Below, piece by piece: positions 1 to 64,000 of a stretch of DNA of 64,000 bases. The notes beneath the pieces are model-generated. The model was not told where the DNA came from, made no database searches, and worked only from the letters and a program-made list of their open reading frames with translations. This DNA is from a virus. The translations under genes were made by a program, and so were the position numbers. The stretch's first letter is position 1, and every line of letters begins with the position of its first letter. The stretch spans positions 41,347-105,346 of the IMG/VR virus record IMGVR_UViG_3300044675_005263; one strand, 5' to 3'.

Positions 1-39
1 GCCATAAGCGTGAGGGCTTGCCGTAATCTTTTTACCCCG

Positions 40-183
40 CTAAATAAACTCGGTCAAGTCCCTATCACTTATCTCGCTTACATCTACGCCTTCGGCTTCA
101 GCGATAGCGTCCCAGAGATCAGCTTCGGTAAAGTCCCCCTCGGGCTTCCACTCCATAAGTATAGATAGATAATCTTTCCCCAC
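40..183 (-). CDS. Small acidic phage protein, 47 aa
   Basis: Short leftward reading frame that begins with GTG directly after the GGGGTAA stop/RBS junction of the upstream gene and ends with TAG. The product is acidic, with a helical middle (EADLWDAIAEAEG). The start was chosen because the GGGG stretch lies 7 nt upstream; an internal ATG at codon 10 is the alternative. I do not recognise a family. Its position as the last gene of a cassette of tiny leftward genes supports it being real. Confidence 0.6.
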   Translation of the reverse strand: MGKDYLSILMEWKPEGDFTEADLWDAIAEAEGVDVSEISDRDLTEFI

Positions 184-187
184 TTTT

Positions 188-571
188 TTACCCCTCTCCC
201 TCTTCATCTTTTATAAGGGTGAACGAAAACCCAGCGCAATACTCGTCGTGGCTTGCTCGTGTTGCCGTAAGAACGGTGCCTTCTTGCTTGAACCGTAGAG
301 TAAAGTCCCCGTTTATCTTTAGTGTGTCTAACACTTTATCGAAAGACACTACGGCTTCCCCTCTAACTTTGTCCCAATTCATATTGCTTCCCGTAATTCT
401 TACGGTATTCCAATCCACGCCAACCGTCTTACGCCAAGTGTTCATCATATCTTTGAACAACCATACCGAGTCCTGCCAGCAATCAAAACAATCGGCGCTA
501 GGCGTGCCGTCCTCGTTGGTGCAAGTGCAATCGCTTTTCATCTCAAGCGTAATCTTTTCCATTGTGTCCAT
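188..571 (-). CDS. Hypothetical protein, 127 aa
   Basis: Unknown acidic protein. The start MDTMEKITLE is chosen over a longer frame because GGGAAAGGC lies just upstream and the promoter-like TATGAT lies further up, inside the longer frame. Near the N-terminus is a CTC...CFDC cysteine cluster (CxC and CxxC) that could bind a metal; the rest looks beta-rich (NGDFTLRFKQEGTVLTATR). The frame ends EEGEG followed by TAA, and this GAGGGGTAA doubles as the ribosome site for the next gene. No family recognised. Confidence 0.75.
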   Translation of the reverse strand: MDTMEKITLEMKSDCTCTNEDGTPSADCFDCWQDSVWLFKDMMNTWRKTVGVDWNTVRITGSNMNWDKVRGEAVVSFDKVLDTLKINGDFTLRFKQEGTVLTATRASHDEYCAGFSFTLIKDEEGEG

Positions 572-611
572 TATCTTGCCTTTCCCTAGTTTGTTTGAAC
601 AAGATAATCCT

Positions 612-617
612 ATCATA
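612..617 (-). promoter_or_regulatory. Promoter -10 box (AGGTATGATA family)
   Basis: Minus-strand TATGAT preceded by AGG and followed by AGG, 40 nt upstream of the start at 571. A weak -35 (TTGAAG) lies 19 nt upstream. The same extended box recurs before many leftward genes in this arm. Confidence 0.5.
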
Positions 618-711
618 CCTTTCTGCAAATAGGGCTCTTCAACTCCATATTGTTTTTTCCGGGTCCTCTAGCTTCTCGGCCTGGATCCTTTTTTACCCCT
701 CGCCACAAAAA

Positions 712-739
712 AGAAAAACCCCCGCCGTAGCGAGGGCTT
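712..739 (-). terminator. Rho-independent terminator
   Basis: Minus-strand RNA folds as CCCTCGC-TACG-GCGGGGG followed by TTTTTC. One U-G pair forms only on this strand, which fits leftward transcription. It lies just past the stop of the gene ending at 752. Confidence 0.8.
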
Positions 740-751
740 CTCTTACTTCCG

Positions 752-1033
752 TTACGCCTTGCCACCTCGTTTGCGATAGCGACCCAACGCTTCATCTAGT
801 GTTGAGCAGTAATCACCGTTTTGAGCAACGAACCCGTTTTCAGTAGCAAGGACATTCCATACTACGAACGGCATACCTTCGATAGCAAAATTGACGAATA
901 CCGCTACCCAAGAGGCATACAATCCCTGTGTCCGTTCGCCTGTCTTTGTAACCGCTATGGCAATACGCTCGTTGATAAACTCGCCAGCCTTGAACTCAAT
1001 CAAGTCTTTAGGCACTTCATTTTGTGTAAGCAT
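752..1033 (-). CDS. Hypothetical protein, 93 aa
   Basis: Unknown protein with a hydrophobic middle (LYASWVAVFVNFAIEGMPFVVWNV) and a basic tail (RYRKRGGKA). The start MLTQNEVPKD follows GAAAGGGAGAA at good spacing; a longer frame overlaps the promoter box. It forms a single-gene transcription unit, with a promoter at 1076-1081 upstream and a hairpin terminator directly downstream. No family recognised. Confidence 0.7.
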   Translation of the reverse strand: MLTQNEVPKDLIEFKAGEFINERIAIAVTKTGERTQGLYASWVAVFVNFAIEGMPFVVWNVLATENGFVAQNGDYCSTLDEALGRYRKRGGKA

Positions 1034-1075
1034 TTCTCCCTTTCTTACTAGCCGTCTTGCTAGTGGAGCAAGCCT

Positions 1076-1081
1076 ATCATA
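1076..1081 (-). promoter_or_regulatory. Promoter -10 box (AGGTATGATA family)
   Basis: Minus-strand GAGGTATGATAGGCTTG, the shared extended -10, 43 nt before the start at 1033. A TTCGAT-like -35 lies 18 nt upstream. Confidence 0.5.
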
Positions 1082-1146
1082 CCTCTCTGCACTTTCATAA
1101 TCGAACCGCTTCCTGGATCCTTTTTTACCCCTGCCCCTTGCCAAAA

Positions 1147-1175
1147 GAAAAAACCCCCACCTTTCGGTGAGGGCT
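1147..1175 (-). terminator. Rho-independent terminator
   Basis: Minus-strand CCCTCACC-GAAA-GGTGGGGG stem with TTTTTTC tail, downstream of the gene ending at 1201. The single U-G pair forms only on the minus strand. Confidence 0.85.
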
Positions 1176-1200
1176 TTTGCCTTGCTAAGTAATAGGGAGA

Positions 1201-1596
1201 TTACTTTGCGGTTAGGACAGGATACTCCGTAGTCTTTGCTACCAAGTCAAAAATCTCTCGGTAGTCATTGAACAAAATATCTCCGTCAAAATCGGTGCGT
1301 TCCCTTAGGTCAATCTTGACTCGTTCCTCGCCAGCGACAAGCCCAACTTCTGCTTCGCCAACCCACTTATCTTTCTTATTGACCTTTATTTTTTCCCAAC
1401 CCATAAGGGCGTAAATCTCTGCCTTGATTTTTTCCAACTCGGCAGTTTGCGCTGAAATCGTTTCAGAAATAGTTTTCTTTTTTGCGATTAGAGCGAGGAC
1501 ATTAGTTTCATCTAAAACTACTGCCTTCTTTGTTGTTGTTGTTGTTGCTACTGACTTTACTTCTACTACTTCGTATGATACTTCGGTGTTAGCCAT
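1201..1596 (-). CDS. Hypothetical coiled-coil protein, 131 aa
   Basis: The start MANTEVSYEV has AAAGGAAA upstream. After a Thr/Lys-rich linker there is a helix likely to form a coiled coil (KKKTISETISAQTAELEKIK), then a charged domain ending in a DLVAKTTEYPVLTAK tail. It is a single unit with its own upstream TATGAT box near 1668 and a downstream terminator. No known family; a structural or binding role would be a guess. Confidence 0.7.
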   Translation of the reverse strand: MANTEVSYEVVEVKSVATTTTTKKAVVLDETNVLALIAKKKTISETISAQTAELEKIKAEIYALMGWEKIKVNKKDKWVGEAEVGLVAGEERVKIDLRERTDFDGDILFNDYREIFDLVAKTTEYPVLTAK

Positions 1597-1716
1597 TTGG
1601 CGTTTCCTTTTTCTCTTTGTCTTGTGTAAGTCCGAGCGATTTACCCGAACAAGTAGAACAATACACTCATCATAACCTTTATGCAAATCGTGGTGAGCGT
1701 GTCGTCAAATTATTTT

Positions 1717-1905
1717 TTATTGAGCCTCTGCGTGTTCGTAGAGTCCAGTATAGATAATTACCTGACCTTCATTATCGTAGTCATATCCCACTCTTTGAGA
1801 TAGGGCTTCTACTAGGTATGAGGTAGAGATAGCCCAGCGTGAGAACGCATAGCCAATTCCCCCACCAATAATCATCATCAGTAAAGTGAAACCATTGAAA
1901 AACAT
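1717..1905 (-). CDS. Small membrane protein, 62 aa
   Basis: The N-terminal segment (FTLLMMIIGGGIGYAFS, about residues 6-23) is one likely membrane helix; the rest is an acidic, probably cytoplasmic tail. GAGGTAAAA precedes the ATG, with the leader CGAAGGGA and a TATGAT promoter box upstream. Function unknown. Confidence 0.65.
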   Translation of the reverse strand: MFFNGFTLLMMIIGGGIGYAFSRWAISTSYLVEALSQRVGYDYDNEGQVIIYTGLYEHAEAQ

Positions 1906-1949
1906 TTTTACCTCTTTCCCTTCGTCATTTGGTATTGCTAGGCAAGCCT

Positions 1950-1955
1950 ATCATA
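1950..1955 (-). promoter_or_regulatory. Promoter -10 box (AGGTATGATA family)
   Basis: Minus-strand AAGGTATGATAGGCTTGCC, 45 nt before the start at 1905. It lies close to the stop of the upstream gene, so the promoter sits in a very short intergenic gap. Confidence 0.5.
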
Positions 1956-1962
1956 CCTTCCT

Positions 1963-2127
1963 TCAATTTTCGACAATCTCCACCTCAAACTCGGTAGAGC
2001 GTGCAAGGTCGTGTCCATACTCGTTTTGTAGCCAATCAAGGGCTTTTACCTCTGCCTCTCTTTGAGTATCGGCTTCTAGCTCCGTTCCAAAATGAGATAC
2101 ATAAGTAGCCTTCCAACTCTTACTCAT
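1963..2127 (-). CDS. Small hypothetical protein, 54 aa
   Basis: Frame MSKSWKATYVSHFGTELEAD... ends EIVEN-TGA. The ATG overlaps the end of the upstream gene by 8 nt, as is usual for translational coupling here. The pattern of a short beta strand followed by a helix (AEVKALDWLQNEYG) looks like many tiny phage proteins that take an amino-acid stretch as a 'domain of unknown function'. No family recognised. Confidence 0.65.
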   Translation of the reverse strand: MSKSWKATYVSHFGTELEADTQREAEVKALDWLQNEYGHDLARSTEFEVEIVEN

Positions 2128-2365
2128 TTACAACCTCATTTACTAAATCAACAAAAAGTTCGGCGGCATCACTCTGAAAACTCCACTCGCCGTCATCATA
2201 CTTAGCAACAACTTCTCCCCATTGAGTATCCGTTAGTTCTTTCAGTTCGTCAGTTTCGTGGTCGTAGGCATAGTCCTCTACCGTTTCCTTATCCCAATAG
2301 GCGACTATCAACTCTTGCTCGCCGTCATACGCTTGCAACTGCTCAACCAAGTCTTTGACCTTCAT
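2120..2365 (-). CDS. Acidic hypothetical protein, 81 aa
   Basis: Strongly acidic product beginning MKVKDLVEQLQAYDGEQELI. AAGGGAGTAACGGC precedes the ATG. The opening resembles many phage proteins of the pattern 'vkdLieqLqkydpd.evyv' seen in small unknown families. It overlaps the genes on both sides (ATGA upstream, 8 nt downstream), so the cluster is probably one transcript. Confidence 0.75.
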   Translation of the reverse strand: MKVKDLVEQLQAYDGEQELIVAYWDKETVEDYAYDHETDELKELTDTQWGEVVAKYDDGEWSFQSDAAELFVDLVNEVVNE

Positions 2366-2541
2366 GCCGTTACTCCCTTATCTTGATCCGTTTTTACCCC
2401 CAGCGTGTCTCGCCGTGTAGGTCTAGGCTCGTGTGCGGAGTTTGTTCCATCCCATCCGCACACATCACCACCCGTTAGGTCTACCCACCAGCCAGCCTTA
2501 TCTAGCCGTATGCCGTAGCCACAGAACTTGCATAGTCTCAT
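2362..2541 (-). CDS. Small zinc-binding-type protein, 59 aa
   Basis: Starts MRLCKFCGYGIRL and contains C4, C7, C28 and H37 in the pattern CxxCG...WVDLTGGDVC...HEP. Similar small proteins with a CxxCG pair, a tryptophan-rich 'WVD' strand and a terminal HEP are common in actinobacteriophages (recalled). Its ATG overlaps the TAA of the gene before it (TAATG) and its TGA overlaps the ATG of the next gene. Probably a small zinc ribbon; partner unknown. Confidence 0.7.
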   Translation of the reverse strand: MRLCKFCGYGIRLDKAGWWVDLTGGDVCGWDGTNSAHEPRPTRRDTLGVKTDQDKGVTA

Positions 2542-2738
2542 TAGTAAGAGGCTCCTAGTTTGTCGGGATTATTTACTGCGTATTCCACGCCGTTATCGTA
2601 TCCAGCATAATAAAGACTCTCTAGCCGTTCGGCTAGAACCTTTACCGCCTTATCCATATCGGACATGCTTGCCTCGAAATACATTATTTCCTCGGCTTGT
2701 TCTTTTACATCTTTACGAACTTGTTTTTTTGTTCTCAT
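2541..2738 (-). CDS. Hypothetical protein, 65 aa
   Basis: Starts MRTKKQVRKDVKEQAEEIMY after a strong GGAGGTGATACAAAG ribosome site. The product is mostly helical and rich in charged residues, with a tyrosine-rich patch (SLYYAGYDNGVEYAV). First gene of a four-gene overlapping group reaching down to 1963. No family recognised. Confidence 0.75.
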   Translation of the reverse strand: MRTKKQVRKDVKEQAEEIMYFEASMSDMDKAVKVLAERLESLYYAGYDNGVEYAVNNPDKLGASY

Positions 2739-2787
2739 CTTTGTATCACCTCCGTCATTTGTTGAGCAAGTTTATCATACCTTTTGA

Positions 2788-3084
2788 TTATTCTGTATCT
2801 TTTTCTTGACGGATAACATTTACTGCGTTCATAAAAGTTTCTGCTCGAACTTGATTGAAAACAAAGTCGTTCGTCCAAAGTCTAAGAAACCTTATCCATT
2901 GTTCTTCCGTGATTTCATATCCGAGTTCAGCTTCGACATCTGACTTACACCAAACGCCCCAATGAACAAGTTCATTTGGGTCAAACTCCTGAGCAATAAA
3001 CTCAGCAACTTGATCAGCGGTGAGGAACTCAGCATCTTCTTCTAGTTCTTCATCATCTATCTCTATGTTATTTTCATCTTCCAT
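2788..3084 (-). CDS. Acidic hypothetical protein, 98 aa
   Basis: The first 20 residues are nearly all acidic (MEDENNIEIDDEELEEDAEF), followed by a helical, tryptophan-containing domain (LVHWGVWCKSDVEAELGY). GGGGGTGATATAAAAA precedes the ATG. Highly acidic small phage proteins often mimic DNA or bind host factors, but nothing in the sequence proves that here. Confidence 0.7.
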   Translation of the reverse strand: MEDENNIEIDDEELEEDAEFLTADQVAEFIAQEFDPNELVHWGVWCKSDVEAELGYEITEEQWIRFLRLWTNDFVFNQVRAETFMNAVNVIRQEKDTE

Positions 3085-3106
3085 TTTTTATATCACCCCC
3101 TTTTTT

Positions 3107-3388
3107 TCATCTCAGTTTTACCCCTAGTTCGTGCCGACCCAAGTTATCTAAAGTTTCTTGGGCAATCTCGATAATCCGTTCTAGGATTTTCGGAGAAATC
3201 ATATGTTCCAACACGACAGGCTCCTCGCCTTCTGTGTGGTCATGGACAAAGAGAACAACATTTCCTGCTTCCGAATAGCCGAAGCCAATCGGATAGGTAG
3301 AGGTCATAAAATCTAAGTGCATGGTGTTATCAGACATTGGTGCTATCAGGGTTCCCTTTGGTAGAACCTGCTTTTTGACTTTTGCCAT
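3107..3388 (-). CDS. Hypothetical protein, 93 aa
   Basis: The start MAKVKKQVLPKG is chosen because the conserved leader AAATGACGAAGGGAAAAA lies immediately upstream; the longer frame reads through that leader. The N-terminal half is beta-rich (NTMHLDFMTSTYPIGFGY) and the C-terminal half helical. The final codons GGG GTA AAA CTG contain the recurring GGGGTAAAA motif inside coding sequence. Function unknown. Confidence 0.7.
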   Translation of the reverse strand: MAKVKKQVLPKGTLIAPMSDNTMHLDFMTSTYPIGFGYSEAGNVVLFVHDHTEGEEPVVLEHMISPKILERIIEIAQETLDNLGRHELGVKLR

Positions 3389-3431
3389 TTGGCTTTTTCC
3401 CTTCGTCATTTGTGGAAGTATCATAGCAGTT

Positions 3432-3923
3432 TTAGTGGTGGAAATCCACCGCAACCATAAATTGTTTTTTTGGGTCTTTCTCAATGCGCTCGTGTAGGTA
3501 TTGCAGATTTGCGGTGCCAGCCTCTAGGTCAAACATGGCACTATCGTAAGTCCAGTAGTCGGCAAGTGTTGAGCCAATGGTTCGCAAGTAATGACCGTCC
3601 ATGCCTAGATTATAGTTATTGACTATGGGTTTGTAATCGGCAATTAGATCAGAAATGTTCTCTCTACCTTCTAAGTAAGACAACGCTCTTTTCATATTGG
3701 CAACTCGGTATTCAGAGAACTCTTTTATCACTTCGTTCCACTTCTCAGGGTCGTTAGAATAAAGAATTACATCTGGCTCTCCTTCTCCAAAGAGTCCAGA
3801 GAAACGCCCACCTATCTCAGACCAATCAGACCAACTTGCCTCATCAAGTCTGCTACCAACTGCGTCAATAGCGTCTTGGTGGTTCTCAGCTTCAACAAAA
3901 ATCAACTGCACACTATGAGACAT
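3432..3923 (-). CDS. Hypothetical protein, 163 aa
   Basis: Starts MSHSVQLIFVEAENHQDAID, preceded by TAGGGGTAAAA. The N-terminal block has the look of an alpha/beta fold (QLIFVEAENHQDAIDAV), followed by a tryptophan-rich 'WSDWSEIGGRFSG' motif. That motif is seen in a family of phage and plasmid proteins of unknown function (recalled), where WSxxGGRW/F is conserved. The end VAVDFHH is histidine-rich. No firm function. Confidence 0.75.
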   Translation of the reverse strand: MSHSVQLIFVEAENHQDAIDAVGSRLDEASWSDWSEIGGRFSGLFGEGEPDVILYSNDPEKWNEVIKEFSEYRVANMKRALSYLEGRENISDLIADYKPIVNNYNLGMDGHYLRTIGSTLADYWTYDSAMFDLEAGTANLQYLHERIEKDPKKQFMVAVDFHH

Positions 3924-3931
3924 TTTTACCC

Positions 3932-4132
3932 CTACACCTTTCCCCAAGAACGGGCTTCGGTGTAAGGCTCTGCAACATACTCAGCCCACTTGATTAAATC
4001 ACGGGGAAACTCACATAGGGCTTCTTGCTCTGCCAACTCTATCGCTTCGTCCTCTGTGTTGGCTTCGACTTCATAATAAATGTTGTTGTCCTCTGAGAGA
4101 TACCCTCGCACTATCCATTTCTGCTTTTCCAT
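3932..4132 (-). CDS. Small hypothetical protein, 66 aa
   Basis: Starts MEKQKWIVRGYLSEDNNIYYEVEA then a helix with the repeated pattern EDEAIELAEQEA. The beta-beta-alpha layout with 'eveAnteeEAielAe' is typical of small phage proteins of the DpnD/PcfM-like type (recalled, weak). It begins 2 nt after the TAA of the upstream gene, using GAGGGGTAAAA as ribosome site. Confidence 0.75.
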   Translation of the reverse strand: MEKQKWIVRGYLSEDNNIYYEVEANTEDEAIELAEQEALCEFPRDLIKWAEYVAEPYTEARSWGKV

Positions 4133-4134
4133 TT

Positions 4135-4560
4135 TTACCCCTCTTGTTCGCTTTGTTCTAAGTTGGAAATGATTTCCTCAGGCGACATAAAATCTAAAAG
4201 GTCTAGGTGTGAAGTAAGTTCTACAACTTCGCACTCTCGGCACTCCTCTATTCTTTCCAGCCTTCTCAGCAGGGCTTCATCTCTTAGTGTTAGTTCCAAA
4301 CCTTCCTCTATCTTGGAAAAAATAACTCTCATCTGTAAATGAAATCTTTTCATATAGTCCAAAGAATTTTGGTATAACTCATTTGAAACTATGTCGTTTT
4401 CTTTGAGAATTTTCTCGTTGATTTTGCAGGTAGGTATCCACACAGTTTCATTATCTATGATTAGTTGATAGCCATCATCAGAAGTTTTCTTTGAGATAGG
4501 TTCGTAACTGTGTCTGACTCTGCTAACTGCCATGCTGTGAATACGAGTTCTCTTTTTCAT
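4135..4560 (-). CDS. Hypothetical protein, 141 aa
   Basis: The start MKKRTRIHSMAVSRV follows the conserved leader GACGAAAGGGAGAAA. Basic N-terminus, then a helical body with a CRECE motif near residue 113 and an acidic tail ending EQEG-TAA; the GAGGGGTAA is the next gene's ribosome site. No family recognised. Confidence 0.7.
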   Translation of the reverse strand: MKKRTRIHSMAVSRVRHSYEPISKKTSDDGYQLIIDNETVWIPTCKINEKILKENDIVSNELYQNSLDYMKRFHLQMRVIFSKIEEGLELTLRDEALLRRLERIEECRECEVVELTSHLDLLDFMSPEEIISNLEQSEQEG

Positions 4561-4594
4561 TTTCTCCCTTTCGTCGTTTGATAAAGCCGAGCCT

Positions 4595-4600
4595 ATCATA
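4595..4600 (-). promoter_or_regulatory. Promoter -10 box (AGGTATGATA family)
   Basis: Minus-strand AGAAAGGTATGATAGGCTCG, 35 nt before the start at 4560. The box overlaps nothing coding and directly precedes the CGACGAAAGGGA leader. Confidence 0.5.
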
Positions 4601-4608
4601 CCTTTCTG

Positions 4609-5064
4609 CTAATCCAAAACTAGAATTGCGTCTTTCTGCAAAATAGGTTTTCCCTCGTTCTCAATGTCGCAAACATTTACTATGTGTTCAGCGACAACCA
4701 CCTTCGCACTTTCTACTGCTTCGTCAATGGTGTGGGTAACTTGATCTAAATGGTTGCCATTTTGGTAGAGGTCAAACCAGTTGTTATGCACCCAGTAGTA
4801 ATCCTCATCGTCGTGGGTTGCTTCAAGCTTCTCGTCCGAGTCTAAGTCCGAGCGTATGAAATCATTTGGTGAGCAGAGGTCATAGTAGTAATCCTCACCC
4901 GCTTTGTATTTTAGGTGGGTATCCCCGTCAGCATAAACATCTACTTGGTATCCGTCTATCTCTATGCTTGCAACCCAACCACGGTCAAAGAACACGCTCT
5001 CTGTCCGTTTAGGGTGAGGTGTTTCGTTATAGACAATCTTGTATTCATACAGACCCGACTCCAC
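4609..5064 (-). CDS. Hypothetical acidic protein, 151 aa, GTG start
   Basis: I place the start at GTG (VESGLYEYKI) because it follows GAGGGGTAAAACC, the same stop/RBS junction used across this arm; a longer frame overlaps the upstream gene extensively. The protein is acidic and aromatic (DYYYDLCSPNDF, DYYWVHNNWFDLY) and ends in an alpha/beta section. Function unknown. Confidence 0.7.
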   Translation of the reverse strand: MESGLYEYKIVYNETPHPKRTESVFFDRGWVASIEIDGYQVDVYADGDTHLKYKAGEDYYYDLCSPNDFIRSDLDSDEKLEATHDDEDYYWVHNNWFDLYQNGNHLDQVTHTIDEAVESAKVVVAEHIVNVCDIENEGKPILQKDAILVLD

Positions 5065-5068
5065 GGTT

Positions 5069-5305
5069 TTACCCCTCGCCGTTTGCTTGCCGTAAGAACT
5101 CGCCAATCTTGTCCGATAGGTCATAGTCAAGATCAACTTCGGCAGGGTCGTCAAAGTTAGTAGTTCTCCAAACCCCCTCACCAGTTTCAAGGTTGGTGTA
5201 TTCATAGACCACGCCGTCTTGGAAGTGTGCGTTTAGTGTTTCGTCCTCGGCACTCCACTTCTTTGTTTCCGTGTTGTATGAAAGTAGAAAATGTATCTCT
5301 CTCAT
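5069..5305 (-). CDS. Hypothetical protein, 78 aa
   Basis: Begins MREIHFLLSYNTETKKWSAE, preceded by GGGGGTAAAAA. Looks like a small beta-sheet domain ('YNTETKKW', 'VYEYTNLETGEGVW') with an acidic C-terminal helix, ending GEG-TAA. No family recognised. Confidence 0.7.
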   Translation of the reverse strand: MREIHFLLSYNTETKKWSAEDETLNAHFQDGVVYEYTNLETGEGVWRTTNFDDPAEVDLDYDLSDKIGEFLRQANGEG

Positions 5306-5308
5306 TTT

Positions 5309-5503
5309 TTACCCCCGCTCAATCGAATAAACGAGTTTAGTTAAATCTATGCTATCTCTCTCGTCAGGGTGTATTAACTCTGCCCACTCATCTCGGCAAT
5401 CAAGGCAGACCCAATCAATCCAATCCGAGCCTGTATCTATTACTAGGCAGTTCTCGGTATCGCACTCACGGCAAGTCAAGCCGTGAAAAACTCTTACCTG
5501 CAT
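5309..5503 (-). CDS. Small zinc-ribbon-like protein, 64 aa
   Basis: Two cysteine pairs, CRECDTENC (residues 11-19) and CLDC (33-36), separated by a beta hairpin, as in zinc ribbons. Start MQVRVFHG follows GAAAGGGAAAAA. First gene of a group continuing through 5069, 4609. Likely a metal-stabilised adaptor or nucleic-acid-binding protein; the exact role is unknown. Confidence 0.7.
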   Translation of the reverse strand: MQVRVFHGLTCRECDTENCLVIDTGSDWIDWVCLDCRDEWAELIHPDERDSIDLTKLVYSIERG

Positions 5504-5794
5504 TTTTTCCCTTTCTCTCTTTGTAGCCCAACCCTATCATACCTATCCAAATAATCATAGTAGGAACTCTGAATTATTTTTTCCTAAATGCACTCCTGCA
5601 CCTCACGCTCAAAAAATTAAAAAAGGTGGCGGTCTGCCCGGAAGTAATAATTCACACTTGCCGTAAAGCTTCACGATCAAAATTTACCCCCACAAAGTGA
5701 AAAGCCCCACCGAGTAGGTGAGGCTTCTCTAGTTTCTAATCGGGGCGACACATGCTGGGAAAAATACATACCCAATTAGAAATCCTATTCTAGG
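5504..5794. other. Non-coding gap with promoter box, repeat and terminator
   Basis: Holds the -10 box TAGGTATGATAGGG near 5530, an AT-rich stretch, one forward-oriented copy of the CCCGGAAGTAATAA repeat at 5637-5650, a TTTACCCCC variant of the GGGGTAAAA motif, and the terminator of the VWA gene. No reading frame with a ribosome site was seen. Confidence 0.6.
5697..5726 (-). terminator. Rho-independent terminator of the VWA gene
   Basis: Minus-strand GCCTCACC-TACTC-GGTGGGGC stem followed by TTTTCAC, about 70 nt past the stop of the gene ending at 5795. Confidence 0.75.
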
Positions 5795-7573
5795 TCAAGC
5801 GACCTGCCTTTGCCCTGCGGTTGAGAGGACTCGCTCTGCGGTTCGCCCAATAGCCAACGCCGACTCTGTGGGGCTGGTAATCCCTGCCACCACCTGAGCA
5901 TTTACGCCCTTGCAGAGATACTCTGCCTGTGCGCCTGAGTCGCCAATCGGAAGCCATAGAACTGCTACGCCATTTCGGGTGCAAGCCTTTAGCCAACGCT
6001 GAGCCAATTCGCTTTCCTCAGGTGTGTAATGTCCGTCCGACACAACCACGAGTAAGCGAGCGCCAGTTCCATTGAGAAGGTTGAGTGAGCCGTCCAATGA
6101 ACGAAATGCTCGGTCGAACTTTTCAGTTCCGTCAGGTGCAGAATAAACTGAAACTTCTTTTAGTCGCTGACCTGCTTTGAGTGTTGGGAAAACATCTGAG
6201 CCGTAATAAACCATAGCGCATTGACCCTGAACTCTACGAACTGCCTCAGACATAATCCATGCAGTAGAAGCCATTGGTTGCATAGCACTAGACATTGACC
6301 CTGAAATATCAACCATTACTCCAACTGTGAGTGTTGGTTCGTCTGTGTGCTTGCGAACTGTTTTGCGAAAAGCCTCTGCTTGCTTATGAACTCCACGAGA
6401 AGCAAGTGCCTTGCTCTGAATAATTGCACGAGTGCGTAATCTCCCCGGAGGTGTAATGCTATTTACTTCTGTAATGTCCTTCTCACGATACTTTGCCTTT
6501 TCCAATGCACGAGCAATCTTTACTGTCGCACTTCTTTCAGAAGCAATAGGCGCTCTTTTCTCAATCAACTTAGAGGCAGTTCGGAATTCTCCGGGACCTG
6601 AACTCTTTGAGAATACTTGACGAGAGATTTCCTCATTTTTCTTTTGCTCTTTAGAACTCATTGACTTCTTTTCAGCAGACTCTTTCATAGCCTCTGAACT
6701 CTGTTGCTCTGATAAATCATCTGCAACATTTTCAGAAACTTCTGAGTCCATGTCTGCCATGAGTTCGCTCATCATCTTTGCGAAGGCTTCCATTTCCTCA
6801 GGAGTAGGTTCTCCCTTTTCTTTCTTTGCTTCTCTTACCAACTCAGCCCACTCAACTGCTAATGGGTAGCAAGGAGAAATATCATGGTGGCGAGTGTGGC
6901 TTTGGAACTTCTCAATAATCGCAACCAACTTCGCAACTAGGTCAGCACCTAGAAAATCATTTACTTGCTTGATTAAATCTGTCGCTTCTGTTTCTAGTAA
7001 TGACCCTGCAACGATACGAGCATGAGCCAATCCCACCAACTGGCAAGCAGACCCAACGCTAGAATTCTCTGCAAAAGTTTCTTTCGCTTCGTCAATAATT
7101 AAACCCATAGCACTTGCTCGTAGAAAGTTCTTTGCTCTAGGCATAGCAATAATTCCCTGTGCCTCAATGCGACCTTCCTCTAATAACATCAAAGCCTGAA
7201 ACTCATCTTGCTTTAGGTCTTTAATTCCCTGAGCCATATCCCAAGTAGAAAACTTTGCGTGGAAGGCTTCGTGCATAATCGCACCAATCGCTTTTGGAAA
7301 CTCGAATTGGTTGCGTGGCTTTGTAAGGTCGTCAATCAGATTAGGTGTAATACCTTCTCCAAAAGCCTCAATCGTATTTACCTGCACCTCAGCAAGTGAA
7401 GGGATAAAGCAAGCAGGTGCGCCTTCACCTTTGTCTGTGCCAATGCAAGCAACAATGTCGCTTCGCTCAGACCACTCATTAACGAGCAATCCAATTTCGT
7501 ATCCAACTGGTAGCCACTCAGTAGGTGTCTTGACCCCTGAGCCTTTTGTTTCTAGTGGCTTAATGTGTGCCAT
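5795..7573 (-). CDS. VWA-domain protein with HExxH (CobT / DUF2201-like)
   Basis: 592 aa. The C-terminal third is a von Willebrand A domain with a MIDAS-type motif DISGS (residues 422-426) and a later VVSDGHY strand. The N-terminal half has HEAFH at 101-105 with downstream acidic residues (LLEEGRIE, about 130-137), a metallopeptidase-like signature. A charged linker (about 280-345) joins them. This layout matches VWA-like metallopeptidase (DUF2201) and CobT-type partners of MoxR/CobS ATPases, and the size is close to CobT. The next gene upstream is such an AAA ATPase, so the two probably work as an ATP-driven chaperone or metal-chelatase pair. Own promoter-like TATGAT upstream; terminator downstream. 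Confidence 0.85.
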   Translation of the reverse strand: MAHIKPLETKGSGVKTPTEWLPVGYEIGLLVNEWSERSDIVACIGTDKGEGAPACFIPSLAEVQVNTIEAFGEGITPNLIDDLTKPRNQFEFPKAIGAIMHEAFHAKFSTWDMAQGIKDLKQDEFQALMLLEEGRIEAQGIIAMPRAKNFLRASAMGLIIDEAKETFAENSSVGSACQLVGLAHARIVAGSLLETEATDLIKQVNDFLGADLVAKLVAIIEKFQSHTRHHDISPCYPLAVEWAELVREAKKEKGEPTPEEMEAFAKMMSELMADMDSEVSENVADDLSEQQSSEAMKESAEKKSMSSKEQKKNEEISRQVFSKSSGPGEFRTASKLIEKRAPIASERSATVKIARALEKAKYREKDITEVNSITPPGRLRTRAIIQSKALASRGVHKQAEAFRKTVRKHTDEPTLTVGVMVDISGSMSSAMQPMASTAWIMSEAVRRVQGQCAMVYYGSDVFPTLKAGQRLKEVSVYSAPDGTEKFDRAFRSLDGSLNLLNGTGARLLVVVSDGHYTPEESELAQRWLKACTRNGVAVLWLPIGDSGAQAEYLCKGVNAQVVAGITSPTESALAIGRTAERVLSTAGQRQVA

Positions 7574-7627
7574 GTCTTTTGTCCTTTTCCCTTTTAGTTT
7601 TGTATCGTGTGTCTAACGATAGGTCTA

Positions 7628-7633
7628 TCATAC
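7628..7633 (-). promoter_or_regulatory. Promoter -10 box before the VWA gene
   Basis: Minus-strand ATGTATGATAGACC, a variant of the AGGTATGATA box, about 55 nt upstream of the VWA start. The intervening leader contains AAAAGGGAAAAGGAC. Confidence 0.45.
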
Positions 7634-7737
7634 ATTTTTATTTATCTATATGCAACTTTAGGTCTATCTGTGTCTAGGTCGGAAGGTGTGAATTTTGATC
7701 GTAGGACTCAAAGCTTCCCCTCGCTTTTACCCCCTTT

Positions 7738-7778
7738 GGTTATGGTGAGGACTCCACCCATGAAGCCCTCACCCAACC
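7738..7778 (-). terminator. Stem-loop after AAA gene, possible terminator
   Basis: Minus-strand GGTTGGGTGAGG ... CCTCACCATAACC forms a long stem with a two-nt bulge. It lies 23 nt past the stop of the AAA gene. No T tract follows, so it could be a processing or mRNA-stability hairpin instead. Confidence 0.5.
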
Positions 7779-7800
7779 AAGTCAGCAATCTAATAGGGAG

Positions 7801-8859
7801 TTAGATTTTCGCTGGCTTATGCTCAGCGCCATAGGCACGAGCAATAACATCAACCACCACATCTCTATCTAACTCAGGTGCGCTCGCAATCAAGTTAGCG
7901 ATAGCAAACTCTGTGCCAAATAGTTCGGCAGTAGAACGGAAAGCAAGCAACTCTCTCATCTGAGGCGACCAAGAAATCTCGGCGCTATCGCCCTGAGTTC
8001 TCTTAAACAAGTTCTGAGCAACGCTCACCATTGTCTTTGGAACTCCCAACTTCTCAGCCAGTTTCCAATCTGTGGTGAGTTCTGCCTGAATTGCAAAACG
8101 AGATAGCAACGCTTCTGAAAGTCGAACTCCCGGAGCGTTAGGGTTGGTTGCACCCACTACGAAAAAGTTAGGGTGGATTTTGATAGTTCCTCTATCAGGG
8201 TTCATTGGAATTGTGAATTCCTTTCGTCCGTCCATAGCACCATAAGCAAATGAAAGAACTTTAGGGTCAATCAAACCAATTTCGTCAATCAAAAGTGGTT
8301 CGCCATTTTCTACTGCCTTTGTAAATTCTCCGTCAATCCACTCAAAGTTTCCACTAGGTGTCTGAACGAAACTTCCCAAGAAATCTGAAACTTCTGTATC
8401 TCCACTTCCAATAATTGTGTGGAGAGTTTCATCAGCAAATGAAGCCTCAATGAGTGCAGTTTTTCCAGTTCCCGGAGCGCCATAGAGAAGGACGAACTGT
8501 GGGTCGCCAACTCCTTCTGAATTGTATTTTGAGGTGGCTTCTCTCGCTTTGCGGAGAACTGCTATGTCCTTATGAATTCCCCATTGGCGAGTGAAATACT
8601 TTTGTCCATTAGGACGAACATAAAATTCGTCAGCCTCGAAAGACTCGACATTTACTTCACTAGGACTCATAGCACCAACTCTCTCTTTGGCTTTTCTGTC
8701 TGCGCCACTTGCTCGCTCAACGAAACGACCATTAGGTAATACTTTTGCATTTAGTCGGAGTGAAGTTTCCTCATGCACATTTTGCACTATGCACTCTGAA
8801 ACGATATTCCAAAAGTCGCCCCCAATAGAAGCCAAACTCTCTTTGATAATTGTATCCAT
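7801..8859 (-). CDS. MoxR/CobS-type AAA+ ATPase
   Basis: 352 aa. Walker A GAPGTGKT at residues 127-134, Walker B LLIDEI at 189-194 and a sensor-1 strand (FFVVGATNPN, about 233-242) with an arginine-rich end 'LSRFAIQAELTTD'. This is the MoxR/CobS clade pattern, whose members act with VWA proteins. It lies directly upstream of the VWA/HExxH gene. CobS of cobaltochelatase is of similar length; in some cyanophages cobS-like genes occur. Start follows GGGGGCAATAAAA. Substrate in this phage is unknown. Confidence 0.88.
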   Translation of the reverse strand: MDTIIKESLASIGGDFWNIVSECIVQNVHEETSLRLNAKVLPNGRFVERASGADRKAKERVGAMSPSEVNVESFEADEFYVRPNGQKYFTRQWGIHKDIAVLRKAREATSKYNSEGVGDPQFVLLYGAPGTGKTALIEASFADETLHTIIGSGDTEVSDFLGSFVQTPSGNFEWIDGEFTKAVENGEPLLIDEIGLIDPKVLSFAYGAMDGRKEFTIPMNPDRGTIKIHPNFFVVGATNPNAPGVRLSEALLSRFAIQAELTTDWKLAEKLGVPKTMVSVAQNLFKRTQGDSAEISWSPQMRELLAFRSTAELFGTEFAIANLIASAPELDRDVVVDVIARAYGAEHKPAKI

Positions 8860-8871
8860 TTTTATTGCCCC

Positions 8872-9327
8872 CTAAGCAATCTCAACAGGAAAGCCCAATG
8901 CTTTTCTGCTTTGGTTGATACGATAAACAACCTTGATAGGTGTTTCTCCCTTTGATACTTCTGCCAAATCCTTCTGAGAAGTTTCGACTAGAAATGGCTC
9001 ATTAACAATAGTCCAACCACCTTTAATAAAACCCTCGAAAATAGAAGTCAGATTTTCTATGCGCTTCTCAATGTAGGTTTCTCTATCTGAGTCAGCCAAA
9101 TCCTTCACGCCAATTTCAGCGAGTTCTGTGGCTGGTCGTAGTGTTGTAGCAGACCACAACTTCTTTGGTTTATCAGCAGATAACATGCGACGATAAACCT
9201 TTGCTGGAACTGGATTTCCTTCGGGAGAAAATCCGTCAGGAGTCATAAAGAACTCTGTGCGAAATCCCTCTTTAGAGAACTCAGCATAAACTGTGAGTCC
9301 TTGCACTTGCTTTGTTTTGTCTAACAT
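8872..9327 (-). CDS. Hypothetical protein of the AAA/VWA block, 151 aa
   Basis: Start MLDKTKQVQGLTVYAEF follows the conserved leader AACGACGAAAGGACACCC. Predicted beta-rich N-terminus (EFSKEGFRTEFFMTPDG) and alpha/beta C-terminus. It ends 12 nt before the AAA ATPase start, so it is probably co-transcribed with it. No family recognised; by context it may be a third component of the MoxR-VWA system. Confidence 0.7.
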   Translation of the reverse strand: MLDKTKQVQGLTVYAEFSKEGFRTEFFMTPDGFSPEGNPVPAKVYRRMLSADKPKKLWSATTLRPATELAEIGVKDLADSDRETYIEKRIENLTSIFEGFIKGGWTIVNEPFLVETSQKDLAEVSKGETPIKVVYRINQSRKALGFPVEIA

Positions 9328-9419
9328 GGGTGTCCTTTCGTCGTTTCGCACCCCCAAAGTGCGATAAGGCAACTCTAGCAGAAAACATCATAGAGGCAAA
9401 ATTAGCCTAAGCGTGTCGT

Positions 9420-9474
9420 AAAAATAGTTCTGCCCCAACGCTAAAACGACGAATAAAAGCGTGGGGCAGAATCT
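9420..9474 (-). terminator. Rho-independent terminator
   Basis: Minus-strand TTCTGCCCCACGCT ... AGCGTTGGGGCAGAA, a stem of about 14 bp with a single bulge, then CTATTTTTACG. Located just past the gene ending at 9488. Confidence 0.8.
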
Positions 9475-9487
9475 TGTTTTGATCGTA

Positions 9488-9775
9488 TTAGGAAATAGAG
9501 ATTTCCTTTACGATTTCAGGGTCAGGGGTAAAAACTGGCTTCTCCTTATGAAGCTTTAGTCCAAATTTCTTGAACTCTTTATTAAAGGCTTTATCCTTCT
9601 GTGGTCGTCCTGCTTCTACCCACTCGGAAATGACTCGAGCTGCTAGATACCTTTCCTCGTCCTTTGCTTCCATGACCATAAGGAAGTCCTCCCGGATCCA
9701 CGCACCAGTTCCAATCACCGTTATCTGATTGGCGTTACCGTAGTTCCCGTCGATATCGAAATAATGTAATCTCAT
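9488..9775 (-). CDS. Hypothetical protein, 95 aa
   Basis: Starts MRLHYFDIDGNYGNANQITV after GAGAGGTAAAAA. Short beta strands then a helix (KDEERYLAARVISEWVEAG) and a basic segment. It carries the GGGGTAAAAA motif on the opposite strand within codons for FTPDPE. Single-gene unit with a strong terminator. Function unknown. Confidence 0.7.
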   Translation of the reverse strand: MRLHYFDIDGNYGNANQITVIGTGAWIREDFLMVMEAKDEERYLAARVISEWVEAGRPQKDKAFNKEFKKFGLKLHKEKPVFTPDPEIVKEISIS

Positions 9776-9811
9776 TTTTTACCTCTCTTGTATTCCCACT
9801 CCGTTAGGGTA

Positions 9812-9841
9812 GCACGCCCAGACATTTCCATCTGGGCACGC
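9812..9841 (-). other. Stem-loop between leftward genes
   Basis: Minus-strand GCGTGCCCAGA-TGGAAATG-TCTGGGCGTGC pairs fully with two G-U pairs; on the plus strand the same positions mismatch. It is therefore likely an RNA hairpin of the leftward transcript, with no T tract. Confidence 0.55.
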
Positions 9842-9851
9842 CGACCTCGAA

Positions 9852-10085
9852 TTATTTTTTCCGGGCTTTCTTCAGCATCTTGGATATTTTCTTGAGTTCG
9901 TCCTCGCCAAGTTCCACGCCGATTTCGTATGCAACATCTTTGGCGTATCCGTTATCCATGGACTCTTCCAACTCCGCTTTATAGATTGGGTCAAGCCCGT
10001 TCATGTCCTCGTCGTCAAAGATATAGGCGGTGTCCGATAGGGCGAACCAAGTATCCGTTCCAGTATGGCAAACATATAGGGTCAT
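9852..10085 (-). CDS. Hypothetical protein, 77 aa
   Basis: Starts MTLYVCHTGTDTWFALSDTAYIFD and overlaps the upstream gene by ATGA. Acidic middle and lysine-rich end (KKISKMLKKARKK). The stop codon lies inside a copy of the CCCGGAAAAAATAATT repeat, so the last codons come from the repeat. Function unknown. Confidence 0.7.
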   Translation of the reverse strand: MTLYVCHTGTDTWFALSDTAYIFDDEDMNGLDPIYKAELEESMDNGYAKDVAYEIGVELGEDELKKISKMLKKARKK

Positions 10086-10687
10086 GCCGATACCTCCGCT
10101 TCCTCTTCCTCGTCCTCTTTATAGTTAGGGCAATCCGAGTAGTAAGAACATTCCTCGGGGTCTTCAACGCATGGACATTCCTCGCCCATCTTCTCCCAGC
10201 AAGCGTGGTCAATCTCGCCACCCTCTTCGCTGAACTCCTCGCCGTTCTGGTAAATAACAATCCCCCAGAAGCACATGCCAGTCTCATTGTATTTGTGTTC
10301 AATACAAAGAGTAGGGAAGATTTCGGCAAGCCGAGCAATCGCTATATCTGGTGGAGACCAAGCCGAATCAAAAGAGTAGGAAAGTGAATCAGTAGATTCG
10401 CTGAAATAAACTGAGTCCTCGCCACAAACATCCCACTTAGTTCCCCAAGAGTTGATGTGGTTGTGATACCAGTCCTCGTCTCCTTGAGACCTAAAAGCCT
10501 CTCCAATTCTTGGCTCTGCATCTTTTGTTGGAGTAGTGATGTTGTAAAGAGAAAAGATTGGATTTGCAATCTCTTCAACAGTTCCTTCAATGGTTCGCTT
10601 GATTGGGCGACCAACAAACTCCTTAAGATTTTTTAGAGTCTCTTGGTCCCCGGAAATGTTTATTGTATTTGAGCACCAGTTAGGCAT
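10082..10687 (-). CDS. YubB/Api92-like ferredoxin-fold protein (DUF1281)
   Basis: 201 aa. The opening MPNWCSNT followed by a beta-alpha-beta region is the hallmark of the DUF1281/YubB ferredoxin-like domain found in phages, plasmids and Api92 of APSE. The central part has the typical 'WGTKWD' and 'FDSAWSPP' strands. The tail is acidic and cysteine-rich (CPCVEDPEECSYYSDC), possibly metal-binding, and looks like an addition to the core fold. The role of the family is unknown. It overlaps the gene upstream by 8 nt and the gene downstream by 4 nt. Confidence 0.85.
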   Translation of the reverse strand: MPNWCSNTINISGDQETLKNLKEFVGRPIKRTIEGTVEEIANPIFSLYNITTPTKDAEPRIGEAFRSQGDEDWYHNHINSWGTKWDVCGEDSVYFSESTDSLSYSFDSAWSPPDIAIARLAEIFPTLCIEHKYNETGMCFWGIVIYQNGEEFSEEGGEIDHACWEKMGEECPCVEDPEECSYYSDCPNYKEDEEEEAEVSA

Positions 10688-10928
10688 TGTTCTCCTCGTG
10701 TTCTATTACAGATTGAGTTATCTCTAACCCAAGAGCCTGAATCTCTTTTCCCAAATCGTCAATCGCTTCATCTATGTTTTGACGAACATCAAAGTAATCC
10801 CATGGATTTTCGTCAGTCTTTGGTGAGCGAATGTATTGCAAATCAACTGCACATGAGACAGCAATGTTGATTACCTTGATTGCGTTCTCATCACCAGCCA
10901 AATACTTTTCTGCTAGTTCTTGATACAT
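10680..10928 (-). CDS. Hypothetical helical protein, 82 aa
   Basis: Starts MYQELAEKYLAGDENAIKVI; mostly alpha-helical, acidic. The conserved leader CAAATGACGAAAGGGA precedes the start, and a TATAAT box lies upstream near 10955. It is coupled to the DUF1281 gene by an 8-nt overlap. Function unknown. Confidence 0.75.
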   Translation of the reverse strand: MYQELAEKYLAGDENAIKVINIAVSCAVDLQYIRSPKTDENPWDYFDVRQNIDEAIDDLGKEIQALGLEITQSVIEHEENNA

Positions 10929-10976
10929 GTTTTCCCTTTCGTCATTTGTAGTTTTATTATAGCGATTTACAATCGC

Positions 10977-11195
10977 TTATTCAACTTCCACCACTCGGAA
11001 GTTTTCATCTTCCAAGATAGAAACGCTGAAGTCCAAGTCAATCCCTCTATTGCGCTCCCCAACTTCAGGGAGGTCGTTGATGTTGATTTCATCATCCATT
11101 ACTTGCTTTAGAAGAGCCTTTGCCTCTTCATCATTCTTTGCCTCAAACCAAACTTGGTTCATTGAGATTTCGTTGAATCTAAACGAGTATTGCAT
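10977..11195 (-). CDS. Hypothetical protein, 72 aa
   Basis: Starts MQYSFRFNEISMNQVWFEAKNDEEAKALLKQVMDD: a beta-beta-helix pattern also seen in the gene at 3932, so the two may be distant paralogues. CAAATGACGAAAGGGAAAAA leads into the ATG. A tRNA-sized structured element lies directly upstream in the leader. Function unknown. Confidence 0.75.
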   Translation of the reverse strand: MQYSFRFNEISMNQVWFEAKNDEEAKALLKQVMDDEININDLPEVGERNRGIDLDFSVSILEDENFRVVEVE

Positions 11196-11216
11196 TTTTT
11201 CCCTTTCGTCATTTGT

Positions 11217-11289
11217 GGTGTTGGGGAACGAGTTTTTGTTCCTAGGACTTCAACCCTATTCAGCATCAGCAAATAGAATCTGCCCCAAC
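11217..11289. other. tRNA-like structured element
   Basis: A 70-nt element bounded by a perfect 7-bp stem (GTTGGGG / CCCCAAC). On the minus strand it is followed by A-CCA, as in a tRNA 3' end. Internal stems GGAAC/GTTCC and CTATT/AATAG can form. No canonical T loop or clean anticodon arm is present, so it is not called a tRNA; it may be a degenerate tRNA or a structured leader of the gene at 10977-11195. Confidence 0.35.
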
Positions 11290-11296
11290 AAGCCAA

Positions 11297-11306
11297 ACTT
11301 ATCATA
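11297..11306 (-). promoter_or_regulatory. Promoter box AGGTATGATA
   Basis: Minus-strand AGAAAGGTATGATAAGTTTGG with a TTGTTG-like -35 16 nt upstream. It would place the tRNA-like element within the transcript leader. Confidence 0.45.
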
Positions 11307-11370
11307 CCTTTCTAGATAAGTGCAACAACACGCCAGAAAGTTTTTGACACTAGACATCTTGGTAAATGAA

Positions 11371-11478
11371 ATTGTTTTTTCCCGGCGACCTGGTCCCTCC
11401 ACACTGGCAACAGCGAATTATTATTTCCGGGTCCAGGGCCTGGCCGCCGACGCTGTCGCTAAATTATATTTTCCGGGG
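11371..11478. repeat. Three copies of the CCCGGAAA short repeat
   Basis: Plus-strand cores ATTGTTTTTTCCCGG (11371), ATTATTATTTCCGGG (11417) and ATTATATTTTCCGGG (11464) lie 40-47 nt apart. The third supplies the last codons (PENII-stop) of the gene 11459-11686. They open the repeat-rich island that extends to 14.9 kb. Confidence 0.7.
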
Positions 11479-11686
11479 TGTCATCATTTGCTGCATCAAC
11501 GATTCTTGTGCGTGCAACTGCAACATCATAAAGTTCGTTGTACTTGACCAAGTTGTAGATGTCCTCGCAGAACATCTCGGCGGCAGCAATCTGGAGTTCG
11601 TCATCCGTCATTGTTATTTCCGGGTCTGTCTGAAGCTGGTCGAGATCGAACTCGAGTTCTATTTTCGTAACTAACTTTCTTGTCAT
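11459..11686 (-). CDS. Hypothetical acidic protein, 75 aa
   Basis: Starts MTRKLVTKIELEFDLDQLQ after GAGGAGTAACGG. Two copies of the short repeat lie inside the gene in frame: one codes for DPEITM near residue 22, one forms the C-terminus TPENII-stop. The middle is helical and acidic (DDELQIAAAEMFCEDIYNLV). A gene that has absorbed repeat copies; function unknown. Confidence 0.65.
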   Translation of the reverse strand: MTRKLVTKIELEFDLDQLQTDPEITMTDDELQIAAAEMFCEDIYNLVKYNELYDVAVARTRIVDAANDDTPENII

Positions 11687-11689
11687 CCG

Positions 11690-11866
11690 TTACTCCTCAC
11701 ACTCGCAGAGATGTCCACAGGTATAGCAGACCCACGCCGTTGTCAGGTGGGTGTAGTACCCATATCGTCTCTCGCCGTGAAATCCTTCAGAGTAGGCGTA
11801 CCAACGCCCGTCATCTTCCTGAAAGGTGGCTCCGTCTATCTCTCGAGTCTTTTCTAATGAAATCAT
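11690..11866 (-). CDS. Small zinc-finger-like protein, 58 aa
   Basis: Starts MISLEKTREIDGATFQEDDG and ends with a compact metal-binding-type cluster CYTCGHLCECEE (C47, C50, H52, C54, C56). TAC-rich aromatic middle (RRYGYYTH). It lies 3 nt upstream of the next gene, with GAGGAG overlapping its stop as that gene's ribosome site. Family not recognised. Confidence 0.65.
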   Translation of the reverse strand: MISLEKTREIDGATFQEDDGRWYAYSEGFHGERRYGYYTHLTTAWVCYTCGHLCECEE

Positions 11867-11891
11867 TTTTTACTCCGTTTCTATTAAAGAT

Positions 11892-11939
11892 ACGGCGCAC
11901 CCTTGCCGTGTCACTGCACGAACTTAAAGGGCACGCCGT
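11892..11939 (-). terminator. Stem-loop, possible terminator
   Basis: Minus-strand ACGGCGTGCCCTT pairs with AAGGGTGCGCCGT, 13 bp including two G-U pairs that exist only on this strand. Located 17 nt past the stop of the gene ending at 11956. Only a weak T run follows. Confidence 0.5.
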
Positions 11940-11955
11940 AATATCTATTTGTTTT

Positions 11956-12399
11956 TTAAATTGCTTCTTCCAAACTGAAAGGTGCGCTCGCCGTCAAGCC
12001 CGTTGCGTTGCGGTAGAGCCGTGCCCCTTCTTGCCAGTCAGCCCACGAGCCGTCCGAGCCGATGCTCACCAAACTTCCGTATACCTGCTTGAGGTGAATG
12101 AGGCAAGCCGTTACTACAGCGTCGTATGGTTTGTATGCCGTCTTTGTAAACCCGAAGCCCGATGAGTTGATAGACCAGTCAAAGGTCTCGTGTGAGTCTG
12201 GACCGTAGCCGTTGAAGCGGACACTTTCTTTTGTGCATTCCCACTGGCCGAGATGGTCGCCCATTGCATCGGCAAGTTGAATCTTTTCCACGTTGGTGGC
12301 GTATTCAATAATGGTCCGAGCCCCGTTCATAAACATTTCAAATCTCAAAGCATCTTCTGGTGAGGTGCCTGTTTTTGTGTAGTAGTGCGTGTATCCCAC
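11956..12399 (-). CDS. Hypothetical protein, 147 aa, GTG start
   Basis: A longer frame begins at the ATG inside the -10 box of a strong promoter and so cannot be the true start. I place the start at GTG (GYTHYYTKTGTSPEDALRF), which follows AATGACGAAGGGAACACC. The protein has a tryptophan/glycine-rich beta section (WECTKESVRFNGYGPDSHE) and an alpha-helical C-terminal part. Similar 'hYyt...w..' proteins of unknown function occur in phages (weak recall). Confidence 0.7.
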   Translation of the reverse strand: MGYTHYYTKTGTSPEDALRFEMFMNGARTIIEYATNVEKIQLADAMGDHLGQWECTKESVRFNGYGPDSHETFDWSINSSGFGFTKTAYKPYDAVVTACLIHLKQVYGSLVSIGSDGSWADWQEGARLYRNATGLTASAPFSLEEAI

Positions 12400-12445
12400 G
12401 GTGTTCCCTTCGTCATTTAGCAGAGTGATTTCTGCTGCAGGATTT

Positions 12446-12475
12446 ATCATAGAGGGTCGTTTCTTTCTGTGTCAA
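12446..12475 (-). promoter_or_regulatory. Strong sigma-70-type promoter
   Basis: Minus-strand TTGACA (12470-12475), 18-nt spacer, TATGAT (12446-12451). This is the best -35/-10 pair in the leftward arm. It reads into the gene at 11956-12399 through an AAATGACGAAGGGA leader. Confidence 0.75.
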
Positions 12476-12790
12476 GTATTGATGAGAAGTATTTCTAGAG
12501 TCGACCTATATCCAAAACGGGCAAAACAAATTGTTACTTCCGGGAGGAGGCGGCCATCCTGGATCCGTCTTCTTGAAGTTGTTTGTTCCGGGCTTGATGC
12601 ACTGCAGCTGCGGGCTCTAACGTCACATTATATTTTCCGGGCTCCTGGATCCGAGCTCGGTCCCTCGGTTTTAAAGTTGAGTCGACATGACTCAAGTTTG
12701 CAGTACTTGCATTAATCCATCGATGAGATCTGAAGTGCAGCGCAGCTGTGATCCGCTGTCAAGTTGTTATTTCCGGGTACCGTATGTCCG

Positions 12791-12814
12791 CTTTGCGAGC
12801 ACTTGCTCGCAAAG
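12791..12814. repeat. Perfect inverted repeat, 11-bp arms
   Basis: CTTTGCGAGCA-CT-TGCTCGCAAAG, a near-continuous palindrome in the non-coding island. Could be an operator or cruciform. Confidence 0.7.
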
Positions 12815-12905
12815 TCTAATCACCCTGTCAAGTGCTTGTCAAGCTACACGCACCGTTAAGTTATTTGTTCCAGGCATCGAGCTACAAGCTGCGTCCCATA
12901 ACTCA

Positions 12906-12950
12906 CACCGTTATATATTTGCGAGCGCTATACCCATGCCGCTCTTTGAA
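12906..12950. repeat. Direct repeat copy A (CACCGTTATATATT...)
   Basis: CACCGTTATATATT, then a GCG...TAT spacer, CCCATGCCGCT, TTGAA. A diverged second copy lies at 13624-13668 with CCCACGCCGCT. About 45 nt each. Confidence 0.6.
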
Positions 12951-13362
12951 TCCCAAGCCGTTTGCAAGCTGCAGCTGTAATCCCAAGCCGATGTTTTATT
13001 TTCCGGGCAAAATTCTTCGGGCCCGATCCGTCTTCACGTTTGTATTGTATTTTCCGGGACAGCTGGACCTGTTGGTCCCGTTGGTCCCGTTGGTCCTCGC
13101 CGCTGCGGGTTATATTATATTTTCCGGGCTTGATGCAAGCACGCCGCCTCCGCCTCCACCGCCGCCAGTGTATCTTGCCGCTGTCGTCAAATTATATTTT
13201 CCAGGCTGGAGGAGCTGCATCCCGGCCCTGGCAAATAGATTTGTTTTTTCCAGGTGATCCAGATCCATCCTGGCACGCCGCCGTGCTCAAGTCAAGTTAT
13301 TAGTTCCGGGCATCGGATCTGCAGCTGCTGTTCCCATCTGAGTTGTTAGTTCCCGGACCAAT

Positions 13363-13404
13363 CCGATCAATACGATCAATCCGATCAAAGTTCTCTATAT
13401 AGAG
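13363..13404. repeat. Three 9-bp iterons plus a 12-bp palindrome
   Basis: Tandem CCGATCAAT, ACGATCAAT, CCGATCAAA (13363-13389), then the perfect palindrome CTCTATATAGAG (13393-13404). Inverted copies ATTGATCGG and TTTGATCAC lie at about 13459-13477. Iterons next to AT-rich dyads are typical of replication origins or operators. Confidence 0.65.
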
Positions 13405-13623
13405 TAATTTCTTATTTAGAATCTGGCCAGGTAACGAAGTTTAATCAAGTTAATCCTATTGATCGGTTTGATCACGCTTAGTTGGATATCCGTCATCTAT
13501 TCGATTCAGGCGTACAAGGTTAGAATTAAGTCTGTCCGTCAACTTCGGATCTGCAGCTAGCTACACCCGGAAGTAACAACTTAGATAGATGGCGAGGAAG
13601 GCGAGGAAGGTTTTCAAAAAGCT

Positions 13624-13668
13624 CACCGTTATATATTCAGGCGTCCCTATCCCACGCCGCTAGTTGAA
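13624..13668. repeat. Direct repeat copy B
   Basis: Second copy of the CACCGTTATATATT...CCACGCCGCT...TTGAA repeat also found at 12906-12950; roughly three quarters identical by eye. Confidence 0.6.
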
Positions 13669-13730
13669 ACTTCAACTACTCGTGGGTAAATAACAATCTG
13701 CGATTCCCTTGCCGCTTGCCGCTTTGATAC

Positions 13731-13786
13731 TTGACAACCGTTAATATAACTAATACGCTATCCGTTAGCGTATTGGTTATATTAAC
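13731..13786 (+). promoter_or_regulatory. Promoter overlapped by a 21-bp dyad
   Basis: TTGACA (13731-13736), 17-nt spacer, TACGCT (13754-13759) on the plus strand. A stem of 21 bp with a 5-nt loop (arms 13740-13760 and 13766-13786, one T-G pair) covers the -10. This looks like a promoter with its own operator. It faces against the surrounding leftward genes. Confidence 0.5.
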
Positions 13787-13967
13787 TACAAGCGCACGCC
13801 GTTTCGGAAGTTAGAGTTGTTAGTTCCGTTAGGAGCTCTGCGGCAGCATTTGCTCTCGCCGTTACTCGGATGTGTTCTTCCCGTGTCTTGGCTAAATCAA
13901 TATCCGCTTTCAAGCTCGCCGCTAGCTCTGCAGCTAGCTGCAACTGTAAGTTGTTATTTCCCGGCAT
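13782..13967 (-). CDS. Possible small helical protein, 61 aa
   Basis: Frame opens MPGNNNLQLQLAAELAASLK, using an ATG within the last codons of the upstream gene (14-nt overlap), inside a short-repeat copy. The product is an amphipathic alanine/leucine-rich helix, which looks like real protein. However, there is no clear ribosome site and part of the frame comes from the repeat. Kept as a possible gene. Confidence 0.45.
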   Translation of the reverse strand: MPGNNNLQLQLAAELAASLKADIDLAKTREEHIRVTARANAAAELLTELTTLTSETACACS

Positions 13968-14892
13968 CTGGATCTGGCCCGTCTTCCTCTTTGGCTGCGG
14001 TTGTTATGTCATAGACATCCGATACCTCGGCGTCAATTATTTTTACCCCGTCGTTGGCTAAGTTGCTTGCCGTATGTGCAGCACCTGCCGCTAGCCGTTG
14101 CAAACGTTCAGCCACGATAACGTGAGCTGGCCGCTCCCCAGAAATATCAACTCCGATATCCAGCTCGGTCCCGCCTCGCACGCCAGCACGGTCAAGTAGT
14201 TCCGTTGCTGCTTTGAGCTGGACTGGTTCGGATACTGCGTTCTCCATCAGTTCCTCGAGCTTATCCACAGCGTAGCTTGCCGATTGCATAATCTTGATTC
14301 GTGCCCGTTCGACATCTGCGCCCGGCCGTCTGATGCCTTTAAGGTGGACACGACACAGACCGTCATCTTTAACACGACCTGAGCCCCACAACATACATCG
14401 GATGCCGTCTGACTTAATCTTGGTACAGCGATGAGGCATAGCCGCTGGCGCTCGCTTTGAGGATTTCGGGCCAGTCTCTTGTTCTGCTTGCCATGTTCGG
14501 GTGGCGCCGATAACCCAAGGTGGGCAAATCTTTATAGCATCGTCATCGAGGAGGAGCTCGAGGCCCGTCAGGAAATCCGAGTTATTATTTCCCGGATCTA
14601 ACAATAACGGTTTCTTCTCGGCCAAGCTCATCAGCCGCCTTTCTTTGATGGCTTCTTGTGAGCGGGCGGCAATCAACCCTGTCGGGGCGCCTGACTGGTC
14701 ATAGACCGAATCCCAGTTGAGCATCGCCTTTCGAAGGGCGGCTCGATTCTCATAAGTATCTTCTACAACTCCCTTTTCAACTTCGAGCATGCCAAGAGCC
14801 GAAAGGTCAGGGCGATAGTCGATGGGGGTATCTACAACTGGTGTTGTATCTTCCGGGCCATCTTCAGGATCGAAGGGGGAGATGTCTGTCAT
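13954..14892 (-). CDS. Phage protein with CxxC..CxxH zinc site; small-terminase-like C-terminus
   Basis: 312 aa. Residues about 156-185 contain CTKIKSDGIRCMLWGSG...CRVH, a four-ligand zinc-knuckle pattern. After this comes a helical part (LKAATELLDRAGVRGGTELD) that resembles C-terminal regions of small terminase or DNA-binding proteins of actinophages (recalled, moderate). A short-repeat copy is inserted in frame (LLDPGNNNSDF), another gives the C-terminus DAGK-stop, and GGGGTAAAAAT occurs in codons for GVKII. GC content is clearly higher than in neighbours, suggesting a different history. The separate candidate small terminase at 40340 sits beside TerL. Confidence 0.75.
   Translation of the reverse strand: MTDISPFDPEDGPEDTTPVVDTPIDYRPDLSALGMLEVEKGVVEDTYENRAALRKAMLNWDSVYDQSGAPTGLIAARSQEAIKERRLMSLAEKKPLLLDPGNNNSDFLTGLELLLDDDAIKICPPWVIGATRTWQAEQETGPKSSKRAPAAMPHRCTKIKSDGIRCMLWGSGRVKDDGLCRVHLKGIRRPGADVERARIKIMQSASYAVDKLEELMENAVSEPVQLKAATELLDRAGVRGGTELDIGVDISGERPAHVIVAERLQRLAAGAAHTASNLANDGVKIIDAEVSDVYDITTAAKEEDGPDPDAGK
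14581..14857. repeat. Two short-repeat copies inside a gene
   Basis: Cores GTTATTATTTCCCGG (14581) and GTTGTATCTTCCGGG (14843) lie inside the 312-aa gene in frame, giving DPGNNNSD and a PEDTT-type stretch near the N-terminus. Confidence 0.6.
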
Positions 14893-15011
14893 GGTTGGTT
14901 GCCTGTTAAGTCGAGGATTTGTTTGATGGCAAATTCCTCAGCGGCTTGTGCATCTGCCAAAGCTTTTGCTTGGGCTATCTCTGCTGGTGTTGGTTCTGTT
15001 GGTGTTGACAT
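14889..15011 (-). CDS. Small helical protein, 40 aa
   Basis: MSTPTEPTPAEIAQAKALAD... ends LTGNQP-TGA. Proline/threonine N-terminus and an alanine-rich helix. AGAGAGGTAAAA precedes the ATG, and its TGA overlaps the next ATG, so it is likely translationally coupled to the 312-aa gene. Function unknown. Confidence 0.65.
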   Translation of the reverse strand: MSTPTEPTPAEIAQAKALADAQAAEEFAIKQILDLTGNQP

Positions 15012-15044
15012 TTTTACCTCTCTATGATAAGGAAGCCCCTAGAG

Positions 15045-15076
15045 TTTTTACCCCTAGGGGACAACCTTTTTACCCC
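15045..15076 (-). promoter_or_regulatory. Two tandem GGGGTAAAAA motifs
   Basis: Minus-strand GGGGTAAAAA at 15045-15054 and 15067-15076, with CCCCTAGGGG between them. Neither is at a start codon here, unlike most copies, so the motif is not just a ribosome site. Confidence 0.5.
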
Positions 15077-15369
15077 TACTTCTTTTTTGCTGGGGCTTTC
15101 TTCTTTGCGGCCGCAGCTGTGGAAATCTTCTTTGTTACTTCCGCCGTCGCTGTTTCAGCGATCAGTCCGAAGGCTGGGTCACTCTTCTTTGCGTATCTGA
15201 TTACAACAGGAACTAAGGATGCCCAGAGAGCATTGGCTACAAGAAGCCATTCGCTTGAACCGAAGTTAGTTGGACTGCCTACTCCGCTTGTTTGGCTAAC
15301 AATGGTGATTGCACCAATGATTTGACCAAGCAAGTTTCTTAAGTAGGAGTCGATCATTGCTTTGTTCAT
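15076..15369 (-). CDS. Putative holin, 97 aa
   Basis: Starts MNKAMIDSYLRNLLGQIIGAITI after GGAGTAATAC. It has two hydrophobic segments (about residues 11-28 and 42-60), then KKSDPAFG and a lysine-rich tail (KKKAPAKKK). The pattern 'nALWAslvPVviRyakksDPAFG' is shared with actinophage r1t-type holins (recalled). It would form pores in the host membrane at lysis; the endolysin candidate is 7 kb away on the other strand. A general membrane protein cannot be excluded. Confidence 0.65.
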   Translation of the reverse strand: MNKAMIDSYLRNLLGQIIGAITIVSQTSGVGSPTNFGSSEWLLVANALWASLVPVVIRYAKKSDPAFGLIAETATAEVTKKISTAAAAKKKAPAKKK

Positions 15370-15603
15370 GTATTACTCCATATCGTCAAACAGGGTGCTT
15401 GACATATGAACAATAGCACGATTAGGGGTAAAAAGATTTTTGCGCCCGTTGAGAGAGATACAAGGTGTTTTACCCTTTCATAAACAACACTTGGTTTGAG
15501 CGTGTTGAACTACGCACGGATTAGGGGTCTAATTACTGTTTCATCATAGAGGTTGTTGTACAGAAAGTTGTGTAAGTTGTTATATAAAAGTGCTTCTGAA
15601 AGC
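15370..15603. other. Non-coding gap
   Basis: Carries one plus-strand GGGGTAAAAA motif (15425-15434) and TTGACATATG on the plus strand without a clear -10. I see no gene here. Confidence 0.5.
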
Positions 15604-15675
15604 GCCCTCGGCAGGAGTCGAACCTGCGGCCAATCGGGTAGAAACCGAGTGCTCTATCCTCTGAGCTACGAAGGC
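15604..15675 (-). tRNA. tRNA-Arg (anticodon TCT)
   Basis: 72-nt cloverleaf on the minus strand. Acceptor GCCTTCG/CGAGGGC (one T-G pair), D arm GCTCAGAGGATAGAGC, anticodon loop TTTCTAC (TCT), and T arm GCAGG-TTCGACT-CCTGC. CCA is not encoded. The outer pair of the anticodon stem is mismatched (C-T). It would read AGA/AGG, useful for an AT-leaning phage in a GC-richer host. Confidence 0.92.
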
Positions 15676-15812
15676 TAGTCTAAATCTTTCTTAGGGTGTT
15701 TGACTTTCCTATTATATTTCTTTTTGTTTTTGGTAGGGGTAGTTGCTGACGACCTACGCAGATCCATAAGTCGTCTAAGTTCCTCAGCTGTTTTGCTGAA
15801 CCTGAACTTCAT
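15675..15812 (-). CDS. Small basic protein, 45 aa
   Basis: MKFRFSKTAEELRRLMD... ends KKDLD-TAG at the edge of the tRNA gene. GGAGACAAG sits 5 nt before the ATG. Its 5' end overlaps the C-terminus of the upstream gene in another frame. Lysine/arginine-rich C-terminus (TKNKKKYNRKVKHPKKD) suggests nucleic-acid binding. No family recognised. Confidence 0.7.
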   Translation of the reverse strand: MKFRFSKTAEELRRLMDLRRSSATTPTKNKKKYNRKVKHPKKDLD

Positions 15813-16023
15813 CTTGTCTCCAACCAATATAAGACTTCACATACACGACACCATAAGCAATTGCAGCAATAATAAATCCATACTGCTTTGTTGTTAAAGC
15901 ATAGACAATCCAAAGACATTCATTTAGAAAAAGGATTGGCCAACCCCAGATAGTCTTTCTGCCAACTAAGAATATTCCTGATACTCCTATGAGTGCCAGC
16001 AGATAAGACCAATACTCAGTCAT
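15784..16023 (-). CDS. Three-helix membrane protein (half-PnuC/SemiSWEET-like), 79 aa
   Basis: Start MTEYWSYLLAL follows GGAGAACAAAGT. Three hydrophobic helices with the motif 'GWPILFLNECLWIVYAL' resemble one repeat unit of PnuC or SemiSWEET-type transporters. Such short single-unit membrane proteins are common in phages (recalled). Substrate unknown. It sits between two small genes with overlapping ends. Confidence 0.65.
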   Translation of the reverse strand: MTEYWSYLLALIGVSGIFLVGRKTIWGWPILFLNECLWIVYALTTKQYGFIIAAIAYGVVYVKSYIGWRQDEVQVQQNS

Positions 16024-16129
16024 ACTTTGTTCTCCAGTTCTTACCATAGGCAATATAGCAACCAACTCGATTGAACCAATCAGCTGAGTCGTGAATAAAC
16101 CAGAATGGCTTAGCTAATAACTTTCTCAT
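16016..16129 (-). CDS. Small hypothetical protein, 37 aa
   Basis: MRKLLAKPFWFIHDSADWFN... ends WRTKYD-TGA. The ATG overlaps the TGA of the upstream gene (TGATG) and its end overlaps the next start, so it fills the gap exactly. Basic and aromatic. Weak ribosome site; coupling supports translation. Confidence 0.6.
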   Translation of the reverse strand: MRKLLAKPFWFIHDSADWFNRVGCYIAYGKNWRTKYD

Positions 16130-16467
16130 CAAATGTCTTCTACTACTTCATCGAGTTCAAACTCTTGACCTTCAACATAAGGCTTGTCATTGAAACCGTT
16201 TCTATCTGTTGCTAGTTCACCGTTTATTATATCTATAGCATGGCGTAGTCCAAGGGTGTAGAGAGTCTTGTCTTCATCACCATAAAGAGATTCCCAAAGG
16301 TTGATCTTGTCATTGAGTTGTCTTTGAATATCCATCTGGGCATCATCAATCGCCACACCTAGGTGCGTTATGATTTTCATAGTTGCCTCTGTAGATATCT
16401 TACTTCCAGCCATCATAGAGTTAGTTACTTCTATAATTGGATTCGTAATATTGTCTTTAAGACTCAT
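16129..16467 (-). CDS. Hypothetical protein, 112 aa
   Basis: Starts MSLKDNITNPIIEVTNSMMA, overlapping the upstream stop (TGATG). Mainly helical with an acidic C-terminus (EFELDEVVEDI). No family recognised; part of a run of coupled genes from 17364 down to 15675. Confidence 0.7.
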   Translation of the reverse strand: MSLKDNITNPIIEVTNSMMAGSKISTEATMKIITHLGVAIDDAQMDIQRQLNDKINLWESLYGDEDKTLYTLGLRHAIDIINGELATDRNGFNDKPYVEGQEFELDEVVEDI

Positions 16468-16976
16468 CAGACTTCCTCTCTACACTTTTGGCATAAAAAT
16501 CTATCGTAGCCTTCCGAGGCTCCATCGAAAACTAACTTTCCAGTTTTGGTTAAGGGTACTGGATAAATCTGATGTTCGTCACCAGTAGCATCGCAACGGG
16601 CGCATGTTCGTTCGATCAACCACTCTGCAGTTGCTTTCTCTGGCATATTACGCAATCCACGAATAAGTGCATGTAAAGCTCCACCACCCTCAGTTCGTCT
16701 AAGGAATGTTCGAGTATCACTTACAAGTAGAACAGGTAGAGGTGCTCTGCAAGCACAACTCATTCCACCGTTAGGTTTACACAAGTAGCCGTCAGTTGGT
16801 CCTGACTTCCAAGGAATATCTTTTGGCTCAGCAGGTTTTTTGTGTTTGTTAATTGCGTGACCACAAATGCAGACTCTCCTATCTAGAGGTCCACCCTTTC
16901 GCTGTCTGTCATCAAACTCATCTACCTCATTAGGGTCAATACCCATCTGGGCTAGAAAATCATTGGGGCTACTCAT
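16467..16976 (-). CDS. Cysteine-rich zinc-binding protein, 169 aa
   Basis: Two separate cysteine/histidine clusters: C36, C38, H40, H45 with C66, C74, C76 (CICGHAINKH ... CACR), and C125, C128 with C162, C165 (CARC ... CQKC). The second is a typical zinc ribbon split by a beta hairpin. Probably a two-domain zinc protein that binds nucleic acid or protein. Overlaps its neighbours by 1-4 nt. Confidence 0.7.
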   Translation of the reverse strand: MSSPNDFLAQMGIDPNEVDEFDDRQRKGGPLDRRVCICGHAINKHKKPAEPKDIPWKSGPTDGYLCKPNGGMSCACRAPLPVLLVSDTRTFLRRTEGGGALHALIRGLRNMPEKATAEWLIERTCARCDATGDEHQIYPVPLTKTGKLVFDGASEGYDRFLCQKCREEV

Positions 16977-17194
16977 AGATCGTCTCCCTCAGTTCTCAGT
17001 TGGTGGATGATTGAGGAAAACTTTTCTTCAGTCTCCATTTTCTCATGCATGTGCATTAAGAACTCTTCCATCAACTTCATTTTCTTTCGTCGCTCCATAG
17101 CTCTAAATAAAAGCAAAGTTAGGTAGGTTGTCATAGAACAAACCCCACCCATAACAGATCCCAATACAATTAAGTCCATCTGTGTCAATGTCAT
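16973..17194 (-). CDS. Single-span membrane protein with coiled coil, 73 aa
   Basis: N-terminal hydrophobic segment (about residues 7-30), then a positively charged stretch (RAMERRKKMK) and an acidic helix. Could be a spanin- or holin-accessory-type protein, given the coiled-coil partner gene just upstream; this is inference. ATGA overlap upstream. Confidence 0.65.
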   Translation of the reverse strand: MTLTQMDLIVLGSVMGGVCSMTTYLTLLLFRAMERRKKMKLMEEFLMHMHEKMETEEKFSSIIHQLRTEGDDL

Positions 17195-17364
17195 TCCGAC
17201 TCCTCAACTAGTTCTAGAAAGGTTTTAAAAACTCCAACCAACTCTTTGACATCATCTCTGAGCTTCTTACTTTCAGCCGTTAAATCTTTTATATCCTTTT
17301 GCATTCGCTTAATCTCTAACTCAACTCGAGTCAGTCGCTTTGCAATCTCTTCGTCTTTCGTCAT
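17191..17364 (-). CDS. Coiled-coil protein, 57 aa
   Basis: MTKDEEIAKRLTRVELEIKR... is a continuous heptad-type helix, ending EESE-TGA. GAGGAAGTA precedes the ATG. Its TGA overlaps the ATG of the membrane-anchored coiled-coil gene, so the two may pair with each other. Confidence 0.7.
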   Translation of the reverse strand: MTKDEEIAKRLTRVELEIKRMQKDIKDLTAESKKLRDDVKELVGVFKTFLELVEESE

Positions 17365-17752
17365 TACTTCCTCACTTTCATCCTAGAGCCTATAGCACCT
17401 GATAGTCCATAGTCAATACTAAAATCAACTAAAACCATCCTTTAACTACTTTACTATACACTATATACTATACAAGGTATACCCTACTATCTTTTGTGGG
17501 ACCCTCATGTGTACGCACATAGCGTAAGACTATTTATAGTACAGTATACATAGGATAGTGTATACTAACCATAGTAATACTATTGAAGACAATTTAGTTT
17601 GACTTATTTTTTTAGAATAGTATCTTTTGAAATACAGACTTTCCTGCACTTTTAGGGATCCCCTTTTTATCATAGAAAAAACAGCTTTTTAGACCCTACT
17701 CAGGTTTATAGTAAGGTATACTCTTAAACTGTATAGTACATAGTAATATCTG
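17365..17752. other. AT-rich intergenic region with repeated GTATAC words
   Basis: 388 nt without a gene. Holds four GTATAC palindromes (about 17475, 17545, 17560 and 17712), several TAGTATA/ACTATAC words and a small dyad ATGTG-TACG-CACAT. It lies upstream of the leftward run beginning at 17364. Likely a promoter/operator region; similar words occur at 45.44-45.48 kb. Confidence 0.5.
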
Positions 17753-18412
17753 TCAAACTTGGTAAACAGTCTCCTTATGGTGGAGAACCCTGACCAAGGG
17801 GTCAACCCAAATCTTATAGCCAGCTTTCTTGGCATTATTGCAGAAAGAATAGTCCTCCCCAACATTGGTGTCAAAAGTCATGTCGTCCCAGCGAACCCTA
17901 TCGATCAAGAACCAAGGTCGCTTCATGTTCTCTAGAACCTCAGCCTTCATAGCCACAAAGCCAAATCCTACCCCACCCACCTCAACTGGCTCATCATCTA
18001 GCATAAAGTCAGTCTTATTGACCTTCATAGGTCTTCCTAGAAAGTCAGGCTTATTCACAGCCACAGTCCCATTAGGATGGGTCTGATAGAGCCCTGAAAT
18101 AATATCTAGGGGTGACTCAAGCAGCTTCAGGAAATCACCCACCTCCCACTCAATGTCTGAATCAATCCAGAAGATCTTTCCACAGGTGAATGCCCCGGAA
18201 CCAATAACTCGAGTTTCCCAGTTATGCGAGTAGGTATCCGTTGCGGTTAGTTCTCTGGCACTAGGGACAAAGGATGAATACTTATTGAGCCAAATATAGG
18301 AGATTCCCTCACTATCTAATCTGGCACAGGTTTTTACTAACGCCCTGACATATTCAGCTTTCATTGAATGTCCGGGGGTTGCTATTGCTACATCATAATG
18401 TTGCACACTCAT
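17753..18412 (-). CDS. Glycosyltransferase family 2-like (GT-A fold)
   Basis: 219 aa. DSD at residues 84-86 (FWIDSDIEW) is the metal/nucleotide-sugar DxD-type motif. GEDYSFCNNAKKAGYKIWVD near residue 190 is the acceptor-side motif of GT2-like enzymes. Such phage enzymes glycosylate DNA bases, proteins or host surface sugars. The start MSVQHYDVAIATPG has no ribosome site but has TAGACT 7 nt upstream, fitting a leaderless mRNA. It is divergent from the gene at 18450. Confidence 0.8.
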   Translation of the reverse strand: MSVQHYDVAIATPGHSMKAEYVRALVKTCARLDSEGISYIWLNKYSSFVPSARELTATDTYSHNWETRVIGSGAFTCGKIFWIDSDIEWEVGDFLKLLESPLDIISGLYQTHPNGTVAVNKPDFLGRPMKVNKTDFMLDDEPVEVGGVGFGFVAMKAEVLENMKRPWFLIDRVRWDDMTFDTNVGEDYSFCNNAKKAGYKIWVDPLVRVLHHKETVYQV

Positions 18413-18449
18413 AGAGCATAGTCTATAGCAAGATAGTAAAATAGTCGAT
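18413..18449. promoter_or_regulatory. Back-to-back leaderless promoters at the strand switch
   Basis: Minus: TAGACT-ATGCTCT-ATG. Plus: TAAAAT-AGTCGAT-ATG. Both have a 7-nt gap from the -10 hexamer to the start codon and no Shine-Dalgarno, within a 37-nt gap that separates the leftward and rightward gene blocks. Confidence 0.6.
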
Positions 18450-18647
18450 ATGGTCAATAGTCATCTTGTAGAGTGCAGTTGGGACGACTGTCCTTCCCAC
18501 AGCACCTTTGACCCATCAGATGCAATTGTTTTAACTTGGCCTAGAGCCCTTCAAAAGGTAAGATATTTTCATTCAACAGAATGCTTATCAGGGTATGCAA
18601 AAACCTTTCCTAATAACTTCGTAACGAGTGGGGAACTAGATGTCTAG
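18450..18647 (+). CDS. Small zinc-finger-like protein, 65 aa
   Basis: MVNSHLVECSWDDCPSHSTF with C9, C14 and later H41, C45 (FHSTECLSGY), a pattern seen in small zinc proteins of actinobacteria. Leaderless start (TAAAAT 7 nt upstream). First gene of the rightward block; overlaps the next gene by 8 nt. Confidence 0.65.
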   Translation: MVNSHLVECSWDDCPSHSTFDPSDAIVLTWPRALQKVRYFHSTECLSGYAKTFPNNFVTSGELDV

Positions 18648-18819
18648 AATTGATGACGCATTCGATGCCATAGAAGAACTTGGTTACTCGGTCTCATACA
18701 TCTCCTGTGGCGAATGCGATGGAGATGACCTTCTAGTTGAGCTTCACAGTTGCCATCTTAAAGAGGTAAACGTATTGTTCGACAGAGATGGATTGCATCC
18801 CACCACTGATCTAATTTAG
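18640..18819 (+). CDS. Small hypothetical protein, 59 aa
   Basis: MSRIDDAFDAIEELGYSVSY... ends TTDLI-TAG. GGGGAACTAG precedes the ATG. The alpha-beta pattern with 'ISCGECDGDDLLVELHSCHL' contains three cysteines. It overlaps the stop of the upstream gene. Function unknown. Confidence 0.65.
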   Translation: MSRIDDAFDAIEELGYSVSYISCGECDGDDLLVELHSCHLKEVNVLFDRDGLHPTTDLI

Positions 18820-18827
18820 GAGAGACT

Positions 18828-19052
18828 ATGTCTGATGTTGCTGTTTACTGGAGTAATTACGAACAACATAAAACAGAAATTGAATCAACTATCCGTCATA
18901 AGATTTATATTGCCATACAAGATGCAATTGAAGAAAGCAAATCTAAAGCACTTCCTGAACAATTTATTGCAGGGTTACAGTGTGCACAGGCGCTCACTTT
19001 AGATATGACATCTCATACTGTGGACAAGACCCAGCAACAAGAGCTTTTCTAG
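18828..19052 (+). CDS. Hypothetical helical protein, 74 aa
   Basis: MSDVAVYWSNYEQHKTEIES, preceded by TAGGAGAGACT. Almost entirely alpha-helical with a glutamine-rich end (TQQQELF). It lies 79 nt upstream of the ribonucleotide reductase gene. No family recognised. Confidence 0.7.
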   Translation: MSDVAVYWSNYEQHKTEIESTIRHKIYIAIQDAIEESKSKALPEQFIAGLQCAQALTLDMTSHTVDKTQQQELF

Positions 19053-19131
19053 ACAAGATAGACTTAATCCCCTAGGGTAATCCAGTAGTTTTCTTTACCT
19101 TTATTTGTAACCCCTTTTATCGAATTGGAGC

Positions 19132-21186
19132 ATGTCAATGTCATTTGTTTTCTCTTTTAAGTTATCCGAAGATTTCTTAGCAACCTATAAGGATAAGAAG
19201 GCTCCTTTCGGATATAGAGATGCAGGTGGCAACTCAGTAGGTGAGATTACTTTCCTTCGCACATACTCTCGTAAAAAAGAAGATGGAACCAAGGAGACTT
19301 GGCTTGAAGTTTGCGAGCGAGTAATCAATGGCATGTACTCAATTCAAAAAGATCACTGCAAAACTAATCGTCTTCCTTGGTCTGACACTCGTGCAGCAGC
19401 TTCAGCTAAAGAAGCATTTGACCGTTTATTTAACTTGAAGTGGACACCACCGGGACGTGGGCTTTGGGTTATGGGAACTCCACTTGTTAATGAGCAAAAG
19501 AACTCTGCAGCACTACAAAACTGTGCTTTTGTTTCAACACGAGAGATGACAAAGAATGATCCAGCAAAACCATTTGCATTCCTTATGGAAGCATCAATGC
19601 TTGGCGTTGGTGTTGGCTTTGATGATTTAGGTGCTGATAAAGATTTCACTATCTATAAGCCAAACCCAGAAGTTGTTACAACAGTAGTCATTGAAGACTC
19701 CAGAGAAGGTTGGGTTACTTCAACTTCACAACTTATTAATTCATATTTGAAATCAGATCAAGTAACTCTTGCATTTGATTACTCACTTGTTCGTCCAGCT
19801 GGTGCACCAATTAAAATCTTTGGTGGAACTGCTGCAGGTCCAGATCCACTTATTAAACTCCACAACTACATTAGAAGGTTATTTGATGGCCGTGAAAATG
19901 AAAAAGTCACTCGTACTGATATCGCCGATATTGGTAATCTCATTGGCGTGTGCGTTGTTTCTGGCAATGTTCGTCGCTCTGCTGAACTCCTTATCGGAAG
20001 ATTAGGCGATGAAACATTCTTAAACCTTAAGAATCCAGAAGTATTTCCAGATCGCAACTCATACGATCCAGAGAATCCCGGCTGGGCTTGGATGTCTAAC
20101 AATTCAATCTCTGCAGAGGTTGGACAAGACCTATCAGGAATTGTTGAAGGCATTGCACTTAACGGAGAACCCGGCGTTGTTTGGCTTGACCTATCACGCA
20201 AGTATGGTCGCTTAGCAGATCCAATTAACAATAAGGATCATCGCATTATGGGCTACAACCCTTGCGCTGAACAATCACTTGAGTCATATGAAATGTGTAC
20301 TCTTGTTGAAACTTATTTAAATCGTCACGATGACTTGGAAGATTTTAAGCGCACATTAAAATTTGCTTATCTTTACGCAAAGACTGTCACTCTTCTACCA
20401 ACACATTGGGAAGAGACCAATGCGATCATGCAAAGAAATCGCAGAATTGGCACGTCAATATCTGGAGTTGCTAACTTTGCAGATCGTATTGGATTACCAA
20501 TCCTTAAGGACTGGATGGATAAAGGGTACAGCGTAGTTAAGAGTTATGACGTGACTTACTCAGAATGGCTAGGTATTCGTGAGTCAATCAAGACTACAAC
20601 CGTTAAGCCATCAGGCACAGTCTCAATCTTAGCTGGAGAGTCTCCAGGAGTTCACTGGACTCCGGGCGGAAAATACTTCAATCGTGCTATTCGCTTTGCT
20701 AACTCAGATCCAATGCTTCCACTCTTTAAGATGGCTAACTACAGAGTTGAACCAGCATCAGAGTCACCTGACACAACTTCAGTTGTATTCTTCCCAATCG
20801 AATCAATGGCAGAGCGTGCAGAGAAAGATGTAACTATCTTCGAGAAGATGCACTTAGCTGCAGCAGCTCAATACTACTGGTCTGATAACTCGGTGTCAGT
20901 AACAGTTTCATTTGACCCAGAAACAGAAAAGCAACATGTTGGAACTGTATTACATATGTTTGATGGCCAGCTAAAGACTGTTTCATTTTTACCATCTGGA
21001 AACTTTACATATCCCCAAATGCCTTACACGCAAATAACTCAGGAAGAATATAATGAAGAAGGAGTTAATAAACTCTTCCCAATTGATTTTTCAGGAGTTT
21101 ATGCAGGTATGGGAGCCGATGCTATCGGTGAGGCTTATTGCACAACCGACGCTTGTGAGGTTAAACTAATCGCAAATAATCAGTAA
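19132..21186 (+). CDS. nrdJ: Class II (adenosylcobalamin) ribonucleoside-triphosphate reductase
   Basis: 684 aa. Reduces ribonucleoside triphosphates to dNTPs using a cobalamin-generated thiyl radical. NPCAEQ (N376, C378, E380) with a second cysteine at C389 matches the active-site C408/C419 spacing of the monomeric Lactobacillus enzyme; the partner cysteine is C131 (LQNCAF). The phosphate/loop motif KPSGTVSILAGESPGVH is present, and the C-terminal CTTDAC is the shuttle pair reduced by thioredoxin. Phage also encodes thioredoxin (29686). A second ATG 6 nt downstream has better spacing to GGAGC and may be the real start. Gene symbol reflects class only. Confidence 0.93.
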   Translation: MSMSFVFSFKLSEDFLATYKDKKAPFGYRDAGGNSVGEITFLRTYSRKKEDGTKETWLEVCERVINGMYSIQKDHCKTNRLPWSDTRAAASAKEAFDRLFNLKWTPPGRGLWVMGTPLVNEQKNSAALQNCAFVSTREMTKNDPAKPFAFLMEASMLGVGVGFDDLGADKDFTIYKPNPEVVTTVVIEDSREGWVTSTSQLINSYLKSDQVTLAFDYSLVRPAGAPIKIFGGTAAGPDPLIKLHNYIRRLFDGRENEKVTRTDIADIGNLIGVCVVSGNVRRSAELLIGRLGDETFLNLKNPEVFPDRNSYDPENPGWAWMSNNSISAEVGQDLSGIVEGIALNGEPGVVWLDLSRKYGRLADPINNKDHRIMGYNPCAEQSLESYEMCTLVETYLNRHDDLEDFKRTLKFAYLYAKTVTLLPTHWEETNAIMQRNRRIGTSISGVANFADRIGLPILKDWMDKGYSVVKSYDVTYSEWLGIRESIKTTTVKPSGTVSILAGESPGVHWTPGGKYFNRAIRFANSDPMLPLFKMANYRVEPASESPDTTSVVFFPIESMAERAEKDVTIFEKMHLAAAAQYYWSDNSVSVTVSFDPETEKQHVGTVLHMFDGQLKTVSFLPSGNFTYPQMPYTQITQEEYNEEGVNKLFPIDFSGVYAGMGADAIGEAYCTTDACEVKLIANNQ

Positions 21187-21221
21187 AGGTTATTTGTTCA
21201 ACCAAAACTTAATAGGAGATT

Positions 21222-21536
21222 ATGTATTTTAAAAACACACCATCATGTCTAGGACTAGATATAAATTTGTTTTTTGTTGAAGATGATTCAGGTAATGCTA
21301 ATTACACGAATCTAAATCACATCAAGCGAATGTGTAAAAATTGTCCAGCATTGATGGAGTGTTTTGAATACTCAAGAGACAACCTAGTCCATGGGATATG
21401 GGCTGGAACTACTTTCAACGAAAGAGATACTTACAGACGTAAGAACGAAATAGTTGGTATACCTGTTGTACCGATCTCTTTAGTTAGAGATCACATAGAC
21501 GCTTTAGAGAGAGAAGACAATGACTGTAGTAAGTAA
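21222..21536 (+). CDS. WhiB-family (Wbl) iron-sulfur regulator 1
   Basis: 104 aa. Four cysteines C9, C38, C41, C47 in the Wbl pattern C-X28-C-X2-C-X5-C bind a 4Fe-4S cluster; GIWAGTT is the G(V/I)WGG-type turn. Wbl proteins bind the host sigma factor and occur only in actinobacteria and their phages (e.g. WhiBTM4, which blocks host WhiB2). AATAGGAGATT precedes the ATG. Overlaps a second wbl gene by 17 nt. Confidence 0.92.
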   Translation: MYFKNTPSCLGLDINLFFVEDDSGNANYTNLNHIKRMCKNCPALMECFEYSRDNLVHGIWAGTTFNERDTYRRKNEIVGIPVVPISLVRDHIDALEREDNDCSK

Positions 21537-21822
21537 AGCTTTAAAACCAGTCCACGACCAATGGGAGTGGCAGTATCAAGGCGCATGCAATGGCGTTGAT
21601 ACTGATGAGTTTTTTCTTGAAGAAAATATGCGTGGTAAAACTAAAAGAACTAGAGAGCTTAATGCTATTGCAATCTGCAACACATGTCCTGTAAAACAAG
21701 CATGTCTTGATCACGCTCTTAAAGTTCCAGAGGTCTATGGCGTCTGGGGCGGGATGAATGAAGAGAGCAGACATGCACTCGCAAAAAGGCTAGGTATTGT
21801 TTATGGCATTATACGGATTTAA
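21520..21822 (+). CDS. WhiB-family (Wbl) iron-sulfur regulator 2
   Basis: 100 aa. Cysteines C23, C53, C56 and C62 and the turn GVWGG match the Wbl signature better than the first copy. Followed by a basic helix (RHALAKRLG). Tandem, diverged wbl genes suggest either duplication or two targets. Overlaps both neighbours. Confidence 0.93.
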   Translation: MTVVSKALKPVHDQWEWQYQGACNGVDTDEFFLEENMRGKTKRTRELNAIAICNTCPVKQACLDHALKVPEVYGVWGGMNEESRHALAKRLGIVYGIIRI

Positions 21823-21982
21823 GTGTCAAACTTGTTCAGTTGAGAGTGACTTAGAGTTCCCTATAGGAACTGCTCCGAGCACTTCTGTATGCTCCCAGCA
21901 AAGCTGTGAAGGGGAAATGACAAGAGTTTTTACTGCCAACCCAACAATATTTAAAGGAACAGGCTGGGCAGGGAAACGATAG
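21803..21982 (+). CDS. FmdB-type zinc-ribbon protein, 59 aa
   Basis: MALYGFKCQTCSVESDLEFP, with CxxC at the start and CSQQSCEG later, ending NPTIFKGTGWAGKR. This matches the FmdB/CxxC-CxxC-SSSS regulatory zinc-ribbon family common in actinobacteria and phages. I start at the ATG rather than the upstream TTG. Overlaps the wbl gene by 20 nt in another frame. Family function is poorly known. Confidence 0.8.
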   Translation: MALYGFKCQTCSVESDLEFPIGTAPSTSVCSQQSCEGEMTRVFTANPTIFKGTGWAGKR

Positions 21983-21992
21983 AATTGTCCTA

Positions 21993-22112
21993 ATGAAGGA
22001 CAACCTTGCTCAATGGCGTTGTGATTGGTGCAAGAAACTTTATGTCGTGTCTAGTCTGGCACGAGACTGTGAAGACAGACATCTAGAAGGAGATGACGAA
22101 CAATGTCAGTAA
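21993..22112 (+). CDS. Tiny zinc-finger-like protein, 39 aa
   Basis: MKDNLAQWRCDWCKKLYVVS ... CEDRH ... ends CQ-TAA. CxxC and C-x3-H give a plausible metal site. It overlaps the endolysin start by 10 nt. Only a weak ribosome site is seen, so it is less certain. Confidence 0.55.
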   Translation: MKDNLAQWRCDWCKKLYVVSSLARDCEDRHLEGDDEQCQ

Positions 22113-22897
22113 AAGGATCAGTAGAGGCAATCATCGAGGTTGCTAAAAAAGAAGTTGGAACTGTTGAAGGTCCAAAAGATAACGAGACAAAATACGGTAA
22201 ATGGACTGGAATGAACTTCCAGCCTTGGTGTCAATCTTTTGTTTCTTGGTGTGCGTTCACATCAGGTTTGGATCCTAAAAAGTATCCAAAGTCAGCATCA
22301 ACTATTGCAGCATCAGATTTCTTTAAAAAGAATAACCGATGGGCAGATGCTCGCAATGATGACCCAACTCCAGGAGATTGGATCTATTTTGATTTCCCAG
22401 ATGATGGTGTCAACAGAATTTCTCATGTTGGTATCTGTATCAAGAACAATGGAAACGGAACCATTCAAGTTATTGAAGGAAATACATCTGGCACTGCAAA
22501 AGGAGATCAACGCAACGGAGGTATGTGCGTAGAGAAAACTCGTGCATATGTTAAGGATAATAAGTTAAAACTTCTTAACGGAATTGTTGGTTGGGGTCGT
22601 CCAGTTTATGCTGGAGAAGACAACCTTCCACTTCTTTCTAAGGTTGGATCATCTGATGCTCCAGCAGCAAAATCTGTAGCACCTAAGAAGCCAGCAGCAT
22701 TCGTACCTTTGAAAAAAGGATCTAAGGGTCCTAAGGTTAAAAAGATTCAAGAAGCTCTTAAGCTAAAGGCTGATGGAGATTTTGGATCAGCAACTGAAAA
22801 GTCTGTCATTGCATGGCAAAAAGCTAATCCAGCTTTTGGCGCAGCAGATGGCGTAGTTGGCCCTAAGACTTTTGCAGAGCTAAGTAAGGATAAGTAG
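22103..22897 (+). CDS. Endolysin: CHAP amidase/endopeptidase + peptidoglycan-binding domain
   Basis: 264 aa. The N-terminal CHAP domain has catalytic C43 in PWCQSFVSWC and H108 in RISHVGICIK, followed by VIEGNTSG. After a proline/alanine linker (about 180-200) is a PG_binding_1 domain (LKKGSKGPKVKKIQEAL ... GVVGPKTFAEL). It cleaves host cell-wall peptidoglycan, releasing virions at lysis or helping entry. It has no signal peptide, so release depends on a holin. SD GGAGATG upstream of the ATG. Confidence 0.92.
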   Translation: MSVKGSVEAIIEVAKKEVGTVEGPKDNETKYGKWTGMNFQPWCQSFVSWCAFTSGLDPKKYPKSASTIAASDFFKKNNRWADARNDDPTPGDWIYFDFPDDGVNRISHVGICIKNNGNGTIQVIEGNTSGTAKGDQRNGGMCVEKTRAYVKDNKLKLLNGIVGWGRPVYAGEDNLPLLSKVGSSDAPAAKSVAPKKPAAFVPLKKGSKGPKVKKIQEALKLKADGDFGSATEKSVIAWQKANPAFGAADGVVGPKTFAELSKDK

Positions 22898-23062
22898 ATG
22901 CTCGAAGTATTAGCAGTCTATTTAGCTCTATCTATTGTCATTGCTTACTATGCAATTAAGGATGACAAGATTGCAAAAGGCTACAACCCAAACGCAAGAG
23001 ATGGCGACAAAGACGGGCGAATCCAAGATGGAACTCGTTGGGAGCGTAAAGCAAAGAAATAA
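22898..23062 (+). CDS. Small membrane protein with EF-hand-like motif, 54 aa
   Basis: The N-terminal helix (VLAVYLALSIVIAYYAI) is one membrane span. The C-terminal part contains ARDGDKDGRIQDGTRWER, a DxDxDG calcium-binding-type loop. Starts immediately after the endolysin stop (TAGATG), so probably co-transcribed and possibly a lysis accessory; that role is inferred from position. Confidence 0.7.
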   Translation: MLEVLAVYLALSIVIAYYAIKDDKIAKGYNPNARDGDKDGRIQDGTRWERKAKK

Positions 23063-23094
23063 TAAGTTTCTAGGGACGCTACCCCTAGGATGGT

Positions 23095-23138
23095 GAAGAG
23101 GCAGCTTTATTCTACGGAATAGACTGCCTCTTCTTTTT
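23095..23138 (+). terminator. Rho-independent terminator
   Basis: GAAGAGGCAG ... CTGCCTCTTC, a 10-bp perfect stem followed by TTTTT, closing the RNR-wbl-endolysin unit. Confidence 0.9.
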
Positions 23139-23153
23139 GTTACAATATATACA

Positions 23154-23202
23154 GTCACTGCCGAACGGGGTGACATTAACCGTTACTGCCTTAGGGGGTA
23201 AC
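23154..23202 (+). promoter_or_regulatory. Two tandem hairpins in the leader of hsp20
   Basis: GTCACTGCC-GAAC-GGGGTGAC (23154-23174) and GTTACTGCC-TTAG-GGGGTAAC (23182-23202): two similar 21-nt hairpins 28 nt apart. They lie after a TACAAT-type box (near 23141) and before the Hsp20 start. Covarying outer pairs (GTCAC/GTGAC versus GTTAC/GTAAC) support real RNA structures. Confidence 0.6.
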
Positions 23203-23218
23203 AGAAAGCGAGACAGTC

Positions 23219-23674
23219 ATGTCTAGATTAGTACCATCAAATCAAACATATACACCAATAACAACAACTTGGTCTCTACCTCAAATAGATAGTTGGACAG
23301 TTGGTTTTGATAGACATTGGAAGTTATTGGAAGATCTTCATAGTTCCACAACAAAGAACACTTATCCCCCATACAACATCCTCAAAATGAGCGATGAAAG
23401 TTATGGTGTAGAGCTTGCTTTGGCTGGCTTTAATAAAGACGAGATCGAGATTGTTCATCATAACGGAATCCTAAAAATCTCTGGAAAGAAAGATGTAGAG
23501 GTTTTAGGAAGCTTTGTTCATAAAGGTATAGCTACTAGAGACTTCGAGCATCAATTTGCACTCGCAGATTATGTTGAAGTTAAATCAGCAACCTTTGAAG
23601 ATGGCATCCTAAGAATTTATCTCAAGCAGGAGCTTCCAGAAGAAAAGCGTCCTAAGACAGTAAAAATCCAATAG
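23219..23674 (+). CDS. Small heat-shock protein Hsp20 (alpha-crystallin domain)
   Basis: 151 aa. The alpha-crystallin core runs from about YPPYNIL (50) to KTVKIQ (151), with the beta-strand pattern 'Y.VELALAGFNKDEIEI', 'NGILKISGKK' and 'FVHKGIATRDFEHQFALAD'. It resembles phage Hsp20s of T4-like cyanophages (recalled). Acts as an ATP-independent holdase. Structured leader upstream. SD: weak (GAAAGCGAGACAGTC). Confidence 0.9.
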   Translation: MSRLVPSNQTYTPITTTWSLPQIDSWTVGFDRHWKLLEDLHSSTTKNTYPPYNILKMSDESYGVELALAGFNKDEIEIVHHNGILKISGKKDVEVLGSFVHKGIATRDFEHQFALADYVEVKSATFEDGILRIYLKQELPEEKRPKTVKIQ

Positions 23675-23738
23675 CATCCCCATCGACCTGAGCACGTCTT
23701 TAAACTGCTCCATATCCTTTTTCTGATAGGCTGACACA

Positions 23739-24152
23739 ATGACAGAACTACAACGCCCCCACTGGGATGCTTACTACACAAACATAGCCGTTGCAGTTTC
23801 CTTGCGTGGAGACTGTGTGCGAGCGCAACATGGTGCTGTAATTGTTAAGAATCATAAGATTGTCTCTACTGGATACAACGGATCACCACCTGGAAGTGAA
23901 AACTCCTGTGGAGATACAGGTCAATGTCCTAGAGCTTTAGATCCAAACGCTAAACATTCAGAGGGACAATATGATCTCTGCTGGGCAACTCATGCTGAAG
24001 CTAACGCAATCATTCGTGCATCGTGGGAAGAACTTCAAGGCTCAACCATCTACATTACTGGTGCTCCATGTCCCGGATGTAGTAAGTTAATTGCTTCATC
24101 TGGAATTGAAAGACTTGTTTATTTTGATCCAGAAGGTGAAGAAGAAAATTGA
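23739..24152 (+). CDS. dCMP deaminase
   Basis: 137 aa. Zinc-dependent deaminase: HAEANA with H85/E87, and PCPGC (C111, C114) are the ligands and proton donor. 'TGYNGSPPGS' is the nucleotide-binding loop of the ComEB/dCMP deaminase family. Converts dCMP to dUMP, the substrate of ThyX (34829). It lacks a clear ribosome site; TAGGCT lies 6 nt upstream (leaderless). Overlaps the next gene by 4 nt. Confidence 0.92.
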   Translation: MTELQRPHWDAYYTNIAVAVSLRGDCVRAQHGAVIVKNHKIVSTGYNGSPPGSENSCGDTGQCPRALDPNAKHSEGQYDLCWATHAEANAIIRASWEELQGSTIYITGAPCPGCSKLIASSGIERLVYFDPEGEEEN

Positions 24153-24937
24153 TAGTAGATACATACAAAGACATCTCTCCAGAGATTGTCAGCGCAATGA
24201 AACCTCTAATTAAAAAGTCTGACCACTACCATCATGGCCACGCTCGTCGCATGGCAAGAACTCTCCAAGTGATTCTTGACCAAAAACCTCAAGGTAGTTT
24301 TTTAGAAGTAGGAACAACAACACTCATACCACTCGTTCTTAGCAAGCTTGCTCCAGATCTAGACCTAACCGTTACTGACTTTAATCTAGATAAGCCTAAG
24401 CTTGGTGAAGACACCTTCACACTTCAAGATGAATCTATCAACCTCAAAGTTGGTCGTGTCAATATTGAAGATGAACCTCTTCCCTTCGACGATAATTCCT
24501 TCGACTTCATACTCCTCTCGGAAGTTATCGAGCACATGGAGGTCGACCCCATGTACATGCTTTCAGAGATCAATAGAGTTCTTAAAGTCGGAGGAACCCT
24601 TTTAGTTACAACACCCAACTGTGCTAGCACTTGGGCAATTCATAAAATCATCAATGGCATTGAGCCATACTTTTATATGCAATATCGCCACGATAGATCA
24701 CGCTATAGGCACAACTACGAATACAGCATCCATTCCCTTACAGCCGTTCTTAAAGCTGCAGGGTTTGATGGATCAACTTGGACTGAAGATTCTTTTGAAG
24801 AACCGCACACAGCCATCGGTCTTCGTCTTGAGATGATAGGAATAAAACTTCAACATACAGGTGACAACATTTTTGCAGTTGCTAAGAAAGTAAGTGGCGT
24901 CGTTGATAGATATCCAAAGGTAATCTATGTTGATTGA
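24149..24937 (+). CDS. SAM-dependent methyltransferase (class I)
   Basis: 262 aa. Motif I GSFLEVGTT (about residue 49), acidic residue after the second strand (TDFNLD), motif 'FDFILLSEVIEHM' and 'LKVGGTLLVTTPN' fit the Methyltransf_11/class I fold. TTG start overlapping the dCMP deaminase stop (TTGA), with AAGGTGAAG upstream. Substrate unknown; adjacency to a glycosidase-like gene suggests sugar or surface chemistry. Confidence 0.85.
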   Translation: MIVDTYKDISPEIVSAMKPLIKKSDHYHHGHARRMARTLQVILDQKPQGSFLEVGTTTLIPLVLSKLAPDLDLTVTDFNLDKPKLGEDTFTLQDESINLKVGRVNIEDEPLPFDDNSFDFILLSEVIEHMEVDPMYMLSEINRVLKVGGTLLVTTPNCASTWAIHKIINGIEPYFYMQYRHDRSRYRHNYEYSIHSLTAVLKAAGFDGSTWTEDSFEEPHTAIGLRLEMIGIKLQHTGDNIFAVAKKVSGVVDRYPKVIYVD

Positions 24938-25862
24938 AAACGAAAAAGACGCTCCTACTATCCACCGACTAGGTGGAGAGATTAAGAATGTTCGTCGCTT
25001 AGCTGACCCTGATATTAAAGAGTGGTCTGCTACTAACTTATCTATTGGCTACCATGAATCAACTGGCTACATTGGAATGCTTCGCTCTGGTAACTATGTC
25101 ATTACTCCTCTAGGTCAGTATCAAGTTGTTACTGGTGACATAATTCGCAGCAAGATTTATATTTCCGAACTTGATCCAGATACATATAAACTTACTAATT
25201 TACGAATGCTTGATGTCGAAAACATTTCAAAAGAAGGACCGATTCGTAGAGGGCTAGAAGATCCAAAACTTTTCTATCGTGATGATGCTTGGCACTTTAC
25301 TTGCGTAACTATGGAGAAAGGTCATACAGAGAAGGCTCGTATGGCTATCTGCCGTCTTAGCGATGATCTCAAATCAATAGTTTCTTTTGAGAAGTTTGCT
25401 GGAGTTGATGCTCATAGACCAGAAAAGAACTGGATGCTCTCCCCTGACCCTAACGAGTTTTTTGATTGGATCTATGGTCCTACATCTACTATTAGAAATA
25501 ATAAGATGATCACTCATATGAATGATAACCAACAAATTGCAAGTCTTAGAGGCAACAGTAATCTTCATCCATTAGAAGATGGAACATACTTAGCAGTTGT
25601 TCACAGACTCTTTACACGAACTATTACTAACAACACTCATAGATTTTATGTCCACTACTTTGCAAAGTATGATAAAAGAGGAAAAATCATTGCTCTTTCA
25701 CGAGGCTTTATCTTTGAGAATCGTGGTACAGAGTTTGCAGCAGGGTTAACAACTCAAGGTAATAACTTCCTTATTAGTTACGGAAGCAAAGATGTTTCAT
25801 CTCATATAGCGATACTGCCACAAGAGTTAGTACTTAAATCATTACTGCCAATACAGGAGTAA
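24927..25862 (+). CDS. Five-bladed beta-propeller glycosidase/phosphorylase-like protein
   Basis: 311 aa. RGLEDPKLF (108-116), 'EKNWMLSP', 'NSNLHPLEDGTYLAVVH' and 'GTEFAAGLTTQGNNFLISYGSKD' form the repeating blades and the E-D-P motif of GH130/GH43-like proteins that act on mannosides or other sugars. The general acid Asp is not obvious, so it may be a sugar-binding or phosphorylase-like relative. Overlaps the methyltransferase by 11 nt. Confidence 0.75.
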   Translation: MLIENEKDAPTIHRLGGEIKNVRRLADPDIKEWSATNLSIGYHESTGYIGMLRSGNYVITPLGQYQVVTGDIIRSKIYISELDPDTYKLTNLRMLDVENISKEGPIRRGLEDPKLFYRDDAWHFTCVTMEKGHTEKARMAICRLSDDLKSIVSFEKFAGVDAHRPEKNWMLSPDPNEFFDWIYGPTSTIRNNKMITHMNDNQQIASLRGNSNLHPLEDGTYLAVVHRLFTRTITNNTHRFYVHYFAKYDKRGKIIALSRGFIFENRGTEFAAGLTTQGNNFLISYGSKDVSSHIAILPQELVLKSLLPIQE

Positions 25863-25871
25863 AATAAGACC

Positions 25872-26111
25872 ATGAGCGAACCTCTCTATGACACGATTCT
25901 CGATACACAACTGTCTTATGGAGATGGTGACCATGAGAGGTTTGCTCACTATGTTGATAAAGCAGAAGCTGTAAAGTCCATGGTTGAGGGAACACCTGTG
26001 ATAGCTTTGTGTGGAAAGAAGTGGGTTCCATCAAGAGACCCAGAGAAGTTTCCTATTTGCCCAACATGTAAGGAGTTGTATGGAACCTTTAACTCCAACC
26101 CCGACGCTTGA
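25872..26111 (+). CDS. DUF3039 family zinc protein, 79 aa
   Basis: Contains 'GTPVIALCGKKWVPSRDPEKFPICPTCKELY' split here as C47, C63, C66, matching the actinobacterial DUF3039 signature (HY...LCGK.W.PSRDP...CP.CK). Such proteins are found in nearly all actinobacteria, function unknown. Overlaps the next gene by 32 nt. Confidence 0.85.
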   Translation: MSEPLYDTILDTQLSYGDGDHERFAHYVDKAEAVKSMVEGTPVIALCGKKWVPSRDPEKFPICPTCKELYGTFNSNPDA

Positions 26112-26289
26112 ACCTATCAAAGCAATCGGTCCACAAGACCGCTGCGATAGCTGTCAAGCTAAAGCATATTACTTAGTTCAGTTCCCTTACGGGGATTTGT
26201 TCTTCTGCAACCATCATTTTGTTAAGTACGAAGATGCGCTTGTCGAAAAAGCAACTGACATCTTTGATGAGTCAGATTTTATAGAATAA
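26080..26289 (+). CDS. DUF7455-type zinc protein, 69 aa
   Basis: The start MEPLTPTPTLEPIKAIG has AAGGAGTTGT immediately upstream. RCDSCQAKAYYLVQFPYGD then FFCNHH gives C22, C25, C43 and H45/H46, the signature of a small zinc protein family common in actinobacteria and their phages. A second host-like zinc protein beside DUF3039 points to an actinobacterial host. Confidence 0.8.
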   Translation: MEPLTPTPTLEPIKAIGPQDRCDSCQAKAYYLVQFPYGDLFFCNHHFVKYEDALVEKATDIFDESDFIE

Positions 26290-26290
26290 C

Positions 26291-26566
26291 TTAAACAGTT
26301 TCTTCTATAGACTCTGGAGCTAGAAGCTCAGCTGGTTGAACAATAACTAAATCTTCAGTTACAGCTGGGACATCGAATTTTCTAAATACAATGTTATCCA
26401 TAACATGATCGCCTTCTTCAGGCTCAGATACGATAACAAATTCAGAATTTCTAAAGACCGTTATAACATCCTCGTCTTTAACGTGGGAGCATGACTCGAC
26501 ATGGCGAATAAGCTCATACACGCTGTCTGGCTTTGATTCAAAACCACATACATCGATACATCTCAT
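26291..26566 (-). CDS. Hypothetical protein, 91 aa
   Basis: Inserted on the minus strand among rightward genes. MRCIDVCGFESKPDSVYELIR, with GGAGGACTTCCA before the ATG and TACAAT as -10. Beta-rich (VITVFRNSEFVIVSEPEEGD) with an acidic C-terminus. Two N-terminal cysteines, C3 and C7, plus H22 and C26 might bind zinc. Function unknown. Confidence 0.75.
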   Translation of the reverse strand: MRCIDVCGFESKPDSVYELIRHVESCSHVKDEDVITVFRNSEFVIVSEPEEGDHVMDNIVFRKFDVPAVTEDLVIVQPAELLAPESIEETV

Positions 26567-26658
26567 TGGAAGTCCTCCTTAGACTAAACCTATTGTACAG
26601 GTAAGATCCTCCCCTGTGTTGCCTGGACTTTTAGTCGATCTTGGCATATCATTAGGTT

Positions 26659-27732
26659 ATGACAGAATATAAGCGTCTCGAGAGGGCAAGGAAACCTCTT
26701 GAGTCTGTAGTTCAAATGGACGACTTACTGTGGGATGTAATACGTCCATTTGACTATTCGACAGATGGAACAGAGAAGTTTTACCCTTTTGAAGTTCCAG
26801 AAGATCTACCTAAAGATTATTCAATAGGAGTTATTGTTGGAGCTTCAGGCACAGGAAAATCTACTCTTCTCAAAGAGTTTGGAAAAGCCACTCCAGTTGT
26901 TTGGGATACCAAGAAAGCTATTGCTTCTCACTTTGAATCTGCAGAGGATGCAGTAGAGCGCCTATCAGCAGCAGGTTTGATGAGTGTTCCAGAGTGGGCT
27001 AAACCATTTCAAGCTTTATCTAATGGACAGCAGTTTAGAGCAGGTCTTGCTCGATCTCTTCATAGTGGAGCAGTCCTAGACGAGTTCACATCTGTTGTAG
27101 ATAGGAATGTTGCTAAAGCAGCTTCTACTTCAATGGCTAGATATGTAAGACGAAATGGACTTAAGCAAATAACAATTGCTACTTGTCATAGAGATGTTTT
27201 AGAGTTCCTCGAACCTGATTGGGTAATTGATACTGATCGTGGTGAGTGGACCTCGGGAAGGTATCTTCAACGACCTCAACTGGTACTCGACATATATCCT
27301 TGCTCAAACTTACTTTGGAGTTACTTCGCTAAGCACCACTATCTCTCCGAGTCTCTCAACAAAGCCTCACACAACTACATGGCTATCTGGGAAGGAAAAG
27401 TAGTTGGGTTTTCATCCGTCATGGCTTATCCATCAGGAACCGTGCAAAATGCTTTCAGAGAGCATAGACTTGTCGTACATCCTGACTATCAGGGTTTCGG
27501 TTTTGGACCACGCATCTCCGAAGCAGTAGCTCGACACTACACAGAAAATGGAAAGCGATTCTTCTCAAAGACATCGCATCCACGACTAGGTGAGTATCGA
27601 GACCAATCACCAGTGTGGAAACCAACATCGAAGAACCATATGAGGAGGACAGATGGCAAAGCAACGAAAAGTAGGTGGGAGCTCAACAACGAAAGGTGGA
27701 GTTATTCCCACGAATTTATCGGATCTGTCTAA
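26659..27732 (+). CDS. ABC-type ATPase fused to a GNAT acetyltransferase domain (COG2401-like)
   Basis: 357 aa. Residues about 50-195: Walker A GASGTGKST (61-69), signature LSNGQQ (120-125), Walker B AVLDEF (138-143), H-loop H177. No membrane segments, so not a transporter. Residues about 205-340: GNAT-like fold with KHHYLS (225-230), a 'YMAIWEGKVVGF' strand and the acyl-CoA loop HPDYQGFGFG (274-283). ABC-ATPase/acetyltransferase fusions are known as COG2401; the KHHY motif also recalls Mom-type DNA-modifying GNATs. Start appears leaderless (TATCAT 6 nt upstream). It overlaps the next gene by 80 nt. Substrate unknown. Confidence 0.85.
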   Translation: MTEYKRLERARKPLESVVQMDDLLWDVIRPFDYSTDGTEKFYPFEVPEDLPKDYSIGVIVGASGTGKSTLLKEFGKATPVVWDTKKAIASHFESAEDAVERLSAAGLMSVPEWAKPFQALSNGQQFRAGLARSLHSGAVLDEFTSVVDRNVAKAASTSMARYVRRNGLKQITIATCHRDVLEFLEPDWVIDTDRGEWTSGRYLQRPQLVLDIYPCSNLLWSYFAKHHYLSESLNKASHNYMAIWEGKVVGFSSVMAYPSGTVQNAFREHRLVVHPDYQGFGFGPRISEAVARHYTENGKRFFSKTSHPRLGEYRDQSPVWKPTSKNHMRRTDGKATKSRWELNNERWSYSHEFIGSV

Positions 27733-28066
27733 GCATGCAATTGGTGAGCTCAGTCTTATCAAAGAAGACACAAAGATTATCCTTTGGTATGTCTCAGTTA
27801 TTGAAGCATTCAATATTATGCAGCTTGGCCCTGAAGCAACAGACCATTGCATAGGAACTCTTAACCGCCTACTACGCTACGAGAATCTTGCTCCACTTAC
27901 AGATGAGCCTAGAGAGTGGGTTCAAATTGGCGATGAACTGTGGCAAAGTATTCGCAATCGTGATGCTTTCTCCAATAATGGTGGAAAGACCTATAAACTT
28001 TACTCTGTCAATAATGACGTCGAGCATGAGACTATGAAGATGGAGCAAATAGATGTTGAGTCCTAG
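27653..28066 (+). CDS. Hypothetical protein, 137 aa
   Basis: MAKQRKVGGSSTTKGGVIPT, with GAGGAGGACAG immediately before the ATG. It starts inside the ABC-GNAT gene in another frame. Basic N-terminal tail, then a helical domain (HAIGELSLIKEDTKIILWYVSVIEAFNIM). The strong ribosome site and 80-nt overlap suggest a functional partner of the ABC-GNAT protein, but no family is recognised. Confidence 0.75.
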   Translation: MAKQRKVGGSSTTKGGVIPTNLSDLSKHAIGELSLIKEDTKIILWYVSVIEAFNIMQLGPEATDHCIGTLNRLLRYENLAPLTDEPREWVQIGDELWQSIRNRDAFSNNGGKTYKLYSVNNDVEHETMKMEQIDVES

Positions 28067-28283
28067 ATTTGCTAAAGTTATGTTGGCACACTACAGAAAG
28101 GAAAACCCAGTGGGAATAGCAGATAGCAGCAGGTTTGCAAAGTATTTAGAGCCTAAGTTCGGTTGGGGTCATGCTCAGTTTAAAAAAGATCTTGCAGATA
28201 AGATTGAAAAATCTAAAATTGATCCATCATGGAGACCTGACGAAGTTCTTCGCTATGTTGCTAAGATGGTAAGAGATTCTTAA
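28053..28283 (+). CDS. Hypothetical protein, 76 aa
   Basis: MLSPRFAKVMLAHYRKENPV; helical, basic (KYLEPKFGWGHAQFKKDLAD). GGAGCAAATAG precedes the ATG. Overlaps the upstream gene by 14 nt and runs into the converging minus gene. Function unknown. Confidence 0.7.
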   Translation: MLSPRFAKVMLAHYRKENPVGIADSSRFAKYLEPKFGWGHAQFKKDLADKIEKSKIDPSWRPDEVLRYVAKMVRDS

Positions 28284-28552
28284 TCTTCTAAGGGCATAGT
28301 TCGCACAGAAAAGCGTGGCTTCAAACTCTCGTCATAGTTAACATCTAGAAGTCCCAGCTTAAATAGTTCCATAAGACCATCATCTAGATCACGCATCCAC
28401 AAATCATAAAATGGTGGACAGACTTCCTTCATTACAGGAGGATCCATAAAATAAAGATCTTTACCATTCTCATCAACTCCACCAATATAAAGAGCTCCAG
28501 CCTCTAAAAGCATGGCAACAAGAGCTTCCTCTTCAGGAGTTGGTTCTATCAT
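28280..28552 (-). CDS. Hypothetical protein, 90 aa
   Basis: Minus-strand MIEPTPEEEALVAMLLEAGA; overlaps the stop of the upstream minus gene (ATGA) and converges with the gene ending at 28283. Acidic, with 'DGLMELFKLGLLDVNYDESL'. Function unknown. Confidence 0.7.
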   Translation of the reverse strand: MIEPTPEEEALVAMLLEAGALYIGGVDENGKDLYFMDPPVMKEVCPPFYDLWMRDLDDGLMELFKLGLLDVNYDESLKPRFSVRTMPLED

Positions 28553-28791
28553 TCGTCTTCGTCTTCGTCTGGAAATAAATTTGGGTCAGCGACAAATTCG
28601 ATATTGGCTCCTCCATTACCACTTTCTTCAACGAGAAAAGCAACCAATTGGAGAGCTTGACGGTCAGTGAACCCAGCTCTTTTCAAGGACTCAAACATTT
28701 CATGCATGTTGGCAGCGTCTTGGTCTAAAGGGGTCATACCCTCAAACTCAAGATCGTCCAGATTATCTTCTGGCATATCGTTCTCATCCAT
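28549..28791 (-). CDS. Acidic hypothetical protein, 80 aa
   Basis: Minus-strand MDENDMPEDNLDDLEFEGMT with a UBA-like helix pair (AANMHEMFESLKRAGFTDRQALQLVAFLVE) and an acidic tail (PDEDEDE). Start has TAGAGT 7 nt upstream and no ribosome site, as for leaderless genes. The first residues of the helical part fit a small protein-binding domain; function unknown. Confidence 0.7.
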   Translation of the reverse strand: MDENDMPEDNLDDLEFEGMTPLDQDAANMHEMFESLKRAGFTDRQALQLVAFLVEESGNGGANIEFVADPNLFPDEDEDE

Positions 28792-28840
28792 AACTAAAAC
28801 TCTACACGCAAACCTAAACTTCTACTTTCTGTACGGGGGG

Positions 28841-28918
28841 ACAAAACACACACAACCCCCTTCCCGGATTTCTTCCGATTCGACTAATAACGGAGTGGAC
28901 GCCGGGAAAATACAACTT
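28841..28918 (+). repeat. Compound repeat R1 (CA-rich + CGGAGTGGACG + CCGGGAAAA)
   Basis: ACAAAACACACACAACCCCC, then CCCGGAT, a variable stretch, TAACGGAGTGGACGCCGGGAAAA. Related copies lie at 31366-31440 and 33088-33164. Its end GCCGGGAAAATACAACTT also matches the 11-15 kb short-repeat family in the opposite orientation. Confidence 0.75.
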
Positions 28919-28922
28919 CAGC

Positions 28923-28934
28923 TATAATCTCCAT
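28923..28934 (+). promoter_or_regulatory. -10 box for leaderless gene
   Basis: TATAAT followed by CTCCAT and then ATG. The 6-nt gap leaves no room for a leader, so translation should begin at or near the transcript 5' end. Confidence 0.6.
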
Positions 28935-29168
28935 ATGGCTTACTCACGATTTCTCGAAGCAGATGTCTATGTCTTCATGGCATCTGACTATCTTTACTGT
29001 TGCGCTTGCTGGTTAGACCCTCGATTGGAGCAGTCTGGTTTTGGTGCTACCAATACTCAAGCAATGATTGACCACCTCAAGGAGCACGAAGAGGCAGGTC
29101 ACAGGGTTCCTCCCGCAATTTATGACGAACTTCTTGCAGATGATGCTGAAAACTTTCCAGTAAAATAG
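28935..29168 (+). CDS. Conserved small zinc-finger-like protein, 77 aa
   Basis: MAYSRFLEADVYVFMASDYL, with YCCACWL (C22, C23, C25) and DHLKEHEEAGHRVP (H47, H51, H56). Proteins with this layout (YSRW..DVYV...CCxCWL...HL..H...GH.VP) are widespread in actinobacteriophages (recalled). Likely a C2H2-type zinc protein. Leaderless start. Confidence 0.8.
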   Translation: MAYSRFLEADVYVFMASDYLYCCACWLDPRLEQSGFGATNTQAMIDHLKEHEEAGHRVPPAIYDELLADDAENFPVK

Positions 29169-29172
29169 ATGA

Positions 29173-29421
29173 GTGACTTCGACACTTGCTAAACTTATTG
29201 CTGTCTTTGGGCTATGCCTTGCGCTTACCTCTTGTGGCAAATATAACTTTGAGGACATTTATCGCTATCCATGTCAGGATCCAGCGAACTGGGAAAGCCC
29301 AGAGTGTCTACCTCCCGACTGCGAAGCATTTGGAGTTTGCACTAAAGATGTAATGAGGGGAACACCGCTTTATGATGAAGATTCTGAAAGAGAGGCTGCA
29401 GAAAATGCAAATGCCAAGTAG
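29173..29421 (+). CDS. Lipoprotein, 82 aa
   Basis: GTG start. The N-terminal signal peptide (LAKLIAVFGLCLALTSC) ends in a lipobox L-T-S-C at about residue 21, for lipidation of the cysteine. Mature part 'YPCQDPANWESPECLPPDCEAFGVCTKDV' is cysteine-rich and matches lipoproteins recalled from T4-like cyanophages and pelagiphages. A phage lipoprotein on the host membrane may act in superinfection exclusion or lysis control; unproven. Confidence 0.8.
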   Translation: MTSTLAKLIAVFGLCLALTSCGKYNFEDIYRYPCQDPANWESPECLPPDCEAFGVCTKDVMRGTPLYDEDSEREAAENANAK

Positions 29422-29689
29422 ACGACCACGTTATACAACAGACGAGATTAATGCTCGCTTACGATTCTATGTTGGCCTCATGCTTGCTCTTACTGTTTTT
29501 GGATCAACAATGGCAATTATCTATGCCGTTACCTTTGTAACTCAGCCACTAGGCGAAGTTCAATCAGAAAATGACAAAGCTTTCTTTACCCTTCTTTCAA
29601 CCACAGTCTCGTTTCTTGTTGGTGTTATTTCAGGCTTCATGCTCAATGGAACATCTGCAGCTGGAGTTAAGAAAGATGAAGACGAATGA
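29405..29689 (+). CDS. Two-span membrane protein, 94 aa
   Basis: The start MQMPSRRPRYTTDEINARLR has GAGAGGCTGCAGAAA upstream; an ATG pair 33 nt earlier is an alternative. Two hydrophobic helices (VGLMLALTVFGSTMAIIYAVTF and LLSTTVSFLVGVISGFML) with a short acidic loop. The last residues are lysine/glutamate-rich. A second holin-like candidate in this phage, near a lipoprotein; the function call is from topology only. It overlaps the lipoprotein gene by 17 nt. Confidence 0.75.
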   Translation: MQMPSRRPRYTTDEINARLRFYVGLMLALTVFGSTMAIIYAVTFVTQPLGEVQSENDKAFFTLLSTTVSFLVGVISGFMLNGTSAAGVKKDEDE

Positions 29690-29997
29690 GAGAGACCTCA
29701 TCCAAAGATTTTGCAAAAGACGTTCTTACCTCTAAGGGTAAGGTCGCAGTTGACTTTTGGGCCGAGTGGTGCGGACCATGCAGAATAGTTGCCCCTATCC
29801 TTGAAGCCCTAGCAGAGGACTTTCCAGAGCAGATCACCATTTATAAGGTTAATGCAGATGAAAACTCAGGTTTGACTGCAGAGCTTAAGATTAGCAGTAT
29901 CCCAACCATTATCGTTTTTGAAGATGGAAAAGAAACTAAGAGAATCACAGGAGCAAAGCCAAGAGGAATCCTCATGGATGAATTTGGCTTAATTTAA
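29686..29997 (+). CDS. trxA: Thioredoxin
   Basis: 103 aa. Active site WCGPC at 28-32 and cis-Pro P73 (SSIPT) are both present; length is standard. It can reduce the RNR C-terminal cysteines and act as a replisome factor. Overlaps the upstream gene (GAATGAG). Confidence 0.93.
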   Translation: MRETSSKDFAKDVLTSKGKVAVDFWAEWCGPCRIVAPILEALAEDFPEQITIYKVNADENSGLTAELKISSIPTIIVFEDGKETKRITGAKPRGILMDEFGLI

Positions 29998-29998
29998 T

Positions 29999-31234
29999 AT
30001 GCCAAACAGAAACGCTCACAACAAAGTTGCAAACGTAGCCCAGCATGGTTATGAAAGCTTTCGTACCGACATGTTTGGTCGGATCAAGGTCTCAGAACCA
30101 TACACACTCTTTGACTCCACTCACAGATATGAAAGATCTGGTGACTACAGCGAAGAGATATCTGGTGGCGGAACTGTTACCTATTTAGATAATGAAAGCA
30201 GTCTTTCTCTTAATGTTGGGACAGCTTCAGGAGACAAAGTAACTTTAGAGTCATACAAGGTATTTCCATACCAACCCGGTAAATCTCTACAAGTACTTCA
30301 AACTTTTGTTTTTGCACCGCCTAAAGCTAATCTTCGCCAGCGAGCCGGGTATTTTTCTAGGCAGAATGGTTTCTACTTAGAGCAGGATGGTTCTGCAGTT
30401 TATTTAGTTAAGAGAAGCTATATAAGTGGCTCAGTTGTTGAAACAAGAGTCCCACAATCTCAATGGAATATTGATGCACTAGATGGAGATGGTCCGAGCG
30501 ATATTGTTTTAGATCTTTCAAAAGCTCAAATTATGTTTTCTGAATATGAATGGCTAGGAGTTGGCTCGGTACGCTTGGGCTTTGCTATAGACGGCTACTT
30601 TATCCCTGTTCATATTTTCAATCATGCAAACAGCATTAGCTCCGTTTATATAACTACAGCTTCCCTACCAGTAAGATATGAAATTGAAAACACAGGAGCA
30701 ACTGCATCTGCAAGTAGTTTTAAGCAAATTTGTGTAAGCGTCGTCTCTAATGGTGGATACAGCCACGACGAGTCAAAAATATTTGCTGCAGTTAGAGAAA
30801 CAGAAGTAAATGTAGGAACAACTCGATATCCTCTTGTAGCTATAAGAATGAGGTCAGGTAGGACAGATTCTGTAGTTATGCCAACATTAGTAGATATTGC
30901 ATCTGGAACGGCTGGAGCAGGTATATGGGAGATTATTGAAAATCCTACAACTTTAAATGGTGGAACTTGGTCTACTACGAATTCTAGTAAAAATGTTGAA
31001 TATAGTATTAATATGACAACAATATCTGGAGGAACAGTTCTTCGTCGCAGACTATTTTCTACTTCAAACCAGTCTTCTGCAGAGTCTTCTTCAGAAGATC
31101 TTGCTACTTGGGATCTCCAGCTTGGAAGAACAAATTCAGACACCCCAGTAAGCGATGTCTATGTTCTTACATTTAGAACATTTAAAAGTACTATGGATAT
31201 GCAAGGAATGCTTGGCTGGCACGATCTACTCTAA
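29999..31234 (+). CDS. Virion structural protein, 411 aa
   Basis: MPNRNAHNKVANVAQHGYES; 'FRTDMFGRIKVSEPYTLFDS' is a module seen in T4-like marine phage structural proteins (recalled), and a related 'TKLRVSEP' opening occurs in the gene at 56910. Predicted beta-rich throughout, with a C-terminal part of typical head/tail fibre-associated composition. It is separated from the tail operon by other genes, so its exact place in the particle is uncertain. Confidence 0.75.
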   Translation: MPNRNAHNKVANVAQHGYESFRTDMFGRIKVSEPYTLFDSTHRYERSGDYSEEISGGGTVTYLDNESSLSLNVGTASGDKVTLESYKVFPYQPGKSLQVLQTFVFAPPKANLRQRAGYFSRQNGFYLEQDGSAVYLVKRSYISGSVVETRVPQSQWNIDALDGDGPSDIVLDLSKAQIMFSEYEWLGVGSVRLGFAIDGYFIPVHIFNHANSISSVYITTASLPVRYEIENTGATASASSFKQICVSVVSNGGYSHDESKIFAAVRETEVNVGTTRYPLVAIRMRSGRTDSVVMPTLVDIASGTAGAGIWEIIENPTTLNGGTWSTTNSSKNVEYSINMTTISGGTVLRRRLFSTSNQSSAESSSEDLATWDLQLGRTNSDTPVSDVYVLTFRTFKSTMDMQGMLGWHDLL

Positions 31235-31242
31235 GGAATCAA

Positions 31243-31398
31243 ATGACTAAGCGTGAACGACTAGATCATAAGGTTCTACAGGAATCTCAAGACTATAAAG
31301 ATCAACTAGATCAACTAGACATTAAAAGCCTGTGGGAAGAGCTAGACCAGCTAATCCCACAAGACACAAAACAAACACACACAACCCTCCCCGGATAA
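31243..31398 (+). CDS. Small charged helical protein, 51 aa
   Basis: MTKRERLDHKVLQESQDYKD ... ends THTTLPG-TAA. SD AAGGAATCAA. Heptad-like helix. The C-terminal residues QTHTTLPG come from compound repeat R2, so the reading frame closes inside the repeat. Function unknown. Confidence 0.65.
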   Translation: MTKRERLDHKVLQESQDYKDQLDQLDIKSLWEELDQLIPQDTKQTHTTLPG

Positions 31399-31440
31399 TC
31401 TGCCCCTCCCTCTCTTAACGGAGTGGACGCCCGGAAAAAA
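31366..31440 (+). repeat. Compound repeat R2
   Basis: ACAAAACAAACACACACAAC, CCTCCCCGGAT, variable part, TTAACGGAGTGGACGCCCGGAAAAAA. Second copy of the element at 28841; it overlaps the end of a small gene. Confidence 0.8.
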
Positions 31441-31446
31441 CGAGTT

Positions 31447-31980
31447 TTACTCAGGTTTAAATTGCTCCATCACAATGTATGGAGGATGACTGTATATGTC
31501 ATTCTTTACTGCCAAGTCCATCGCAGTCTTCCAATCAGCTCCCACCATCATTGCACCTAGCGCAAAGCGAGAACCGCTACCAATCCCATAGAAGCCATCG
31601 TCACGGAGCATGACTGTATAGCTCTCATCTACCTCAAACAAAGTCCCACGAATAGCAATCAAAAAGAAAAAGCCAGCATCAGGATCATCTTTTGGAATCT
31701 CATACCCAGCTTCCTTAAGACACTTCTTAATGCTTGGAGCAACCTCAGTAATCATAAACCGATATAGATCAACACCCTCTGGAACCTCTGGCGCTTCCCA
31801 TGTGTACTGAATTAAGTCACAGGCATCAGCATCTCCAGAACCAGCAACTAAGTACTCTCCAACCTGCGAAATCTTCTTCATATCAGGATGCGAGTAAGGT
31901 CTTCCCTTATAGTCCGTGGTACGAGAGTCAGCCACAATCATGCAGCCATGGTCGTTCTGAATGCCGATAATTGTTGTCAT
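31447..31980 (-). CDS. Proteasome-beta/HslV-like Ntn hydrolase
   Basis: 177 aa. MTTIIGIQNDHGCMIVADSR: after Met removal, Thr1 would be the nucleophile, D17 is in place and K34/K35 sit where Lys33 is expected. The GSGSRFALGAM motif (catalytic Ser region) and 'TAMDLAVKNDIYSHPP' match the family. No alpha-subunit or unfoldase (HslU) is seen in the window, so it may act alone or with a host ring. Leaderless: TAGGAT then CTGGCT then ATG. Inserted against the main direction. Confidence 0.85.
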   Translation of the reverse strand: MTTIIGIQNDHGCMIVADSRTTDYKGRPYSHPDMKKISQVGEYLVAGSGDADACDLIQYTWEAPEVPEGVDLYRFMITEVAPSIKKCLKEAGYEIPKDDPDAGFFFLIAIRGTLFEVDESYTVMLRDDGFYGIGSGSRFALGAMMVGADWKTAMDLAVKNDIYSHPPYIVMEQFKPE

Positions 31981-32045
31981 AGCCAGATCCTAGCATTAAG
32001 ATCCTCTACCTGTTACTATTTTTGCATATAGAAAGGATCGTACAT

Positions 32046-32510
32046 ATGAAAGACCCTCAGCAGCTTGCTATTTTTGATTACTACCAGCCACAGATCGACG
32101 ATATCGCTGATGAACACGGGTACGAATCCCCTGAGTTTATCAAGCTAAGTGGTTGCCCCTGCGAATCAAATCATAGAACTTTACTTGCTTGGTATAAGTG
32201 TAATTTTGTAAAGTATGAGTGGAATGGTGAAAACTCTCATAAAACAGTTGTCGGAGTGCGTGAAGTAGGGGGACCTAACTCTCCTTGGGCGGTCTATACA
32301 AGGATTTATTCTGGTGATTACTACACTGAATACAATGGTAAAAAGAACAACTGTGGATATTATGAATATCAGTTCTTTTGTTTTGATACTCAAAAGGATG
32401 CTCTTAACTACTATCACGAGCTAAGAACTACCACTTGCATGGATTGTTGTCCTTATGGAACACCTTGCAAAAATGTTGCTCCAATACTTATATATGTTGC
32501 AAGATTTTAA
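32046..32510 (+). CDS. Cysteine-rich hypothetical protein, 154 aa
   Basis: Start MKDPQQLAIFDYYQPQIDD follows GAAAGGATCGTACAT; a longer TTG frame is less likely. C-terminal half is cysteine/tyrosine-rich (NNCGYYEYQFFC, CMDCCPYGTPCK). No family recognised. Base composition is more AT-rich than neighbours. Confidence 0.7.
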   Translation: MKDPQQLAIFDYYQPQIDDIADEHGYESPEFIKLSGCPCESNHRTLLAWYKCNFVKYEWNGENSHKTVVGVREVGGPNSPWAVYTRIYSGDYYTEYNGKKNNCGYYEYQFFCFDTQKDALNYYHELRTTTCMDCCPYGTPCKNVAPILIYVARF

Positions 32511-32533
32511 TGATTCTAAGATAGGTTAGTTTT

Positions 32534-33241
32534 GTGAAAGTAGACAAGCTTGAAATGAACGAAAGTCGCCTTCAACGATTCTGGGAGAAGGTAGCCATCA
32601 AAGGCGAAGACGAGTGCTGGCTTTGGCTTGCTTCAGCAAACAGCAGAGGGTATGGATGTTTTGCTTACGAGAAAAACAATATCCAAAGCGCCCATAAGAT
32701 GTCTTGGGCCATGGCAAAAAACAAAAACAAGATGTCAGACCCATCTATGCACATCATGCATACCTGCGATGTCAAGCGCTGTGTCAACCCCAAACATCTC
32801 GAGATTGGAACACCCAAGCAAAACCAAAACGATGCCATCAATCGAGGCATTGCTAGATCTATAGGCGATATTGTTGGAAAGCCTAGCGAACAGAAACTTT
32901 GCAAAAACGGCCACACAAGAAGCCCAGAAAATACAACTTACCGATCCTACCCAGACAGGAACGGAATCAAAAAAACCTACCCTCTTTGCAAGACCTGCCA
33001 CCTAGAACAGCATCGCAACCATGTGGCTCGTATCCCTAAAGAGGTAAAAGCTGCCTACCAGAGGGCATATAGAGCCAGACGCAAGGCAGACACACCCACA
33101 CCCACAACCCTCTCCCCCCTCACTCTCGTCCCGCCTTTAACGGAGCGGGCGCCCGGAAAATCACGTTTTGACACTAGACAAAACCAGAAGGCAGCCTCTA
33201 GAATAAGAAAAGGAGGTAAGACAGCCTCCCCGAAGGAGTGA
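32534..33241 (+). CDS. HNH endonuclease with repeat-derived C-terminus
   Basis: 235 aa, GTG start with TAGGTT 6 nt upstream. HNH_3-type nuclease: 'ECWLWLASANSRGYGCF', 'AHKMSWAM', 'IMHTCDVKRCVNPKHLEIGT' (His and Asn of the HNH, with two zinc cysteine pairs) and 'NGHTRSPENT...YPLCKTCHLEQHRN'. It is free-standing, so a possible homing-type mobile gene. The last about 55 residues (TPTPTTLSPLTLVPPLTERAPG...) are read from compound repeat R3 and beyond, so the natural end may have been lost. Confidence 0.85.
   Translation: MKVDKLEMNESRLQRFWEKVAIKGEDECWLWLASANSRGYGCFAYEKNNIQSAHKMSWAMAKNKNKMSDPSMHIMHTCDVKRCVNPKHLEIGTPKQNQNDAINRGIARSIGDIVGKPSEQKLCKNGHTRSPENTTYRSYPDRNGIKKTYPLCKTCHLEQHRNHVARIPKEVKAAYQRAYRARRKADTPTPTTLSPLTLVPPLTERAPGKSRFDTRQNQKAASRIRKGGKTASPKE
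33088..33164 (+). repeat. Compound repeat R3 (inside the HNH gene)
   Basis: CACACCCACACCCACAACCC, variable C-rich part, TTTAACGGAGCGGGCGCCCGGAAAATCACG. Third copy of the element. Here it is translated. CCCGC/GCGGG flank the TTTAACGG loop, giving a small stem. Confidence 0.8.
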
Positions 33242-33243
33242 CG

Positions 33244-33429
33244 ATGGTTTTAGGTTTAGCAGTTGCCTATCTCTTGGGAAAGAGTAAAGGCATTAAAGTT
33301 GTAGTAGAACCAGAAAAAGAAGTTCCCACTGAAACAACTCTTGCACAGAGTTGGTCAGCTTTTGATCAAGACACTAGAAGTTTTGAAGAACTACTAGCAA
33401 ATGCTAGATTAAGGTTAGAGAAAGAATGA
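33244..33429 (+). CDS. Small membrane-anchored protein, 61 aa
   Basis: ATG at 33244 with GAAGGAGTGACG upstream. N-terminal hydrophobic segment (MVLGLAVAYLLG), then an acidic helical part. Overlaps the HNH stop region and the next start. Function unknown. Confidence 0.65.
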   Translation: MVLGLAVAYLLGKSKGIKVVVEPEKEVPTETTLAQSWSAFDQDTRSFEELLANARLRLEKE

Positions 33430-33623
33430 CAACTACTACAAGAAATATAACTTGCCCACTATGCTCGCAAGAAGCAGAGCTTCGCAGAGCAAACCATTGG
33501 ACTAGATCCCCACGCTACCTAAGACAACTCAACCGACCAGCTTTTCTTAGATATAACTCAAAAGGTCGCACAGATACTTATTTCAATGACGGACACGACT
33601 GTAAGGGAGATACAGGTGAGTAA
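33426..33623 (+). CDS. Small zinc-finger-like protein, 65 aa
   Basis: MTTTTRNITCPLCSQEAELR, with CPLC and a later GHDC (H58, C60). ATGA overlap with the previous gene. Basic middle. Likely metal binding; first of a run of tiny zinc-type genes at 33.4-34.5 kb. Confidence 0.65.
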   Translation: MTTTTRNITCPLCSQEAELRRANHWTRSPRYLRQLNRPAFLRYNSKGRTDTYFNDGHDCKGDTGE

Positions 33624-33633
33624 CGGAGTAAAG

Positions 33634-33759
33634 ATGAAGAACAAGGCTGTTATATGTCCTGTTTGCAAGGAAGAGATCGAAGTCCGATCAGCCTTTGCTT
33701 ACATGACTCTTTCCAACCATATGAAAGGACATAAGGATGTTGCACTCGACGAGAAATAA
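33634..33759 (+). CDS. C2H2-type zinc finger, 41 aa
   Basis: MKNKAVICPVCKEEIEVRSA... with CPVC and HMKGHKD, a classic C2H2 spacing. AACGGAGTAAAG precedes the ATG. Ends EK-TAA. Could bind nucleic acid or protein. Confidence 0.7.
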   Translation: MKNKAVICPVCKEEIEVRSAFAYMTLSNHMKGHKDVALDEK

Positions 33760-33940
33760 AAAGATTGGAAGGTTCCTTGTCGGAGCTGGCGTTTGGGACA
33801 GTTGGGGATTTGGCTTGGACTATTGCCACTACTCAAGGGCAATCACCATCAACTTTATCCATTGGTATGCCTATGCAGAGTATTGGACTAAGCAAGAGGT
33901 TGTAGATGCAAAAGAGCGACAGGAGCACCCAAGTGAGTAG
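33737..33940 (+). CDS. Hypothetical aromatic-rich protein, 67 aa
   Basis: MLHSTRNKKIGRFLVGAGVW, preceded by GGACATAAGG. Tryptophan/tyrosine-rich (DYCHYSRAITINFIHWYAYAEYW). It starts inside the preceding zinc-finger gene in another frame. Function unknown. Confidence 0.7.
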   Translation: MLHSTRNKKIGRFLVGAGVWDSWGFGLDYCHYSRAITINFIHWYAYAEYWTKQEVVDAKERQEHPSE

Positions 33941-34097
33941 ACCTATCGATCAAACTAAGTATTACGACATCATGGATGATATTCATATCTGTTGTGATGC
34001 CCAGCAGTTTCGCTATGTCTGCAAAGCCCACGGAGAGTCCATGGGCTGCTACTTCTGCACATTCGACTACACGGAGCCTTGCGGGTGCGACGAATGA
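33933..34097 (+). CDS. Small cysteine-rich protein, 54 aa
   Basis: GTG start overlapping the previous stop (GTGAGTAG), with AGGAGCACCCAA upstream. C22/C23, C32 and 'MGCYFCTFDYTEPCGC' provide up to seven cysteines for metal binding. No family recognised. Confidence 0.6.
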   Translation: MSRPIDQTKYYDIMDDIHICCDAQQFRYVCKAHGESMGCYFCTFDYTEPCGCDE

Positions 34098-34360
34098 GTA
34101 AAAACCCAACTGATAAAGAACTTCGGGCTAGAGGCTATATGACCACAGACGAGTTTGTGGATAGGCTTGTCCCCGGCTTGATGGCGTATCTTCAAGGCAA
34201 TCACTCTGAAAGCCTTTGCCACCCAGAGGACTTAATTGGGGACACTCTTTCTTATATTGAAACTGCCTATCTTGTAATCTCTGACTTTGGAGCAAGCCCA
34301 GCTAAGAAACCAAACAAAACTACAATTGAAGCCATATTGGAGGCAAAGTGGATGCAATGA
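34094..34360 (+). CDS. Hypothetical protein, 88 aa
   Basis: Start MSKNPTDKELRARGYMTTDE at an ATGA overlap with the previous gene. Helical, with a conserved-looking 'YMTTDEFVDRLVPGLMAYL' opening. Function unknown. Confidence 0.7.
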   Translation: MSKNPTDKELRARGYMTTDEFVDRLVPGLMAYLQGNHSESLCHPEDLIGDTLSYIETAYLVISDFGASPAKKPNKTTIEAILEAKWMQ

Positions 34361-34503
34361 CCCAATTCTCATACTTTTGCTCTCAATGCCCTGAAAGTGC
34401 TAGAGGCATCGTAAATAACAAAACTTTCCTAGATAGCGACGACTGGTGCTACGCCTGTGGCGCTTCTTGGGAAAAGGTAATGATTGTACGGTCCATAGGC
34501 TGA
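34357..34503 (+). CDS. Small zinc-ribbon protein, 48 aa
   Basis: MTQFSYFCSQCPESARGIVN ... DDWCYACGASW: two CxxC pairs (C8/C11 and C31/C34) as in zinc ribbons. ATGA overlap with the previous gene; GGAGGCAAAG upstream. Partner unknown. Confidence 0.7.
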   Translation: MTQFSYFCSQCPESARGIVNNKTFLDSDDWCYACGASWEKVMIVRSIG

Positions 34504-34615
34504 AAAAGGCATATGAAGCTTATAAAACAGCTCTAAAAACCATACATAGTTAAGTCTAAGTCTGTACATGTGATAGGCTTATTTACACGGGGAATTACCC
34601 CAGAAACGAGGAAAT
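34504..34615 (+). promoter_or_regulatory. Intergenic region with hairpin and promoter-like box
   Basis: Contains GTGATAGGCT, like the TAGGCT box before the dCMP deaminase, and a small hairpin GGGG-AATTA-CCCC just before the start of the membrane gene at 34616 (SD AACGAGGAAAT). Confidence 0.4.
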
Positions 34616-34828
34616 ATGGACATCAACTGGAAACTACCGTTTGAACTAGCATTTCAGATCTCACTATGGGCAGTTGGCTGGATTTTAGTAGCAATCATCT
34701 GCATTATTACTTTTGCTGCTTTTTTGGCTATCGTTAAGGCTTCAATGACATTCTTCAAGAAGAGTGATGAGGCAGCAGCAAAAGCAAAGGCAAAAGCAAA
34801 GCTTCGTTCTGTTAAGACTGGGGAGTAA
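34616..34828 (+). CDS. Small membrane protein, 70 aa
   Basis: MDINWKLPFELAFQISLWAV with one long hydrophobic segment (about residues 11-41) and an alanine/lysine-rich tail (AAAKAKAKAKLRS). Ends GE-TAA, 1 nt before thyX, and its last codons GGGGAG supply the ribosome site of thyX. Function unknown. Confidence 0.7.
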   Translation: MDINWKLPFELAFQISLWAVGWILVAIICIITFAAFLAIVKASMTFFKKSDEAAAKAKAKAKLRSVKTGE

Positions 34829-35554
34829 TTGGACCTCACCTTTCGATCAGATGTAGTCGTCGAATTGGTAAAGCACAGTGCTTCAGACCATGACGTGGCT
34901 TTTGCTGCAAAGGTATCTACCCAAGGTGAGAGGTCTTTTCATGGCGCAGATGGGTTCTCAGTAGAAGGAAACGAGAAGCTTGCTGGCTTGATTAACTTCT
35001 TAGCCAGAGAGCGTCATGGTTCTCCCTTTGAGCACTCTATCTTTACCTTCTATGTGAAGGCTCCTATCTTTGTTTGGCGTGAGCATATGCGCCATCGAAT
35101 GGCTTCTTACAACGAAGAGTCAGGTCGTTATCGAGTCTTAGAACCAGAGTTCTATGTTCCAAGTCCAGATCGCAAACTGGTCCAAGTTGGCAAGACTGGC
35201 GCCTATACTTTTGAAGAAGGCAGTTCAGAGCAGATGGCTATCACCATGGTTTCATATAGGAGAACCTGTAAAGAGGCTTACTCTAATTATATGGACATGC
35301 TAGCAGCAGGTGTTGCTAGGGAAGTTGCTAGAGGAGTTCTCCCAGTCAATATCTACTCTTCTGCTTATGTAACTATGAACGCTAGAGCTTTGATGAATTT
35401 CCTATCTTTGAGAATGACTGCTGAAGGATCACACTTTCCAAGTTATCCTCAAAGAGAGATCGAGATGGTTGCCGAAAAGTACGAGCAGATCTTCAAAGAG
35501 ATTATGCCTCTTACCTACGATGCTTTTGTTAAGAACGGAAGAGTAGCCCCGTGA
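34829..35554 (+). CDS. thyX: Flavin-dependent thymidylate synthase ThyX
   Basis: 241 aa. Makes dTMP from dUMP using methylene-tetrahydrofolate and FAD/NADPH. The ThyX motif RHRMASYNEESGRY is at 88-101 and 'RGVLPVNIYSSAYVT' follows. TTG start with GGGGAGTAA just upstream. Works with dCMP deaminase (23739). ThyX is the usual thymidylate synthase of actinobacteria and many phages. Confidence 0.95.
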   Translation: MDLTFRSDVVVELVKHSASDHDVAFAAKVSTQGERSFHGADGFSVEGNEKLAGLINFLARERHGSPFEHSIFTFYVKAPIFVWREHMRHRMASYNEESGRYRVLEPEFYVPSPDRKLVQVGKTGAYTFEEGSSEQMAITMVSYRRTCKEAYSNYMDMLAAGVAREVARGVLPVNIYSSAYVTMNARALMNFLSLRMTAEGSHFPSYPQREIEMVAEKYEQIFKEIMPLTYDAFVKNGRVAP

Positions 35555-36210
35555 GTGAAGGTATTGCATATTGCTATGCACGAGTATCTACTCAAATGCA
35601 AGCAGAAGATGGCATGAGTCTTGGCGCTCAAGAGAAGCAGTTAATTGCTGCAGCAGAGGCTGCTAACTATGAAGCTGTGATTCTTCGTGAAGAAGGTCGC
35701 TCTGGTAAAAGTATTCAAGGTCGTCCTGTCCTAAGAGAAGCTTTAGAAGATTTAGATGCAGGTAAAGCTCAAGCACTTTATGTAACTCGTCTTGATCGTC
35801 TTGCTCGCTCTACAAGAGACTTTTTAAGTATTGTTGATCGCTCACACAAGAACAACTGGCGACTTGCAATGCTAGATCTTGGTTTAGATACTGCAACTTA
35901 TCAGGGAAGATTTGTTGTAACAATTATGTCTGCTATGGCTGAAATGGAACGTGGAATGATCTCTATGCGTCAAAGAGATGTTCACGAAGATAGAAGACAA
36001 AACAAAAAAGTCTGGGGAGTAGATTTAGGACCACTCCCACAAGTACAAGAAATAATTACAGAAAGAATCTTTTTAGAAAGAGAAGCAGGTCTTTCATATA
36101 AAATGATTGCTGATAACTTAAATAATGAAGCAATTCCAACAGTACAAGGTGGAGCTAAGTGGTACGCCTCTACTGTACGACACGTTTATTTAAGGAAGCA
36201 AAACGCTTAG
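35551..36210 (+). CDS. Small serine recombinase (resolvase/invertase type)
   Basis: 219 aa. The catalytic serine S13 lies in CYARVS, with the downstream arginines in 'YVTRLDRLARS' (80-87). A long helix E then a C-terminal HTH-like part (GLSYKMIADNLNNEAIPTV) follows. It is short compared with large integrases, so resolution or inversion is more likely than integration. GTG start overlapping the thyX stop. No att site was found nearby; collagen-like repeat tail genes downstream could be substrates, but this is speculation. Confidence 0.88.
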   Translation: MSEGIAYCYARVSTQMQAEDGMSLGAQEKQLIAAAEAANYEAVILREEGRSGKSIQGRPVLREALEDLDAGKAQALYVTRLDRLARSTRDFLSIVDRSHKNNWRLAMLDLGLDTATYQGRFVVTIMSAMAEMERGMISMRQRDVHEDRRQNKKVWGVDLGPLPQVQEIITERIFLEREAGLSYKMIADNLNNEAIPTVQGGAKWYASTVRHVYLRKQNA

Positions 36211-36212
36211 TT

Positions 36213-36282
36213 TATAATTAGTTCTGCAGGTTGGCGACACTAACTTGTAGGAACTATCTACCCTACGCTGGGGGTTTACTAA
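36213..36282 (+). promoter_or_regulatory. TATAAT promoter and structured leader of the giant gene
   Basis: TATAAT at 36213-36218. Then a hairpin 36221-36254 (GTTCTGCAGGTT / AACTTGTAGGAAC) with a bulge and two G-U pairs, and a second small stem ACCC...GGGT leading into GGGGGTTTACTAA and a GTG start. Suggests post-transcriptional control. Confidence 0.5.
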
Positions 36283-39200
36283 GTGCGTCCTCGTTTACGC
36301 AAAATTAAAGTAAGGATTGGCGCTAAAGCCATCTCTTATATTCTTGCTGTCCCAATAACCTCTGTTATCTATGGGATACTTAACCCATCAGCCGCTATCG
36401 CTGAGGACGCAACTCCTCAAGATCAAGGAGGTACTGGAAACACTAATGCAGTATCCAGTGCGTCGTCGGAGGTGATCCCAACAGACACTTCAGTGGAACC
36501 AACGCAAGGTCCACTAGCTGAAGCGTCAACTGCTGTAGCAACAGCAGAATCTACTGTAACAACACTAGAAACAAAAATCACTCAAATTACGGAGGTAGCA
36601 GCATCAATATCAGAACTTTCTCCAGTAGTCACAGAAGCTATTCAAAATGCGACTAGCTCAGTAACAGAAGCTGATAATGCTACGCAAACAGCAAGTTCAA
36701 CAATCTCAGCAGCGGAGACAGCAGTTGCAACATCGGAAGCTGCCAATCAAACTTTGGCCCAAGCAACCTCCACAGTTGCGACCCAAACAGCAGTCGTAGA
36801 GACAGCACAGACAACTTTAACTCAAGCATCAACTGCAGTTGATACACAAGAAGCAGTAGTTACTCAAGCTGCAACAACTGCAACATCAGCTCAAGCAGAA
36901 GCAGATGCAGCAAACACATCTACAACAGTTACAGAGACTTTTGCTAATAACACAACAAGCGTTGTCACTATTACAACTGGAACAACAACTGTAACATCAT
37001 CTACAGGTAGTACAGGGGTTTCGATTGGTGGAAACTGGAATACTCCTCAAACTTCAGGATCTGGTCTTGTAATTATTAGTCCAGCAAACAATGTTGTTAT
37101 TGATGTCAATCCATCTAACACTGGAACAGTCACACAAGTTGTAATGGGTGTCTATGCTAAAAATGGCGACACACCAATCATAACAACAAATACTGATGGA
37201 ACCACAACCACAACCGTTATGGATAACAACGTATCTCCCGAGCTTCAGTCTGTTAGCTACACTACAACAGAGACTGTTACTGGTACAAACATCGACACTG
37301 TTACTATTGTAAAAGACGCTGACTATTATGTCGTAGATAACATTGTAATTACAAAAACAACCTCAGACCCAACTCTTGTAGCAGCAGCTCAGTCAGCAGC
37401 TACTACTTTATCTACAGAGCAAGCAACTCTTACAACTTTACAAACAGCAGAAGCTACTGCTACTACAGCTTTATCTACAGCTCAAAACACACTTACTACT
37501 GCTCAAACAGAACAATCTACAGCTCAGATAGTTGCAGCAACAGCTGAAACAGTTGCTACGACTGCTACTACAACTGCAGTTGCATTAGTAGAACCAGCAG
37601 TTATTGCTGTAGCAGAAGCAGTAGTTACAGTTGCCGAGACTCAAATCATTGTGGCTGCAGCAGCAGTAGAGACCGTGTCCAACACATTACAGACAGTTGT
37701 TGCATCATCAGATGCTTTGCCACTACAGAAACCAGAAATAGTTGCAGTAGTTGATGCTGCTGTAGATGCAGTTGTTGAAGCTCAGGAAGCAGTTGAAGCA
37801 GCACAGACTGCTATGGAAACAGCCACGACTCTTGCTCAGACAGCTCCTACAGTAGAAGCAGCAACAGAAGTAGTTGCAGACAAAACAGAAGTCCTAGCTC
37901 AAGCTCAAGAAGCAGTAGATGCCCAAGAAGTTGTAGTCGAAGCTGCAGCTACAACAGAAGCAGCAGCTCAAGCTGTGGTTGATTCTGCTACCTCTGCAGG
38001 GCTTAAAGTAGAGGTCTATGACGTTAATGGGCAGAACAACGCACCAACTCTTCCTGCGAATGCAGTTCCAATTCATACCACTACAGATACAAATGGAATC
38101 AACGAGCAGTGGGGTAGTGGACCAGTTGCTGGCTCTAATAGATCAGAAGATGTCATCGTCAAGTACACAGGTAATTGGACTCCTCAAACTACTGGAACTC
38201 AGTACCTACACGCATCAGCAGATGATGGGACAAGGCTTTATCTAGATGGAGAACTTGTTATAAACGATTGGTATGACAAAGGTGGAGGTGGATCTACAGC
38301 TGATGTAGAGACAACTGCTGGAGTAGGTAAAGTTTTTGAGTTTTGGTACTACGAAAATGGTGGCGGAGCTGCTGTAATTTTAATGCGCTATACAGATACT
38401 GGATGGGAAGTAATTCCTGGTTCAGAGTTTAGTACTACATCTGCCACTTCAACACAGCTAGCTACTTTGTCAGCAGCAGAAACCGTTCTTACTCAAGAGC
38501 AGGACGAGCTTGAAGTTTTAGATTTAGAGGAAGATGTTGCACAACAAAACCTAGCAGGAGCACAGCAGAATCTAGTCGTAGCTGAGCAAGCAGTTCAAGC
38601 TATGGAGACTGCAGTAGTTCTAGCTCAGATAGCAATTACAGAAACAGTTGAAGCAATTTCAGCTGTACAAACTGCACAGACAGTAGTTCAACAAGAAGTT
38701 ATTCTTCAGAGCCCTATTGGAGCTCCAAGTAATATTGTTGTTACTCAACTAAGTAATGGTGATGTCCAAGTTTCGTGGGATCCACCAACAGGTGTAATCA
38801 CACCAGAACGTTACGCAATCTCTTGGTCTATCGGAGGTAGCGGTTGGGGTGTAGCAACTGGTAACGCAGGAGATGCTAATGCTTTAAACACAACCATTGT
38901 TCTTTCAGCAGCTTTGTTTGAAAGCACTGGTGGGTTAGATAATACTTATCAAATATCTGTTAGATCAGATAACGATTCTCTTGCTAAATATTCAGACATA
39001 GTTGCTACTCAAGTTTTTGTTGATGACCTAACTCCTCCACCTCCTCCACCTCCTCCTGTAGAACCAGAACCTGAAGAACCACCAACTATTGACCCACCTG
39101 TGGAACCAGAACCAGAAGAACCTCCAGCTGAAGAACCTCCAGCTGAAGAACCTCCAGCTGAAGAACCTCCAGCTGAAGAACCTCCTGCAGAAGAACCTCC

Positions 39201-40092
39201 AGCTGAAGAACCTCCAGCAGAAGAACCTCCAGCAGAAGAGCCACCTGCAGAAGAGCCACCTGCAGAAGAACCTCCAGCTGAAGAACCTCCAGCTGAAGAA
39301 CCTCCTGCAGAAGAACCTCCAGCTGAAGAACCTCCAGCAGAAGAGCCACCTGCAGAAGAGCCACCTGCAGAAGAGCCACCTGCAGAAGAACCTCCAGCTG
39401 AAGAACCTCCAGCAGAAGAGCCACCTGCAGAAGAACCTCCAGCAGAAACTACAGAAGAAGAGATTGATGCTGCTGTAGAAGATGTTATTAGTGATGGCAA
39501 GTTAAGTGCTGCTGACGCTGAAGAAATTCTTGATGCTCTTAATGCAGATGGAGAAATTACTAAAGACGAAGTTAACAATCTTTCTGATGCTTTAGCTGCT
39601 GATGGAAAATTGACAGAAGCTGAAAAAGACCTTGTCGCAGATGCTCTTATTGAGTCAGTTGCACCAGGCGAAACTTTGACTAAAGAACAGATCCAAGATG
39701 CTGGAATTGAGTATCAAGACCTACCTCCAGAGACTCCTGTCGAGGTACGTCAAGACGAGAATGGTAACGAAATTATCATTATCGCTGAGGTAGCAGCAGC
39801 GCTAGAATTGATTGCTGATCCAGGCGCATTGGTAGATGCAATATTTACTGACCCTGCACAAGCGTTACTTGCATTGACAAGTCTTGGTGCAGATATGTCT
39901 GAAGAAGAACGTGAAGAAGCAGAGAAAATGGTTTTAGCTACAGTTGTTGTAGGACAAGCAGTGGCAGCTGCTGTAGCGGTAGCAGGAACAGCTACAGGCG
40001 GTACTGGAGCACCTAGCGGTGGTAGCAGTGGCGGCGGGTCAGGCGGAGGAGCTCCGTCTGGAGGATCGGCAACGAGAAGGAGAAAGCCATGA
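36283..40092 (+). CDS. Giant secreted multidomain protein (PA14, FN3, proline repeats)
   Basis: 1269 aa, GTG start. A signal peptide: basic RPRLRKIKVR, hydrophobic 'AISYILAVPITSVIYGIL', cleavage AIA|ED near residue 40. Residues about 50-570: alanine/threonine-rich coiled coil. About 573-710: PA14 domain (DDGTRLYLDGELVINDW). About 812-905: fibronectin III. About 917-1056: proline-rich stalk with about 22 EEPPA repeats. About 1058-1123: EF-hand-like helical repeats (DGKLTEAEKD). About 1217-1240: hydrophobic stretch, then glycine-rich and RRRKP end. It looks like a surface-anchored adhesin rather than a virion protein, odd in a phage. Possible roles: altering the infected cell surface or blocking other phages. 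Confidence 0.85.
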   Translation: MRPRLRKIKVRIGAKAISYILAVPITSVIYGILNPSAAIAEDATPQDQGGTGNTNAVSSASSEVIPTDTSVEPTQGPLAEASTAVATAESTVTTLETKITQITEVAASISELSPVVTEAIQNATSSVTEADNATQTASSTISAAETAVATSEAANQTLAQATSTVATQTAVVETAQTTLTQASTAVDTQEAVVTQAATTATSAQAEADAANTSTTVTETFANNTTSVVTITTGTTTVTSSTGSTGVSIGGNWNTPQTSGSGLVIISPANNVVIDVNPSNTGTVTQVVMGVYAKNGDTPIITTNTDGTTTTTVMDNNVSPELQSVSYTTTETVTGTNIDTVTIVKDADYYVVDNIVITKTTSDPTLVAAAQSAATTLSTEQATLTTLQTAEATATTALSTAQNTLTTAQTEQSTAQIVAATAETVATTATTTAVALVEPAVIAVAEAVVTVAETQIIVAAAAVETVSNTLQTVVASSDALPLQKPEIVAVVDAAVDAVVEAQEAVEAAQTAMETATTLAQTAPTVEAATEVVADKTEVLAQAQEAVDAQEVVVEAAATTEAAAQAVVDSATSAGLKVEVYDVNGQNNAPTLPANAVPIHTTTDTNGINEQWGSGPVAGSNRSEDVIVKYTGNWTPQTTGTQYLHASADDGTRLYLDGELVINDWYDKGGGGSTADVETTAGVGKVFEFWYYENGGGAAVILMRYTDTGWEVIPGSEFSTTSATSTQLATLSAAETVLTQEQDELEVLDLEEDVAQQNLAGAQQNLVVAEQAVQAMETAVVLAQIAITETVEAISAVQTAQTVVQQEVILQSPIGAPSNIVVTQLSNGDVQVSWDPPTGVITPERYAISWSIGGSGWGVATGNAGDANALNTTIVLSAALFESTGGLDNTYQISVRSDNDSLAKYSDIVATQVFVDDLTPPPPPPPPVEPEPEEPPTIDPPVEPEPEEPPAEEPPAEEPPAEEPPAEEPPAEEPPAEEPPAEEPPAEEPPAEEPPAEEPPAEEPPAEEPPAEEPPAEEPPAEEPPAEEPPAEEPPAEEPPAEEPPAEEPPAEEPPAETTEEEIDAAVEDVISDGKLSAADAEEILDALNADGEITKDEVNNLSDALAADGKLTEAEKDLVADALIESVAPGETLTKEQIQDAGIEYQDLPPETPVEVRQDENGNEIIIIAEVAAALELIADPGALVDAIFTDPAQALLALTSLGADMSEEEREEAEKMVLATVVVGQAVAAAVAVAGTATGGTGAPSGGSSGGGSGGGAPSGGSATRRRKP
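39115..39446 (+). repeat. Tandem 15-bp repeat encoding EEPPA
   Basis: About 22 near-identical 15-bp units (GAAGAACCTCCAGCT-type, with synonymous changes) form a prolonged stalk. Copy number is prone to change by slippage or recombination. Confidence 0.9.
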
Positions 40093-40265
40093 AGGACTTC
40101 CTAAGAGATGTCATTGATCAGGTCTGGACCTTGCTAGGCATGTTTATTGCTTGGCTAGTCCTTGATGGATCTGCAAAGACAATCGTGGGCTATGCCATCA
40201 TTTTTGCGATGGTTGTTTGGTGGGCCACATACCCACTCCGCAACGCTCGTGATGATGACGAATAG
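40089..40265 (+). CDS. Two-span small membrane protein, 58 aa
   Basis: MKDFLRDVIDQVWTLLGMFI... with helices about 10-26 and 30-47 and an acidic tail RDDDE. GAAGGAGAAAGCC precedes the ATG, which overlaps the stop of the giant gene. Pattern resembles small phage membrane proteins annotated as holin-like (recalled). May assist localisation of the giant protein or lysis. Confidence 0.7.
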   Translation: MKDFLRDVIDQVWTLLGMFIAWLVLDGSAKTIVGYAIIFAMVVWWATYPLRNARDDDE

Positions 40266-40271
40266 CCCTAC

Positions 40272-40301
40272 TTGACTTATCCTACTACTTATGTCTAGAA
40301 T
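40272..40301 (+). promoter_or_regulatory. Sigma-70-type promoter for terminase genes
   Basis: TTGACT (40272-40277), 18-nt spacer, TAGAAT (40296-40301). Drives the HTH gene and TerL. One of the few clear -35/-10 pairs in the rightward block. Confidence 0.7.
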
Positions 40302-40339
40302 AGACTCTGACACATGCCAGAGACATAATTGGAGACATA

Positions 40340-40798
40340 ATGAACGCAGAGCTTGTACAAGAGTATAAAGCAAAGATCGAACCAATCCTACCTTTGGCCA
40401 AAAAAGCTTTTGGCTCAAGAGAGCAAAAAACCCCCGCTCACGATGCAAGTCGTGAGTATACGAGACTGTTAATTGAGTTTCACAAGCGTGGCGGAAGCCT
40501 TCCAAAGCTAGCAAAAGAACTTAAGGTTGCTTACGCTGGAGTGCGCCGTCGTGTTGTAATGGATGATGTTGCTGTATCACGAGAGAAGACTTCTATTCGT
40601 TTGACACCAGAACAAGTTCAAGAAGCAGCTAAACGTGTAGTAAACGCAAAAAATGAAAGCGTAGATGCTTATCACGATCAATTAGCTAAGGAATACCAAT
40701 CTGGTATTTCTCTCTCAAATCTTGCAAAAGCAATGGGCTTAAGTTCCGCAGCACCTCTATACTATGGAGTACAAAGAAGTCTTCAGCGCATAGGTTAG
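40340..40798 (+). CDS. Candidate small terminase / HTH protein, 152 aa
   Basis: Two helix-turn-helix-like segments: GSLPKLAKELKVAYAGVRRR (about 52-71) and GISLSNLAKAMGLSSAAPLY (about 121-140). It directly precedes the large terminase with a 6-nt gap, where small terminases usually lie. SD GGAGACATA. No close family recalled; the 312-aa gene at 13954 is an alternative small-terminase candidate. Confidence 0.7.
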   Translation: MNAELVQEYKAKIEPILPLAKKAFGSREQKTPAHDASREYTRLLIEFHKRGGSLPKLAKELKVAYAGVRRRVVMDDVAVSREKTSIRLTPEQVQEAAKRVVNAKNESVDAYHDQLAKEYQSGISLSNLAKAMGLSSAAPLYYGVQRSLQRIG

Positions 40799-40804
40799 GT
40801 AGTA

Positions 40805-42214
40805 ATGGCTAAAAGCATGATGGAGCACATTGCTCTTCTTCCAGAAGAAGAACGCAATGCAATTTTGGCTGATCTTGATATGGAACACGTTAAGTGGGAC
40901 TGGCGTATGTGGGGTCGACCAGAACAGATTGCTCCTGAAGGCGATTGGAATATTTGGATTTATCTTGCAGGACGTGGAGCGGGTAAGACCCGCTCTGCGT
41001 CCGAATGGGTAAGAGAGCAAGCAAGATACACAACAACAGGTCAACGACGTTTTGCATTAGTTGCTCGTACTGCAGCAGATGTGCGTGACGTTATTGTTGA
41101 AGGTGAATCAGGAATTATGAATGTGACGCCACCAAGTGAGCGTCCATTATACGAACCATCAAAGCGCCGACTAACTTGGCCTAATGGGAATACCGCAACA
41201 TGTTTTACCGCAGATGAACCAGACTCACTTCGTGGTCCGCAGTTCACTCATGCTTGGGGCGACGAGATTGCAGCATGGAGACAAACTCCAGATGCTGCTG
41301 GTATGACTGCTTTTGATAACTTGCGTGTTGGTACTCGTCTTGGAGCATCTCCACAGATTATGGTCACTACAACACCAAAGCGTGTTCCACTTTTGTACTC
41401 ACTTATGTCAGAAGCAGAAAAAACTGGCAAGGTTGTAATTAGTCGTGGTAGCACAATGGATAACGCTGGAAACCTTAGCTCAACATATCTTGACACAATT
41501 ACTGGCGTATATGCTGGAACTAGACTTGCTGCTCAGGAACTTTACGGCGAAATGCTTTCAGATGTTGAAGGTGCTTTGTGGACTATTGAAATGATCGAAG
41601 CATCACGGCACGGAGTCCTTCCACCGCAAGCACCGTTGCGTGTTATCGGTGTTGACCCGTCTGTTGCAGAAAATCCACGAGATGAATGTGGAATTGTAGT
41701 TTGTGCTTCTACTGCAGATAGAGATCTTTATAAGCGTCACGCTTGGGTACTTGAAGACGCATCTGTTTTAGGTTCACCTGAAGTTTGGGCTAATAAAGTT
41801 GTTGAGATGGCTAGACGTTGGGGTTGTCCAGTAGTAGCTGAAGTAAATCAAGGTGGAGCGCTAGTTCGTCAAGCGATTAATGCTATTGATCCAAATGTTA
41901 AAGTTTTAGAAGTCCATTCGAAGTATGGTAAGGCACTTCGTGCTGAGCCTACGGTTCTTGCATATGAGCAAGGTCGTGTTCATCACATTGGCTACTTAGC
42001 TGATCTTGAGTCGCAAATGACAGCGTGGATTCCAGGAGATTCAAAATCTCCAGACCGTGTAGATGCACTAGTACATGCACTCACCGCATTAATGATTAAA
42101 CCACCTGAAGGTTTTACTGGTGGCCGCATTACCGCAAAGTCTCCATCCGCAAGAAGACTTCCACCGTTTAGAGGTGGCGGAGGTGGAGCTAGGGTGTTTA
42201 GTCCTAAAGGCTAG
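40805..42214 (+). CDS. terL: Terminase large subunit
   Basis: 469 aa. ATPase: Walker A GRGAGKT (56-62), Walker B 'HAWGDEI'. C-terminal RNase H-like nuclease: 'VIGVDPSVAENPRDECGIVV' and late acidic residues (DRVDALVHAL). It packages DNA into the prohead and cuts the concatemer. Length and 'RMWGRPEQIAPEG...WIYLAGRGAGKT' motif match common phage TerL of the large-terminase_6 type. Confidence 0.95.
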   Translation: MAKSMMEHIALLPEEERNAILADLDMEHVKWDWRMWGRPEQIAPEGDWNIWIYLAGRGAGKTRSASEWVREQARYTTTGQRRFALVARTAADVRDVIVEGESGIMNVTPPSERPLYEPSKRRLTWPNGNTATCFTADEPDSLRGPQFTHAWGDEIAAWRQTPDAAGMTAFDNLRVGTRLGASPQIMVTTTPKRVPLLYSLMSEAEKTGKVVISRGSTMDNAGNLSSTYLDTITGVYAGTRLAAQELYGEMLSDVEGALWTIEMIEASRHGVLPPQAPLRVIGVDPSVAENPRDECGIVVCASTADRDLYKRHAWVLEDASVLGSPEVWANKVVEMARRWGCPVVAEVNQGGALVRQAINAIDPNVKVLEVHSKYGKALRAEPTVLAYEQGRVHHIGYLADLESQMTAWIPGDSKSPDRVDALVHALTALMIKPPEGFTGGRITAKSPSARRLPPFRGGGGGARVFSPKG

Positions 42215-42615
42215 TTAGATAGTTTTCTTTTAGCTGCAAGCTCTTCAAAGTTTTTAACTTTTGTATCTCCTAGATATCCCCAAGCATAGCCATCGGCAAC
42301 AAGAGCTTCGTTAACAGACTTCTCTGCACCATCTAAAAAGATCCAACCAAGAATGCGCCCATATTTTTCTGAGCTATCTGGGAGCTCTGTTCTAATAACA
42401 ACTAGCTCAGCTTTGCTAAGCACATCTTTAAGACGCTGCTTTGACTCAAGACCAAGAGCTTTTTCCATCTTGTCTTTTGTTCGTGACTCTGGGGTATCAA
42501 TTCCAGCAAGGCGAACCCTCTGCGAGTAGGAAATGTTAAACCCTAGATCAAGCTCGACATCAATGGTATCCCCATCAACAACGCCAGTTACTTTCTTTAC
42601 ACGGTATTCATACAT
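42211..42615 (-). CDS. Thermonuclease (SNase) family nuclease
   Basis: 134 aa. R35, E43 (RLAGIDTPE) and R87 (YGRILG) fall at the same numbers as the catalytic residues of staphylococcal nuclease, and DGDT (14-17) supplies metal ligands. No signal peptide, so it acts inside the cell, perhaps to degrade host DNA or RNA. Minus strand; TATCTT 7 nt upstream suggests a leaderless start. Overlaps the TerL stop by 4 nt. Confidence 0.93.
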   Translation of the reverse strand: MYEYRVKKVTGVVDGDTIDVELDLGFNISYSQRVRLAGIDTPESRTKDKMEKALGLESKQRLKDVLSKAELVVIRTELPDSSEKYGRILGWIFLDGAEKSVNEALVADGYAWGYLGDTKVKNFEELAAKRKLSN

Positions 42616-42648
42616 ACCATAAAAGATACAGTAACTGGCAAATGGTGA

Positions 42649-45306
42649 TTATCTAATATATCTAGTTGCTTCCATCCAATTGACGTCTCCATGGATGTTA
42701 GTAGGGACTGGTGCTGGAGCTTTATACATTCCATGCACAACTGCCTTAGCACCGCTTCCTTCAACTCTTAGATTACGCTCACGGAGCTTACGGTCAAATC
42801 CAATCTGAGTAAGTGGACGCTCTCCACGATCCTCACTCCAGTTACGATAATGGAGGAATAGTGCCTTAACTAGGATACTTGTACCCTCAACTTTAACAGT
42901 TTCCTCATCTAAGAATAAAGCAATTCGATCCTCATTCTTACGATACATCTCTGCAGCTTCAGATACGACTTTGCACCAACCAAGACCATCTCTTTGACTA
43001 GAGCCAAGAACCTTCATCGCTCCTTCTACTGCCCACGAGAAGATTGCTGGGAGACCACCTTCTGGATCGAATAAGTATTCTTTTAAGGTTGGGTCTGAGT
43101 GCTCAGGAGTTTTTAACATCGGGATTGGTCGGATACGACGCCACATAGCATCATCAGTAATGATTGGTCTGTGGTTAGTTGTAATCCATACTTTAATTTG
43201 AGACTTAAATGTAAATGGCTTTTCTCCTGGAGAACGAGCAGTAATTTCTTCTGAACCAGTTAGTTTCTTAACCGAGTTCTCTTTTAACCGTTCGTTGTCT
43301 GGAAGCTCATCTACCCAAGCTAATCTGCGTCCACGCATTTCAGCCCAGTGGTAAAGATCTGTATTGTGATTAGAGCCACCATCTGCTGCTAGAACTCCAG
43401 AGTCCATAGCGTATGCATACTGACTACTACCCAAACACTTAACAATAGACTCGACAAGAGTGTTTTTACCAGAACCTGCAGGACCGTAAACTAAAAACAT
43501 TAAGTCATATTGATTGTGACCTGTCATTGAATATCCAGCAGCACGCTGGAGCCAATCCTGAAACTCTTTATCTCCATCTGTAGCAAAGTCTAAAAATTGT
43601 TGCCAACGCATATTAGTTAAGCCACGAGTATATGCAACAGGTGCACGCTTTGTTATATAAAGATCTGGACGACCCTTAAGCAACTCTCCAGTACGAAGAT
43701 CAACAACACCATTAAGAGTTCCAATTAAATTAGGATCGGCATCCCACTTCTCAACATCTACACGAATTCGTGGATCTGAGTTTGCATTCTTGACAGCAGC
43801 TTTTAGTCTTGCTTCAGACTTTGCTTGAGCAGCCCACGCAATTACTTGAGTTTGATCTTCTGGCTTATAGCGACCAGTCTCTGTTGCAACTAATGCACCA
43901 AGTTTTTTAGCAGTCTCTTGCATATGCAGTTCTTCTGCATCTGGCTTCCAGTAACCATTGCTCCACACAAACCAACCAAGGCTAGGTGTGTAGCGAAGTG
44001 CTTGACCAAATGAGTCAATTAAACGACGACCGTTACCAGTGTCGGATAGCGAACGACCCTTCCAATCAGGTCCTCTATCTTCTTCATTAATTGCATCTTG
44101 ATCGAATACAGCTCCCATATTACGATTAGATGATGCTTCTTCTAAAGACATTCCATCTTTGATTGATTCAGAAACCTTACCGCCAATAGTTCCCGGCAAA
44201 TTATAAGTATCGCTATCAGAAGAATAAACATCAATATTATGCTTTGGTCCTGGATATACAACTCCAGTAAGTGCAGTCAGTCCAGTATTTTCAGAAGAGT
44301 TCTTCTCTCTTTCAGTATTTTCAACCATAAGACGTGCATGGTCCGAAGCACCAGGCCAAATCTTATCAATCATGGGGTGCTTTATAACAAAATCAATAGC
44401 TCGCTCGGTGTGCATGATGACAGAGTTCTTTCCATCTAATGGCATCGGTGGACGAACCTTTTCGCCATTGAAACGAATCATAAATGAAATAAGAGCTTCA
44501 CGACCTACTGGTGTATGTACTGGAAACTTATTAGCAAGGGAGCAAGCAAGTTGAAAAAGCTTTACAGCTCTTTCACCTTCATCTATACCCGAGTTAAGAA
44601 TCCCATCTACATCTACTCCTTGACTCACTGAATCTTCTAAAAGCGAATCCCAGTCTGCAGTTTGGTATTTGTTGCTACCAGAAACTTTTCTATTTTTTCT
44701 AATAGGTATAAGTAGTTCTTCTGGTGCCTCTGCCATGGGAATTGCCCAAGGTTCTTTACCTTCTACCCATTCATATGTAATCCCAGAAAAGTGACGTGAT
44801 GGAGATATAAGAACATATCCGTTATGTTTTACGTCAATACCTTTAAATCCAAGAGAAGACAGATTTCCAATTAAAGATTCACCTTCATCACATTTGTAAA
44901 ACAAATGACGACCACGAATTATTTTCCCACCAATTTCATATTGACCTGTAGTTGCCTCAACTGTTGGAGGAAGCGCACCATCTACATATGCTTCAAATTT
45001 GTCATATGCAGTATCTCCACCAGAACGTGGATCAATATCAATTACAAGAAAACCAGAAGCTTTACAATTTACGCCAACATTGTATTCAGCATTTGTTTCC
45101 CACCAAGTATGTACTTTTGCTATGTCAGAACTTGATTCAACATTCCAAGCATTAATAGCTGGGTGTTTTCCAATATCTTTGGATTCCATGTGAGACTGAC
45201 CGCATGTACAGCGACCATCAACAATGCCGTGACAAGGAAGAATTTCCCAACCATTTGCTGCATACCATGCAGTTGCCTTCTTAAATCTATCGGCGTTTGT
45301 TGTCAC
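42649..45306 (-). CDS. Prim-Pol primase / SF3 (D5-type) helicase
   Basis: 885 aa, GTG start with GGAAAGGATC upstream. The N-terminal Prim-Pol domain has VIDIDPRSGG (D90, D92) and 'GRHLFYK', 'YVLISPSRH'. The C-terminal D5/SF3 helicase has Walker A GPAGSGKNT (about 608-616), Walker B 'RRLAWVDELPD' and sensor 'VWITTNHRP' with arginine finger 'MWRRIRPIPM'. Also a conserved C25/C33/C35 cluster near the start. It primes and unwinds DNA for phage replication. It faces against the surrounding genes. Confidence 0.93.
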   Translation of the reverse strand: MTTNADRFKKATAWYAANGWEILPCHGIVDGRCTCGQSHMESKDIGKHPAINAWNVESSSDIAKVHTWWETNAEYNVGVNCKASGFLVIDIDPRSGGDTAYDKFEAYVDGALPPTVEATTGQYEIGGKIIRGRHLFYKCDEGESLIGNLSSLGFKGIDVKHNGYVLISPSRHFSGITYEWVEGKEPWAIPMAEAPEELLIPIRKNRKVSGSNKYQTADWDSLLEDSVSQGVDVDGILNSGIDEGERAVKLFQLACSLANKFPVHTPVGREALISFMIRFNGEKVRPPMPLDGKNSVIMHTERAIDFVIKHPMIDKIWPGASDHARLMVENTEREKNSSENTGLTALTGVVYPGPKHNIDVYSSDSDTYNLPGTIGGKVSESIKDGMSLEEASSNRNMGAVFDQDAINEEDRGPDWKGRSLSDTGNGRRLIDSFGQALRYTPSLGWFVWSNGYWKPDAEELHMQETAKKLGALVATETGRYKPEDQTQVIAWAAQAKSEARLKAAVKNANSDPRIRVDVEKWDADPNLIGTLNGVVDLRTGELLKGRPDLYITKRAPVAYTRGLTNMRWQQFLDFATDGDKEFQDWLQRAAGYSMTGHNQYDLMFLVYGPAGSGKNTLVESIVKCLGSSQYAYAMDSGVLAADGGSNHNTDLYHWAEMRGRRLAWVDELPDNERLKENSVKKLTGSEEITARSPGEKPFTFKSQIKVWITTNHRPIITDDAMWRRIRPIPMLKTPEHSDPTLKEYLFDPEGGLPAIFSWAVEGAMKVLGSSQRDGLGWCKVVSEAAEMYRKNEDRIALFLDEETVKVEGTSILVKALFLHYRNWSEDRGERPLTQIGFDRKLRERNLRVEGSGAKAVVHGMYKAPAPVPTNIHGDVNWMEATRYIR

Positions 45307-45503
45307 TAACTGATCCTTTCCCTTGGTCTATGGCGTCACCTTATCAATAGAACCACAATAGGTAAAGGACCCAAGGTCTAGGATTTTCTGGCGTAAGAAT
45401 AAGTATACATCAGACCCAAAGAAAAACCTATGTAGGCTCAAAAGCAGTTATACTATATCTACTATACCCTTCTATATAGTCTTCTTAGGTCTGGAGAGAT
45501 TCC
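45307..45503. promoter_or_regulatory. Divergent promoter region with ACTATAC words
   Basis: Separates the replicase (minus) and the gene at 45504 (plus). AT-rich stretch GTTATACTATATCTACTATA near 45449, similar to the 17.4-17.7 kb region. Likely shared promoter/operator. Confidence 0.5.
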
Positions 45504-45839
45504 GTGTCTGATATGTCTGTGCTTACTACTATCATGTTAGTTATTGGAACTGTCACGGCAGTAGGCGCTTTTATGTTCAGCATCTATAAAATTGCTAAGA
45601 GGGTAGATCAAGCAATTGGCGTAGATGCTCAAGGAAAAACCCTTTCTGAGCGTATGTCAAGAGTAGAGCACCAGCTTTGGGAAAATGGTGGCGGATCGCT
45701 TAAAGATCAGGTAAATGATGTACAGAAATGTCAGACAGAGATGAATGCCAAAATGGGTGTAATTGAGGGATTGCTTTTAGCAATGGTTGAGCCTAAGCCA
45801 AAAAGGTCTCGTAAAGCAAATTTAAATATCGTAGAGTAA
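45504..45839 (+). CDS. Membrane-anchored coiled-coil protein, 111 aa
   Basis: GTG start after GGAGAGATTCC. One N-terminal membrane helix (about 5-27), then a heptad-rich helix (ERMSRVEHQLWENGG, KDQVNDVQKCQTEMNAKMG) and a basic tail (PKPKRSRKA). The pattern 'TM + coiled coil, LSERMSRVEHQLW' resembles DUF2746-like phage proteins found near lysis genes. Role unproven. Confidence 0.7.
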   Translation: MSDMSVLTTIMLVIGTVTAVGAFMFSIYKIAKRVDQAIGVDAQGKTLSERMSRVEHQLWENGGGSLKDQVNDVQKCQTEMNAKMGVIEGLLLAMVEPKPKRSRKANLNIVE

Positions 45840-45995
45840 AACAATACTTTTTTAAAGCACTTTTATTTTAAGTGCGACACGCCAACTTCCCATAGTCAAA
45901 CTCTAAAAGTAGTGGTAATGTTATCTGCTATCTAACCTGTCGAGTTATCTTTTACTTTAGGGTTAGTACAAACTCTACTTTATAGGAGATAAATA
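45840..45995. other. Intergenic region with hairpin
   Basis: GCACTT-TTATTTT-AAGTGC hairpin at about 45857-45875 (no T tail), then AT-rich sequence with a TTTATAGGAG box before the next start. I see no gene. Confidence 0.4.
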
Positions 45996-46286
45996 GTGAG
46001 TCTAGCGGAGAAGTTAAAAGAAGCAACTAGGTCCTCACCAGGGCTCCCTTGCGGTATAGCAAAGCTTATGGCTTCTGTAAATGAAGAAGACAGAGAAGCT
46101 TTAGAAATTGTATTTTCCACTAAGTCAGTTAAAGGGACTATCTCCAATGTCCAGCTCCATGAGCTTCTTTTAGGTGAAGGGCATGACATTGCTTTTGCTT
46201 CAATAAGACTTCACAGAGGGCAGAGATGTCGTTGTTATATAGGTCAAGAAGCTCGCCAAGCGGCTGAAGCTAAGGCCAAGAAATGA
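45996..46286 (+). CDS. Hypothetical DNA-binding-type protein, 96 aa
   Basis: GTG start after TAGGAGATAAATA. 'LAEKLKEATRSSPGLPCGIAKLMASVNEEDREAL' then a winged-helix-like region (GTISNVQLHELLLGEGHDIAFASIRLHR). Overlaps the phosphoesterase by 4 nt. Could be a DNA-binding regulator; no family recalled with confidence. Confidence 0.7.
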   Translation: MSLAEKLKEATRSSPGLPCGIAKLMASVNEEDREALEIVFSTKSVKGTISNVQLHELLLGEGHDIAFASIRLHRGQRCRCYIGQEARQAAEAKAKK

Positions 46287-47521
46287 CGCAGAAAAAACAA
46301 CCAGTAGAAGATCCAAAAGCCTCTCTTACACAAAAATTAGTAGACCTTGTTAGCCCTGGCGCAACAGGCTCAGACCGAAAGATAACCAAGACCCCAGAGA
46401 ACTGGACCCCTAATTTAGAGATGACTCCAGATGGAGGAATCTTAACTTCCAATGCAAAGCCAGTAAATAATATGCCAGAGGCTAGAGACCTCCTAATTGA
46501 GTTTGGGCTTAACCCAGATGAGTGGCATGTAACCAATCTAGGTATGTCTAGATGGCAAAGATATGATGGAGAGCTTTTAGAGTCAAAACGACTTAAGCTT
46601 GTGCCACTAGCAGCCCTTGCTGAAGACAGAGCAGATATAGAACTTTTATGTAAGGAACTGTCTAAGTGGAAGCCACAAAAACTTACAGAGTCAATTACAG
46701 GTCCTCTTGCTTATCTTGTAGTCGTGAGCGATCAGCAGATAGGTAAAAAGGTAGGAGACTCTGGGACAGACGACATTGTTCAAAGAATCTTAGATACAAC
46801 ATCAGAAGCAGTTCAAAGACTTAAAGATCTACGCAAAATTGGCAGACAGATAGGAACTATTGTCCTTGCCTTGCCCGGCGATCACGTTGAAGGAAACGTA
46901 TCTCAGAACGGACGACTACAGGGTCAAGCAGCCTCTGACTTAGGAATCACAGAACAGGTGCGAGTTGCACGAAGAGTCCTTCTTGCTCAGATTAAGGCTT
47001 TTGCCCCTCTATGCGAAGAACTCATTGTCCCAGTGGTAAATGGAAACCATGATGAGTCAACTCGTCAGGTGGCAGCCGACCCAGCTGATGGCTGGAACAC
47101 TGAGATTGCCAGCGCAGTTCAAGACATTTGTGCAGAGGTAGAAAGCCTTTCCCACGTTAAATTTAGATATCCTGCTAAGGGAAATCAGAATCTATCTATC
47201 AATATCAATGGTGTAATGCTTGGACTATTCCATGGACATCAGATGGGTGGAGTTAACCCAATCAAATATCTAGAAGGTCAATCTTTAGGTATGACTGATT
47301 TAGGCCAGTGCGATGTATGGGTTTCTGGTCACTTCCACCATTATCGTGCTATGGATATTGGTCACCGTTTTTGGGTACAAGCACCTACCTTAGACGGAGG
47401 ATCTAACTGGTTTAGAGATAAAAAAGGTTTAGATTCGCATCCAGGCTTACTTACAATGGTTATTGGAAAGAATTATGACCCTCGAAAAGACCTTAGTATT
47501 ATCCGTACCTACCGAGTCTAA
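46283..47521 (+). CDS. Calcineurin-like phosphoesterase (SbcD/Mre11-like)
   Basis: 412 aa. Metal ligands D150 (VVVSDQQIG), GDH (199-201), GNHDE (254-258), HGHQMGG and GHFHHY fit the metallophosphoesterase fold. The N-terminal 140 residues are an extra domain with a tryptophan-rich section (WHVTNLGMSRWQRYDG). Phage relatives include T4 gp47-like nucleases, but the partner ATPase (gp46) is not seen here. Could process DNA ends or degrade RNA/nucleotides. Confidence 0.85.
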   Translation: MTQKKQPVEDPKASLTQKLVDLVSPGATGSDRKITKTPENWTPNLEMTPDGGILTSNAKPVNNMPEARDLLIEFGLNPDEWHVTNLGMSRWQRYDGELLESKRLKLVPLAALAEDRADIELLCKELSKWKPQKLTESITGPLAYLVVVSDQQIGKKVGDSGTDDIVQRILDTTSEAVQRLKDLRKIGRQIGTIVLALPGDHVEGNVSQNGRLQGQAASDLGITEQVRVARRVLLAQIKAFAPLCEELIVPVVNGNHDESTRQVAADPADGWNTEIASAVQDICAEVESLSHVKFRYPAKGNQNLSININGVMLGLFHGHQMGGVNPIKYLEGQSLGMTDLGQCDVWVSGHFHHYRAMDIGHRFWVQAPTLDGGSNWFRDKKGLDSHPGLLTMVIGKNYDPRKDLSIIRTYRV

Positions 47522-47558
47522 ACACGGTATTCTAAAGGTCAATGTTTTAAAACTACCG

Positions 47559-47564
47559 TAAAAT
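47559..47564 (+). promoter_or_regulatory. -10-like TAAAAT before the tail operon
   Basis: CCGTAAAATAAGAC; similar GTAAAATACC lies before the gene at 56184 and TACAAT before 59424. A matching -35 was not seen, so these may be phage-specific late promoters. Confidence 0.4.
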
Positions 47565-47580
47565 AAGACTTGGTCCAAAT

Positions 47581-47604
47581 AGGTGTTACCAGTGCACCTT
47601 TTTC
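47581..47604 (+). terminator. Possible terminator before the tail operon
   Basis: AGGTG-TTACCAGTG-CACCT followed by TTTTTC. Short stem; would end the phosphoesterase transcript or attenuate the tail operon. Confidence 0.5.
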
Positions 47605-47620
47605 ACTCAAGTTTTGATGA

Positions 47621-52396
<4,776 letters not shown>

Positions 52397-52429
52397 TGAG
52401 AACTAATATAAAAGAAGGAGGTAACTAAC

Positions 52430-53131
52430 ATGCCAGCTATTGACTTCCCAAGCGGCCCAACATTAAATCAAGAATATACAAACGGCACTCAAACATATCG
52501 TTGGAACGGTACCTCTTGGCGTTTAGTTCGCACTAGCGCAGTAGGACCAACAGGTCCAACAGGACCAGCTGGTCTTGACTCAACTGCTATTGGTGCTACT
52601 GGACCTACAGGTCCTACAGGTCCTGCTGTAACTGGACCGACGGGTGCAGCAAGCACAGTAACAGGTCCAACAGGTGCAACAGGTGCAACTGGAAGTTTTG
52701 CATTTGCAGCTTGGCAAGCATACACTCCAACTTTATTTGGAAGCGTAACAAATCCAACTATTGGAAATGGAAGTGTTTCAGGAAGATACGTTACTTTAGG
52801 TAGAACTGTTGTAGGTGAAATCCGTATTATTGCTGGAACTGTAGGATTTAATAGAGGCTCAGGTACATACTCTGTATCTCTTCCTATAGCTGGTGTTATT
52901 GAAAACTATCAACCAGTAGGTCAAGTAGTTATGAGAGATGAAGGTCCAGGTATTACATACTTTGGAACTGCAATATTTAACAACAACCTTAATACAAGAG
53001 TAGAACTCTATATGCATTCTCAGAGCGCAACCTTCGTTGAAGGTGCTGCAGTTACAGAGAGCAGTCCATTTTTGTTTGCTGCAAACGATAAAATTTTAAT
53101 TCAAATTACATACGAAGCTGTAGCGGAATAG
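52430..53131 (+). CDS. Short collagen-like fibre protein, 233 aa
   Basis: MPAIDFPSGPTLNQEYTNGT... The N-terminal module (about 1-38) 'AIDFPxxPxxxxxYxxGxxxYxWNGTSWRLV' is shared with the genes at 53142 and 56184. Then about 25 GPT/GAT triplets, then a beta-rich receptor-binding-type C-terminal domain (about 105-233). SD AAGGAGGTAACTAAC. Confidence 0.85.
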   Translation: MPAIDFPSGPTLNQEYTNGTQTYRWNGTSWRLVRTSAVGPTGPTGPAGLDSTAIGATGPTGPTGPAVTGPTGAASTVTGPTGATGATGSFAFAAWQAYTPTLFGSVTNPTIGNGSVSGRYVTLGRTVVGEIRIIAGTVGFNRGSGTYSVSLPIAGVIENYQPVGQVVMRDEGPGITYFGTAIFNNNLNTRVELYMHSQSATFVEGAAVTESSPFLFAANDKILIQITYEAVAE

Positions 53132-53141
53132 GTGACTAAAT

Positions 53142-55037
53142 ATGGCAGCCATTGATTTTCCTAACTCGCCTCAAGTAAATGATGTATTTACCTCTGGTCC
53201 TCAAAGTTGGATTTGGACAGGTACATCATGGAACTTAGTTATTTCTTCTGTAGTAGGAGCAACTGGTCCTACAGGTCCGCAAGGTGCAGCAAGTACAGTT
53301 ACTGGACCAACAGGTCCAACTGGTGTTTTTTCAACAGTAGCTGATACACCACCTGGATCTGCAGATCAAGGAGATTCTTGGTTTAACTCTGCAACTGGAA
53401 AAATTTATGTTTATTACGATAGCTATTGGGTAGAGTCGGCATCTAGCAATATAGGTCCAGCAGGACCAACAGGTGCTACTGGAGCGACAGGTGCAGCAAG
53501 TAATGTATTAGGACCTACAGGTCCGACTGGTGTAACTGGTGCTACAGGACCTCGTGGACAAACAGGTCCAACAGGCGCAGGTAATACTGGAGCTACAGGT
53601 GCAACAGGCGCACAAGGACCTACAGGTATGACAGGACCAACTGGCCCAGATGGAGAGCGTGGAGTTACTGGTCCACAAGGACCAATAGGACCAACAGGTG
53701 TGGCTGGTGCAACTGGCGATCTTGGTCCTACAGGCGCTACAGGTGCACAAGGATTAGCTGGACCAACTGGTCCAAGAGGATTTGTTGGCCCTACAGGAGC
53801 AGCAGGTACAGTAGGTGCTACAGGTCCATCTGTAACTGGCGCAACTGGTCCGCAAGGTCCAACTGGTCCATCTGGTGGACCTACTGGTCCTACAGGTGCA
53901 ACTGGACCACAAGGTGAAACTGGTCCTCAGGGAGACGTAGGTCTTCGTGGTGCTACTGGTGCAACTGGTGCAAACGGTGCTGCTTCAACAGTTCCTGGCC
54001 CTACAGGACCACAAGGTGCTACTGGTGCAAACGGTGTTACTGGACCTCAAGGACCTGCTGGACCTCAGGGACCTGCTGGAGCTCAAGGTAGTCAAGGTAT
54101 CCAAGGACTTGTCGGACCTACTGGTGCAAACTACTCCAACACAACTTCTTCTACTTCTAGAACTATGTCACTTGGCAATTTAGTCTTTACCGTTAATTTA
54201 GTAAATGCTTATGCAGTGGGAGATAGAGTTAGAGTGTTTAACACTGCAGCTCCAACTATCTGGCTACAAGGTGTAATTACAACAATTGCAACTACAAATA
54301 TAACTGTAAATGTTGATTTACTTAATGGCTCTGGAACCTACAACACATGGAAGTTCGGTCTTGCAGGTGAAAGAGGTGCACAAGGTGCACAAGGTACACA
54401 AGGTGTATCTATAACCTTAAAGGGATCAAGATCAACGGCATCAGCTCTTCCTACATCTGGAAACGCTATTAACGACGCATATATTGTTGATGACGATGGC
54501 GATCTTTATGTATGGAATGGTAGCTCTTTTACTAACGCAGGACAAATTGTTGGACCTACAGGTGCGACTGGATTAACGGGAGCACAAGGATTACAAGGAG
54601 CACAAGGTCCAACTGGTGCGACAGGTGCTAACTCAACAGTTCCTGGCCCTACAGGTGCAACTGGCGATACAGGACCTACTGGTGCTCAAGGCATAACTGG
54701 ACCAACTGGACCAGCATTCTTTAATCTAACAGGTGCTCAATATTTAGGATCAACAACACTATCTTCTACAGATAGAGCAACTATTGTAAAAATGAATAGC
54801 TCTAACCCTATGGTTTTAACAGTTCCTCTAGACGGAACTGGTGGATATACATTTGATACAGGAACTCAGATTGTCCTTGCTCAAATTGGAGTAGGTCAAG
54901 TAACAATTGCTGCAGCAAGTGGAGTAAGTCTTTTAACAGAAGGATCTAGATTTACAACTAAAGCACGTTATGCTGTAGCTTCTTTAATTAAACTTGGTGC
55001 AAACCAGTGGCTACTTAGCGGAAACTTGACGGTATAG
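53142..55037 (+). CDS. Collagen-like fibre protein, 631 aa
   Basis: [20 protein letters not shown]: the same N-terminal module as its neighbours. The '[16 protein letters not shown]' module (about 66-100), long collagen tracts, a beta domain (about 330-410), a '[14 protein letters not shown]' module and a C-terminal beta domain (about 530-631) follow. A tail fibre or whisker component; paralogue of 47636. Confidence 0.85.
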
Positions 55038-55040
55038 CAT

Positions 55041-55955
55041 ATGCTAATTGCCACTCATGCTATGCATGCAACTCTTTTCTTCCCATACACTCCTTCAACA
55101 TGGCAACAAGTAATTGATACTAGTTTTTCTACATCAAATATTAATGCCATAAATTATAACGACTCTCAATTTGTTGCCGTTGGAAACAATGGAAGTGTGG
55201 CTACATCTACAAACTCGCAAGACTGGGCTCCTAGAGTATCTAACTTTGATACAAGTAATATATATGCAATTGCATATGGTGCAGGGATTTATGTCATAGG
55301 TGGTAGTGAAGGAAAAATTGCTACATCTGTAAATGGATATGACTGGACATTAAGGGCATCTTCTTTTGGAGCAAGCCCTATTCTCGGTATTACATACTCA
55401 GAAACAGCTTCTTTATGGATTGCTGTAGGCGGATCAGGGAAATTGGCTACATCTATTGACGGTATTAGCTGGGTGCAAAGAACTTCTTCGTTTAGTACAA
55501 GTTTTATTAACGGTATTTGGTCTTCACCAAATCTTATTATTGCTGTAGGGTATGATGGAAAACTTGCTACTTCTACAAACGGAGTAACTTGGACCCAAAG
55601 AACATCTAGTTTCTCTGTAAGTATTATAAATGCTGTAACCTCCAATTCAACAGGTACTAGATATGTTGCTGTAGGTGAGCAAGGAAAAGTTGCTACCTCT
55701 ACAAACGGCATAACTTGGACTCAAACTTTCCCTCAAACAAGCTTCCTATCCTCTACAATTAGATGCGTAGCTTTATCTGATGATGGAACTTATCTAGCAG
55801 CAGGAGCCACAGGCAAACTAGCCACATCCTTTGATGGCAATGGTTGGATTCAAAGAAACTCTAGTTTTGGAACATCTAACATAAATGGTGTTGTATTAAC
55901 CAATATTTTATCGCTTGCTGTTGGAAATTCAGGAAAAATAGGATACTCAGCGTAA
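55041..55955 (+). CDS. Seven-bladed beta-propeller fibre protein
   Basis: 304 aa. Seven repeats of about 42 residues with the core 'VGxxGKxATSxNGxxWxxR' (e.g. VGYDGKLATSTNGVTW). They form a propeller probably at a fibre tip, with sugar binding likely. ATG start 3 nt after the previous stop and no clear ribosome site, so translation is probably coupled. Confidence 0.85.
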   Translation: MLIATHAMHATLFFPYTPSTWQQVIDTSFSTSNINAINYNDSQFVAVGNNGSVATSTNSQDWAPRVSNFDTSNIYAIAYGAGIYVIGGSEGKIATSVNGYDWTLRASSFGASPILGITYSETASLWIAVGGSGKLATSIDGISWVQRTSSFSTSFINGIWSSPNLIIAVGYDGKLATSTNGVTWTQRTSSFSVSIINAVTSNSTGTRYVAVGEQGKVATSTNGITWTQTFPQTSFLSSTIRCVALSDDGTYLAAGATGKLATSFDGNGWIQRNSSFGTSNINGVVLTNILSLAVGNSGKIGYSA

Positions 55956-55970
55956 TGGAGGAAAGATATA

Positions 55971-56135
55971 ATGTTTTCATATGTAATCATTGAAGAGCCT
56001 TTGCTCGTTCAAATTCTTCATGCAGACAACGTTATTGATGAGAGTGGCCCTTGGGAGTCTCTTTCAGCAGCAATCAATTGGGCAACAGCCTATGTAGGAA
56101 AACTTAATTCTGGAGTGGAAGAGCCTCAGCTCTAA
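55971..56135 (+). CDS. Small hypothetical protein, 54 aa
   Basis: MFSYVIIEEPLLVQILHADN... ends GVEEPQL-TAA. GGAGGAAAGATATA precedes the ATG. Short alpha/beta protein in the fibre operon; possibly a fibre chaperone or assembly protein, unproven. Confidence 0.7.
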   Translation: MFSYVIIEEPLLVQILHADNVIDESGPWESLSAAINWATAYVGKLNSGVEEPQL

Positions 56136-56183
56136 CCATAAAACGTAGTAAAATACCAATAGAAGTAGAAAGGACAGACCACA

Positions 56184-56834
56184 ATGGCAGCCATTGATTT
56201 TCCTACGCCTGTAGTTATTGGCGAAGTATTTACTGTTGGCGGGCAAAGCTGGGTCTGGACTGGAACAGTTTGGGAAGCACTTCGTGTAACCCCTACAGGA
56301 CCAACAGGACCACAAGGTATTCAGGGTGCAACGGGAGCGACGGGCGCAACAGGTGCAACAGGCTCACAAGGTATTCAAGGTCCAACAGGGCCAGACTCTG
56401 ATGTAGCTGGACCAACAGGTCCAACTGGACCACAAGGTGTAATCGGTGTAACGGGTCCACAAGGACCAGTTGGAACTCAAGGTCCAAGAGGCTTTACTGG
56501 TCCAACAGGAGCTGATTCAAATGTAACTGGACCACAAGGACCTACAGGACCTCGTGGACAAACAGGTCCTACTGGATCTACAGGTGCTCAATCTGAAGTC
56601 CCAGGCCCAACTGGACCTACAGGACCTGTTGGTAAGTTCACAGTAGGAGCGGTAGAGCCTTCACTAGAAACTGCAGTAAACGGTGATGTCTGGTTTGACA
56701 CTCAAACTGCAAAAACTTATGTATTTTATGAAGGAGTTTTTGTTGAAACATCTAGCGGCGCACAGGGAGTAACTGGTGCGACAGGTGCACAAGGCTCATA
56801 TAGAATATCTACATCTTGGTGGCTTGGTGTATAA
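56184..56834 (+). CDS. Short collagen-like fibre protein, 216 aa
   Basis: [20 protein letters not shown]: third copy of the shared N-terminal module. Then collagen triplets and a '[29 protein letters not shown]' module (about 150-185). It ends abruptly after [12 protein letters not shown], without a large C-terminal head. Own TAAAAT box at 56149-56154. Confidence 0.85.
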
Positions 56835-56909
56835 TTTAAAAAATACAAGTCAAAACACTAATAAGACATTAACGATTAACGATATGACTTTCGAGAGAGG
56901 TACTAACTA

Positions 56910-59384
56910 ATGCCAGGTTTTTTAGGCGGTAGCAGCGGTAGCTCGACCACAGGAGGAGAAATCTCCTTCAATAAAGAGTTTATTGATCCAGTAACGAAGC
57001 TCCGTGTATCGGAGCCTGAAAACCTTATCGATACTGACTTTGAGTACGGCCTTCAGCCTACCAAGTGGGAAACAGTCGAGCTTATCAACAACACTCCATC
57101 GTTCTTTTCAAAGAGCGGTGATACAACAATCCCTAACTTAGCTTCAATGACCACTATCACTGGTTCTCGTGAAATTACAGTAAGAACATCTTTAGAGCAC
57201 GGTCTAGCTGTTGGAACCCCAATTAACGTAAGTGGCACAAAATCCATTACAGCAGACGGCTCATACATCATTAACTCAATCCCAAACGCAACAACTTTTA
57301 CATACTTGGCAAAAGAAAATCAGTTCCAAACCGCAAGCATTGAGGATCTATATACCTCTATTGTTACTGGAGAATTTTTCCAAGGATCACAGATTAAAAT
57401 CTCTGATGCAGGTGGAATTGAAACTGATGCTGCAGCAACATCTACTTTAACTGTTCAGACAGATAGCCCACACGGTTTTGGACCAAACACACCTCTCTAC
57501 TTTTTAAATCTTAACTCCACAATTACTCAGGAGTTTGACTCAACAAACACTGAAGCTAAATCTTTTGATGCATCTAACAACGTAACTGCTCGTTCTTTTG
57601 ATGGATCTAACACATCATCGACTGTATTTTTTAACTTAAATAATTCTGCAACAAGCAACCCTGTAAGCGTTGCTAGTACCATTTCTGGTGTAAGTACAGA
57701 AAGTGATGAAATCACTGTAAGCCATCTTTCAGAAAACTTTCTTGGAAGACCTATTGGAACACCACTACAGTACGAAATCGTATCCCCAGACGGGTATTTT
57801 CTAACCAATCCTCGTGGAGTAGTTTATATAAAAACTGTTGGACAACTTGGTGCTTCAGTATCTACATTCCAAGTAAGCGCTGTCCCGAACGGTCCAGCAA
57901 TTAACATTTTAAATAATATTACAGGGTACATGCAATTAGCTAATTTAGCTCCTACTTTTGCTGGATCTAATTTAGACACTATCAATCAATCTGTAACTAC
58001 TACATATAAAAATACACCATATGAGTTTGACGCAGATAATGGGAGCGGATCTACTTTCACAGTTAGCTCTATAACAGGTCTTGGAAATATCACTTTTACG
58101 GCTAACACCAACTGGGCTATTGGCCAAATGGTTCTATATAGCACCACTGGTGGAGCTGCTACTGGTCTTACAAACAATACTACTTATTGGGTTTCAGCTC
58201 TTAATGCTCAAACAAACCTTATTAACATCTCGGATTCACCGGGAGGAGTGACACTTACTTCTATCTCTGGTGGCTCTGGAACTCAGACTTTTAAAGCAAT
58301 TAGCGTATCTTTAGATAGAGATGTTCTAGCTGTTCCCGGCCATGATTTTCAAGAAGCAGATCTAGTTAAATATGCTTATCCTGAAGGTGAAAAACTTACA
58401 ATTACTGGTACTGGAAGCACAAATGATTACTTCTTTGTAGAAAGAGTTTACGACTCAACACATATTACTTTAACAAGAACTAAGGGCTTTGTTCTTGATG
58501 GAACAACTGCACTCAGAGCAGCCCCTAGCGCTCAAGCAATTCTTGCTGTAAACCCTAGTGCAACAGATGGTGCATATTGGATCAAGCCAGCTGGAACAGC
58601 TACTGCATATCTAACCTATTGCAACTTTACGCTTGAATCAGGTGGTTGGACTCAGATTATGAAGTTGTCCAGCAATACGTTGCTTACCAACTCAATTACT
58701 TCTGGAGCTGCTCCACAGACTGGTGCAGGGTTCACATTTGGCCCACATTGGAACGGATGGACTTGGCAGAATGAAGGAGACTTTACAACCTTATTCCCTC
58801 TCATAAACAATTCAACCTTTACAGATGTAGATGCATTTAGCCCACTATTTGCTTCATTACCATTTAACGATGTTATGGTTGTATCTATCAACCTAACTTC
58901 AAGCAGATTAGGGTGGCGTCATACTGCAACTATTCCTAATATGAGAGCAGTTACTGGAGCAACTAACCTTGCTACAAGGGGAGATACTTGGTTGTTCCCA
59001 TCAGTAGCCACTACTGAATATGCGTGGAATAGACGTCTTCAGACAGTTGCTTCAGTTGGAACTCAAACATTAGTTACTGGAACACCACGTTTTGGTTTTA
59101 AAATGACAACTGATTACTCCAATACTTATGCAGCAGCCACACAAAATAACTTTGTTACTGGTGGGTATAGCACTCTAAACTCGGATAACGCAACTGGTTT
59201 TGGTATGTCAATGATTGGTGTTGGTGGTACAAATACAAGCACGGCATCTGCTTTCGCAGGTGGTATTGGTTATGTACACACTGGAAACTTAACTTTCCGT
59301 GCACACGGTGTATTTAATGCTACTTCCACATCAGGCGGAACAAGCAATAGAACTTTCACAGGAATTGCAGTCTTCGTTCGTTAA
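56910..59384 (+). CDS. Tail structural protein with fibrinogen-like C-terminal domain
   Basis: 824 aa. N-terminus 'FNKEFIDPVTKLRVSEPENLIDTDFEYGLQPTKWE' is a T4-like marine phage structural motif. Middle: E1_FCCH-like repeats (LEHGLAVGTPINVSG). C-terminal third (from about 547): 'DGAYWIKP...YCNFTLESGGWTQIMKLS', a fibrinogen/COLFI-like domain that binds sugars or proteins. Likely receptor-binding tail protein. SD GAGAGGTACTAACTA is weak. Confidence 0.85.
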   Translation: MPGFLGGSSGSSTTGGEISFNKEFIDPVTKLRVSEPENLIDTDFEYGLQPTKWETVELINNTPSFFSKSGDTTIPNLASMTTITGSREITVRTSLEHGLAVGTPINVSGTKSITADGSYIINSIPNATTFTYLAKENQFQTASIEDLYTSIVTGEFFQGSQIKISDAGGIETDAAATSTLTVQTDSPHGFGPNTPLYFLNLNSTITQEFDSTNTEAKSFDASNNVTARSFDGSNTSSTVFFNLNNSATSNPVSVASTISGVSTESDEITVSHLSENFLGRPIGTPLQYEIVSPDGYFLTNPRGVVYIKTVGQLGASVSTFQVSAVPNGPAINILNNITGYMQLANLAPTFAGSNLDTINQSVTTTYKNTPYEFDADNGSGSTFTVSSITGLGNITFTANTNWAIGQMVLYSTTGGAATGLTNNTTYWVSALNAQTNLINISDSPGGVTLTSISGGSGTQTFKAISVSLDRDVLAVPGHDFQEADLVKYAYPEGEKLTITGTGSTNDYFFVERVYDSTHITLTRTKGFVLDGTTALRAAPSAQAILAVNPSATDGAYWIKPAGTATAYLTYCNFTLESGGWTQIMKLSSNTLLTNSITSGAAPQTGAGFTFGPHWNGWTWQNEGDFTTLFPLINNSTFTDVDAFSPLFASLPFNDVMVVSINLTSSRLGWRHTATIPNMRAVTGATNLATRGDTWLFPSVATTEYAWNRRLQTVASVGTQTLVTGTPRFGFKMTTDYSNTYAAATQNNFVTGGYSTLNSDNATGFGMSMIGVGGTNTSTASAFAGGIGYVHTGNLTFRAHGVFNATSTSGGTSNRTFTGIAVFVR

Positions 59385-59390
59385 GACTGA

Positions 59391-59396
59391 TACAAT
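59391..59396 (+). promoter_or_regulatory. -10-like TACAAT before the last gene
   Basis: GATACAATAAGAAAC, 28 nt before the start at 59424. No matching -35; same late-type pattern as 47559 and 56149. Confidence 0.35.
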
Positions 59397-59423
59397 AAGA
59401 AACTAGATAGGAGCAGAGAATAG

Positions 59424-62400
59424 ATGGCTATTAATATAACTGCCTTGGGTGGTTCAGGTGTCCATACTCTGCAAAAGGTTAATGTAAACCTTGAAGAGAA
59501 TTATATTTACTACGCAAAGCGTGATTCTGGTACTGCATTTCCTTCTGCTCTAACTGACGATTCCGCATGGGTCTATAGAGAAGGCACGGGTTCGATAACA
59601 GGACTCACCGACGAAACAGTTTATTATGTTAATACTGATGCCTACTCTGTTTCTTTTGCCTCTAGTGCTGGTGGATCTAATATTGCTCTCTCCGACTACG
59701 TTCCAGGAACAATTACTCTTAACTACCCTAACGTATTCCAAAATACTTTTAACATTTCTTCTGTAAAGTTTGCAGATCAGCAAGCAGTAAAATATTTAAC
59801 AGATTCAACAGCAATTACAGGTCTTGTTTCTGGCAATGTCTATTACGTTAAAAACCAGCTAACTGGTCTTGGCGGATCTTCATTGTATCAATTTACAACT
59901 CACGATTTCACAACTGCTGGAGTAACAGGTCGTACTGGACCAACAATCGAGCAGTTGAGATCATCTTATTCAAGCACTACTTGGAGAAATACTTATCTAA
60001 ATCAAGGAACATTCCAAGGGTATCAAGATTGGACTGTCCCTGAAGATGGCGTGTATGAGTTCAACGTAAAGGGAGCTCCTGGTAGACAAGGTCGTACTTT
60101 AGGCGGTGGCGGTGCCATTGTTCAAGGAAGAGTAAGACTTATTAAAGGCGAAGTAATTACTTTTGTTCCTGGTCAACGAGGAGAACTTCCTACAGCAGCA
60201 ACAACATATCCAGGATCTTCTGGCGCTTCATGGGTAATTCGTAAAAGCGGAAACATTCCACTATTTGTTGCAGGTGCTGGATCATCATCATCTAACGTAA
60301 CAGTCGGTATTAATGCTGTAACAACAAACAATGGTGGAACTTCAAGTACAGGTCAACTTGGCGGTACTTCTGGTAGCGGTGCTCCTCAAAGAGTTATTGC
60401 TGGTGGTGGTGGTGGTTTCTTATCTGCTGGATCTAACGGTTCTACTTCTGGTGTCGGTGGTGGCGGTTTCAACAATGGTCTTGTTGGTGGTTTAGCCCCT
60501 AACACAGCATCTGGTAGCGGTGGCTTTGGTGGTGGAGGTTCTGCTTCTGGTACTGAAGGTTCAAGCGGTGGTGCTGGTGGTTACTCAGGTGGAGCTGGTA
60601 ACACAAATACAGCTAACAGCGTTGGTGGTTCTGGTGGTTCATATATTTTCCCAACAGCAACAAACCTTGCTACTTCAAATGGTTTATATAACGGAGCTAC
60701 AACACTCCTTGGAACACCTATTACAAACTTAAACTTATTTAATACAGGTGAAGTAGAAGGATCAGTTACTGTAACTCTTGTAGAGCGTTCAGTATTCGGA
60801 TTTAAACTACATGACACACCAACAGATGCTGTTGGAGATTTAGATGCAATTGCAGTGGAGCCAAATGGTTCGTCATATCACTCTCTAGTTCCAGTAACTT
60901 TAGATATTGATAATGATATTATTAACAGTATTACTCCACACGGATGGAGTGAGGGCGAAGGCGTTAACCACTTCTACACAGGTACACCTGCAGGTGGTCT
61001 TTCAAACACAGGCGTGTATTACATCGATAGAATTGATGATTATAGATATCGTCTTAGCCTGACACCAGATCCTAACTTTACAACTGTCAACATAACAACT
61101 CCATCTAATGCATCTACACAAGGACTGCGTAGAGTTATTGTTAACACTGCAACTAATACAATTACTATTAATAACCATGGGTTCTTAGTTGATCAGCCTG
61201 TTAGATATTCTTCTGGTGGCGGCACTGCTATTTTGCCTCTACAAAACAACGCAACTTACTATATTAAAGAAGTTGTGGATGCTAATAGATTTACACTGAC
61301 TCAGTCCCTACAGGGAACAGTTATCGATCTAACAACAGTAGGAACTGGAACAAATCATAGCTTTATTCTTACAGTTGTCAACGATCTTGAAGACACTCTT
61401 TATATTCCTACACATGGATATGTATCTGGTCAAACAGTTAAATACCAAAAGGCAAGAGATTTTGTTATAACTAGCTTTACATCTTCTGGAACAACTAGAA
61501 CAATTAACACAGCAGAGCCTCACGGGTTCCAAGTTAACTCTCGTGTAACAATTGATGGCTTAACAAGACCAACAATTTCTGCCCCAGCAATTGCTATCAC
61601 TCGTGTTGCAAGCTCAGCTCAAGTAAGAACACTAACACTAGGATCAACCCACAGCTACACAGCTGGTATGTTAATTCAAGTTACTGGTCTTACTGGGACA
61701 TTTGCATCAAGATTCAATGGAATTTATGTTGTTACTGCAGTTCCAACATCCAACACACTGACTTATAACGCTGAAGAAAGCATTACAGTATCCGAAGCTA
61801 TTTTGTCTGGAAACGATCTAGCTTCTAGAGTTACACGACGACCTGATTTAGAACTTCTAGATCACACAAGAGGTTTGACTGTAAGAAGCATTGCTTCTTC
61901 TGGTACAACTAGAACGATTGTTACCAACGAGCCGCACTACTACTCTACTGGTACTCCAGTGTGGATTCAAGGAATCTCGGGATCACCTACAGGAACTGGT
62001 ATTCAAGATGACATTGGCGAATACTTTAATGGAATTTACTTTGTTGCATCAGCACCAAGCAGCAACACATTTACATATGTAGCTGCACACGAGGGAACTC
62101 CTTCCAACTTAGACCCTTCAATTACTTTTACTACTGTAGCTGTAGGAACTAGCGGTGTAAATGCTGGAGGAACTGTCTATAGAGAACAAATTCTTACAGC
62201 TGTAACTTCAACATCATTTAGCTACGTTATGCCACACTCTTCACTTACCGTCGGCTCAGCTGAGACTATTACTGGACGTGCATCTAAGATCGGTGTTCGT
62301 ATTAATAATAGAAACTTAACTGTAGGAACGCTAGCAAACTTAACTACAGACGTAAACCACGATCTACAAGTTGGAGATAGATTCACTATTAAGAGTCTTA

Positions 62401-64000
62401 ACAACTCTAACCAAAATGTATTTAATGGTACATATAGAGTATTAACTGCACCTAGCGGAACCACCATTAACTACACTGTAGATGAAAAAACAGAAGCCGT
62501 AGCATCAAGAAGATTACTTAGCAACACAACAGCTATTGTCAACACTGTAAATCCACATGACTTTATTGCTGGAAACTTTGTTTCTTTAGTAAGCAATAGT
62601 GGAAATGATGGATCTTTCTGGAACAATGAAGTAGATATTGCTAGCAGAGAATCATCTGGAACAACCAGAACAATTACCACAAACACTCCTCATAATTTAA
62701 CTACAGGCGAGCGTTTTGAGATTGTGTCTATGACTGGACTTCAAGCGTCCGATTTTACTGGGCAGTATGTTGTTGCATCTGCACCAAGCACAACCTCTCT
62801 TACATATGTTGGAACCACATCTCAAAGCCTATCTTTAACTACTGTAACTGGTATTTTAAGAAAGTCTTATGCGATTGCATCTATCCCATCATTTACTGTT
62901 TCAAGTAGAGTTAGAGCAGGTAACGTTGTAACTATAGTTACAACTGCTAACCACGACCTACTTGTTGGCGAAAAAGTAAGAATCAACAACATTGGCGGTG
63001 CAAGCCCAGAAGTATTTAATGGAGAACATGTAATTACAGCAACTCCTGCTGCAAACAGTTTTACATATACCACAGCAACTACTGGAACTGTTGTGTTAGC
63101 CAGCGTTGGTGGAACAATCACAGCTGTAAACCAATTTAGATACACAAGTTCTACCCATGTGCGAAATGTTACTAATAGAGCTCTTTTATCTCATACTGTT
63201 GGAACAGCAACTACATCATTCCCACACTACTTAGAGGTTGGGTCAACTGTAACTGTCGACGTAACTAGTGGAACTAGCCAAGCGGTATTTGATGGAGCTT
63301 GGGTTGTAGTATCTGTCCCAACTGCTACAACATTTACATTTACTAGAACTCCTGCAGCAAACGTAACTACCTTCACAGTTACAAACAGATCTAGAACAGT
63401 TAACGTTTGCGACGTTACCTTTAACACCACTCACAACTTAAAAGTTGGTGATTCAATTACTATTAGCAATATTACTGGTACCGATCCAGCAATATTTAAT
63501 GGAACACATGTTATTACATCTATTCCAGCAACAAATAGAGTAACTTTCTTCTCTTTAAGCTCTGGAACAATTACGACAGCAGCAGTTTCAGGAAATATAC
63601 AAGTAGAGCAGATTGCTGCTGAATCTGTTTCTGGAACCGTAACTCTCAACACAATTCCAATACAAACAACAGCATCTGGAACAGTAAAGCTAAGAGAAGT
63701 CCCAGCTGTGGCTTCTACTGGAGAGTTGATTACAGACTCAGAAATTCCTGGTCTAAGTAATCAAGCCGTGTATTACACACAGCGTGTAGATGCAAACACA
63801 GTTAGACTCTTTACAAATATCAACCTTACAACTTCAACAGACATCACTGGTGTTGGTTTAGGAACTCATTCTCTAGTTACATTCTCTGTTAACTACGACG
63901 ACAACACCATCACAATCCCTAACAACGGATTTAGCTTAGGCGAGCTTGTTGAGTATGATACTGTAGGTCAAACAGCTATTGGCGGTATAACTAGTGGAAC
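59424..64000 (+). CDS. Large tail/adhesin protein, truncated by the window end
   Basis: MAINITALGGSGVHTLQKVN; GATAGGAGCAGAGAATAG precedes the ATG. Open for at least 1525 codons to the edge. About 210-430: glycine-rich domain (GGGGFLSAGSNG, GSGGFGGGGSASG). After about 480: many E1_FCCH-type repeats, 'tanHdLlvGekVrInnigG...vFNGehvItatpaansFtYt', found in phage tail and adhesion proteins. Likely a long tail fibre or spike. C-terminus not in window. Confidence 0.85.
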   Translation, partial: MAINITALGGSGVHTLQKVNVNLEENYIYYAKRDSGTAFPSALTDDSAWVYREGTGSITGLTDETVYYVNTDAYSVSFASSAGGSNIALSDYVPGTITLNYPNVFQNTFNISSVKFADQQAVKYLTDSTAITGLVSGNVYYVKNQLTGLGGSSLYQFTTHDFTTAGVTGRTGPTIEQLRSSYSSTTWRNTYLNQGTFQGYQDWTVPEDGVYEFNVKGAPGRQGRTLGGGGAIVQGRVRLIKGEVITFVPGQRGELPTAATTYPGSSGASWVIRKSGNIPLFVAGAGSSSSNVTVGINAVTTNNGGTSSTGQLGGTSGSGAPQRVIAGGGGGFLSAGSNGSTSGVGGGGFNNGLVGGLAPNTASGSGGFGGGGSASGTEGSSGGAGGYSGGAGNTNTANSVGGSGGSYIFPTATNLATSNGLYNGATTLLGTPITNLNLFNTGEVEGSVTVTLVERSVFGFKLHDTPTDAVGDLDAIAVEPNGSSYHSLVPVTLDIDNDIINSITPHGWSEGEGVNHFYTGTPAGGLSNTGVYYIDRIDDYRYRLSLTPDPNFTTVNITTPSNASTQGLRRVIVNTATNTITINNHGFLVDQPVRYSSGGGTAILPLQNNATYYIKEVVDANRFTLTQSLQGTVIDLTTVGTGTNHSFILTVVNDLEDTLYIPTHGYVSGQTVKYQKARDFVITSFTSSGTTRTINTAEPHGFQVNSRVTIDGLTRPTISAPAIAITRVASSAQVRTLTLGSTHSYTAGMLIQVTGLTGTFASRFNGIYVVTAVPTSNTLTYNAEESITVSEAILSGNDLASRVTRRPDLELLDHTRGLTVRSIASSGTTRTIVTNEPHYYSTGTPVWIQGISGSPTGTGIQDDIGEYFNGIYFVASAPSSNTFTYVAAHEGTPSNLDPSITFTTVAVGTSGVNAGGTVYREQILTAVTSTSFSYVMPHSSLTVGSAETITGRASKIGVRINNRNLTVGTLANLTTDVNHDLQVGDRFTIKSLNNSNQNVFNGTYRVLTAPSGTTINYTVDEKTEAVASRRLLSNTTAIVNTVNPHDFIAGNFVSLVSNSGNDGSFWNNEVDIASRESSGTTRTITTNTPHNLTTGERFEIVSMTGLQASDFTGQYVVASAPSTTSLTYVGTTSQSLSLTTVTGILRKSYAIASIPSFTVSSRVRAGNVVTIVTTANHDLLVGEKVRINNIGGASPEVFNGEHVITATPAANSFTYTTATTGTVVLASVGGTITAVNQFRYTSSTHVRNVTNRALLSHTVGTATTSFPHYLEVGSTVTVDVTSGTSQAVFDGAWVVVSVPTATTFTFTRTPAANVTTFTVTNRSRTVNVCDVTFNTTHNLKVGDSITISNITGTDPAIFNGTHVITSIPATNRVTFFSLSSGTITTAAVSGNIQVEQIAAESVSGTVTLNTIPIQTTASGTVKLREVPAVASTGELITDSEIPGLSNQAVYYTQRVDANTVRLFTNINLTTSTDITGVGLGTHSLVTFSVNYDDNTITIPNNGFSLGELVEYDTVGQTAIGGITSG

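Follow-up and report, generated by a model that had tools for sequence, protein, structure and literature searches.

A phage ABC ATPase-GNAT fusion gene overlapped by a Tad3 homologue, and candidate slippage at the domain junction of its relatives

The window analysed here is a stretch of 64,000 nucleotides (positions 41,347 to 105,346) from the IMG/VR virus record IMGVR_UViG_3300044675_005263, a 105-kb virus, and it also encodes ribonucleotide reductase, ThyX and terminase. One of its genes encodes a further member of a known family of predicted DNA-modifying proteins, in which an ABC ATPase is fused to a GNAT domain, and beside it lies a separate homologue of the Thoeris inhibitor Tad3. The new part concerns the relatives of this gene rather than the window itself: their sequences point to recurrent slippage at the junction of the two domains. 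This is apparently unreported, as no description of junction slippage in ABC-GNAT genes was found in the literature searched. The slippage pattern offers a way to study assembly of the enzyme, because it predicts ABC-only subunits beside ABC-GNAT. If ABC-GNAT acylates DNA, then phages with widely differing hosts share a base-modification chemistry that is still uncharacterised, and in the window lineage the overlapping Tad3 gene would couple two likely counter-defences in one gene run.

The ABC-GNAT protein and its gene neighbourhood

The sequence-only reading described an ABC ATPase with all of its motifs, no membrane part and a C-terminal GNAT-like domain containing KHHYLS, and this description is borne out. 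The fusion gene (26659-27732, 357 aa; plus strand, as are its motifs and the two genes that follow it) is supported by its open reading frame, by Pfam and phrog profiles and by an AlphaFold model. The key residues of the ABC motifs do not vary in an alignment of 121 homologues: G61, S63, G64, G66 and K67 of the Walker A sequence GASGTGKST (aa 61-69, 26839-26865), S121 and G123 of the signature LSNGQ (aa 120-124, 27016-27030), D141 and E142 of the Walker B sequence AVLDE (aa 138-142, 27070-27084), which is followed by the D-loop SVVD, and the switch histidine H177 (27187-27189). The GNAT domain (aa 205-357, 27271-27729) matches PF13508 and, above the cut-off, PF00583 (E 1.4e-6). It contains the KHHYLS motif (aa 225-230, 27331-27348) and the acyl-CoA loop QGFGFG (aa 278-283, 27490-27507). 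Residues F223, H227, Y228, R270, Q278 and G279 are invariant in the same alignment, and G281 and G283 are kept in 96% and 98% of the homologues, respectively.

The AlphaFold model, built from the 121-sequence alignment, is that of a soluble protein with two domains (pLDDT 94.7, pTM 0.90). Solved ABC nucleotide-binding domains rank first among its PDB matches, with GNAT enzymes and the tRNA-modifying enzyme TmcA after them. The GNAT structures among these fold matches include 2ae6 and 1yr0. The best viral fold match is a homologue from a Leptospira phage. The model contains no membrane domain, and no membrane partner was found among the neighbouring genes scanned, so that an ABC transporter can be rejected. 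Upstream, at 24927-25862, a gene beside one for a methyltransferase encodes a protein of 311 aa whose match to GH43 is weak (E 0.14).

Relatives of ABC-GNAT occur in 79 phage records. Their neighbourhoods were compared in 80 viral and 80 genome-contig loci, and later in 80 more viral loci retrieved by using the ABC portion of split members. A gene for a ParB-like (ParB_N) protein immediately precedes ABC-GNAT in 57 of 75 genome-contig loci, which are largely prophage-like, in 10 of 19 isolate phages, and in all 74 loci of the later viral scan that have enough upstream sequence. The frequency is 4 of 76 in the viral set of the window; no ParB gene is present in the 105-kb record or in its four close relatives, and the rows nearest to the window in the tree all lack it. 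An upstream ParB gene is therefore common among the relatives, not universal, and does not define the family. The gene for the terminase large subunit is found downstream in about 40 loci. A frequent order in genome contigs is ParB, ABC-GNAT, a small HTH protein and the terminase large subunit, which argues that many of these loci are prophage-like. The earlier reading had proposed an analysis of neighbours in other phages; the recurrent partner that emerges is ParB, not Tad3, even though the window clade is itself without ParB.

Several loci show individual variations. In two of them (L071:1635-2255 and L098:5125-5709), the fused gene is followed by another GNAT copy that stands alone and overlaps the end of the fused gene. 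A gene for a formyltransferase-like protein (PF00551) stands directly after ABC-GNAT in a Porphyromonas and a Pseudomonas phage (L022:5053-5526 and L024:5056-5673), where supply of the acyl group is a possible role. In Tenacibaculum phage pT24 (L013), an in-frame TGA near position 5664 splits the GNAT part.

Frame changes at the ABC/GNAT junction of relatives

The ABC and GNAT parts lie in different, overlapping frames in 35 loci (32 distinct junctions, a count inflated, as are the other counts of this pattern, by related contigs), and the GNAT part is in the -1 frame in every one of them (L016:5588-5690, L027:4453-4555, L030, L031, L032, L033, L012, L095, L104 and 26 loci in L238-L304). In two further loci the split is at +1, and in three an in-frame stop interrupts the gene. 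The frame junction falls at the boundary between the domains, and a start codon ahead of the HHY motif is often missing from the GNAT frame. A slippery sequence is present at the domain junction in most of the 35 loci; across the relatives, the junction sites include A_AAA_AAG (L031), A_AAG_GGC (L032), A_AAT_TTT (L104 and L244), and runs of A9-A11 and T7-T10. In some Streptococcus and Lactococcus phages, GTT_TTT is followed by a hairpin, with fold z-scores of -3.1 and -2.8 in two cases and of -1.4 and 0.0 in two others.

All 47 single-frame genes of one ParB-linked clade (fused loci in L249-L317) carry exactly A10 at the junction, and 46 of them have an immediate TAG or TAA in the frame that would be reached by one extra A or by a -1 shift, in genes whose third codon positions are only 60% identical (median). 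Eight relatives with A9 read GNAT in the -1 frame, and two with A11 read it in the +1 frame. The same pattern is seen, with T runs, in three members of the ParB-free set that includes the window, two of them fused (L040 and L041) and one split (L095). Parsimony on a FastTree phylogeny requires 11 changes between fused and split forms, five of them forced by well-supported branches.

Junction heptamers were not significantly enriched relative to all low-GC fused genes (18/32 vs 51/135, p 0.07), because that reference set includes the 47 fused genes with A10 from the one clade. The case for slippage therefore rests on the frame bias, the exact run length and the immediate stop. Sequencing error in homopolymers was considered and set aside, since it accounts neither for a run of precisely A10 in all 47 genes nor for the sites that are not homopolymers. 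Promoter-like sites occur at the level expected by chance.

The clamp-loader gene dnaX is a known case of a design built by programmed slippage. The combination of A10 and stop resembles dnaX-type recoding and suggests that two products would be made, ABC alone and ABC-GNAT. Either ribosomal frameshifting or transcriptional slippage is a candidate route in the relatives. Taking the comparisons together, we think it probable that a DNA-acylating ABC-GNAT family has been built by programmed slippage at the junction, with ABC-only and ABC-GNAT subunits, and that this arrangement has arisen several times, in both ParB-linked and ParB-free clades. The window gene has no slip site and would be a permanently fused version.

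Predicted DNA acylation and alternative functions

Iyer et al. (2013), as cited in the review PMC7824862, predicted that an ABC ATPase-coupled GNAT acylates a DNA base; the review gives QAX98348.1 as its example and names the phage pT24. In its phage record QAX98348.1 is a protein of Aeromonas AsFcp_2, and it is 49.6% identical to the window protein; pT24 also has an ABC-GNAT homologue. The predicted system (phrog_11143) has the same architecture as the window protein, which is homologous to it over its full length (E 6.7e-107, aa 45-356). The window clade differs in lacking the ParB of many relatives and in carrying the overlapping Tad3 gene. The DNA modification proposed by the sequence-only reading stands as the best available interpretation of ABC-GNAT, one that was already a published prediction. 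From the observed domains, motifs and conservation, the lack of a transporter partner in the gene run, and the linkage of relatives to ParB and often to terminase, we infer a DNA substrate, the chemistry and acyl group, and the timing of action.

The ABC part would dimerise on DNA and use ATP to load, scan or open it, the GNAT part would transfer an acyl group from CoA to a DNA base, and the modified base would shield phage DNA from host nucleases before packaging. The reasons for retaining DNA acylation as the best explanation, at odds we judge slightly better than even, include the published prediction, the ParB linkage, the position at the edge of the packaging genes, the intact acyl-CoA loop and the fit of the HHY motif. 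In the literature on Dnd, Dpd and BREX, members of the ParB superfamily are found together with ABC ATPases and base transferases. Dnd and Dpd resemble the present family in this pairing, in which the partner is an ABC ATPase for Dnd (DndB/DndD) and a base transferase for Dpd (DpdB/DpdA); unlike ABC-GNAT, their core transferase is not a GNAT.

The similarity to Mom, the GNAT-type enzyme of phage Mu (PF25680), had been proposed from KHHYLS, and it is weak and confined to the motif. The HHY motif aligns in register with the [HK]HYS-type motifs of Mom in a comparison with a seven-member Mom set, but the profile match is weak (prob. 4%, P 0.0095). A profile of the single Mu Mom gave no match to ABC-GNAT (prob 0.2), and the window protein did not match PF25680 at E <= 1, a profile that Mu Mom matches at 2.4e-75. 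The seven Mom proteins have no QxxGxG acyl-CoA loop, and Mom is without an ABC ATPase. Searches of viral contigs returned only near-copies with Mu Mom and two loci with a distant Mom. The window protein is not assigned to the Mom family, as PF25680 is not matched.

The weak Mom match, with none to PF25680, and the lack of ParB in the window clade both count against DNA acylation. So does one natural variant (L005:4001-4666), in which a clean in-frame deletion of 405 bp, relative to L003, has taken out the last portion of the ABC part together with the GNAT core; the flanks are identical where compared and the Tad3 gene and its start are intact, so that the GNAT domain may be dispensable. In addition, many members of the GNAT superfamily have proteins or small molecules as their substrates. 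The target of the GNAT part might be a protein (host RNA polymerase, a nuclease or a phage protein of the packaging machinery), and the ABC part would then serve to anchor the enzyme on DNA or as a switch driven by ATP. Protein acetylation is common among GNATs, the GNAT half matches general acetyltransferases in the PDB, and terminase genes are neighbours. There is also a precedent in the phage protein Rac, which acetylates RNA polymerase, as cited in the same review. However, fusion of an ATPase to a protein-acetylating GNAT would be unusual, and the ParB linkage and HHY motif favour DNA, so that a protein target appears unlikely.

Acetylation of an RNA or tRNA base is still less probable. 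The tRNA(Met) cytidine acetyltransferase TmcA joins an ATPase and a GNAT in one chain and depends on acetyl-CoA and ATP, its structure (2zpa) is fold match 12 of the model (E 5e-6), and in Gordonia phage AnClar the gene after the homologue encodes a tRNA methyltransferase. However, the ATPase of TmcA is of the helicase type and the overall structural overlap is low (TM-score 0.29), while ParB linkage points to DNA. The window protein, with an ABC ATPase rather than a helicase-type module as its N-terminal half, was not assigned to TmcA. A superinfection-exclusion or toxin-like effector that does not modify the phage's own DNA would fit the frequency in prophage-like loci and the patchy distribution, but it is quite improbable given that the PADLOC matches are weak and confined to the generic ATPase part and that the gene often lies at the edge of the packaging genes.

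The overlapping Tad3 gene

The observation that the next gene starts 80 nt inside ABC-GNAT, behind the ribosome-binding site GAGGAGG, is confirmed. The Shine-Dalgarno sequence (27642-27648) ends 4 nt before the ATG and is identical in five of five loci, and the two-frame coding overlap (27653-27732) encodes the first ~26 aa of the second protein. This gene (27653-28066, 137 aa) is a homologue of Tad3, a family of Thoeris inhibitors, and matches PF25185 (E 8e-19; 68 bits against a cut-off of 27). A profile of the 27-member family matches 9b7d_B ('Tad3') in the PDB (E 3.4e-8), a match missed by phmmer with the single window sequence. The AlphaFold model (pLDDT 82.4) has 9b7d, the ThsB-Tad3 complex, as its first Foldseek match, although a modest one (prob 0.99, E 0.017, TM 0.44). 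The window protein therefore agrees with Tad3 by HMM, profile search and fold; it is remote from the solved Tad3 in sequence, and its N-terminus is extended by ~20 residues encoded within the GNAT gene.

In alignments with nearly all other Tad3 proteins, the match begins only at about residue 20 of the window protein, arguing that ~20 residues of Tad3 are overprinted on the C-terminus of GNAT. No alternative in-frame start is present in the sequence between 27653 and the Tad3 domain. Both the overlap and the ribosome-binding site are conserved in all five genomes with both genes. In the GNAT frame (L002 and L003; 27 codons and few genomes), identity at third codon positions is 0.63-0.65 upstream of the overlap and 0.81-0.89 within it. 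This is the pattern that two coding frames would be expected to leave, and both appear to be under constraint in the overlap. The run continues with a third gene (28053-28283, 76 aa), which shares 14 nt with Tad3 and is kept in all five genomes that carry the pair; it matched no family in Pfam or phrog profile searches.

The anti-defence role suggested earlier for the module is supported for the overlapping gene, through its Pfam, profile and fold matches. By family membership, the overlapping gene is a likely blocker of Thoeris: the protein would bind the Thoeris TIR protein ThsB and presumably inhibit the system in the phage's host. The overlap would tie translation of Tad3 to that of ABC-GNAT, in one translationally coupled run with two separate functions.

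The suggestion that the overlapping gene is a functional partner of ABC-GNAT found no support. Tad3 is present in only 5 of the 20 ABC-GNAT records searched, namely those of the window and its closest relatives, and ABC-GNAT is absent beside 24 of 28 viral Tad3 loci; the pairing is seen only in the window and four close relatives. A single complex of the two proteins, for example an ATP-driven Thoeris inhibitor, is hardly credible despite the conserved 80-nt overlap and strong ribosome-binding site in all five pair-carrying loci, because neither gene retains the other as a neighbour outside the window lineage and gene overlaps are commonplace in phages. The overlap is an arrangement of this lineage and not a sign of a joint complex. 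In Arthrobacter phage Qui (L029:4992-6494), a Tad3 homologue lies near a gene annotated as nicotinate ribosyltransferase, and the two may form a counter-defence cluster linked to NAD.
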